This document shows, one piece after another, positions 1-35,061 of a DNA stretch of 35,061 nucleotides; position 1 is the stretch's first letter, and every line of letters starts with the position of its first letter. The stretch comes from Gemmataceae bacterium (GTDB lineage Bacteria; Planctomycetota; Planctomycetia; Gemmatales; Gemmataceae). Location: assembly GCA_022614915.1 (NCBI GenBank), contig JAKEHV010000268.1, positions 1 to 35,061 on the forward strand, given 5' to 3'. Both the position numbers and the translations under genes were made by a program. The notes beneath the pieces were generated by a model. The model was not told the origin of the DNA. It ran no database searches and saw only the letters and a program-made list of their open reading frames with translations.

Positions 1-159
1 CAGCATGCCGCTTTCAATGAGCGCGTGAGCCAGTTGATCCGGAGACGTGGGGCGATCGCCGTTCTGCTGGGCGCACCAGGCGTCCACGCCGGTTTTTTCC
101 AGCAGGCCGCTCCGATAACCCAATTCCAAAAACGCCTCGACTGTTGTCGGTGCTGGCAT
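1..159 (-). CDS. Serine/threonine protein kinase, N-terminal fragment (partial)
   Basis: An open frame of 53 codons starts with ATG at 159 and runs off the left edge of the window. It begins MPAPTTVEAFLELGYRSGLL and continues through a DxLAxAL-like stretch to IESGML. This matches the N-terminal leader found on many Gemmata-type membrane-linked Ser/Thr kinases, where a conserved MPxPxT start is followed by a short helical region ending in a 'GLLT..Q' segment just before the kinase domain. The kinase domain itself lies outside the window, so the assignment rests on the leader alone. A GAGG ribosome binding site eight bases before the ATG supports the start. The gene is divergent from the ECF sigma factor gene and shares a 265-bp upstream region with it. 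Any other planctomycete protein with the same leader is an alternative. Confidence 0.6.
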   Translation of the reverse strand, partial: MPAPTTVEAFLELGYRSGLLEKTGVDAWCAQQNGDRPTSPDQLAHALIESGML

Positions 160-424
160 TCACGTCCTCGCGATGGCGAATCCTGAAGCACATCCTCACG
201 CGAAGTTTCGGCCACCCAGATGGTGCGAAGGCAGCCAAAACCGTGCTAGCAAGTGTTTAATAACATCTTGATCAACGCCGACGCGGATTTCAAGGGTTTT
301 GTGAGACTTTAATGATTGGTTTGGTCGTAAGGGAGGCACTGCGTAGGGAATACGGGAAGGGCCGAACGGAAATGCCGCCTAAGGCGCGCCATAATGGCGA
401 TCAGCGGCCACTATGGTTTAGGTC

Positions 425-2089
425 GTGATTATTGTGAAACAAAAACTCCCAAGCGGCATGGTCCAACGCATTCGCCGGCTCGCGGCGGTGCAAACAAGTC
501 GCGAGTACGGCGACGGCGCGCTCTTGGAGCGCTTTGTCGGTGCGGCCGACGAAGCCGCGTTCACCGTGCTGGTCGAACGTCACGGCGCGATGGTGTTTGG
601 CGTGTGTCAGCGCGTCTTGGGCAACACGCACGACGCGGAAGACGCCTGTCAGGCCACCTTCTTGGTGCTGGCGCGCAAAGCGTCATCCCTGCGCAAACGC
701 TCCGCCCTGGGAAGTTGGCTGCACGGCATTGCCTTTCGCATCTCGGCCAACCTGAAACGGCAACTGGCGCGCCGGCAAAAGCGCGAACAAACCGCGCTCC
801 GGCTCCCCTCGCCCCTGGGGGGGAGAGGGGCTGGTGGTGAGGGGGCGGCCCCGCTTCGATCCACCGCGACCGATGCCGGCGGCGACCTGAGCTGGCGCGA
901 GATGCGCACCGTCCTCGACGAGGAACTCCAGCGCTTGCCCGAGCGCTACCGCACGGCCCTGGTGCTTTGCTACCTCGAAGGCGAAACCCGCGACGAAGCG
1001 GCCCATCGACTCGGCGCTACACCAGGGGCGCTGCACGGACTCTTGGAACGCGGCCGCAACCTCTTACGCGAACGGCTGATCAAGCGCGGCCTGTCGTTAT
1101 CGGCCGCACTGTTATCGACCGCTCTCGTCACGACACCCGCGCCCGCCGCCCTGCCGCCGGCGCTGGTGGTGGCGTCGGCCAAAGCCGCCGCGCTGTTGGC
1201 CAGCGGCCGATCTCTTGCGGACGTCGCGCTGGCGCCGCATATTCTCACTCTTGTTCAGGAGGCAATGAAAACCATGCTTGTAACCAAAGTAAAAATCGCC
1301 ACCGCCCTGGTGCTGAGCGCCGGGCTAGCCGTCGTGTTCCTCACCGGTTCGTGGGGTTCGGTGACCTTCGCCCAAGACAGTTATCGGTATGTTCAGGTCG
1401 CCCAGCCTGGGACACCGGCGCCGAAGCCGGAAAGCGACGCCGACTTCATCCGCCGGGTCAGCAAAGATCTGCGCGGCAAAGAGCCCACTCCCGCGGAGAT
1501 CCACTTCTTCAGCTCGAGCAAGGAAACCAACAAACGCCAAAGGCTGATCGACCTTTTCATCCAGGAACGGCAGACTGCCAAGAAAGCCGACGAAGGGACC
1601 AGTGGGACCAGAGCCCAGGCGGCGGAAGCGCTAACCAAGCTGGCGCACGCCCAGCAGCTACTGGCCGTTCGGGTGCGTTTGGCGGATGAACAAAAAGCGA
1701 GAGAAACGCGCGTCGCCCTGATCCAAAGCGACTACTTCAAGCAAGTGCTGGCCGTCACCAAGGACAAGAAAGAAGTCGAGGCGATCACGCAGAACTTCCT
1801 GGATCGGCTGATGCAATACGTCAAGGCCCATCCCAAAAACGACGACGTGCCCGACGCCATGCTGCACATTTCGTTCGTGTACCGCTCCCAAGGCAAGAAC
1901 GTGGAGGCCGACGCGTGGCGCGCCAAATTGCTCAAAGAGTATCCGAGCAGCCCGGCCGCCAAAACCGCTCAAGAAACCAGGACGAGTTTGGGCGAAGTCG
2001 TACCGCTCTTGCGCACGATCGAGAACCCGCTGCAACAAGGGCGTATTATCTATGAACTGATCGAACCCAAGGAAAAAGAGAAAAAGTAA
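425..2089 (+). CDS. ECF-type RNA polymerase sigma factor with membrane-anchored C-terminal extension
   Basis: 554 residues if the GTG at 425 is used; an in-frame ATG at 458 is equally plausible, as neither has a strong ribosome binding site. Residues about 45-112 form sigma region 2 (AFTVLVERHG, then NTHDAEDACQATFLVLARKA). Residues about 165-222 form region 4 (LPERYRTALVLCYLEGETRDEAA). An alanine/proline-rich linker leads to one transmembrane helix near residues 287-308. The exported part contains a stretch like the start of DUF1549 (FIRRVSKDLRGKEPTPAEI, about 340-358), a lysine-rich helical region, and a TPR-like ending near 468-515. Planctomycetes are known for ECF factors with such C-terminal sensory extensions, so a role in envelope-coupled transcription is inferred. 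No separate anti-sigma gene is adjacent. The linker between regions 2 and 4 carries a glycine-rich in-frame insert. Confidence 0.88.
   Translation: MIIVKQKLPSGMVQRIRRLAAVQTSREYGDGALLERFVGAADEAAFTVLVERHGAMVFGVCQRVLGNTHDAEDACQATFLVLARKASSLRKRSALGSWLHGIAFRISANLKRQLARRQKREQTALRLPSPLGGRGAGGEGAAPLRSTATDAGGDLSWREMRTVLDEELQRLPERYRTALVLCYLEGETRDEAAHRLGATPGALHGLLERGRNLLRERLIKRGLSLSAALLSTALVTTPAPAALPPALVVASAKAAALLASGRSLADVALAPHILTLVQEAMKTMLVTKVKIATALVLSAGLAVVFLTGSWGSVTFAQDSYRYVQVAQPGTPAPKPESDADFIRRVSKDLRGKEPTPAEIHFFSSSKETNKRQRLIDLFIQERQTAKKADEGTSGTRAQAAEALTKLAHAQQLLAVRVRLADEQKARETRVALIQSDYFKQVLAVTKDKKEVEAITQNFLDRLMQYVKAHPKNDDVPDAMLHISFVYRSQGKNVEADAWRAKLLKEYPSSPAAKTAQETRTSLGEVVPLLRTIENPLQQGRIIYELIEPKEKEKK
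802..846 (+). repeat. GC-rich repeat-like insert inside the sigma factor gene
   Basis: A C-run then G-run tract (clusters of CCCC, GGGG, GAGGGG) sits in frame and encodes SPLGGRGAGGEG in the linker between sigma regions 2 and 4. It resembles the widespread bacterial intergenic element that reads 'CCCTC..CCC..GGGAGAGGGG..GAGGG'. The mobile-repeat origin is inferred from this resemblance. Confidence 0.5.
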
Positions 2090-2249
2090 GCAAGACGCGA
2101 CAAGCGCGGCGCGTCGGAACCGCGCTGTCTCTCACGATCAGGCCGGCTTGGAATGTAAAGAAAAGTCGTTGACAGCCAAATCACGCTAGATTAGCCTCAT
2201 TATCATCTACTTCACTTCTCGCCCCTCCTGGCCAGCTGGAGGCTCTCCC

Positions 2250-5177
2250 ATGGCGTGTCCACGGTTTTTCCGGTGGCTCAAGTTCTTCTCCGATTCCGTT
2301 GCGTCGTTGCGAAGCGACCGAAAACTGCAATCTCCAAGTGATCTCTTGCGTTACCGGACAGGACTGTCTGAGCTGGAATCGCGCGAAGCCGCGGGTAACT
2401 TGTTCTTGTTTGATTTAGGACTACTTGGAACCGGCTTGCTGGCGCAGACGAGTCTATCCGCGGGTTTCGAGGCTGAAGAGCGCGCTGGGCAAACGGGTCA
2501 CTTGAGCGTCCTTACGAATGAAACGCATCCGGCACTGACGTTTACTCTTGCGTCATCGATTGACATTTCAACGCCCGAAGACAATCAAGAGAATGACTCG
2601 CAAAGCGCGGCGGCCTCGAGCGCGACCGACTTACTCTTCGCGCGCGAAGAACCAGTCTCTGCGGATTGGCTCGCCGATTTCGACGATCCACTTGGTGAGC
2701 CTGGATTCGTGAATCCCACTCCCGTCTCTGCGGGCGGATCGTCCGGTGGGACAAGCATGCCGGAATCGGCGAGCATTCCGCAAGTCGGCGCTGGTTCCGG
2801 AAACGCCTCAGGTCCAGTAACCACGAGTGGCGGAGCGGCAGGAGGAGGAGGACAAAACAGCGCTGCGCCTCCAACGGCCGATTTCGGACCGGCCCCTGGC
2901 GACTCTGGTGGATCACTCATCACCCCGTTCGACGGCGGCTCCAACTCCCCGCCGCAGGCCAACGACGATTCCTTCAGTGTCGTCCACGATCAAACGCTCG
3001 TGAACTACGTACTTACGAATGACAGCGACCCCGACCAGGATCCCATCACCGTCGTCAGCAACACGAATCCCAGCCACGGCGCCGTTTCCGTCAGCAGCAG
3101 CGGCCAGGTCATCTACACACCAGACACCGGCTTTGTCGGCGCCGATTCGTTCAGCTACACGATTACCGACGGCAGCGCCTTTGATTCGGCGAACGTCCTC
3201 ATCTCGGTGACGAACGAAAATCCTATTGCTGTGGATGACTCGTTCACGAGCGGACACGATCAATTGATCATCGGTTACCTGCTCGACAACGACACGGATG
3301 GGGATGAGGATTCGCTCACGGTAGTGGATCATTCGAATCCCGCTCACGGAGTGGTCACCGTCGAAAGCAGCGGTTCTTTCAACTACACGCCGGTCGGCGG
3401 CTACGTGGGCGCCGATCAATTCAGCTACACCATTTCCGATGGTGTGGCAACGAGTTCCGCGACGGTAACCCTCACTCTCACGAATGAAGCGCCCGAGGTC
3501 ACGCTGACCGAGCCCGAACCGGTTTCTGTCGCTGAGCCGATGACGCTCTTTGGCTCTTTCACCGACCCGAACGACACGATCTACGACAGCCCGTACACAC
3601 TGACGGTGCACTGGGGCGACGGCGGCACCGAACAACACACGATCGCCAGTCCAAGCGCATTCGAATACGAGCACACCTACGCAGCAATCGGCTTCTACAA
3701 CATTACGGTGGAGGTGGAGGACGCCTTAGGCGCCGTCGGCACCGCGACGGTTCAGGCGCGCGTCGCCACCGTCCAGACAGTCGAATGGGTGGCGGTCCAT
3801 AGTCCGCTGGACGCCAACCCCGGCAATGGAACGCCGGGCCCCGTCACAGCTGTGGGACTCCGCATCTTTCCGGACAAGATCACTCCCACAGACGTGCTTG
3901 ATCGACGGAAAGTTGAGATTCGCGCGACGGTGAACCCGGCTATCGCGGGCGTCAAGGTCTATTTCGCCGCAGTCGACGTGGACGATCCCTCTGATAACAC
4001 TTCGCCAGTCGACCAAGAGACTGAAGACGGCAATGAAATCCCCGACAACCGGGGCGATAGCGAATTGCCGACGTTTGGTGCCTGGACTGACGCGAACGGC
4101 GTCGCGCGCGTGCAGTTCGACGTGTCCAGGCAGCCGGGCGACAACTGGCGCGCTGTTGCCTCATGTCGTTTGGGTGACTTGGGCGGCATACGCGGCAAGC
4201 AAAACGACGCGTTGGAACTGCGCGTTGTCGATGGCAACGGCAACTTCCTGCCGACGGCCACGGCACGCGTCTCCGAGGTGCTCACCGTCTGGCGGCGCTT
4301 GCACGTCGAGGTCGATTCGATGGGTCTGGTTGAAGGCAATGAGGTGACCGGCGTGATAATAGACGTTGATTCTCACCCCGATCTTCCGAACGCGAGCATT
4401 GTGACTGTCTCGTCGGGCAGCGTTTTCACTGAACCTGCTGATCTGAATCGGTTTGTCGGGGGCGTCCTCTATGATTTCTTCGGCGCGGGGTTTCGAGTTA
4501 TTGCCAGCGACCTGAGTGATCCAGAGGGAAACTTTGTCCTCTATGTGCGCAATAATCCGGATACAGGCGCGGTGCCGTCGCTCGGTAACTTCGGACTCAT
4601 CGACGATGACTTCCTTAAAGACGGCGACGATGTCCCGATGCCGGACACGAGCACTTTGAATCAAGCGCTGAATGAGGCTTATGTGCAGGTTTTCTTCGAC
4701 GTAGGCGGCACCAATGACAACGTGCCGTTCATGGCGAATGCCGAAGAAGCCGATCTCGAACTCGATTGGAATTCGCGCAGTTTAAATGCAAATGATTACT
4801 GGGTGACCTATTTGCTTGGGGCGTTCCAAGGCTCAACGCAAGTCGATACCGATCCAAACACAGAGGTCGCACTATTGGGACAGAGTGGAGACCTGACAGG
4901 CGGTTCCTGGACATATGCGGAAACAATACGCGATGCCGCTGTCACGATGAATGTCAATCAGGACCTCCTCGCGCGCGAGACCGTAGTGCACGAAATCGGG
5001 CATGCTGTGACACATGAATCTAGCCACCCCGTAACTGGAATCAATGCAAAACTGATGACATTGCCTATTGGTCATGTCTTAGAAGTCGATGGGAGCGTGG
5101 TAACGCACCATGATTGGAGCCGTTTTCTCCCGCGCTATATAGCGCGTATTCGCTTCGTCTTTCACCCCTTCTCGTAA
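2250..5177 (+). CDS. Large secreted cadherin-like/PKD repeat protein with a C-terminal HEXXH zinc-protease motif
   Basis: 975 residues; the ATG at 2250 follows a GGAGG site. The N-terminus has the planctomycete 'L..LE.R' type leader (LSELESREAAGN) in place of a classical signal peptide. A low-complexity Ser/Gly/Pro region runs to about residue 230. Two tandem cadherin-like (Big/VCBS-type) domains follow at about 235-325 and 326-415, each with ANDDSF or AVDDSF, NDSDPDQD or NDTDGDED, and GADSFSYTI or GADQFSYTI. A PKD-like domain (WGDGGTEQHT, then YEHTYAAIGFYNITVEV) covers about 418-510. Beta-rich sequence continues to about 880. H914-E915-I-G-H918 gives a zincin HEXXH motif, with H922 or H926 as possible third ligand and a downstream LMT as possible Met-turn. 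The canonical GxxH spacing is absent, so activity is uncertain. The last 25 codons recur downstream as a duplication remnant. Confidence 0.8.
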   Translation: MACPRFFRWLKFFSDSVASLRSDRKLQSPSDLLRYRTGLSELESREAAGNLFLFDLGLLGTGLLAQTSLSAGFEAEERAGQTGHLSVLTNETHPALTFTLASSIDISTPEDNQENDSQSAAASSATDLLFAREEPVSADWLADFDDPLGEPGFVNPTPVSAGGSSGGTSMPESASIPQVGAGSGNASGPVTTSGGAAGGGGQNSAAPPTADFGPAPGDSGGSLITPFDGGSNSPPQANDDSFSVVHDQTLVNYVLTNDSDPDQDPITVVSNTNPSHGAVSVSSSGQVIYTPDTGFVGADSFSYTITDGSAFDSANVLISVTNENPIAVDDSFTSGHDQLIIGYLLDNDTDGDEDSLTVVDHSNPAHGVVTVESSGSFNYTPVGGYVGADQFSYTISDGVATSSATVTLTLTNEAPEVTLTEPEPVSVAEPMTLFGSFTDPNDTIYDSPYTLTVHWGDGGTEQHTIASPSAFEYEHTYAAIGFYNITVEVEDALGAVGTATVQARVATVQTVEWVAVHSPLDANPGNGTPGPVTAVGLRIFPDKITPTDVLDRRKVEIRATVNPAIAGVKVYFAAVDVDDPSDNTSPVDQETEDGNEIPDNRGDSELPTFGAWTDANGVARVQFDVSRQPGDNWRAVASCRLGDLGGIRGKQNDALELRVVDGNGNFLPTATARVSEVLTVWRRLHVEVDSMGLVEGNEVTGVIIDVDSHPDLPNASIVTVSSGSVFTEPADLNRFVGGVLYDFFGAGFRVIASDLSDPEGNFVLYVRNNPDTGAVPSLGNFGLIDDDFLKDGDDVPMPDTSTLNQALNEAYVQVFFDVGGTNDNVPFMANAEEADLELDWNSRSLNANDYWVTYLLGAFQGSTQVDTDPNTEVALLGQSGDLTGGSWTYAETIRDAAVTMNVNQDLLARETVVHEIGHAVTHESSHPVTGINAKLMTLPIGHVLEVDGSVVTHHDWSRFLPRYIARIRFVFHPFS

Positions 5178-5189
5178 GAGAACCTGCAC

Positions 5190-6227
5190 ATGCAAGTCCT
5201 TTTTTCGACGCTATGTAGCTTGACTTGTTTGCTGTCATGCCTTTCGTTGAGCGGGGCCGAGGCCTTGTACGCCGTTCCAGTCCAATCAAAGGAGCCAGAG
5301 CGCGGGATCACGATTGAACCACAGAAGGAGTCGTTTCTCCTGGGTGAGCCTGTGTTGCTCAGAATACGATACAAAAATGTCGGAACCGAAAATCTGATTG
5401 TACCCGAATACTGGTTCGAGGGTGGGGAGCCACCTATCGAAATATATATCTCAGAAGACGGAATTACTTTTTCGAGATTTAAGTTTGGCTACCCTATGGC
5501 GGAGCCGCTTGGTCTGTCTCGTCAATCCCTGCAACCAGGCGCGAGTTGGAGCTATGACTTGCGACTCTTGTACACCCGATTTTCCTCCGGCATGCTTGCA
5601 TTCGAAAAACCAGGAGAGTACTTCCTCAAGATTCGGAAGTCATTGGCAAAACCGAACGACATCCGTCGAGAGTCCAAGGTCCTAAGGGTGAAGATCATCG
5701 AGCCAACGGGCGTGGACGCCGAAGTTTGGAAGCGGATCCGGGACGACAAGAAGGTTTTCGAGTTGGTTCAGTCGGCTCGCGGCCCAAAGGAACCTGCTCT
5801 TACGGTTGCCGCTTTACTGCGGGAGTTCCCTAAATCGAACTATCGAGCCACGCTGTGGCATGGATTGCGCGAATTCTATTACAAACAAGGTAGCCGTCTG
5901 CGGCCGGAGGGCGAGGAGATTCGCAAGGTGCTGGGTTTCCAGGAAGTGGACACATTTGCTGACCCGCGCCTCGACGGCCGGATACGCGCCGTTGAAGGCC
6001 GAGAGATCACGGTGGGTGATTTGCTCCGCGAACTCTCTCTTCAGACGGGCATTTCACTGGAAGCCGCGACGGAACTGAAGACCACGACGGTTCCGGTCTC
6101 TTTGACCATCCGCTTGCGTGACTGCATGCGCACTGTGAGCAGCCAAATGCGCGCGCCATGGTGGCCGCAGGCTGACGGGTATTTCTTGTCGCGCGAGCCG
6201 CCGGCTGAATCCAAATCAACGAAGTAG
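5190..6227 (+). CDS. Exported protein of unknown function, first tandem paralog
   Basis: 345 residues, starting 12 nt after the large surface protein. An N-terminal signal peptide ends near SLSGAEA. The middle (about 35-165) is predicted beta-rich, with phrases such as FLLGEPVLLRIRYKNVG and EYFLKIRKS that resemble Ig-like or macroglobulin-type folds. A helical stretch around 185-250 holds PKEPALTVAALLREFPKSNY. The C-terminus (about 268-335) has LLRELSLQTGISLEAATELK followed by a beta-hairpin, reminiscent of the secretin/TonB short N-terminal (STN) fold. This domain reading is inference from pattern; I do not recognise the family. It is closely similar to the gene at 6354, mostly in the C-terminal half. 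The position suggests a periplasmic or surface role alongside the upstream protein. Confidence 0.75.
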   Translation: MQVLFSTLCSLTCLLSCLSLSGAEALYAVPVQSKEPERGITIEPQKESFLLGEPVLLRIRYKNVGTENLIVPEYWFEGGEPPIEIYISEDGITFSRFKFGYPMAEPLGLSRQSLQPGASWSYDLRLLYTRFSSGMLAFEKPGEYFLKIRKSLAKPNDIRRESKVLRVKIIEPTGVDAEVWKRIRDDKKVFELVQSARGPKEPALTVAALLREFPKSNYRATLWHGLREFYYKQGSRLRPEGEEIRKVLGFQEVDTFADPRLDGRIRAVEGREITVGDLLRELSLQTGISLEAATELKTTTVPVSLTIRLRDCMRTVSSQMRAPWWPQADGYFLSREPPAESKSTK

Positions 6228-6248
6228 ACCCTTTTGCCTAGCTAATAG

Positions 6249-6341
6249 GAATACAATAGCTTCGTGCCGCGCCACGATTGGAGCCGCTTCCTCCCGCGGT
6301 ACCTAACTCGCATTCGCTCCGTGATTCAGCCCTTCTCTTAG
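6249..6341 (+). pseudogene. Remnant copy of the 3' end of the large surface-protein gene
   Basis: A short open stretch without a start ends HDWSRFLPRYLTRIRSVI plus QPFS and TAG. The gene ending at 5177 closes HDWSRFLPRYIARIRFVF plus HPFS and TAA. The remnant lies between the two paralogs, exactly where the true gene end lies before the first paralog. It therefore marks a tandem duplication whose left breakpoint fell inside the protease gene near 5095. It has no ribosome binding site and is not expected to be a gene. Confidence 0.85.
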
Positions 6342-6353
6342 AATGAGGTCCGC

Positions 6354-7385
6354 ATGCAAACGCATTCTGCGATGCTTTCTTGCACGCTTGCAGTCGTGCT
6401 TTCCTGCGTAGTGAGCACGTCGGATCTCCCTGGCCAGCCGCCGAAGGCGAAGGTGGACCGTTCAATCACGATTTGCGCAACCAAGGATACCTATCTCATC
6501 GGTGAACCGCTGTTGCTCGAAATCTCTTACAACAACATTCGAAGTGAAAACATTACCGTCCCTGAATCTTGGATAGAAGGCGACGAGCCGCCAATTGAGA
6601 TTCTAGTTTCGGGCGATGGCATCGCCTTCACGCGGTTTCGGTTTGGCTATCCGATTTTGGAAATCTTGGATCGACCGTATCGGACGTTGAAGCCGGGCGC
6701 CAGCTGGCAATATGAGTTGCGACTGCTGTACACTCGATTCCATTCTGGCAGACTTGCCTTTCCAGTAGCAGGAAAGTACTTCCTTAAGGTTCGCAAGGAT
6801 GGGGCGAAACCGAAAGACTCGAGTTTGGATTCCAACGTGATCGGCCTTAAAATCGAAGAGCCAACGGGCGTGGACGCCAAAGTTTGGGAACGTATGCAAG
6901 ACAAGCAAATACTCGAGTTGATCCAGTCGGCCCGCGGCCCCAAGGAAACCGCGCTTGCCGTGGCCGCACTGCTGCGCGAGTTCCCCAAATCGAATTATCG
7001 GCCAACGTTAGGGCATGCCTTGCGCGAGTTCTATTTCAAGCAAGGCTACAGTGTTAAGCCCGAGGGCAAGGAAATCCGCGCAGTCCTGGGTTTCGAGGAC
7101 GTGGGCAGAATCGCTGACAAGCGCCTGGACGCCCGAATTCGTAGTTTTCTGGGCCAGGACAGAACCGTGGAAGACGTGCTCCGCGAACTCTCGCTCCAAA
7201 CGGGCATTCCGGTTGATGCCTCCCCTGAATTGAAGACCAAGGTAGTTCCCACCTCATTTACGATCCAATTGCGAGACGTTCTGCGATCCATAAGCGTCCG
7301 CCTACGCGCGCCGTGGTGGCCGCTGGCCGACGGATATCTGTTGTCGCGCGAGCCGCCGACTGCCGAGTCGAAATCAACCAAGTGA
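6354..7385 (+). CDS. Exported protein of unknown function, second tandem paralog
   Basis: 343 residues; ATG at 6354 with GAGG five bases upstream, a better ribosome binding site than that of its sister gene. It has a signal peptide (SCTLAVVLSCVVSTS) and the same architecture as the protein at 5190: a beta-rich Ig-like middle, a helical LLREFPKSNY region, and an STN-like C-terminus with VLRELSLQTGIPVDASPELK. Both proteins end in SREPP..ESKSTK. Conservation is highest after residue 165 and weaker in the signal peptide and middle, the pattern of an older duplication under selection on the C-terminal half. The family is not recognised. The frame is intact, so both copies are probably functional. 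Confidence 0.75.
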   Translation: MQTHSAMLSCTLAVVLSCVVSTSDLPGQPPKAKVDRSITICATKDTYLIGEPLLLEISYNNIRSENITVPESWIEGDEPPIEILVSGDGIAFTRFRFGYPILEILDRPYRTLKPGASWQYELRLLYTRFHSGRLAFPVAGKYFLKVRKDGAKPKDSSLDSNVIGLKIEEPTGVDAKVWERMQDKQILELIQSARGPKETALAVAALLREFPKSNYRPTLGHALREFYFKQGYSVKPEGKEIRAVLGFEDVGRIADKRLDARIRSFLGQDRTVEDVLRELSLQTGIPVDASPELKTKVVPTSFTIQLRDVLRSISVRLRAPWWPLADGYLLSREPPTAESKSTK

Positions 7386-7451
7386 ACGTGGACCTAGTCA
7401 GCCGCAGACTTCGGACTTTGCGTGGACTGCAAGAACTGCGCAGTTGGCGAG

Positions 7452-8540
7452 TTACATCATGTTTTGCAGCATTTCACGCCGCGGCACGAGGCGCTTGCCG
7501 CGGCAGTCTTCGATGTGCAGCACTTTCAAAAGCCGGCGGCGCAGCTCCGATTGCACCTGCTCGACGGCGTTGGCGGAATCGCTCGGCAACGGAATGTAGC
7601 CGCCAGCCCTGCGGTCGTGGCCACCCGCTTTGCCGCCCATTTTGCCGACGACCTGGCGGAGTATTTCGCCGGCGTGGGCGCGGTGCACGTTGGTCCGGAC
7701 GGATAAGACGAGCCGGTCGTCGTGCACGCCGCCGCATACCGCCCAGTCGATGCCTTCGTAGCGGATCATGAAATCGACCACCTGGGCGGCCAATTCCGGC
7801 GTCGGCAGTTCATTGATCCAGCTGATGAGCAAGTGATCGTAAGTGAAAGAGCTTTGCAGGGCGTGCAGCAGGGATTCGAAGAATGTTTCCGGCAGTGGGG
7901 CGTTGCGAATCTTGGCGATGATGTCCTTGTTGACCGAAGGATAAAGGAATTGCAGGGCGGTGTCGTCGAGCGCCGTCGCCTCGCGGGGCACGCCGTTCAG
8001 CTCGGTTTCGATCCCGTAATAGAGACAGGTGGCCTCGCGCTCGGGGACCTGCAAGTCCTGCTCCATGAGGTAGCGCGTCACCAGCGAGCAGGTCGCGCCC
8101 AGGCCGCGCCTTATGTCCAAGAATGGAATGTTTTCCAGGTCGCCGGGCGTCTGATGGTGGTCGATCACCGCGAACAGGTTCACTTCGCCGTTGAAAGAGT
8201 GCCGTCCGGTCTTGGGCTGGCTGTCCACCATGACGACGGCGTTGGAATCTTTCCATTTCACCTGTTCGATGGGCACCAGGTCGATGTCCAAGAGATCGAC
8301 CATGGCCCGGTTTTCGGCGCGGCAGATTTCACCGTCGCGCGTGAGGCGCGTAGGCTTGCCCAGGCACGATTCGACCAGATAGGCCAGGCCGACCATGCTC
8401 CCCAGGCTGTCGGGGTCCGGGTGGACGTGGGAAACGAACGTAACGGAGGAGTAATCCTCTAATCCATGAAGAAACCGATCAGAGCGCCGGGCGTGAGTCT
8501 TACTGCCATTCACGCCGGCTTCGGCATTGGCTTTGGACAT
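7452..8540 (-). CDS. DHH/DHHA1-family phosphoesterase (NrnA-like oligoribonuclease or related)
   Basis: 362 residues from the ATG at 8540; ATGs at 8552 and 8702 are in frame but badly spaced from the nearest GGAG. DHH-family motifs appear in order: SHVHPDPDSLGS (motif I), VVMVDSQ (motif II), VIDHHQTPGD (motif III, the DHH triad), then the C-terminal DHHA1 signature GGKAGGHDRRAGG. These motifs bind two Mn ions and hydrolyse phosphodiesters in short RNA oligonucleotides, 3'-phosphoadenosine phosphate or cyclic dinucleotides. The sequence does not decide between these substrates. It is a cytoplasmic enzyme with no signal peptide. It stands alone on the minus strand, convergent with the paralog cluster. 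Confidence 0.88.
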   Translation of the reverse strand: MSKANAEAGVNGSKTHARRSDRFLHGLEDYSSVTFVSHVHPDPDSLGSMVGLAYLVESCLGKPTRLTRDGEICRAENRAMVDLLDIDLVPIEQVKWKDSNAVVMVDSQPKTGRHSFNGEVNLFAVIDHHQTPGDLENIPFLDIRRGLGATCSLVTRYLMEQDLQVPEREATCLYYGIETELNGVPREATALDDTALQFLYPSVNKDIIAKIRNAPLPETFFESLLHALQSSFTYDHLLISWINELPTPELAAQVVDFMIRYEGIDWAVCGGVHDDRLVLSVRTNVHRAHAGEILRQVVGKMGGKAGGHDRRAGGYIPLPSDSANAVEQVQSELRRRLLKVLHIEDCRGKRLVPRREMLQNMM

Positions 8541-8723
8541 AGCTGCAAACATCTCCGGGCCTGGACAATTCCCTTGGCAAGCAGCTCGCTCCGCGAGTCG
8601 CTGGGACTCTCTGAAAGGGAGAACGGGCGGAATCCGCCGTTGCCGGGGATTCCGGATTATCCAGTGCCGCCGACTTTGCCATCCCTCCTTGGCAAGCTCC
8701 ATTTTACCAAAAAGTAGGGGGTG

Positions 8724-9182
8724 TCAAGGTTTCGGCCTCCCTCCGAAACCGCCAAGCTCCATAACGCGACGCCACTGCTCCGGGCTGACCGGGACGACCG
8801 AAAGCCGGCCCACGCGGACCAGGTCCCAAGTCCGAAGCAGTTTGTCTTCCTTAATTGTTTGTAATGTAAGAGGTTGCGCCCAACGCCGTGCAGCCTTCAC
8901 TTTGACGACGACTGACTTGGGATCGGCGCTGGCGGGGTCCGCCATGGGGCCTTCGAGGACTGTCATTTCGCCAACAATTGCGCGCACTTTGCCGGTATGG
9001 TAATAGAGCACCCGATCGCCTGACCGCACTGTTCGAAGGTATTTCCGGGCAAGATTATTTTCAATCCCGTCCCAAAGTGTCGTCTGGTCACGTTCCATGT
9101 CGTCATAGCTGTAATGGTCCGGCTCTTCCTTGAAAAGCCAGCCTCCCTGCGGTTTTTCCAGGGTTTCTTGACGTTTCGCCAT
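8724..9182 (-). CDS. EVE domain-containing protein
   Basis: 152 residues from the ATG at 9182 (MAKRQETLEKPQGGWLFK). The sequence covers a whole EVE domain: GGWLFKEEPDHYSYDDM at the start, TLWDGIENNLARKYLRTVRS, then GDRVLYYHTGKVRAIVGEM and the closing LVRVGRLSVVPVSPEQW. EVE is a PUA-like fold, related to YTH, that is thought to bind modified bases in DNA or RNA, so a nucleic-acid-modification reader is the likely role. The frame stays open upstream to 9347 and would add a hydrophobic segment, but a sigma-70-like promoter just before 9182 argues for the shorter start. The gene follows the thioredoxin-fold gene across a long intergenic gap and appears to be its own transcription unit. Confidence 0.9.
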   Translation of the reverse strand: MAKRQETLEKPQGGWLFKEEPDHYSYDDMERDQTTLWDGIENNLARKYLRTVRSGDRVLYYHTGKVRAIVGEMTVLEGPMADPASADPKSVVVKVKAARRWAQPLTLQTIKEDKLLRTWDLVRVGRLSVVPVSPEQWRRVMELGGFGGRPKP

Positions 9183-9217
9183 GATGACCCCAACGGCGAT
9201 GAAGCAAACGGCTGTTG

Positions 9218-9246
9218 ATGCTAGCAGGGCCAAGAGCGGTTCGCAA
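9218..9246 (-). promoter_or_regulatory. Candidate sigma-70-type promoter for the EVE-domain gene
   Basis: Read on the minus strand, TTGCGA (9246-9241) and TAGCAT (9223-9218) are separated by exactly 17 bp. Each hexamer matches four of six consensus bases. Transcription would start near 9211, about 29 nt before the chosen ATG. Confidence 0.35.
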
Positions 9247-9451
9247 GACCCTGATCGACTGAAAAATTCAGAAAATCGCGGCCCGCAGCTGCTCATAGGG
9301 TGTGGCAAGTTACTGCGCTTTGATTGCAATGTGCTGATTTGACACAACTAACAACATTCTAATAAGTTATGTCACCGCTGTCACTTTCGGCAATGGCGCT
9401 ATCTCAAACTCGTGGGATTCCGAGGCCAAAGGGGTATGACTATGCACGAGT

Positions 9452-9565
9452 TGGCAAGAACGAGTGTTTCTCGAATGGCAAGCTACTGTTAATAAATAGT
9501 TTATGGCAATTGCTCCGTTCTTGCCAACAGGGGTAAAATGTGGCAAGAACGAGCCGTTCTTGCCA
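9452..9565. repeat. Four alternating copies of TGGCAAGAACG
   Basis: TGGCAAGAACG occurs at 9452-9462 and 9541-9551 on the plus strand, and inverted at 9516-9526 and 9555-9565. The last two form a perfect 11-bp stem with a 3-nt loop; the middle pair can also fold, giving alternative hairpins. It may be a protein-binding array, a structured RNA, or the scar of a small element. Confidence 0.8.
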
Positions 9566-9613
9566 CTTGCAACGTCCACGAACTAAGCGAGAGAGAAAGA
9601 ACGCTCGGCAAAC

Positions 9614-9647
9614 AAAAAAACCGGGTTCGAGTCGCCTCGAACCCGGT
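9614..9647 (-). terminator. Rho-independent terminator of the thioredoxin-fold gene
   Basis: On the minus strand a 12-bp perfect stem (ACCGGGTTCGAG with its complement) around a 4-nt loop is followed by seven T residues (9620-9614). It lies about 22 nt beyond the stop codon at 9669. Confidence 0.85.
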
Positions 9648-9668
9648 GCGCGGGAGCCAGGGGGTAGC

Positions 9669-11552
9669 TTACAGCGCCTTTTTGAGCTCCGATTCCAGAT
9701 CGCCGACTTGCAACGTCCGATTCAGCACTCGGCCATCGCGGCCGACGAGAAACAAATTCGGCAAGCCATTGATGCCGTATTGGGTGGCGTAAGGGCTCGA
9801 CAGGCCGGTGCCGTCCTTGGGCGTCTGAAAAAGATGAATTCCCGGAGCTTGGACCTTCTGCAGGAACTTCGTGGCGTTCTCCGCCTTGTCGTCCAGGCTG
9901 ACGCACACGAGCTCCATGTCCTTGTTGCTGGCAGCCAAGCGCTTCAGCGTATCGAAGTCGCGGCTGCACACATCGACATAACTGGCCCAATAATACACAA
10001 CCACGACTTTGCCCTTGAGCTGAGCGATGTCGAAAGGAGCGCCGCCGCCTAAGCGCGGGCCGGCCAATTCCAGCGGTTGACCGACCAGGCTGAGCCTTTT
10101 CTTGGCGCCGCGCGCCTTCTCCGCCAGGAAATGGTCGGGGAAGTTGGTGTAAATCGCCTCGTAATTGCGCTTGGCTTCTTCGTCCTTACCGCTGTACTCG
10201 CTACCCATTGCCACGGTGTGCAGCGCTTCGGGCGTGTCGTCGGCCTTGGGATAGGCCTTAGTGAACTGGAGCAGCTTTTCGTGCCATTCCGCGTGCATCT
10301 TGGTCGCTTCCTGCTCCGTCTTCGCGCTGGCCAGCTTGGGGGTGTAAATGGCCAAGAGTTCGCGATAGGCGGCGAAGCCAGCCATGTTGCTGCCGGCCAG
10401 GTTCTTTTCGAAGTGGGCGCGGAATTGACCGAGGCGGGCCAGAGATTCTTCGCTGCCCGCTTGGGCGCTGGCGCTTAAGTTATCGCAAATCTGCTTGTAC
10501 CAATTCTCGCGTTCCTCAGCCTTTACTACTTGCAGAATGTTCTCGACAATCTTCACGCGCTGCAAGTTATAGGCCTGAACCGCTTTGTCCACTTTGGGCG
10601 TCAAAAGCGGTTCGGGAGCGGCTTTGTCGAGCGCATCGAGCGCTGTCAACAATTGCTGAAGCTGCGGGTTGGCGCCGACCACCTGAATGCTCGGGTTGTC
10701 GTAGGGGTCAGAGAAGCCGGGGGTGGGCGCGTCCGCGAGCCGCCAGGACAGGCCGACTTGGATCATCTCGCCGGTTTGAATCCAATCATGTTTCTTGTCG
10801 GCGCCTTCGTAAAGGATGGCGCGGCTGGAATACTTGATGAGGTCCTGCTCGGCGCCGATCGCCTCGGCGGGCACGCAGCTGGGCGTGGCGGCTTCGACGT
10901 GTTGGAAGCGGGCTTTTTCCAGGCCGGGCAGTTTCGCCAAAGCCGCCTGGAACTTGGCCGCCGCGCCTTTTTGCAGTTGCGTCAGGCGCTGCACTTGGGC
11001 GGCGGGCAGTTTCAAGGCCTTCATCTCGGCCTCGGTGATGAACAGCGCCTGCAGCCGGGCGAAATCGCGCTGGGCCAATGCATGAAACACTTCCTGGGCC
11101 GCTTCTTCGGACGAGATCAGACGCCAGACGTCGATCTTGCCGTCTTCGTTTGTGTCCACGCCCCACTTCATGCCGCCGTTGTTCAGCCAGCGAAACTGGT
11201 CCTTGGACTGGTTGAAGTTGCTGTCGATTTCGCGCAGCACTTCCTGTCCGTCCTTGTAATAGGACCAGACGTCCACTTTCTCGTCGCCGTTGGAATCGAA
11301 GAAACGGCGCAGCGGCTGCTTCTTGCCATCGAGAATGAGCCAGCCATTGGAGCCTTTGCGCATGCCGCTCACGCCCTTGACCTCGCAGTCTTTCATTTCT
11401 TCCGCCGTGGGCGTGCTGATGCTAACGTCCGCATACTGGGGTTGGACGGCCAGGGCTTGGGCCACGGTGGGAGGCGGGGCCGCGGATGCTAAAGCGCCGG
11501 CCGCAAGCACGCAACCGCTCAAGAAGCCGCGAATGAAGATCGTGCGCGTCAT
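9669..11552 (-). CDS. Exported thioredoxin-fold (TlpA/AhpC-like) protein without a CXXC active site
   Basis: 627 residues; the ATG at 11552 follows AAAGGAG at good spacing and opens a signal peptide (GFLSGCVLAAGALASAA). Two EF-hand-like acidic loops lie at residues 86-96 (DSNGDEKVDVW) and 133-143 (DTNEDGKIDVW), suggesting calcium binding. A long helical middle region ends in a TPR-like stretch (YPKADDTPEALHTVAM). The C-terminal 125 residues form a thioredoxin fold: KGKVVVVYYWASYVDVC aligns with the usual WATWCGPC, and GLPNLFLV supplies the cis-proline. The first cysteine is replaced by V526 while C529 remains, so ordinary dithiol exchange is not possible. A structural, chaperone-like or peroxiredoxin-like role is open. 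It acts outside the cytoplasm. The gene is monocistronic with its own terminator. Confidence 0.85.
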   Translation of the reverse strand: MTRTIFIRGFLSGCVLAAGALASAAPPPTVAQALAVQPQYADVSISTPTAEEMKDCEVKGVSGMRKGSNGWLILDGKKQPLRRFFDSNGDEKVDVWSYYKDGQEVLREIDSNFNQSKDQFRWLNNGGMKWGVDTNEDGKIDVWRLISSEEAAQEVFHALAQRDFARLQALFITEAEMKALKLPAAQVQRLTQLQKGAAAKFQAALAKLPGLEKARFQHVEAATPSCVPAEAIGAEQDLIKYSSRAILYEGADKKHDWIQTGEMIQVGLSWRLADAPTPGFSDPYDNPSIQVVGANPQLQQLLTALDALDKAAPEPLLTPKVDKAVQAYNLQRVKIVENILQVVKAEERENWYKQICDNLSASAQAGSEESLARLGQFRAHFEKNLAGSNMAGFAAYRELLAIYTPKLASAKTEQEATKMHAEWHEKLLQFTKAYPKADDTPEALHTVAMGSEYSGKDEEAKRNYEAIYTNFPDHFLAEKARGAKKRLSLVGQPLELAGPRLGGGAPFDIAQLKGKVVVVYYWASYVDVCSRDFDTLKRLAASNKDMELVCVSLDDKAENATKFLQKVQAPGIHLFQTPKDGTGLSSPYATQYGINGLPNLFLVGRDGRVLNRTLQVGDLESELKKAL

Positions 11553-12002
11553 GGCTGTCTCCTTTCCTCGACTGGACGGCTCTAAAAGGCCTTCCTGCCA
11601 ACAAGGCGCATGGACTCCCCTTACATCGGCAACCCGAACAAGCGTTATTGAAAGCAAAGGCGGAAAAGGCGGCAGAGGAGCCGCGAGGGTCCACTCAAAT
11701 CGCCATCAATGGCTGGGTTGTCCGGAATTGTCCGGAAAGTTTTCTCCACAACACCTTGCCCAAAAAGGAGTAACGGAAATGGTGGACAAGCACGTCAAGT
11801 GGCGGTATGTCCGCCATTCTTAGAGGGTGTTTTGGTGCAACTCAAAAGCAGACTTCGGCTTAATTCCGGACATTGCGCTTCTCCTAGCGCTATATCCGGA
11901 ATCTGCTTTCAGCGAAAACAGACCGCTTGGTGACGCGTCGAGCACGGATTTCATGACTGCACTTGTAGTATTCGTCCTCGACCGGAATTCAAGAAAATGT
12001 CA
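11553..12002. other. Intergenic region without a recognised gene
   Basis: About 450 bp. Tandem TTGTCCGGAA copies lie near 11713-11733, with related TCCGGACA and TCCGGAAT words further on. A possible 14-codon reading frame sits at 11779-11823. No promoter is clear. It may hold decayed sequence. Confidence 0.5.
11779..11823 (+). CDS. Possible 14-residue small ORF with a strong ribosome binding site
   Basis: ATG at 11779 is preceded by AAAAAGGAG at eight-base spacing and encodes MVDKHVKWRYVRHS, then TAG. The ribosome binding site is better than those of several large genes here. Nothing else supports expression, and a peptide this short cannot be assigned. It could also be the decayed start of a lost gene. 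Confidence 0.2.
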   Translation: MVDKHVKWRYVRHS

Positions 12003-12209
12003 TCAAATTTGATGGCGAATCAGGCGCACAATTCTTCCCGCGGCCTTCGTTTTTCCCGGCCTAAGCGCCGGTGACAGACGATAGTCGGCTTTGATTCGAA
12101 TTCCAGCCGATTCGAGCAATTGGCGGATTTGCTGAACTTCTTCGAGCTTTTTTACATCGACCGCCGAATTAGATTCAGCGATCTTTTTTGCATCCAAAAC
12201 GGGGGTCAT
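12003..12209 (-). CDS. Small basic protein coupled to the SDH-type protease
   Basis: 68 residues. Its ATG overlaps the stop of the upstream protease gene in an ATGA arrangement (12206-12209), the usual sign of translational coupling. The sequence starts MTPVLDAKKIAESNSAVDVK, has a helical middle (KLEEVQQIRQLLESAGI) and a basic end (PGKTKAAGRIVRLIRHQI). There is no signal peptide or membrane segment. I do not recognise the family. Tight coupling suggests a partner, inhibitor, adaptor or substrate of the protease; which one cannot be told from the sequence. Confidence 0.7.
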   Translation of the reverse strand: MTPVLDAKKIAESNSAVDVKKLEEVQQIRQLLESAGIRIKADYRLSPALRPGKTKAAGRIVRLIRHQI

Positions 12210-13105
12210 AGTTCCGCTCCTTTGGCCTTCAAACAGACACCGCTTGTGTGGACCACGCCATAAATGCTTATCTTCGACATATAATCGGAGAGAAACTCGT
12301 GGTAGTCGCGGATAAACCTGCTCAATTCCGGGTCGCTGCCGAAATCGTCAATTCTGAGATTCAATTCTCTTCGCAGGACTTCCATCGGAATCGGCCGACC
12401 GTGCGAATGCCACCTTTGGTGGTCCATTAGTTTCTGAGCGATCTCGAGCGCACGTTTTTCGCGCATTTCCGCTGTGACTGGTTTTTTTTGCGTTTCGGTC
12501 ACGCCCCAGTCCTTGAACTTGTACTTTGCCAACCACTCCTTGAGCAACGTATTGGACAGTTCGCGAGCTTCCTCGAAACTGTGTAATTCCGCAAGATCAA
12601 GCTGCTGTAACAAAACCATTTCCGCAGTCGTAATCTCGCCGTTTTCCGCTCGTTGCTTGAGCCGCTCGAACTGCACTAAGTACGAGAGTGCCGGCACCAG
12701 CTTGTCGTTCTTTTGGACTTGCGGATCAATCGGGCCAAGGCATGAGAAGTAATCCATCAAGATCCGGTCGCCTGACATGGCGAACACGGTGCCTGCTGAC
12801 ATTGCCCGATTGGCAACAATCATCGACACTTCAGAATAATGATAGCGGATCGTGTTTACCATCCGCTCCACCACCTCGATGACGCCGCCATCGGTGTCCA
12901 ACAAAATCGCTAGCCCCTTTTGAAGTCCTCCTTGTTTTTGTTTTCTAGACTCAATTGCCTCGCGAACAGCCGAATCCAAACCCGCAAAAAGTGGGCCGAC
13001 GATTGCCATTGCGTCAGCGCTGAGTTTCTTTTCGATTTCGCCGGCCAGCCGATCGAGTTGCGTTTCGACAAACACATCAACGCGAAGTCTTTTGGCTTCC
13101 GCCAT
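12206..13105 (-). CDS. SDH-family Clp-fold serine proteinase
   Basis: 299 residues; the ATG at 13105 has AAGGAG six bases upstream. The core matches the serine dehydrogenase proteinase (SDH_sah) family, which shares the ClpP/crotonase fold with SppA-type peptidases: AILLDTDGGVIEVVERMV, then MIVANRAMSAGTVFAMSGD with candidate catalytic S103, then DYFSCLGPIDPQV. Helical regions flank the core and no signal peptide is seen, so it is probably cytoplasmic. The C-terminal third (HSHGRPIPMEVLRRELNLRI) is also typical of the family. It forms an operon with the 68-residue gene. Both genes look richer in A+T than the flanking permease and thioredoxin-fold genes, which may point to transfer. The physiological substrate of the family is poorly defined. 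Confidence 0.85.
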   Translation of the reverse strand: MAEAKRLRVDVFVETQLDRLAGEIEKKLSADAMAIVGPLFAGLDSAVREAIESRKQKQGGLQKGLAILLDTDGGVIEVVERMVNTIRYHYSEVSMIVANRAMSAGTVFAMSGDRILMDYFSCLGPIDPQVQKNDKLVPALSYLVQFERLKQRAENGEITTAEMVLLQQLDLAELHSFEEARELSNTLLKEWLAKYKFKDWGVTETQKKPVTAEMREKRALEIAQKLMDHQRWHSHGRPIPMEVLRRELNLRIDDFGSDPELSRFIRDYHEFLSDYMSKISIYGVVHTSGVCLKAKGAEL

Positions 13106-13297
13106 GGTTGACTCCTTAACTCTATCCTATTCTTGTGTCACGACCGAGAAAGTCCAGTCAAAACCGAGCAACGGTCACGAGTGTGAACGACGGCAGCTTT
13201 CAAGCTTGCTGACTTCGGCTGTCTTGAAGTGGTGAGCCGCTGTTCTGCTCTATATCGGTCCTTTGGGAATCAGCGCGAAAGTCATGTCACTTTTGGC

Positions 13298-15094
13298 CTA
13301 CTCCCCTTGCGCGCTCGTCCGCCCCAGCGCCACGTCGAACTCACTTAATAGTGGAATCAGCATCGCCGCCAGCGTGAACCCGAACGCGCCGCCGGTCACC
13401 AAGAAGGGAATCAAGGGATCGGTGGACTCGCGCATGCCGGGCCGGCCAACGATGATGTTGGTCACGCTGTAGAAAACGGCGAAGGGACACGCCCAACTTG
13501 CCAACGACAAGGCGCCGCTGGGACGCGTGCCATTCAATACCCAATACAGCCCGCCGATCCCCGTGAAGATGAACGCGATGAAGCTCAGCCATTGATTCTC
13601 GAAACGGCTGTTGATCAGGATCAGGTAGATGCAAACGAGCGTGCCAATGGACAAAAAGAAAACCGTTCCCAACGTGTTTAGGATTGCCATCTGGCTATTC
13701 TGATGGCGCAGGGCGACGTGCAGTCCCAAAACCATCGCGAAGGTGAAAAGGATCATGGTGGCCAACGAGATGCACAGGAAAGATTCGAGGTTCTTGCCAA
13801 ACAACATTTCCGGATGACCCGGCGGCGGCGAGGCCAACAGGCCGCGAAACGCGTACACCGCCGTCAAGATAAGGGGCGGCAGCAAGAATTCCTTCACATT
13901 GTAGAGGATGCCCCAGAGTTTGCCGAAAATGAACTCGCGCGGCGTGAGGTCGGTGACGAGCAAGAGGTCAAGGGCGCCCAGGTCGCGCTCATTGGTGATG
14001 GCGGTGACGGCCTGGGCGGCGACGAGCAGCATGCTGAGGATGCCGATGGGGACGAGGCCGCGCGCCGCCGCCCAGTCGCCGAGCCCAGCGGTGAACGCAA
14101 AATAACAGATGAGCGCAAAAACCGCGAAATACGCGACTTTGACCATCAAGGGACGCCGACCATAAGCGCGGGTGGCGATTTCGCGCCACAGAATCGGGTT
14201 GACCCAAACGTCACGGACCGGGCCCGGCGCGGCATGCGCTTTGGCGCGGTCGATTTCCTCCTGCGCTTTCTCCGCTTCCTCGCGTTGGATGATGGGCTCG
14301 CCGGCCGGGTTCCAGACGCGCAGCTTCCAAACGCCGACGCCATTGAGGATCAATGTCAAGAAGAGCATGGTGCCCGCGAATCCGTAGGCGGCGGGAATCG
14401 GACTAGTATTGTCCAAGGGATCGACAACCTTTTGCAAAGCCAGGAAAGGTTGCAGCCAAGCTTGCAGGTTTGCGACGGCGTCGTGCGAGATCGAACCGAT
14501 GAAGAGCGGCAACAGCGCGAGGGCCTGCACCAGGCAAAGATACAGCACCAAGAACAAAGACGTGAGCGCTAGCGCTTGAAAGGTCTTCTCCCGCCACAGG
14601 GCGACCAGACCGCCGAGCGAGCCGGCCGCCAGTCCCGTCATGGCCAAAACCAAGAGCGCCTCGACGATTTGCGCCGGCGCGATCCCCCCCAAGAGCAACA
14701 GCAACGCCAACAAGGGTGCGGTGCCCGCTAAGAACAGCACTAATTGCAGAAGGCTGCCGAGCAATTTGCCGAGCACGATTTCATAATTCCGCATGTCTGT
14801 CAATAAGAGCAAGACGAACGTGCGTCGATCCTTCTCCTGCGCGATGGCGCTGGCGGCCGTCAAGGCCGCGAAGAACAAGACGAGCAGCAACTGAACGTAA
14901 GTGAGGAGTTGGAAAGACAAGAGGCCGAAGCGGGCCTGATCGCCCAGGGTCGCGGGCTGTCGCCAGCCGACGCTGGTCTGCCAGATGGTGAGGAGCAGCA
15001 CCCACAGACCGCCCAGATAGACGGAGCGCATGAGGTAATGCCGGGACCGCCGCGGCAACGTCAGCCATTCGCGGCCAAAAATCGGACCTAGCAT
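13298..15094 (-). CDS. ABC-2 type transporter permease, double-length
   Basis: 598 residues with about twelve predicted transmembrane helices. It begins MLGPIFGREWLTLPRRSRHY, typical of ABC-2 permeases. The signature 'E+D..T..LLL.TD...+EIVLGKL' appears twice: EKDRRTFVLLLLTDMRN at about residues 88-104, and NERDLGALDLLLVTDLTP in the second half, each followed by GKL and a long helix. The protein therefore looks like two permease halves joined by a charged linker (about 270-300). It would sit in the inner membrane and export an unknown substrate with a separate ATPase. No ATPase gene is adjacent, since the next gene upstream is threonine synthase beyond a repeat. No ribosome binding site precedes the ATG. 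Confidence 0.85.
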   Translation of the reverse strand: MLGPIFGREWLTLPRRSRHYLMRSVYLGGLWVLLLTIWQTSVGWRQPATLGDQARFGLLSFQLLTYVQLLLVLFFAALTAASAIAQEKDRRTFVLLLLTDMRNYEIVLGKLLGSLLQLVLFLAGTAPLLALLLLLGGIAPAQIVEALLVLAMTGLAAGSLGGLVALWREKTFQALALTSLFLVLYLCLVQALALLPLFIGSISHDAVANLQAWLQPFLALQKVVDPLDNTSPIPAAYGFAGTMLFLTLILNGVGVWKLRVWNPAGEPIIQREEAEKAQEEIDRAKAHAAPGPVRDVWVNPILWREIATRAYGRRPLMVKVAYFAVFALICYFAFTAGLGDWAAARGLVPIGILSMLLVAAQAVTAITNERDLGALDLLLVTDLTPREFIFGKLWGILYNVKEFLLPPLILTAVYAFRGLLASPPPGHPEMLFGKNLESFLCISLATMILFTFAMVLGLHVALRHQNSQMAILNTLGTVFFLSIGTLVCIYLILINSRFENQWLSFIAFIFTGIGGLYWVLNGTRPSGALSLASWACPFAVFYSVTNIIVGRPGMRESTDPLIPFLVTGGAFGFTLAAMLIPLLSEFDVALGRTSAQGE

Positions 15095-15230
15095 TGAGTG
15101 CGCTCGACCATGGGATCTTGCCGGGGGATGCTTTGACTACGCAAGCGGTGGAAGCATCGTTCGTTCAATCCCCTTTTTGTAGGTCGCTCTCCGACCGAGA
15201 CAATGTAAAACAGACGGTGAATTTTGAATC

Positions 15231-15330
15231 ACCGCGGAGGCGCGGAGGAACGCAGAGAGAAACGAAACTAGCAAGTGAAGAGTTCTCTTTCTTCTTCTTA
15301 CTCTGCGGTCCTCTGCGCCTCTGCGGTTTT
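15231..15330. repeat. Dispersed palindromic repeat with GCGGAGGCGC-type arms
   Basis: The left arm (15231-15260, beginning ACCGCGGAGGCGCGGAGG) and right arm (15301-15330, containing CCTCTGCGCCTCTGCGGT) are imperfect inverted copies about 40 bp apart. This family, recognisable as 'ACCGCAGAGGCGCAGAGGACGCAGAG', is common between genes in many bacterial phyla. It separates the permease and thrC genes. Confidence 0.75.
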
Positions 15331-15337
15331 TCTGAAA

Positions 15338-16729
15338 TCATGAGTACAGTTCGATCGCCTTGATGATGTCGTCCAGATCATTCGGCACTTGCACCGCACG
15401 GTTCGCGAAGGTGGCTCGACGCACGCCGCGATGGCCGAGCACTTCGTCAAACGTCTTCTGGTCCGTGCTGTGGTAGGCAACGGTCGCGGTCGGGTCCTTG
15501 AGTTGATGGCCGGTGAGGATGCACACCACGCGCTCGCCGGCGGCGATGACGCCTTCGCGGCGAAGCTTGCGCGTGCCGGCGACGCTGGCCGCGGACGCCG
15601 GCTCGCACCCCAAGCCGCCGGCGCCGACTTTGGCCTTGGCGTCGAGGATTTCTTGATCGCTGACTTCGCGGACCACGCCGCCGCAGCGTTCGAGCGCCCT
15701 TAGCGCCTTAGGCAGGTTGACCGGATGGTTGATCTCGATGGCGCTGGCGATGGTCGCTGCCCGGATCTTTTCCGCGTCCAAGCCTTGGTAATAGCCGTCG
15801 ATCAACTTTTCGTCGGTCCGGCCGTTGTTCCAGCGGACGCCGAAGCGCTCGTACAACTGGAAGAACGTGTTTGCTCCGGCGGCATTGATGACCGCCAGGC
15901 GCGGCACTTTGGTGAGCAGGCCCAAGTCCGCCAGCTCGCCGAACGCCTTGCCGAACGCGCTGACGTTGCCGAGATTGCCGCCCGGCACCACGATCCAATC
16001 GGGCGGCTGCCAGCGCAGCGCTTCCAGCACGCGGAACATGATAGTCTTCTGCCCTTCGAGGCGGAATGGATTGATGCTGTTGACAAGATAGATTCCCAGC
16101 TTGCGGGCTACTTGTTGCACGCGCTGCATGGCGTCGTCGAAGTCGCCGGCAATTTGCACGGTCAGAGCGCCGTGATCGAGGGCTTGGGCCAGTTTGCCGT
16201 AGGAGATCTTGCCGCTGCCAATGAAGATGATGGCCCGCATGAGGCCGGTGGCGGAGCAGAAAACGGCGAGCGATGCGCTGGTGTTGCCCGTGGAGGCACA
16301 GGCGGCGCGGCGGGCGCCGGCCAGGCGTGCGTGCGTGAACGCCGCCGTCATGCCGTTGTCCTTGAAGCTGCCCGAGGGATTCATGCCCTCGTATTGCAAG
16401 AAGAGGCAGCCCGCGTTCAAGCCCACGTACTGCGCCACGCCGTCGGCGCGTTGCAGGATGGTTTGCCCCTCGCCGATGGTCATCACCTTGTCCGGCGGCG
16501 CGAACGGCAATAGCTCGTGAAAGCGCCACACGCCGCTGAAGTGCAACGGATTGCCACGCTCGGCCCATTTCATTTCAAAATCACGCAGCGCGGCAGGCGG
16601 CTGCAACTTGCCCCAGTCATACGCCACGTCCATGAGGCCGCCGCAGCGCGGACAGACGAACGACGTATCGTCCAAGGCGGCGGTCGCGCCGCAAGTGGGT
16701 CGAATACAGCGTTGAAAGATGGCTTCCAT
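15338..16729 (-). CDS. thrC: Threonine synthase
   Basis: 463 residues; the ATG at 16729 follows GGGAG at nine-base spacing. It converts O-phospho-L-homoserine to threonine with pyridoxal phosphate, the last step of threonine synthesis, in the cytoplasm. The N-terminus carries a zinc-ribbon-like C8/C13 and C26/C29 pattern, seen in many long bacterial threonine synthases. The PLP lysine is K123 in [21 protein letters not shown] and the [14 protein letters not shown] phosphate-binding loop follow, with a C-terminal [14 protein letters not shown] segment. The length fits the class. A long palindrome lies upstream and a dispersed repeat directly downstream, so it is probably transcribed alone. A related PLP-dependent lyase is the only serious alternative. 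Confidence 0.93.
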
Positions 16730-16783
16730 TCGCCCAACTCCCGGTGTTGATTTATGGTTTTTTGAGGCAGTGTTAATCTTTTG

Positions 16784-16847
16784 ACACTAGCCCGACGCGC
16801 GAGCGAGGGACCACTAAAAGTCCCTCGCTCGCGCGTCGGGCTAGTGT
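16784..16847. repeat. Perfect 28-bp inverted repeat, first copy of a dispersed element
   Basis: Arms at 16784-16811 and 16820-16847 are exact inverted copies around an 8-nt loop; each contains CTAGCCCGACGCGCGAGCG. One arm recurs identically at 31063-31090. The size, dispersal and absence of coding content suggest a REP-like or MITE-like element. Confidence 0.9.
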
Positions 16848-16905
16848 TTACGTTTCGCGCTCGCTGGACGCTATTGCATGGTTGACGGGAGCACGAAACG
16901 TAAAC
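16846..16905. repeat. Second inverted repeat abutting the palindrome
   Basis: GTTTACGTTTCG at 16846 is inverted as CGAAACGTAAAC ending at 16905, with GCTC/GAGC extending the arms past one mismatch and about 26 nt between. It overlaps the end of the 28-bp palindrome, suggesting one composite element. Confidence 0.75.
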
Positions 16906-17064
16906 AATGTCGCAAAACTGATGACAATCGTCTAAAAATGGGACACTTTTAGGATGGCCATCTTGAGTTTCGGCCGACGTTGAGATGTTTCCAAGAAGTG
17001 AATAAACCTCGGATTTTGCGACGGTTGTTTGAGTTGCGAAAAACGGCGAATCCCGCAGTCGATG

Positions 17065-17081
17065 TGGCACGCGGATTGCTA
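17065..17081 (+). promoter_or_regulatory. Sigma-54 (RpoN) promoter
   Basis: TGGCACG-N4-TTGCTA matches the sigma-54 consensus, with GG (17066-17067) and GC (17078-17079) exactly ten bases apart. Transcription would start near 17091, about 39 nt before the ATG at 17130. It would need an enhancer-binding activator, which is not encoded in the window. Confidence 0.75.
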
Positions 17082-17129
17082 ATATACTTCCCCCACAGGC
17101 CGCACAGATGCCTGCTCCAGAGGTGCACC

Positions 17130-17330
17130 ATGAACGGCGAATACCAAGTGCAAAAATCGGGTCTGGCGGGCATCCACTGGACCACTGTTTGCCGCGGCCA
17201 GGAAACCAAGGCCCGCGAGGTCTTCCTCCGCCAGGTGCAACTCTACTCGGTCGGTCGCTTCCGCCTGGTCAACGACCGTGGCGAAATCCTCGAAGAACGC
17301 AAAGCCGCCCTTCGGCTGTTCGCGAATTAG
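17130..17330 (+). CDS. Small protein of unknown function under a sigma-54 promoter
   Basis: 66 residues; ATG at 17130 with GAGG a few bases upstream. The sequence begins MNGEYQVQKSGLAGIHWTTV and contains ETKAREVFLRQVQLYSVGRF and RLVNDRGEILEERKAAL. It has no signal peptide or membrane helix and looks like a compact mixed alpha/beta cytoplasmic protein. The pattern of a mobile helix, a 'GRFRLVNDRGEIL' strand pair and a terminal helix suggests a small conserved domain, but I do not recognise it. The strong sigma-54 promoter indicates conditional expression. The rhomboid gene lies 137 nt downstream on the same strand, beyond a hairpin. Confidence 0.75.
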   Translation: MNGEYQVQKSGLAGIHWTTVCRGQETKAREVFLRQVQLYSVGRFRLVNDRGEILEERKAALRLFAN

Positions 17331-17354
17331 TCCGTTGCTCGCTTTGTTTGATTC

Positions 17355-17399
17355 TTTGCGCCTTCGCGCCTTGTTGCGTGAGGTCTTACACTCACGCAA
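17355..17399 (+). repeat. Hairpin and GCGCCTT repeat remnant
   Basis: TTGCGTGAG (17374-17382) and CTCACGCAA (17391-17399) form a perfect 9-bp stem with an 8-nt loop. The preceding TTTGCGCCTTCGCGCC resembles the widespread 'TTTGCGTCTTTGCGC..GTGAG' intergenic repeat. It could slow or end transcription between the two genes, but no T-run follows. Confidence 0.5.
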
Positions 17400-17467
17400 G
17401 CCAAAGACATGGTTGCCTGTGGGAAAAATGTGACCTATGCTTCATTTTCCCGACAGGATGCAAAACC

Positions 17468-18304
17468 GTGTTGATTCTTTGGGACCAAAACAAATATCCA
17501 GGCCGCCTGGCCTGGGTCACGTGGCTCCTCGTTCTGGCCAATCTCGGCGTTTTTGTCACCCAGCTAGCCCTAGTAGATAACTTCACCTTCGACCTCGCCT
17601 TAGTTCCTGCCGAGGTCGTCAAGAGCCTGCAATCCGGCCCAACTGATGACCCCTCCCGGCCCGCGCCGCCGAAGATCCTCGTGAAGGAAGGGGACAGCTG
17701 GGTCGAAGAAGCGCAGTTTCGTATCCCGAGGCCGTTGACCTTGATCACATCGATGTTTCTGCACGGCAGTTGGCTGCACGTCATCAGCAACATGTGGTTT
17801 CTGTTGATCTTTGGCAGGAATATCGAGCGGGCGATGGGACCAGTGCTTTATCTCGTCTTTTACCTATTTTGCGGCGTGGCTGGGGGAGTGGCCGACATCC
17901 TCGTCGATCCGCAGTCGACAGTGCCCTACATCGGCGCCAGCGGCGCGATCTCGGGAGTGCTGGGCGCCTATTTGATCGTTTACCCTATCAATAAGATCTA
18001 CGTCTGGCTCATTCTGGTCTTCGAATGGCCCGCGTTCATTGTGCTTGGCCAATGGGTACTCGTGCAATACATCAGCACCTTCGAAGCCTTCGCCGACGGC
18101 AGCATCTACGCAGGCGGCGGCGTGGCCTATTGGTCCCACCTGGCCGGCGTCGCCATCGGCATTCTGTTTGTCATCGTCACCCTGTTTTGGCTGCGACTCA
18201 TGCGGCGCCCGGCGAAACCAGTCGGTGAGGCAGCAACACGCTCATGGCCAAAGAAAGACGTGGCTGAACTCGATCCCTACAAGACGTTCTTGTCTCGAAG
18301 TTGA
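17468..18304 (+). CDS. Rhomboid-family intramembrane serine protease
   Basis: 278 residues from the GTG at 17468, chosen because it opens the family's N-terminal segment (WDQNKYPGRLAWVTWLLVLA) and has AGGA nine bases upstream; the nearby ATG at 17458 is out of frame. The inner-membrane rhomboid core is complete: TSMFLHGSWLHVISNMWFLL (loop 1 and helix 2), FGRNIERAMGPVLYL, the catalytic GASGAISG with S158, and H224 in SHLAGVAIG. A larger insert between helices 1 and 2 (about 50-90) is usual for this bacterial subgroup. It cleaves membrane proteins inside the bilayer; the substrate is unknown. Whether it is co-transcribed with the 66-residue gene is unclear. Confidence 0.9.
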   Translation: MLILWDQNKYPGRLAWVTWLLVLANLGVFVTQLALVDNFTFDLALVPAEVVKSLQSGPTDDPSRPAPPKILVKEGDSWVEEAQFRIPRPLTLITSMFLHGSWLHVISNMWFLLIFGRNIERAMGPVLYLVFYLFCGVAGGVADILVDPQSTVPYIGASGAISGVLGAYLIVYPINKIYVWLILVFEWPAFIVLGQWVLVQYISTFEAFADGSIYAGGGVAYWSHLAGVAIGILFVIVTLFWLRLMRRPAKPVGEAATRSWPKKDVAELDPYKTFLSRS

Positions 18305-18379
18305 GGATGACTCAGATTAGATGGATACCTGTCACCGCTTCACCCTTTCACCCCTTTGCCCTTTCACCCCGTTATCCTT

Positions 18380-19927
18380 TCAAGGTGACATCGAGCACAG
18401 CACCAGCACCGTCTGATCGTCCGGCAGCGAGCCCGCCGCGGGCGCGGCGAATTCCGTGAGCAGGCTTTGGCACAGGTCTTCCGCGGTTAAATCAAAGCTT
18501 TTTTCATGAAAGCGGGCCATGCGGCTGGCGGCTAGGCTACGTTGCTGCCTGACCGCCGCGTCGGTCACGCCGTCCGTGTAACAAATAATCGACCAGCGCT
18601 TGCCTTTAAGGCACAACCGGCTCACTTCCCAGGGCGTTTCCAGGTCGATGCCCCAGGGCCGGGTCATGCACGCATCGGGCACTGGCACGGATTGGCCGTC
18701 GACGAAGATCGACGGCGACGGATGCCCTGCCGAGACAAGCAGCAACTCATGGTCCCTGAGATTGAGCGCGCCTACCATGCCGGTGACGAACGTGTCGGCC
18801 CGCGCCTGGCGTATGAGATCGTCCACCCCTTGGAAGACCGAAGGCCAAGGCAGTTGCAGGCTCAATCCCATGCGCAAGCCGGCGCGGACGGCGGCCATCA
18901 GCAAAGCCGCCGGCATGCCGTGGCCCATGGCGTCGGCGATAACGAACGCGACCACGTCGGGGCCGATGCGAAACAAGTCGTAGTAATCGCCGCTGACCTT
19001 GGTGCTTGGCAGGTTGACGGCATAGGCGTCCAAACGCGCATCGACTTCGAATGTCGGCGGAAACAGGCCGAGCTGGATCGTGCGGGCGTGCTGCAGCTCT
19101 TTTTCCATCTCGATCTGCACCTGGCGGTGTCGGGAAAGCTGCAGGTTTTCGAAGGTGAGCCCGGCGTAAGACGCGATGAGGCCCAAATAGCGCAGCATGG
19201 CCCTGGTCATCGGCGTCGCGCTAGGCTGCGCGACGTAGACATGTCCCAATACTCCTTGCCGGCCTTTCAGCGGCACCAAAAAGGACTGCGGCGTCGATTC
19301 GGCCTGACTCTTGGACACCCAGGCCACCACCGAGCTGGCTTCCTCGCTGACTTTCTCGTCGGCCTCTTTCAGCGAATTGTTCAGCGGGAAGTCCTCTTGT
19401 TCCGCTTGCACGATCTCCCAGGTGTAGCCGCTGGGCTTCGCGAGTCCGATCGCCTGAACTTTCGGCCGGAAGGCGCGGCGCACCTCGCCGGCCAGAAATT
19501 CCAGGACCTGTGCCGGATCGTCGATGGGAACGAGTCCTCGTTGAAAGGTGTGCAGACTGTCGATCCAGGGATTGTCCAAGCCTGGACTGGTGTCAGCAGT
19601 GTCGTCCTGCAGCTCCAACTCGGGCGTCGGCGGCGCGGGGGAATCGATCAACGATAGATGGTAGTCGGCGATGCGAAACGGCTTGCGCGGCTCGAGGAAA
19701 ATCTGCTGGATCGGACGATTGTCCACGTAGGTGTGGTTGCGGCTGGAAAGGTCCTGCAACACCCAGCGGCCTTGGTCGGTGCATTGAAGCTGGGCGTGCC
19801 GGCGCGACACCCCCGGATGCGGCAGGTGCACGTTGCAAGAGGGCTCACGGCCAATCAGGAAGCGCGGCCGGTCCAAGGGAATGTGCCGCCGACGGCCTTG
19901 GCCATCCACCACTTCCAGCATTTGCAT
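18380..19927 (-). CDS. FHA-domain SpoIIE/PP2C-type serine phosphatase
   Basis: 515 residues; ATG at 19927 with GGAG nine bases upstream. Residues about 20-95 form an FHA phosphothreonine-binding domain (FLIGREPSCNVHL, GVSRRHAQLQ). Residues about 120-275 resemble a GAF-like sensor, ending in a helical connector with EKELQHARTIQLGLFP. The C-terminal 220 residues are a SpoIIE-type PP2C phosphatase: KVSGDYYDLF and VIADAMGHGMPAALL bind the metals, followed by YTDGVTDA and DDQTVLVL. It probably dephosphorylates an anti-sigma antagonist or a similar target in a partner-switching pathway. No antagonist or anti-sigma kinase lies next to it; the FIST gene is 124 bp upstream on the same strand. Confidence 0.92.
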   Translation of the reverse strand: MQMLEVVDGQGRRRHIPLDRPRFLIGREPSCNVHLPHPGVSRRHAQLQCTDQGRWVLQDLSSRNHTYVDNRPIQQIFLEPRKPFRIADYHLSLIDSPAPPTPELELQDDTADTSPGLDNPWIDSLHTFQRGLVPIDDPAQVLEFLAGEVRRAFRPKVQAIGLAKPSGYTWEIVQAEQEDFPLNNSLKEADEKVSEEASSVVAWVSKSQAESTPQSFLVPLKGRQGVLGHVYVAQPSATPMTRAMLRYLGLIASYAGLTFENLQLSRHRQVQIEMEKELQHARTIQLGLFPPTFEVDARLDAYAVNLPSTKVSGDYYDLFRIGPDVVAFVIADAMGHGMPAALLMAAVRAGLRMGLSLQLPWPSVFQGVDDLIRQARADTFVTGMVGALNLRDHELLLVSAGHPSPSIFVDGQSVPVPDACMTRPWGIDLETPWEVSRLCLKGKRWSIICYTDGVTDAAVRQQRSLAASRMARFHEKSFDLTAEDLCQSLLTEFAAPAAGSLPDDQTVLVLCSMSP

Positions 19928-20050
19928 GAGGGCGCACTCCGGATGCGACGATCGAGCCGATGCCCAGACGCCAGATTCATCTCGCGAGTCTGCCTAATCT
20001 TACCTGTTGCGTGACTGACAAGGGAAGCATTTTTCACCCGATTGGTCAAC

Positions 20051-21217
20051 CTATTCTTCGAACAGAACCAGACTGGCCGTGAAGCCGTGGATGAAATTCT
20101 GGCCCCCGACCGGGCCGAGCTCGCCGGCGGCGAAGAAACCGGCCAACGGCAATCCTCCGGCGCCGGCCTGCACGGCTTGGGCGTCGTGATGCGGGGCGTG
20201 AAATAGGCGCGTGCCACGACCATTGCAGCTAAAGAGCAAGCCGGCCGCTGGCGACGCCGCGTTCGCCTTCTTGTCCTGCTCCAGCAACAAACGCAAGTCC
20301 TCGTCCGCCGTGGCCGCGTCGCGCACGTGGAATTGCACCGTCTGGCCGGCGCGGACACGCTCGGTGATTGCGACCGCTCCGGAGTCACGCTCAATGCCGA
20401 TGACGTTGCGCACCAGGAAATCGCCGCGGTGAAAGCTCTCCTGGTATTCGCTGATGACCCGGCCGACGTGCAACCCTTGCTGCACTAATTGCTGATCGCG
20501 TGGGCTCAGCTGTTGCCAAAGCTCCTGCAATTGGGTGAAGGCGGGCTTGCCGCCAAGCTCCAAAATCAAGTTGTCGCGGGCCTTGGTGATGACCATCGGT
20601 TTGCCGATTGGGCGGCAACCCTGTGAAACCACGCTGCGCGCCTGCATGGGTCCGCGCAAGAGGACGCACACGGCGCCCTGGTCGAGCACACGCTGGCCCA
20701 ACAGCAACGGATTTTGCCCCGGCGCACGCGCGGCGCTCGCCATGCCGCCCACGACGCGCAAGCCTTTTTTCTCCTCGTTGACCTGGCCCAGGAAATCATC
20801 GACTGGAAACGTGTACGGGTCGGCCAACGTAAGCAACCAACTCTCCTTGGGATTTGCCTCGGACAGCTCGTCGGGCCAGCCGAGCAGACTGAATCCCTCG
20901 GAGGTCGGCTCCATCGTCAGCGCGAACGACGTGATCATGACCGGCGTCGCCCAGCGCGCCAACCACAAACTCAAGGCCGGGCCGCCTTCGACCTCGCGAT
21001 CGTTGCCGATGATCGATTCACCCGGACAACCCGCCAGCGCGCGCGGCTTGAGTCGGGCAGTCAGCTCGCGCGCCAGGGTCGCCGCGGCCGCACAATGATG
21101 CGGCGAGTAAAACGTCAGCGCCAGATCGACCGGTCCCTGCCAATTCAATTGACTTAGGCAATCATTCAGGGCTTTTTCGGCGGCGGAGGCAGTCGAAAGG
21201 GCAGCGGCGAAGGGCAT
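20051..21217 (-). CDS. FIST-domain sensor protein
   Basis: 388 residues; ATG at 21217 follows GGAGG at five bases. It has the FIST N and C domains: VDLALTFYSPHHCAAAATLA and LAGCPGESIIGNDREVEGGP in the N half, and FHRGDFLVRNVIGIERDSGA, GLLFSCNGRG and the closing PLAGFFAAGELGPVGG with FIHGFTASLVLF in the C half. FIST proteins are proposed to bind small ligands such as amino acids and to work with signalling output domains. Here no output domain is fused. The FHA-phosphatase gene 124 bp downstream on the same strand is the obvious candidate partner. No signal peptide or membrane helix is seen. Confidence 0.9.
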   Translation of the reverse strand: MPFAAALSTASAAEKALNDCLSQLNWQGPVDLALTFYSPHHCAAAATLARELTARLKPRALAGCPGESIIGNDREVEGGPALSLWLARWATPVMITSFALTMEPTSEGFSLLGWPDELSEANPKESWLLTLADPYTFPVDDFLGQVNEEKKGLRVVGGMASAARAPGQNPLLLGQRVLDQGAVCVLLRGPMQARSVVSQGCRPIGKPMVITKARDNLILELGGKPAFTQLQELWQQLSPRDQQLVQQGLHVGRVISEYQESFHRGDFLVRNVIGIERDSGAVAITERVRAGQTVQFHVRDAATADEDLRLLLEQDKKANAASPAAGLLFSCNGRGTRLFHAPHHDAQAVQAGAGGLPLAGFFAAGELGPVGGQNFIHGFTASLVLFEE

Positions 21218-21271
21218 TGCAGTCCTCCATGGAGTAGCGAAACTCGAAAGATTCTAACGAAATGCGGTGAC

Positions 21272-22216
21272 TTAGCTAATTGCTTTTTCAAAAACGGGGA
21301 AGCTTCCCTGACGGCGAAAGTTCCTTTGATAGAAGGTCAAGAGTTCCGGCGCGTCGGAGGGCGCTTGCGCCGCCAGCGCGGACACGTCGTCGGAATCGCG
21401 CATGCGGAAGGCGGCGTGGCCCAGAAGCTCCATGCCCAAGAGCGGCAGTTTGACATCTTGCTTGGCGACAAAGCTGAACAGTCCCTTGATGCGCTTGGTC
21501 GATTGGTTTTCTGCGCCGAACGCGCCCAAGCGGTAACAAGGCATGTTCGGGTCCACGGCGTGCGGATCGGCGTAGGTCGGCTCGTAAACCAGGATGCCGA
21601 CCGCGACCAGCTCGCCCCCTTGGCGGCTGCGAATCGCGAACAGCGCTTCCGGCTGGAAATAGGGATTGAAGAATAGATGCTTTTCCAGCGCTTTGGCGTC
21701 ATTCAGTTGAATCAATTTGGGCATGAGCGTAAGGATGGCCGGCGCGTCTTGCGGGTGAACCTGGGACACTCCGGTCACGCCGCGCGCCGCCGGGGTCGGC
21801 ATTTCCACCAAATCGATCACGAAATTGATCATGTCGCGGGCTTTAACGAAGCCGCGCTGAAGAAAGTATTCCTGCACGATCGGCCAATCCGTGCGATAGG
21901 CGGCGAACGCTTTGGCAATCCCCCGCCGCTTCATTTCAGTCAAGGCAGCGATAAACAATGGCTCGGTGCACGCGTCCTGGCCCGGCAAACACCAAGGGGC
22001 GCTCATTCTTCCGTTCGGATTGAACGAGCAATAGCCGACAACCCTGCCGCCCTCCTCTGCAAAGAAGCGCAGCCCGGGATCGAAGTCGCGGGCACGCGTG
22101 CGGCGCTGGATTTCTTGCACCGTCGCCGGCTTGAACCGGGGCAACGCCGCCGCCGCGGTATTGTAGATCTCTACCTGGGCGGCCTCGTCGCCCGGCCGAA
22201 AATTGCGGATCATCAT
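21272..22216 (-). CDS. GNAT-family N-acetyltransferase
   Basis: 314 residues from the first of two adjacent ATGs (22216 and 22213). The N half is a GNAT fold: MIRNFRPGDEAAQVEIYN at strand 1, FFAEEGGRVVGYCSFNPNGR at strands 3-4, LTEMKRRGIAKAFAAY near the acetyl-CoA loop, and EYFLQRGFVKARDMINFVID at the end. The pyrophosphate loop is weaker than the usual R/QxxGxG/A. The C half (about 165-314) looks like a second, degenerate acyltransferase-like domain. The substrate is unknown. Its stop lies about 55 bp from the FIST gene on the same strand. It is divergent from the pterin dehydratase gene. Confidence 0.8.
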   Translation of the reverse strand: MMIRNFRPGDEAAQVEIYNTAAAALPRFKPATVQEIQRRTRARDFDPGLRFFAEEGGRVVGYCSFNPNGRMSAPWCLPGQDACTEPLFIAALTEMKRRGIAKAFAAYRTDWPIVQEYFLQRGFVKARDMINFVIDLVEMPTPAARGVTGVSQVHPQDAPAILTLMPKLIQLNDAKALEKHLFFNPYFQPEALFAIRSRQGGELVAVGILVYEPTYADPHAVDPNMPCYRLGAFGAENQSTKRIKGLFSFVAKQDVKLPLLGMELLGHAAFRMRDSDDVSALAAQAPSDAPELLTFYQRNFRRQGSFPVFEKAIS

Positions 22217-22401
22217 GGCTTCGAACCTGCGAGTTCCGCTCTGCCGATTGGAAGACATTATACACGGTACAATCGGTCGCGGAACAGCGCTTGGATGCGA
22301 GAGTAGGGCTAACGCTGGCGATCATTGAATGGTAGAATGGCTCCTGAAGAGGACCCCGGATACTTTCCGGAAAAGGAAAGCGTTTGCGGAGGTGCACGAT
22401 C

Positions 22402-22770
22402 ATGGCACAAACAAAAGAGAAAACCTATAGCGAATCGGAAATCCCCGGCAAACTCGCCGCCCTAGGGCTGGCCGAGTGGTACCTCGAAGACGGTTGGCTG
22501 CGGCGCAAGTACACGACCGACGGCTGGCCGACGACATTGATGCTGACCAATGCGATCGGCTATCTGTGCGAAGCCGCCTATCACCATGCCGATCTGTCGG
22601 TCACGTGGGGCAAGCTTTGGGTGAAGCTGCAGACGCACTCTGCCGGCGGCATCACCGACAAAGACTTCGGGTTAGCGCAAAAGATCGAGGAAGTGGTGCT
22701 GTGGCGGCCGGCGAAGGACGGGCCTTTTGAAGGAGGCACGCCGAACAAGTTCGTGCAAGGAAAGAAATAG
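22402..22770 (+). CDS. 4a-hydroxytetrahydrobiopterin dehydratase (PCD/DCoH family)
   Basis: 122 residues; ATG at 22402 with GCGGAGG upstream. The family signature is intact: EAAYHHADLSVTWGKLWVKL with H61-H62, then H79 in THSAGGITDKD and the following aspartates. Members dehydrate 4a-hydroxy-pterins formed by aromatic amino acid hydroxylases, or act in molybdopterin metabolism. No aromatic hydroxylase is nearby, so the role is uncertain. The C-terminus (FEGGTPNKFVQGKK) extends about twenty residues beyond the shortest members. The gene is convergent with the RRM gene and a long palindrome follows it at once. Confidence 0.88.
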   Translation: MAQTKEKTYSESEIPGKLAALGLAEWYLEDGWLRRKYTTDGWPTTLMLTNAIGYLCEAAYHHADLSVTWGKLWVKLQTHSAGGITDKDFGLAQKIEEVVLWRPAKDGPFEGGTPNKFVQGKK

Positions 22771-22773
22771 AGC

Positions 22774-22840
22774 CGTAGCCGAATTCGCAAGAATTCCGGG
22801 TGTGCCCCGTCCATCCCGCATTCTTGCGAATACGGCTACG
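22774..22840. repeat. Dispersed palindrome, probable bidirectional terminator
   Basis: CGTAGCCGAATTCGCAAG (from 22774) is inverted, with few mismatches, as CTTGCGAATACGGCTACG (to 22840); arms are about 26 nt with a short loop. It starts four bases after the pterin dehydratase stop. A related copy lies at 23465, so it is a dispersed element. Confidence 0.8.
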
Positions 22841-22849
22841 TGCGCAACG

Positions 22850-22882
22850 AAAAACCCCGGCCAAGGAGAGACTTCGCCGGGG
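22850..22882 (-). terminator. Rho-independent terminator of the RRM gene
   Basis: On the minus strand CCCCGGC and GCCGGGG, with an inner AAG/CTT extension, form a stem about 22 nt past the stop at 22905. Five T residues follow (22854-22850). Confidence 0.8.
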
Positions 22883-22904
22883 CATGTATTGCAGGGAGAG
22901 AGGT

Positions 22905-23297
22905 TTAGTATCGCCGTCCGCGGTCGGAGCCGCCGAAGTTGCCGCGGGGTCGCGAGCCGCCGCCGCCATAGCCGCCGCCGCCCCCGCCGCCGTAGCCGCC
23001 GCCGCGCTGGCCGCCGCCATAGCCGCCGCCGCCCATGGCCGGTCGCTCCTCGCGCGGCCGGGCTTCATTGACCTTGAGCGGCCGATCGTTGTGCTGGAAA
23101 CCGTTGAGGCCGTCAATTGCTTGCTGCGCCTCCTGGTCGTTTTCCATTTCCACGAAGCCGAAGCCTCGCGACCGGCCGGTGTCGCGGTCCATGATGACCT
23201 GAGCGCGCGTCACCTTGCCATACTTGCTGAAGAGTTCGTAGAGATCGTCTTGAGTAACCGCCCAAGCGAGGTTACCGACAAAGATATTCTTAGCCAT
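22905..23297 (-). CDS. Glycine-rich RNA-binding protein with one RRM domain
   Basis: 130 residues starting MAKNIFVGNLAWAVTQDDLY at 23297. One RRM fills residues 3-80: RNP2 is IFVGNL (5-10) and RNP1 is RGFGFVEM (44-51), both with the aromatic residues that stack on RNA bases. The tail is almost pure Gly-Tyr-Arg (repeats of GGGGYGGG), ending in GSDRGRRY. This is the bacterial counterpart of plant and cyanobacterial glycine-rich RNA-binding proteins, often linked to cold or stress responses. It is cytoplasmic and probably binds single-stranded RNA as a chaperone. The ribosome binding site is weak and the upstream region long, leaving room for control at the 5' UTR. It has its own terminator. Confidence 0.93.
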   Translation of the reverse strand: MAKNIFVGNLAWAVTQDDLYELFSKYGKVTRAQVIMDRDTGRSRGFGFVEMENDQEAQQAIDGLNGFQHNDRPLKVNEARPREERPAMGGGGYGGGQRGGGYGGGGGGGYGGGGSRPRGNFGGSDRGRRY

Positions 23298-23887
23298 CCA
23301 ACAAAAACCCTTTCCGTGCCCGAGCCAACAAGCTCTTTGCGAATCGTCCAAAGACGGGGCACCTGTTCGAATCCAAAATACACACACGATCCGCCCGGTT
23401 GCCCGGGTGCGGATTCCTCCAAACAATTGTGCGCCAACCCGGACAACCGGGCCGCGACGTCCGGCGTAGCCGAATTCGCAAGCATTCGAGTCACCGGAAC
23501 TCTCCCGAGTTCCGTTACATGCTCTTGCGAGTTCCGCTCTATCGATCTAGGAAACTGCCAACGACTCGCTTTCTCCGGCCGAGTGCGAAAACGTTAAACC
23601 ATGCGTCGAAGCGGCCCAGCTCCTGCCGGCCAGGATTGCGGGACCGGTTTGCCCACCTTCTCGAAATCTTTCGCACGGGACCGTAGCCACGACGTGATAC
23701 GCCAACGAAAAACGCGAAAAAGAAGGGAAGACCGAACTGGGAACGAAACTGGCATCGACGACACCCAACTCTTGCTCCGGACCAATGCCGGACATAGTCT
23801 GCAATCTTACAGCAAGCGTCGCCGGATTCCAACAGGAATTCCTCACTTCTTACGAACAGAATCTGGGCCGCCTGGGGTAATCCAGCA
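23298..23887. other. Intergenic region between the RRM and oxidoreductase genes
   Basis: About 590 bp without a gene I can support. It holds the RRM leader, a second CGTAGCCGAATTC-type repeat (23465-23539) and a stretch (23600-23887) with open frames in both directions but no recognisable protein. The frame running 23846-23547 on the minus strand has no ribosome binding site or family signature. Confidence 0.5.
23465..23539. repeat. Second copy of the CGTAGCCGAATTCGC repeat with inner hairpin
   Basis: CGTAGCCGAATTCGCAAGC at 23465 matches the left arm of the palindrome at 22774. An inner perfect hairpin CGGAACTC-TCCC-GAGTTCCG and a diverged right arm (CTCTTGCGAGTTCCGCTC, ending 23539) follow. 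Confidence 0.7.
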
Positions 23888-25051
23888 TCAATCTGAACGA
23901 CTCGCTGTCCTGACCCAGCGCCCTTGGCGATGGCTGCGCAGGATTGCTTCACAAAGAACAATCTCGCGATGGCCGTCCGCGAAGGTTGGGAAGTTTCGCG
24001 GTGACTGGTAATCGCCTTTTCGAACAATGTCGTAGACCGCACGGAAAAGTTGCTTGAACGTGTCCGGGAAGCCTTCATTGTGACCGCCAGGATAGCTGGT
24101 GAAGGGGCGCGCGCGCGGCGAAAGCAGGGCAGGATCGCGCACGAGAAGTTCATTGGGACGGTCCCGGCGGCCGAGCCAGAGTTCGTTGGGCCGTTCGCTG
24201 TTCCAGGCGAGCGCGCCTTTGGCGCCGGCGATTTCCAGGCGGACACAGTTCTTGCGGCCCGCAGAGACCTGCGAAACAGCAGTGACGCCACGCGCCCCGC
24301 CGCGAAAATGCAACAGGACCGAGCCGTAGTCCTCGGTCGTGATGGCGACCGGTTCCGTCGCCGGCGCTGTGTTGATCTTGCCTTGAAAGGTTTCGACGGA
24401 GCCTTTGGGTTTGCGACGCGTCGGCACTATGGTTTTGAGGTCGGCGCAGACTTCCTCGACTTCCAAACCCGTAACCGATTGCGCAAGGTCCAGCCAATGC
24501 GTGCCGATGTCAGCGACGGCGCGCAGCGCGCCGCCCTCCTCCGCCAGCACGCGCCAGTTGAAGTCCGTGTCGTACAAGAGCCAGTCCTGCACGTAGGAAC
24601 CGGTGACGTGATAGATTTCGCCCAAATCGCCGGCCGCGATGCGCTCCCTCATTTCCAAGCAAAGAGGATAGAAGCGGATGTTGTAGCATACCGCCGCCAC
24701 GCTCTTCGTCTTTTCCGCCAGGGCGACCAAATCGGCGGATTCGATGGTGTTCATCGCCAGAGGCTTCTCGCAAACGACGTGCTTGCCGGCCGACAGGGCG
24801 CACCGGCACTGTTCGTAGTGAAAGCGATTGGGCGAAGTGATGTGCACGACATGGACATTGGCATCGGCAAGTAATTCATCGAAGGAAGCGTAGCCGCGCG
24901 GCACGCCAAGCTTCGCAGCCAGGTTGCGGGATTTTTCCGGCGAAGAGCCCAGCACACCGACGACTGGGATGTTGAGTCGGCGCAGTGCTTCGATGTGCAC
25001 CGGGCCGATGAAACCTGTGCCAACGACGGCGGCGTTAAGCGGTGTGGTCAT
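23888..25051 (-). CDS. Gfo/Idh/MocA-family oxidoreductase
   Basis: 387 residues starting [20 protein letters not shown]. The Rossmann glycine motif GTGFIG is at residues 10-15. The family markers VVCEKPLA near residue 93 and [13 protein letters not shown] near 170, holding the histidine that often takes part in catalysis, are present. The C-terminal GFO_IDH_MocA alpha/beta domain runs to about 370. Members oxidise or reduce sugars, inositols and related alcohols with NAD(P). The long acidic/basic insert (about 205-240) is typical of planctomycete paralogs. There is no signal peptide, so it should be cytoplasmic. It starts 12 nt after the ceramidase-like gene, implying one operon. Confidence 0.92.
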
Positions 25052-25063
25052 GGCATCGACCAG

Positions 25064-26365
25064 TTATTTTCGTTCACCGAGGAGTGTGGCTTCAATTGCT
25101 TGCACCAGAATCGCGTCGCTCTTGGGCCCGGAAAGAGCTACGGTCGGTTCGTAGCCTCCTTGCAAATACGCTTCGGCGATAGGGATGTAGCCTGGCCCGT
25201 CGTCGCCATAGCCGGCCACGCAAACGAAGCTACTTTTCCGCAGTTGCTGCGTGCGCAATTGATATTCCACGAAAGGCTCGCCGGGCAAATGCACTACCTG
25301 GGCGGGTCCGAGGTCGAGGCAGGTGACGTCGATGGCCTGTTTGCCGCGCGCCAGCCAGGCGAGTTGAAAGGCGGCGTTGTTGCGTCTTGCGACGGGCAGT
25401 TTCGCGTCGTTGAGCGTGCGACGGCTGTCTTCCTCGCCGAACGACTTCTCCGTCCGAGGCGGCAAGTGCACCGGCTGGGTGCGCCAGGCGAACTCCTTCA
25501 CACCGTGCCGCCTCGTTGCCTTCCAGGCCGCCGTCATGCCGTCGTAGATGCGATCGCGGAGGACGGGGCGGTTTTCGTGAGCGCCGTCGTTGTACTTGCC
25601 CGCGGTGATGTTGCCCGCGCAGCCTGTGAAGTAGATTTGGAATATCTTCGCATCGTCTTGGCGGCGTTTCTCGCGCGCCAGGCCGCAGAAATCGGCGCTG
25701 ACCCTGCCGTCGCCGTAATAGCTCATGGGGTGCGTCGCATAGTAATGTAAGGCGGCGAGAGGTGTTTGCCCGTTCCAAAAACTTAGAGTCTTCAACATGG
25801 GATCGATGAGGCCCTCCGGTTCGGCCCGCACCTTGGGGTCCTTGGTCGCGCTGGTCCTAGTGAAGCGTACGCGGCCATCGGGACCGAGTATGCGGCGATT
25901 GGAGGCGACCTCTTGGACACGCGCTTGGCCGACCCCGACATGCGTCCAGGGCGACGTATCGGCCAAAGCGGCGCGGGCCGCGGCGGCCACCTGTTCCACC
26001 ACGCGTTGAAAAAACCGAAGGTCGAGCGACGACGTGGGTTGCGGCGCTTTTTGAATGAGCCGTTCTCCTTCCACATCGGCAAATGGGGCGTTGTGCGGAT
26101 GCACGCAATGGACCGCGACACGATTTTCCACCGTATGCGTCGCCTTGGCCAAAGCGCGCCGGATGCTAAAGTACGCCTCATTGCGCAGCCCGCACCAATC
26201 GAAAGCGCATAAGACGACCGGCTGCCCCATCCCCAAAAGTACAACGCCGAGCGCCTTCAGGGGATCGTCCACACCGCGGACCGCTTGGATCCAGCCGCCG
26301 CACAAAGGATGTCCGATGGGCGGGGTAATATCGCAGGAAAAAGTGGCCAGGTGCAGTGCCGGCAT
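25064..26365 (-). CDS. Neutral ceramidase-like hydrolase
   Basis: 433 residues; ATG at 26365 with GAGG about nine bases upstream. The start ([20 protein letters not shown]) is the 'DITP..G.P..G' opening of the neutral/alkaline non-lysosomal ceramidase N-terminal domain. [12 protein letters not shown] (about 114-125) and [13 protein letters not shown] (about 212-224) hold the metal-binding histidines; [13 protein letters not shown] is the 'GN.gD'-like core motif. The C-terminal immunoglobulin-like domain of true ceramidases is missing. There is no clear signal peptide. Members of this planctomycete branch are often annotated only as hypothetical, and the real substrate may be another amide. 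It is co-transcribed with the Gfo/Idh gene. Confidence 0.75.
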
Positions 26366-26630
26366 GATGCTGCCTCGCTTGTCCAGTTTGCAAATAGCCG
26401 TGCGAACTGTACGTCTTGCCCAGCATCCGGGTTTGGTAAGATTCTATGCGAGTTGGCGCGCAATGGTGAATCGATAAATCGAAAGGACTTTTTAACAATC
26501 GATTAATGACGAAATTGATGGAGTTTGCCGATAATAGAAGATGAATGGCTCCGCGAAACCGCCGGCGTTGCCTGGGGTTTACACTTTTGCCTGCGCGATG
26601 CTGAATTGGCCTCACGATTGAGGGAGAGAC

Positions 26631-27398
26631 ATGCGAATTCGAAACTGGTTGCGTTTGGCAGCGGCATTGGGATTGGTGTTGTGCGGCAACGCAGCCAGTC
26701 ACGCGCAAGCGACCGGCGGCGGCATGACGGGCGGCGGCGGCGGAGCGACGGGCGGCGGCGGGCAAATCGGGGGCGGGGCCAGCATCGGCAGCGGCCAATC
26801 GATTGGCACGGGCGCACAGGCGGGGAGCTTTGCCGGCGGCCAAGGCGCCGCCGCCGGGCCAACGACCACGCAGGCAGGCGGACGCGCCACGGGCGGCACG
26901 AATACTATTCCCACTGCCCAAAACGTGCTCAAGGGCACCTACAACAACCCAATGTATTTCGGTCTGCAAGCGCCCAAGACCGTGTTCTCGTACACCAACC
27001 CAAGCACCACCAGCAAGAGCTTCGGCCAACCGCTCTATGGCGTGATTTCCACGCAAGCGACCACCAGAGCCACTGGCACGACGCAAAACGAAGGCATGAG
27101 CTTCAACACGCTCGGCTACTATCGCGCCAACCCCTACTCCACAGTGCTTAGCGAAGACGTGCCGGTCGTGCAACGCGCCGCGAGCGTTTTGGAGAATGAA
27201 CTCGTAAGCGCACTCGAACGCGCGAAATCACGGCTCAATGCCAACAGTCACATCACTGTCACAGTCGAAGACGGCGGTCTCGTCCTCTTGCAAGGGCAAG
27301 TTGCCAGCGCGCGGGAAGGACGCCTCGTGCAAGGCATGATAAGCATGACGCCCGGTGTGCGCGGCGTGCGCAATGAGCTTGCCGTCGAAACAAAATAG
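26631..27398 (+). CDS. Exported glycine-rich protein with C-terminal BON domain
   Basis: 255 residues; ATG at 26631 follows GAGGGAGAGAC. A signal peptide (LRLAAALGLVLCGNAASHAQ) ends at AQA. Residues 28-90 are a Gly/Ala/Thr-rich low-complexity region with repeated TGGG units. A middle region of about 85 residues (including YNNPMYFGLQAPKTVFSYTN) has no recognised fold. Residues about 190-254 form a BON domain: LERAKSRLNANSHITVTVED, then LVLLQGQVASAREGRLV and PGVRGVRNELAV. BON domains bind membranes or peptidoglycan-linked partners, so a periplasmic or outer-surface role is inferred. The gene stands alone, divergent from the ceramidase-like gene. A TTTACA element about 55 bp upstream could be part of its promoter. 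Confidence 0.85.
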   Translation: MRIRNWLRLAAALGLVLCGNAASHAQATGGGMTGGGGGATGGGGQIGGGASIGSGQSIGTGAQAGSFAGGQGAAAGPTTTQAGGRATGGTNTIPTAQNVLKGTYNNPMYFGLQAPKTVFSYTNPSTTSKSFGQPLYGVISTQATTRATGTTQNEGMSFNTLGYYRANPYSTVLSEDVPVVQRAASVLENELVSALERAKSRLNANSHITVTVEDGGLVLLQGQVASAREGRLVQGMISMTPGVRGVRNELAVETK

Positions 27399-27424
27399 CA
27401 TTCCTTCACTCACTTCAACTTAAT

Positions 27425-27460
27425 TTGCTGACACATCATGTTTTACGATGGTGTCAGCAA
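27425..27460. terminator. Hairpin between the convergent BON and GlmU-like genes
   Basis: TTGCTGACAC (27425-27434) and GTGTCAGCAA (27451-27460) are exact inverted copies, with an ATC/GAT extension next to a one-base bulge. It lies 26 bp after the BON gene stop. The T-run is short, so termination is inferred from position. Confidence 0.5.
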
Positions 27461-27578
27461 TTATGCTCCCACATGAATTCACCGAACTCGTGCGCGGCTA
27501 TTGAATATCCGCTGCTCGTCGTGGGCGTAAACTAACAAGGTGTTGACATTCAAGAACTGGCGCCGATGATGCGTCGGT

Positions 27579-28874
27579 CTACACGCTGCGCCGCAGTTTG
27601 CGCCATTCACTTTCGCGCAGCACCCGCCTTCGGCCCTCCGCGGTTTGATCGTAAACCCACAAAAAGAAATCGCGGTGCGTATCGGTCCATTCCTGGCCGC
27701 GCCGCCTCATGACTAGCGCCCCGGTCGCGAAGGCCTGCCGCAGGTCTTGCCGTTCTTGAACTTGACCGTAGCTGACCTGACAAAACGACGGCACGACGGA
27801 CGGCAAAAGCGAGCCCGAAGGCAGCAGGTTGCAAAAGGCGCCGATGGACGAGCCGGTGTTGAGCAACGCCCCCAGCCCGGTTTTGGTGTGGTCGCCGATA
27901 AACGAGCCGATCTTGTGGCGGCCGGTGGTGATTCTTTCGTCGCCGACGTGGACGCGGACGGCGCCGTAGTCGTTGCGCAGGTCGCTCGTCTGCGTGCCGG
28001 CGGCGAGGTTGACCCATTCGCCGACGTAGGAATGCCCAAGGAAGCCATCGTGATACTTATTGCTGTTGCCTTGGACAATGCTGGCTTCGACTTCGCCGCC
28101 GATCCGGCAGCCGGGGCCGATAGTGCCGCCGCGCAGCTTCGCTCCCATGATCCACGCGTCCCGCCCCACATAACACGGCCCTTCCAGTCTGCTGAACGCG
28201 TGCACTTTCGCGCCGCGGTCGATCAGGACCGGGCCGTTGCGCGTGTCGGCCACCACGAACGGCTCGACTTCAACATCCTCGGCAATGAGGAGTTGTTCGG
28301 GCCGACCAACGACGACCATTTGCGCCGGATCAAGCGCCTCGGCGCGACGCGCCAGGGAAGGATCTTGGGCTGCGCGCCAAGCAGCGTCTTGTTTCAATGC
28401 GACTGGGTTGGCGTCTACGAGATCCCAAAGGTGCTGGGCCATCATGCCGCCCGCGGTCACCGCCGGCAGTGTTTTCTTCCAATGGGATAGCCAAGCGGGC
28501 AATGACTCCAAATCGACCTCGCCGCCGCCATACTCCGGCAAGGCCACGTAGGCGATGTGCATGCCGGCCAGGCCGATATGGGGCTGCGATAGATCAGGTG
28601 CGAACCCAGCGGGAGGCAACCAGCGCGCATTCACCAGGAAAAGCGCTGCGCTCTCTTGGAATTCGTGTTCGTTGACGGACAATTCCGGAAACTGCACACG
28701 CGTGAATTCCGCCAAGCCCGGACGCACCAGCGCACCCACCTCGGTCGTCCCGAATGCGCGTTGTTGGCGTTCCCGCAGCGTGGACGCCCCGCAGCGCAAG
28801 GCGAACGCCGGTCGCGTCAGCGTCAACGGCTCCAGATTCAACACTTCGGCGTCTTCGTAAATGCAGATACGCAT
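27579..28874 (-). CDS. GlmU-like sugar nucleotidyltransferase/acyltransferase-family protein
   Basis: 431 residues starting MRICIYEDAEVLNLEPLTLT. The N half matches the 'putative sugar nucleotidyltransferase' family (E/DD.E..NL.PLTLTRP..ALRCG), in which the GXGTRM pyrophosphorylase loop of true GlmU is absent. The C half (about 205-400) is a left-handed parallel beta-helix: VLIDRGAKVHAFSRLEGPCY, then GGTIGPGCRIGGEVEASIVQ, NKYHDGFLGHSYVGEW, and GDHTKTGLGALLNTGSSIGA. These hexapeptide repeats suggest acetyl transfer to an amino sugar. The start lies 3 nt after glmS, so both are made from one message and probably act in UDP-GlcNAc supply for peptidoglycan or LPS. The exact reaction is not proven. 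Confidence 0.85.
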   Translation of the reverse strand: MRICIYEDAEVLNLEPLTLTRPAFALRCGASTLRERQQRAFGTTEVGALVRPGLAEFTRVQFPELSVNEHEFQESAALFLVNARWLPPAGFAPDLSQPHIGLAGMHIAYVALPEYGGGEVDLESLPAWLSHWKKTLPAVTAGGMMAQHLWDLVDANPVALKQDAAWRAAQDPSLARRAEALDPAQMVVVGRPEQLLIAEDVEVEPFVVADTRNGPVLIDRGAKVHAFSRLEGPCYVGRDAWIMGAKLRGGTIGPGCRIGGEVEASIVQGNSNKYHDGFLGHSYVGEWVNLAAGTQTSDLRNDYGAVRVHVGDERITTGRHKIGSFIGDHTKTGLGALLNTGSSIGAFCNLLPSGSLLPSVVPSFCQVSYGQVQERQDLRQAFATGALVMRRRGQEWTDTHRDFFLWVYDQTAEGRRRVLRESEWRKLRRSV

Positions 28875-28877
28875 AGC

Positions 28878-30704
28878 TCACTCCACCGTCACGCTCTTCG
28901 CCAAGTTTCGCGGTTTATCGATATCGCAGCCACGCAACAGCGCGATGTGGTAGGCCAACAGTTGCAGCGGCACGGCGACGACGAGCGGCTGCAAGTAGTC
29001 CGGCACGCTGGGCACGTAGATAATGTCGTCGGCGCGGGCTGCAATTTCCTCGTCGTCCTCGCAGGCAACGGCGATGACAGGGCCGCCGCGCGCTTTGATT
29101 TCTTCCAGATTGCTCATCACTTTGTCGTAAACGGCGCCATGCGGAGCGAGAAACACGGAGGGCGTGCGCTCATCCACGAGAGCGATCGGGCCGTGCTTCA
29201 TTTCGGCAGCCGGATACCCCTCGGCGTGGATATAGCTGATTTCTTTGAGCTTGAGCGCCCCTTCGAGCGCCATCGGATAGAGGTATTGCCGGCCCAAGTA
29301 CAACATGTTGTTGACGTGCTGGTACTTTTGGGCGACCTCATTCACTTGTTCATGGCACTTCAGCGTCTCACGAATGATGTCCGGCATTGCCCGCAGCTCG
29401 GCGATGATGCGCTGGCCGGCGGCATGGGATACATGACGCATCCGGCCCAAATAAAGGGCGAGCAGCGTGAGCACGGTGACCTGAGCGGTGAACGCCTTGG
29501 TGCTGGCGACGCCGATTTCCGGCCCGGCGTGCAGGTATACGCCGCCATCGGACTCGCGGGCAATGGTGCTGCCGACGACATTGCAGAGCGCCAGCGTGCG
29601 CTGGCCTTTTCGCTTCGATTCGCGCAGAGCCGCCAGCGTGTCTGCAGTCTCGCCCGATTGCGTGATGCCCAGGACGACTGTGTTCTGATCCAACGGCGGA
29701 TTGCGGTAGCGGAATTCGCTCGCGTATTCGACTTCCACAGGAATCCGCGCGAATTGCTCGAAAAGGTATTCACCCAGAATGCCGGCGTGGTAGCTCGTGC
29801 CGCACGCCGTCATGACAATGCGATTCACTTCGCGCAGCTCGCGCGGCGACAGATTGAGCCCGCCGAAATGCGCCGTCGCCTCGGCCTGGTTCAAACGCCC
29901 CGCCATCGCGCGTTCCAGGACTTCCGGCTGCTCGTAAATCTCCTTGAGCATGAAGTGTTCGAAATCGCCCTTGTCGACGTCGTCCGGACTCCAATGCAAC
30001 GTCTCTACCTCGGCGTGGATGTCGTGCCGGTCGCCATTGAGTATCTGCCAGCGCTCGGGGGTCAAGACGCAAAGCTGATGATCGTTGAGATAGACCACGC
30101 GCTGGGTGTGACCGGCTAAGGCACTGGCGTCGCTGGCAAGATAACATGCTCCGTCGCCCAGGCCGACGACCAGCGGACTGCCCAGCCGCGCGCCGACGAT
30201 GGTTCCCGGGAAACGCGGGCTGATCACGGCCAAGCCATACGTCCCAGTGAGGTGCGCGGCTGCTTTCTGAACCGCTTCAACCAAATCGTCTTCCAGGTAG
30301 GAAGCGATCAAATGGGCAATGACTTCGGTGTCCGTTTGGCTGCGAAAGACGAACCCGCGTTCTTGAAGCTGGCGCTTGAGGACCGTGTAGTTTTCAATTA
30401 CGCCGTTATGGACCACGGCGACTTCGCCGTCGCCGCCGACGTGCGGGTGGGCATTGGCATCGGTGGCGCCTCCGTGCGTGGCCCAACGGGTATGGCTAAT
30501 GCCGCACGTGCCTCCCGCGGGTTGGCGCTGAACGAGCGCATCCAACTCGGCAATGCGGCCGGCCTTTTTGCGGAGCCTGAGTTGATTGCCGGCGACGGTG
30601 GCGATACCCGCACTGTCATAGCCACGATATTCCAGGCGTGCCAACCCGTCCAAGAGAATGGGTTGGGCTTGCTTAAGACCGGTATAGCCCACGATGCCGC
30701 ACAT
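28878..30704 (-). CDS. glmS: Glutamine--fructose-6-phosphate aminotransferase
   Basis: 608 residues, the usual length; ATG at 30704 with GGAG eight bases upstream. It makes glucosamine-6-phosphate from fructose-6-phosphate and glutamine, the first step to UDP-GlcNAc, in the cytoplasm. The N-terminal glutaminase domain starts MCGIVGYTG with nucleophile C2 and contains LEYRGYDSAGIAT, SHTRWATHGG and VVHNGVIENY. The isomerase half has two SIS domains (TACGTSYHAGILGEYLFEQF, GITQSGETADTLAAL and YLGRQYLYPMALEGALKLKE) and the closing PRNLAKSVTVE. It leads an operon with the GlmU-like gene. No glmS ribozyme was recognised upstream. Confidence 0.97.
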   Translation of the reverse strand: MCGIVGYTGLKQAQPILLDGLARLEYRGYDSAGIATVAGNQLRLRKKAGRIAELDALVQRQPAGGTCGISHTRWATHGGATDANAHPHVGGDGEVAVVHNGVIENYTVLKRQLQERGFVFRSQTDTEVIAHLIASYLEDDLVEAVQKAAAHLTGTYGLAVISPRFPGTIVGARLGSPLVVGLGDGACYLASDASALAGHTQRVVYLNDHQLCVLTPERWQILNGDRHDIHAEVETLHWSPDDVDKGDFEHFMLKEIYEQPEVLERAMAGRLNQAEATAHFGGLNLSPRELREVNRIVMTACGTSYHAGILGEYLFEQFARIPVEVEYASEFRYRNPPLDQNTVVLGITQSGETADTLAALRESKRKGQRTLALCNVVGSTIARESDGGVYLHAGPEIGVASTKAFTAQVTVLTLLALYLGRMRHVSHAAGQRIIAELRAMPDIIRETLKCHEQVNEVAQKYQHVNNMLYLGRQYLYPMALEGALKLKEISYIHAEGYPAAEMKHGPIALVDERTPSVFLAPHGAVYDKVMSNLEEIKARGGPVIAVACEDDEEIAARADDIIYVPSVPDYLQPLVVAVPLQLLAYHIALLRGCDIDKPRNLAKSVTVE

Positions 30705-31088
30705 AGGCGCACTCCAACTCTGTGTGTTTAGATTAGAGGCGGCTGAACAACTCTAGGTTTCTTGCGTGGAGAGATTGGCGCGCAAGTTCAGTGTTTGGCA
30801 GACGCGGGCATCTGCCCTCCTTCGGCCAAGCGTTACCGAGGAACAAAGGAGTCTGCGTAGAAGAGCAAACGGCGAGCCATCCCTGGCGTGGACGAAGGAA
30901 TTGTGCAAGAACACCGAGGATTGGCGTATCAACAAACCTGCCAAGCACTTTGGGAACCCGAATGCAGAGGCGCCAATTTGGTTTTCCGAAAGTAAACGGG
31001 CGCGACTGTCAACGAATAATTACGCTGTTGACACTTGCCTCTTGACACCGGATTCGCTGTATTCCCTCGCTCGCGCGTCGGGCTAGTG
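30705..31088. other. Intergenic region between glmS and the CRTAC1 gene
   Basis: About 380 bp. It holds the glmS leader on its left, two TTGACAC words near 31028-31048, and an arm of the dispersed 28-bp repeat at 31063-31090. No gene and no clear promoter was found; both flanking genes are on the minus strand. Confidence 0.5.
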
Positions 31089-31090
31089 TT
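31063..31090. repeat. Second copy of the dispersed repeat arm
   Basis: This 28-nt stretch is identical to 16821-16848, the right arm of the palindrome (containing CTCGCTCGCGCGTCGGGC). Only one arm is present. It begins exactly at the stop codon of the CRTAC1 gene, so the element ends at or in that codon. Confidence 0.85.
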
Positions 31091-32879
31091 AGTGTTTCTC
31101 TTTCTGAGCGAGACGGTGATAACGGTCTATCTCCAATCCGGTCCATACTTGCTGCTTGCCGTCAGGCCAAATGACGCGCAAGCTGTCGATGCGCTCGGCC
31201 TTTCCCAGGCCGAAAACAGAGCGGCGGTCGGGTGCGGAAGCGTAACTCCCCCCGCCTTTGGCAAAGCGGGTTTGCCTGCGGCCTCCCGCTTCGAGCACGA
31301 TTCGAGCGCCGACGACATCCGCCTTTTCCGCCGGCGCGAGTTCCACACCGATCCAGTGATTCTCCTTTGGCGCCACATTTCGAAGAATCGCAACCGGCTC
31401 GTTCATGTGACTGACGACAATGTCTATTCTGCCGTCGTTGTCGAGATCGCCTAGAGCGGCGCCGCGCGCGAGATGCGCTCTTTGGAAATAGGCGCCGCCG
31501 CGTTTCGTGATATCGACAAACTTGCCGGCCTGGTTGCGCAATAGCACCGGCTTTTGCTGGCGCGGCGCCCCGGTGGGATAGCGGATAGCGTGGCCGTTGG
31601 CGATGAACAAGTCTTCCCAGCCGTGATGGTCGATGTCGAGGAATCCCGTGCCCCAGCCAACGTACTTTTGGCCGATGGCGGCGATGCCCGACGCGGGCGT
31701 GTGGAAAATGAAAAGAACGCGGTCCTTGTCACAAACGTTGCGGTACAAGGCGTGCAGCTCATTCTCATAATTGGTGACCCAAAGCGCGGGCAAGCCGCGG
31801 CCGTCGGGATCACCCACGTCGACGCCCATGCTGCCTTGAGGGTTGCCGCTGCCGTCGCCGGCGACGCCGGCCATCAAACCCTGTTCGCGGAAGCGAATCT
31901 TGCCGGGAGTGGATTGGTTGACGTACAAGAAGTTGAGCACCGTATCGTTCGCCACGTAGATGTCCGGCTTACCGTCGAGGTTGACATCGACGCTGATCAC
32001 TCCCAATCCTTTACTGCCGTTGCCGCCTTTGAGCAGGCCTGCTTCGACGCTGACATCGGTGAAGCTGCCGTCGGTGTTGTTGCGATAGACTTTGTGCGGC
32101 AGACCTTGGAATCTCTTCGGTGGACAGACATCGCGCGTCTTGCCGTCATAATCACAGTCCGTCGGATGGTTGTTGAACGACCAGTCTACATACTGGCAGA
32201 CATAGGGATCGGGCCAGCCGTCGGAATCCAAATCGGCCCAAGCGGCGCTCGTGGCCCAGCTGATGTCCCTGTCGAGGCCGGCATTGGCGCTGGCGTCTTG
32301 GAAGCGGCGTCCGCCCTTGCCGTCGGCGACGTTTTGAAACAGGGCGATGCGGCCCCAGCCGGTGACCAGCAAGTCCGGCCAGCCGTCGCGGTCATAATCC
32401 GCAACTGCGGCGCCGTGCGTGTAGAACCATGGCTGACCGCTGTCGAGCCCATCGAGGCCGGCCTCTTGGGTTACGTCGCGAAACTTTAGATCGCCCAGGT
32501 TTTTGAAGAGACGACACGGATGCCCGCGAATCTCTTTGTTTTCCTCTCCTGCGAAATAGCCGCCGCCGGCCAGAAACAAGTCCAGCAAGCCGTCGCCGTC
32601 GTAGTCGATGAGGGCAGCGCCGCCGCCCAGCGATTCGAGAATGGACAAGTGCGGAGGTTTGACTTCTTCGCCGTTGCGATAAGTGAAGTCCACACCCGAG
32701 GCGGCAGTTACGTCATCGAACAAGTCAGGCCCGTGGGCGTCAAGCCCTACGTTGGGCGCAAGGGGCCTGCCCACCTTGACCGGGGGAACGTCGTTCGCCG
32801 AGCGCTGACTGCAGGCCCAAAGACTCAGGAGAAATGGACACGATAACCACAGCCAGTTTTTTTTCATGCGTTCTGCCAT
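31089..32879 (-). CDS. CRTAC1-type FG-GAP/ASPIC lipoprotein
   Basis: 596 residues from the ATG at 32879 (MAERMKKNWLWLSC); the ATG at 32867 (MKKNWLWLSC) is an alternative. A lipoprotein-type signal ends at C22 or so (SLWACSQR), with tryptophan at -2 being unusual for a lipobox. Seven or so FG-GAP/VCBS repeats follow, each with an acidic calcium loop: DYDGDGLLDLFLAGG, DYDRDGWPDLLVTG, DLDSDGWPDPYVC, DVNLDGKPDIYVAND, and DLDNDGRIDIVVSH. The C-terminus (about 500-590) is an ASPIC/UnbV domain (HWIGVELAP, IVLEAGGRRQTRFAKGGGSY, RVIWPDGKQQVW). It is an extracellular beta-propeller protein, probably calcium-binding; partners are unknown. It starts 13 nt after the sigma/WD40/TPR fusion stop, implying co-transcription. 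Confidence 0.9.
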   Translation of the reverse strand: MAERMKKNWLWLSCPFLLSLWACSQRSANDVPPVKVGRPLAPNVGLDAHGPDLFDDVTAASGVDFTYRNGEEVKPPHLSILESLGGGAALIDYDGDGLLDLFLAGGGYFAGEENKEIRGHPCRLFKNLGDLKFRDVTQEAGLDGLDSGQPWFYTHGAAVADYDRDGWPDLLVTGWGRIALFQNVADGKGGRRFQDASANAGLDRDISWATSAAWADLDSDGWPDPYVCQYVDWSFNNHPTDCDYDGKTRDVCPPKRFQGLPHKVYRNNTDGSFTDVSVEAGLLKGGNGSKGLGVISVDVNLDGKPDIYVANDTVLNFLYVNQSTPGKIRFREQGLMAGVAGDGSGNPQGSMGVDVGDPDGRGLPALWVTNYENELHALYRNVCDKDRVLFIFHTPASGIAAIGQKYVGWGTGFLDIDHHGWEDLFIANGHAIRYPTGAPRQQKPVLLRNQAGKFVDITKRGGAYFQRAHLARGAALGDLDNDGRIDIVVSHMNEPVAILRNVAPKENHWIGVELAPAEKADVVGARIVLEAGGRRQTRFAKGGGSYASAPDRRSVFGLGKAERIDSLRVIWPDGKQQVWTGLEIDRYHRLAQKEKH

Positions 32880-32892
32880 TCGTTGGAAATCG

Positions 32893-35061
32893 TCAATGGC
32901 CTGAGGCGGCGGATGACACCGCCGGCTTTTCTTTGATTGATTGAAGCTTGCGCCGATGGCTTGCGGCTTTGTCATGTTCACCCTTGCTTTCGTAATGGTC
33001 GGCCAACGCCTTGTGTGATGGCTGATGTTGCGGATCGCGCTCCAAGGCACGTCCCAGCCAATACAAGCCAAGGTTCTCGCGGCCGATTTGCAGGAGCAAG
33101 GAGCCGATTTCGGACGCCACAGCGGGATGGTTCGACGCACGATCCGTCTCCTCACGGAGCAGCCGGTTGGCGCGCTCGACAAGCTCTTTGAAATGTTTGT
33201 ACTTTGCCAACGTCAGGTCTGCCTCTTCGGCGCGGCCTTGAAGTTGCAGCACGCTTACGAGAGTATAAAGGGCTTCGGTGTCCTTGTCGTCGACTTTAAG
33301 CGCGCGCCGCAGCCATTGTTCCGCTGCCGCCGGCCTTTCCTGCTGCAATTCCAACTTTCCCAAGTATACGAGGACATTGAGATCCTTGGGCATTTCCTTA
33401 ACGGCTTCTTCCAGGAGGCGCCGAGCTTCCTCATGACGACCTTGCAGAAAGCGGCATTGGCCCAGCCGTGCCACTGGCTCGGGGCGCTCCGGCAGCTGTT
33501 CTCTAAGGTGTTCGAGGTGCGGAATGGCTGCCAGTGGATCGCTGTCCTCCAAGTGCATTTCCGCGATCCGCAAGCGAACAGAGGACATACCTGCGTCGAG
33601 CTTGAGGGCAGTTTGGTAGTCTTCCATGGCCTTTTTGGAGTGGTTGAGGCGCTCGAAAACCCAGCCACGCCATTGATAGGGTTTGGCAGTTTCCGGCGTG
33701 TCTTCGATCCAGCGGGTGATGCACGCTAGCGCCTCTTTGTAGCGCAGATGGTGCATGTAGGCGCGCGCCAAGGTCTCCAAGATGATCGGGGATTCGGGAT
33801 GGTGTTTTTCGACGGAAGCGACGTCCCAGGTTCGAATCGAGTGACGCGGCCCGCCGGCAGCCAACACGGAGCCGTCCGCGCTAAAGGCGGCAAAGGACGC
33901 GGCGCTAGCGCTTTTGAGGCGCTGCCTGAGGGCACGGGTTTGCCCGTCCCAAACATGGATGTCGCCGTTGTCTTGTACGGTAGCCAAGTACTTGCCGTCG
34001 CGTGAGAAAACAAGTTGGGCCACGCATTGTTTCTGATCGGCCCACATGCCGTTGTGCCGCCAGTTGTCTACGTCCCACGCCAGAATCTTGCCGCTAGCGC
34101 CTGCGGTGAATAAGTGCGTGCCGTCCGGCGCGAACGCTAGCCGCGGAAAGTCACCCACGCCCGTCATCGAGCCTGTTGCTTCGCCGTCCGTGTAGCGCCA
34201 GAGGCGCACTTCGTCGTCCGCGCCGCTGCTGGCCGCGTAGTTTCGCTCGGGGCAAGCGGCCAGCGACAAGACTGCGTCGTCGTGCGCTTGGATTTGCCAG
34301 AGCTTCTTGCGCTGGTTGCAATCCCATAGCTGAATAACTCCGGTTTGACAGCCAACCAGAAGTGTGCCGGCGTTCTTGCTGAATTGCAGACAAGTCACCG
34401 CCGCCCCGATCGGCAGTTCCGCCAACATCTGCCGGCTCCAGGTTTCCCAAAGCAGCACGCTGCCGTCGCGGTTCCCAGTCGCTAAAGTGTTGCCGTCGGT
34501 GGACAAGACCAGCGCTTGAGTGGCAAGCTCGCGGGTGTCAAGAGTGTCCAAGAGCGCCAGGCGCGGACCGTCCAGGGCGAACGCCGGTCCGTCCGCTTGA
34601 CATAGGCCATCGTGCCCAGTTCCTGGTTTGATGCGAATATTCGCCGAGTCGGAGTATTTGTCGGCCGGCGCCAGCAAGAAATCGGCGCCTACGAAGGTAA
34701 CGATCGCGAGGATGGCCACCGTCGCCATGCCCGCCAACATGCCGCGCAGCGGAAACTCCGTCATGCCGCGGGCCATGGTGTCGCTCCAGCGCAATGGCGT
34801 CGCGGCGCTCGTTACGGCGCCGCTCGACAGTTGCTGGGCGGCTTGTGCGACCTGGACAAGCTGCGTTTCCGAAACCGGCGCCGCCAATGCCTGTGTGGTG
34901 AGGGCGCCGCCGGCCACGGCGGCAGACAATGCGACGCCCCGACGCGACAAGCGCTTGCGCAGCTTTTCGCGCGCCCGGCCTAAGCGCGACATGATCGTGC
35001 CGATGGGGCAATTTAGATCGCGCGCGGCCTCTTCATTGGTTTTGCCTTCCAAGTAGCACAA
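32893..35061 (-). CDS. ECF sigma factor fused to a transmembrane helix, WD40 and TPR repeats (5' end missing)
   Basis: 722 residues seen; the gene runs off the right edge, so sigma region 2 is missing. It opens inside region 4: CYLEGKTNEEAARDLNCPIG then TIMSRLGRAREKLRKRL, the usual helix-turn-helix. An alanine-rich linker leads to a transmembrane helix (GMLAGMATVAILAIVTFVGA, about residues 106-126). Six or so WD40 repeats follow at about 180-425 (ALVLSTDGNTLATGNRDGSV, LLWETW; LVFSRDGKYLATVQDNGDIH, VWD), making a propeller outside the membrane. From about 430 to 700 come TPR repeats (ILETLARAYMHHLRYKEALA, PYQWRGWVFERLNHSKKAME). This matches planctomycete ECF factors with C-terminal WD40 domains. 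The CRTAC1 lipoprotein gene follows in the same unit. Confidence 0.9.
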   Translation of the reverse strand: MCYLEGKTNEEAARDLNCPIGTIMSRLGRAREKLRKRLSRRGVALSAAVAGGALTTQALAAPVSETQLVQVAQAAQQLSSGAVTSAATPLRWSDTMARGMTEFPLRGMLAGMATVAILAIVTFVGADFLLAPADKYSDSANIRIKPGTGHDGLCQADGPAFALDGPRLALLDTLDTRELATQALVLSTDGNTLATGNRDGSVLLWETWSRQMLAELPIGAAVTCLQFSKNAGTLLVGCQTGVIQLWDCNQRKKLWQIQAHDDAVLSLAACPERNYAASSGADDEVRLWRYTDGEATGSMTGVGDFPRLAFAPDGTHLFTAGASGKILAWDVDNWRHNGMWADQKQCVAQLVFSRDGKYLATVQDNGDIHVWDGQTRALRQRLKSASAASFAAFSADGSVLAAGGPRHSIRTWDVASVEKHHPESPIILETLARAYMHHLRYKEALACITRWIEDTPETAKPYQWRGWVFERLNHSKKAMEDYQTALKLDAGMSSVRLRIAEMHLEDSDPLAAIPHLEHLREQLPERPEPVARLGQCRFLQGRHEEARRLLEEAVKEMPKDLNVLVYLGKLELQQERPAAAEQWLRRALKVDDKDTEALYTLVSVLQLQGRAEEADLTLAKYKHFKELVERANRLLREETDRASNHPAVASEIGSLLLQIGRENLGLYWLGRALERDPQHQPSHKALADHYESKGEHDKAASHRRKLQSIKEKPAVSSAASGH

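Follow-up and report, generated by a model that had tools for sequence, protein, structure and literature searches.

The locus raises the question of how a short copy of the 3' end of a surface-protease gene came to lie between two paralogous genes for exported proteins, and of whether that copy was inert from the outset. The window is the whole stretch of DNA analysed, 35,061 nt, and makes up contig C178 in a draft genome of 6.14 Mb (601 contigs, 86% complete).

Organization of the locus

The protease gene (P), the first exported-protein gene (E1), the tail copy (T2) and the second exported-protein gene (E2) lie in that order on the same strand. The features are as follows.

2250 to 5177, + strand: P, a 975-residue surface protein with a Big_9/cadherin-like and PKD-like stalk and a C-terminal putative zinc-protease module (from the ORF and Pfam).
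5100 to 5177, + strand: P tail, the final 25 codons and stop; 60 of 78 bases identical to 6264-6341; C-terminal signature F...I..IR.
5190 to 6227, + strand: E1, 345 residues, exported; Ig-like domain, helices and small C-terminal alpha/beta domain (from the ORF, alignment and model).
6228 to 6263, + strand: junction between E1 and T2, with in-frame TAA at 6243 and TAG at 6246; source not detected.
6264 to 6341, + strand: T2, second copy of the protease tail, a 25-codon ORF from GTG to TAG with coding-type divergence.
6354 to 7385, + strand: E2, paralog of E1, 343 residues, 61% identical; GAGG 5 nt 5' of the ATG.

The stop-to-start gap is 12 nt in both copies, from the P tail to E1 and from T2 to E2. 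A Shine-Dalgarno (SD)-like GGAGG lies 7 nt upstream of the P start. Unlike P and E2, E1 has no SD-like match of at least 4 bases upstream (5170-5189) and, given this, its translation may depend on that of P. A sigma-70-type ORF (425-2089) lies upstream of P, and about four same-strand neighbour pairs within 40 nt of each other were counted in the window (ORF list, judged by eye). Scans of 2000-7500 were uninformative: the promoter scan returned 0 sites, including none separate for E2, and the terminator scan returned 7 against 6.0 expected.

The tandem duplication

Comparison of 4901-6300 with 6201-7500 by blastn gave a single alignment with 769 of 1134 columns identical (68%, E 1e-105), which pairs 5104-6225 with 6268-7383 and runs from the 3' end of P into both E genes. 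The same pair was returned by the repeat finder as three ungapped blocks at offsets 1155, 1158 and 1164. One of these, block D3 (5094-5219 / 6258-6383, 71%), spans the protease tail, the 12-nt gap and the start of E. The P tail and T2 are aligned at offset 1164, the same offset as the E start, and their 60 identical bases out of 78 compare with a best identity of 0.50 among 20,000 random pairs of 78-base stretches drawn from the window. The left limit of detectable similarity was placed at about 5094/6258 because the 34 bases upstream (5060-5093) match at just 0.38 at offset 1164; the right limit coincides with the stop codons of E1 and E2. When the 3' flank of E1 (6228-6263) was compared with the E2 flank, the protease start and the protease body, nothing rose above shuffled sequence. 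A 72-residue protease-tail query against the same genome recovered itself and C178:6255-6338 (E 2.4e-7, 68%) and, apart from a noise match at E 0.95, nothing else.

The two copies thus stand head to tail with continuous nucleotide similarity, and a single E gene follows P in relatives (G024, G317, G080 and G332) and on contig C434 of the same genome. A real, old tandem duplication with a relic of the protease tail is confirmed. The first-pass annotation had proposed such an event, including upstream DNA, and the alignment bears it out; the tail match is not due to chance, since nucleotide similarity runs on into the paralogs through D3. The annotation had drawn the tail copy at 6249-6341 and described it as lacking a start. 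Its open frame stands, but the detectable match begins only at about 6258, and an in-frame GTG at 6264 opens the 25-codon ORF that ends at TAG 6339-6341.

Age of the duplication and selection on E1 and E2

The E1 and E2 proteins are 61% identical and both frames are open. The N-terminus is the most diverged part, with 37.5% amino acid identity over the first 40 codons vs. 58.5-68.8% in the other three stretches, in keeping with the earlier remark that divergence is strongest in the signal region. A Leu-Ser-Cys is kept in the hydrophobic start of both E1 (5190-5240) and E2 (6354-6407), which we presume could be a lipoprotein signal.

Over 341 codons the two genes differ at 101, 66 and 176 sites in codon positions 1, 2 and 3, respectively (dN 0.29, dS 1.37), and half of the 106 fourfold sites are identical. 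The duplication is old, as had been supposed, with synonymous sites near saturation, and E is under purifying selection with dN/dS about 0.2. In relative-rate tests, unique changes in E1 and E2 numbered 20 vs. 21 with G024 as the outgroup (p 1.0) and 14 vs. 16 with G317 (p 0.86). E1 and E2 therefore evolve at equal rates, with no sign of either running free. The suggestion that the duplication served diversification finds no gene-wide support in this dN/dS or in the even relative rates.

Divergence of the tail copy

T2 differs from the P tail at 17 sites in 25 codons, distributed as 4, 2 and 11 over codon positions 1, 2 and 3 (dN 0.134, dS 1.01), and has acquired no stop or indel relative to it. 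The C-terminal signature of the family (F, P, Y, IR) is kept. T2 keeps IRS, like G024 and G317, at the place where present-day P has IRF. The nearest SD-like sequence to GTG 6264 is AGGA, 13 nt off. Gene conversion was considered as the cause of the good tail match and was rejected, third-position differences in the tail (11/25) being near those of E (176/341).

The divergence of T2 was simulated with 4000 runs per setting at neutral rates of 0.4 and 0.6 per branch, the latter being the value that reproduces the third-position divergence of E. The tail and E were assumed to share one neutral rate, and the omega values (0.05-0.2) were chosen rather than fitted; the test rests on 17 differences, the tail being 25 codons. 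Had T2 been unconstrained since the duplication, 16-23 differences at positions 1 and 2 would be expected vs. the 6 observed, with P at most 0.0013 at rate 0.4 and 0/4000 at rate 0.6, whichever of the three omega values was used. Constraint over half of the branch gave P of 0.013-0.107 (rate 0.4) or at most 0.0057 (rate 0.6), and constraint over the full branch gave 0.09-0.997. The divergence is thus not blind to codon position, as that of a fragment inert since the duplication would be. Constraint must have covered some half to three quarters of the T2 branch, if not more, and for much of its history T2 was selected at the level of the protein. The view that the protease piece was carried along as a dead fragment conflicts with both the coding-type divergence and the simulation.

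Origin of the relic

Two P+E units probably existed, the body of the second protease gene being lost late with its last 25 codons left behind. Two protease-partner units, P1-E1 and P2-E2, would once have stood at the locus or been the parts from which it was put together. They would have evolved apart over a long period in which selection acted on the protein sequence of both tails. Nearly all of P2 would later have been lost, either by deletion or by a recombination that put P1-E1 onto the P2-E2 tail. Of P2 only the final 25 codons would remain, attached to E2, with the ribosome-binding site of E2 itself just beyond the tail and both E1 and E2 still under selection. That a full P2 once existed, and the order of events, we infer. 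P-E pairs occur as units elsewhere, and a second, diverged pair is present in the same genome. Moreover, with an SD-like GAGG of its own at 5 nt, E2 does not have to depend on T2. Against the late loss of P2, the junction at 6228-6263 has no trace of a P2 start or of its upstream DNA, and a 25-codon ORF that is still translated would give an equal pattern. An intact P1-E1-P2-E2 array was absent from the genomes searched, in which the genus is represented by this genome alone.

Such continued translation is the less probable of these two explanations, although it deserves some weight. T2 would then be a minicistron kept by selection, in which ribosomes starting at GTG 6264 stop 12 nt before E2 and aid its start, or the peptide itself has a role. 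The open GTG-TAG frame, the coding-type divergence and the equal 12-nt distance in both copies are all consistent with this, and PMC10666635 reports that the last 15 nt of an upstream gene suffice for coupling. However, the same source reports that re-initiation in E. coli falls by 40-80% at +14 nt, GTG 6264 has only the AGGA at 13 nt whereas E2 has its GAGG, and coupling by itself would not preserve amino acid sequence. The view of the first-pass annotation, that E was duplicated with only the 3' end of P and that the tail copy was inert from the outset, requires the simplest count of events and agrees with a similarity that begins at about 5094/6258 with no P sequence seen upstream. The excess of expected over observed changes at positions 1 and 2 and the freedom of the copy from stops and indels nevertheless make it improbable. 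Late loss of P2 is preferred over both because selection on protein sequence is more readily expected of a full protease gene than of a coupling leader. An F...I..IR-type signature ends all 12 of the aligned P proteins, and the likeness of the tails could in principle be convergence on this common motif rather than descent shared with the E duplication. That explanation is refuted by the match at the DNA level, far above random and at the E-start offset, with D3 continuing into E, and we give it almost no credence.

The P and E proteins

The stalk of P is variable, with Big_9/cadherin and PKD domains in the window, SdrD_B on C434 and PKD in G080. The HExxH motif is found in 12/12 aligned P proteins and at both remaining places; in the P of the window it reads HEIGH and lies near the C-terminus. 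No Pfam family matched the C-terminal module of this protein at E up to 5, and Reprolysin_3 and Zincin_1 appeared below the cut-off in the C434 and G080 proteins. P is a putative zinc metallopeptidase. The model of the C-terminal module had a mean pLDDT of 28 and was useless.

The E1 model (mean pLDDT 64.5, medium confidence) has a beta-sandwich (38-170), helices (174-247) and a small alpha/beta domain (272-333). Residues 38-170 matched a domain of the GH3 protein BglX (6r5r_A; Z 8.2, rmsd 3.4, 96 aligned), and residues 37-172 matched residues 23-154 of AsaP1 (2x3c; Z 7.5, rmsd 4.6, 106 aligned). The predicted sandwich resembles the common FnIII/Ig-like domains, such as the GH3 C-terminal domain and the N-terminal stretch of AsaP1. 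However, identity is 12-20% in the best rows, Z is in the range of a common arrangement and the model is of medium confidence; the likeness is one of predicted fold and need not mean a shared function. The fold search with E returned generic beta-sandwiches only and barely probed the helical and C-terminal parts.

No family in Pfam or NCBIfam fits E, and a sequence search of solved structures with E, P and the E C-terminus gave nothing above noise. In its order of secondary structure the modelled E C-terminus resembles the Secretin/TonB short N-terminal domain, but Pfam matched none of the 4 members compared (E up to 10). The Ig-like domain gave no Pfam match to the intracellular proteinase inhibitor BsuPI in 9 members (E up to 1). 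Because the starts are signal-peptide-like and the gene order is kept, we infer that E may act outside the cytoplasm as a partner of the protease P, whether adaptor, inhibitor or substrate.

P and its partners in related genomes

E, with its Ig-like domain, helices and small C-terminal domain, is a rare family. Its profile matched 5/95 genomes of the family, 7/102 of the order and 12/397 of the class; in 5 of these 12 (G005, G137:C35, G294, G307 and G381) the match lies only behind the Ig-like domain, and these were not counted as P partners. The P profile matched 11/397 class genomes at 14 distinct places, each of which was inspected. An E-family gene directly follows P at six of them (the window, C434, G024, G080, G317 and G332). 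At seven others (G137, G367, G202 twice, G048 twice and G085) P is followed by a different co-oriented protein with a hydrophobic start. At the last, G290, P is a fragment with no exported partner after it. These adjacency counts stand without a control set of random gene pairs, and the partner signal peptides were read by eye. By Pfam the other partners are WD40-like propellers (G137, G367), HEAT (G202:C53) and DUF3108-like (G085); both G048 partner genes and that of G202:C24 had no Pfam match.

The second P-E pair of the genome lies on contig C434 (3491-9891), with an ORF behind it (8389-9891) that by eye looks sigma-factor-like. The gap between P and its partner is 18 nt in G024 and G317 and 4 nt in G202:C24, and G080 has a 4-nt overlap at the first GTG. 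Such short gaps are like those of pairs coupled by termination and re-initiation. However, gaps of 12-18 nt are at the edge of the E. coli range measured in PMC10666635, and coupling of P with its partner would be putative.

At G202:C24 (1-4466) a surface zinc-protease gene precedes two tandem exported partner paralogs, the second broken, which are 36% identical over the stitched protein; no protease tail was seen between them. Here the partner slot has a tandem duplication that arose independently, in another family and with a different partner type. Furthermore, G018 carries three tandem E-family genes without P (G018:C759, 1194-4832, minus strand). About 0.2 kb upstream of the first is an open frame with AVERLEDRSVPAVV, LEDRSVPAVV-like, which resembles the start of a planctomycete surface protein; judged from this sequence, G018 could be another case in which P was lost and E kept. 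E is also found without P in G013 and G096, where the gene beside it looks by eye like one for a cobalamin-binding protein. In the N-terminal part of the G096 E-family gene, an in-frame TGA stands at the position of an Arg codon in G013. A single-protein pattern scan of genome contigs found no close relatives; the nearest named relative found by alignment is Gemmatales bacterium KatS3mg105, a metagenome assembly.

Significance of the locus

The duplication itself is ordinary genome wear and is not new. As in other tandem duplications that leave a truncated neighbour, the repeated block holds one whole gene and the end of the next. It differs from them in that the truncated neighbour has coding-type divergence and that the truncation seems to be later than the duplication. 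The new elements are the date assigned to the relic and the cassette of P and its partner. The relic is a dated scar, in which the codon-position counts of 25 codons indicate a gene copy lost long after it arose. Literature searches, at the level of listings, returned no paper on the protease-partner pairing, which is apparently undescribed.

The locus brings to light a rare gene pair of planctomycete-type bacteria, in which a surface zinc protease has an exported partner. A tentative reading, to which we give less than an even chance, is that the class has an extracytoplasmic cassette of two genes in which P always comes first. This surface zinc protease would have an exported interaction protein immediately behind it, and lineages would exchange one type of that protein for another (Ig plus helices, WD40-like propeller, HEAT or DUF3108-like). 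Partners would be duplicated in tandem, protease copies would be lost, and the partner would set the target or the activity of the protease. If this reading is true, E1 and E2 would give one protease two partners.

Follow-up and report, generated by a model that had tools for sequence, protein, structure and literature searches.

The −24/−12 promoters of sigma-54 (RpoN) have been described by the consensus tGGcacg/tTGCt (PMC4641369) and, in a second study, by TGGCAC-N5-7-TTGCT (PMC12316311). In Planctomycetia, the second study predicts sigma-54 control of UspA (COG0589), chaperones, proteases, and MscS; no experimentally worked-out sigma-54 regulon for this group was found in the literature searched. 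The window analyzed here, the whole stretch of 35,061 nucleotides, is contig C178 of a draft Gemmataceae genome (G000; 6.1 Mb, 86% complete). It contains a candidate promoter of this type in front of a small gene, P0001, and the features of the locus are as follows.

16906–17064, plus strand: upstream intergenic stretch, the expected activator-binding region (dyad and spaced-word search negative)
17065–17080, plus strand: predicted sigma-54 (−24/−12) promoter, TGGCACGCGGATTGCT (full consensus match; kept before the orthologs within unalignable flanks)
17091, plus strand: predicted transcription start, placed by promoter geometry 12 nt past the −12 C at 17079
17120–17123, plus strand: GAGG, a weak ribosome-binding sequence inside ccagaggtgcaccATG
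17130–17330, plus strand: P0001, conserved small protein of 66 amino acids (open frame, orthologs, dN well below dS)
17468–18304, same strand as P0001: rhomboid protease gene with a GTG start (Pfam Rhomboid, E 1.4e-31)

The candidate site is made up of TGGCACG (17065–17071), CGGA, and TTGCTA (17076–17081), with GG (17066–17067) and GC (17078–17079) exactly 10 nt apart, and it matches all 12 specified bases of TGGCACG-N4-TTGCW. It resembles known sigma-54 promoters in the TGGCACG-N4-TTGCT sequence, in the GG-N10-GC spacing, and in the RpoN and AAA+ activators encoded by its genome, and no difference from them was seen in the window site. The predicted start lies 39 nt before the ATG at 17130, and every element of the site named in the original prediction is present as claimed. 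The accompanying statement that such a match is rare by chance holds for the full pattern TGGCACGN4TTGCW, which occurs once in the window versus 0.03 times expected from dinucleotide shuffles, but not for the looser core, which with two mismatches occurs 50 times versus 46 and is thus at chance level. Across the genome, a pattern search for the exact core motif gave 15 matches versus 16 for the reversed control. The genome-wide count was therefore dropped as evidence for the promoter; the window match by itself is suggestive, and it falls to the orthologs to decide on function. A single RpoN, carrying the RpoN box ARRTVTKYRK, is encoded in this genome, together with approximately 11 proteins whose sigma-54 activation domain is complete; 10 of these proteins contain GAFTGA. 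Several of these activators are response regulators or GAF-domain proteins, and nearly all of those scanned have a Fis-type helix-turn-helix.

The open reading frame at 17130–17330 consists of 66 codons plus a stop codon. Among 95 genomes of the family, orthologs were identified in five other Gemmataceae species, which represent four genera besides that of the window; in a search of 398 genomes of the class for more distant homologs, matches beyond these six species were noise. The protein is 52–67% identical to its five orthologs, with 26 invariant columns. Because substitutions fall mostly at third codon positions and dN (0.07–0.39) is well below dS (at least approximately 0.7, or saturated), the gene is judged to be under purifying selection and hence a real coding gene. 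An AlphaFold model built from the six sequences has a beta-beta-alpha-beta-beta arrangement with a mean pLDDT of 84.5, a prediction that is not deeply supported since these six are the only sequences found. No family in Pfam or NCBIfam (curated cut-offs) or in PHROGs was matched, a sequence search of the PDB returned no relative, and no homologs were found in the phage records, viral contigs, and plasmids searched. The best match in a PDB fold search with the model was AcrIF9 (PDB 6vqv and 7c78), which is not significant (E 0.18, TM approximately 0.5, 11–12% identity). By these searches, P0001 is a small domain specific to this lineage, where it occurs in some Gemmataceae and matches no known family.

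The sequences upstream of the five orthologs were then compared with the window site. Every one carries a GG-N10-GC site (L043 of genome G027, TGGCATGGCGTTTGCC; L044 of G081, TGGCACGGAACGTGCT; L045 of G018, TGGCACACTCCTTGCT; L046 of G080, TGGCACACTGCTTGCT; L047 of G024, TGGCACAGTGCTTGCG) that scores 10–11 out of 12 and places its −12 element 55–116 nt before the start codon. By comparison, 300-nt windows of the same sequences reach a score of at least 10 at a frequency of 0.04 and of at least 11 at a frequency of 0.013. A core base is altered in two of the orthologs, with TGGCAT in one and GTGC replacing TTGC in one. When the sequences are anchored on the site, pairwise identity between species is 0.56–0.94 over its 16 nt, while over the 100 nt located 5' of it identity is 0.20–0.30, approximately the 25% chance level, for every pair but the one from the same genus. 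Since the site is kept with the gene while its surroundings change, function is the best explanation. The ortholog loci likewise have no common neighbor genes except between the two species of the same genus, which argues that the site is kept for the small gene. An apparent neighbor match between L043 and L045 was rejected, as it proved to be the small gene's own reading frame on the antisense strand. The expectation that the site would recur before orthologs was thus confirmed, with the site lacking before none of them, and the reading of it as the sigma-54 promoter of the small gene is borne out by these five loci together with the RpoN and activators of the genome.

It had been suggested that the downstream rhomboid gene is a co-regulated partner, and the promoter could in that case serve a two-gene operon in which the rhomboid protease gene follows the small gene. 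The two genes are on the same strand with 137 nt between them, and no terminator-like site was found on the plus strand in this gap; yet neither a rhomboid gene nor any other neighbor from the window occurs at any of the ortholog loci, and read-through into the rhomboid gene, while possible, would be particular to this genome. We therefore regard the operon as unlikely and the small gene as probably monocistronic, and the suggested partnership is not supported. Less probable still is a sigma-70-type reading, in which the conserved site would be an extended −10 promoter (TTGCTAATATA) with no more than a resemblance to a sigma-54 promoter. An extended −10-like stretch does directly follow TTGC in the window (TGCTAATAT) and in L045 (TGCTATATT), but no sigma-70 match of 9/12 is present in 16700–17520, and all six sites keep TGGCA and GC at a fixed distance whereas the A/T-rich part differs freely. 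A chance resemblance, with the small gene transcribed by other means, is in keeping with the unenriched exact core in this genome but is scarcely credible given that each of the five orthologs is preceded by a site within flanks that do not align, for which background rates give a chance of approximately 1e-8 to 1e-9, an estimate that is rough because the orthologs are partly dependent and the relaxed pattern was fixed after they had been seen.

Having weighed these alternatives, we consider it very probable, on sequence evidence, that 17065–17080 is a working sigma-54 promoter that drives a short transcript for the 66-residue protein alone. RNA polymerase with RpoN would bind this site as a closed complex, which would fire only once one of the AAA+ enhancer-binding activators of the genome had been switched on, and the resulting RpoN-dependent transcript would begin near 17091 and encode only the small protein. 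The site, its retention with the gene across species, and the gene's coding nature were established by computation, as was the presence of RpoN and the activators, and from these we infer the start site and the dependence on RpoN. An activator site had been anticipated in the intergenic stretch upstream of the promoter. None was found there, and no dyad or spaced word common to the window promoter and 28 other candidate promoters rose above shuffled sequences.

Two repeated sequences were noted in the window. Identical copies of the 15-mer TGTCATCAGTTTTGC are present at 5046–5060 and 16912–16926 (minus strand), the latter lying upstream of the promoter, and this 15-mer may be a small repeat or a binding site. 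The 22-mer AGCCCGACGCGCGAGCGAGGGA, noted at 16789–16842 and 31063–31084, builds a perfect long hairpin and has 106 copies in the genome versus 0 for the reversed control; the copies are often tandem, with a unit spacing of approximately 33 nt, and they frequently lie at contig ends. This 22-mer is classed as a dispersed REP-like repeat family.

The core motif was also counted in the other genomes that bear the small gene. If the six gene-bearing genomes are pooled, it occurs 192 times versus 100 for the reversed control (p 4e-8), with an excess in four of the six (40 versus 19 in G018, 38 versus 12 in G024, 19 versus 9 in G080, and 61 versus 25 in G081); in G000 and G027 it is not above the control. 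Sigma-54-type sites precede Usp genes in G024 and G080, and the G024 Usp site and the window promoter have an identical 15-mer, TGGCACGCGGATTGC. Further sites of this type lie before genes for a CBS protein, a Cpn60-family chaperonin (GroEL), an ODP-type flavoprotein, and a formate/nitrite transporter in G024, and before those for a PhoH-like protein and a ferredoxin in G018. A second small orphan family, of 48–68 amino acids and 55% identical across 42 residues, has such a site upstream in both G000 and G024 (L010:1644–1850 and L121:1252–1398). CsbD loci are found behind sigma-54-type sites in two genomes (L006, L007, and L134): in G000 such sites precede CsbD itself and a DUF3309 gene with CsbD behind it, and in G027 one precedes a gene for a 71-residue protein that is in turn followed by CsbD. 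Separately, contig C279 of G000 (L021, L175) encodes a response-regulator-type sigma-54 activator (domain at 6278–6775) approximately 0.6 kb or less from an oppositely oriented Usp gene, which makes it a candidate activator of stress-type genes.

Of 40 CsbD and Usp genes collected by family search, 9 have an upstream site that scores 10 or higher, and none has one for the reversed motif (p 0.0012); when three loci known from the pattern search are set aside, the counts are 6 of 37 and 0 of 37 (p 0.013), modest numbers for an association that was noticed post hoc. The planctomycete stress genes predicted in PMC12316311 and the genomes examined here have in common sigma-54-type sites at Usp, chaperonin, and other stress-type genes. 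Taken with the sites before Usp, CsbD, and chaperonin genes, that prediction makes stress the best guess for the small gene, and we somewhat favor a stress- or starvation-induced role for the 66-residue protein, as inferred from the other genes with the same promoter type. Unlike those stress genes, P0001 is lineage-specific and belongs to no family, and no mention of it was found in the passages of that study consulted. More tentatively, P0001 might have a dedicated and so far undescribed part, as effector or regulator, in a sigma-54-controlled stress response restricted to some Gemmataceae, and its promoter would have moved with the gene between unrelated genomic sites.

In this way, a lineage-specific orphan gene gains a testable mode of control, and individual conserved promoters lend support to the prediction that Planctomycetia use sigma-54 to control stress genes.
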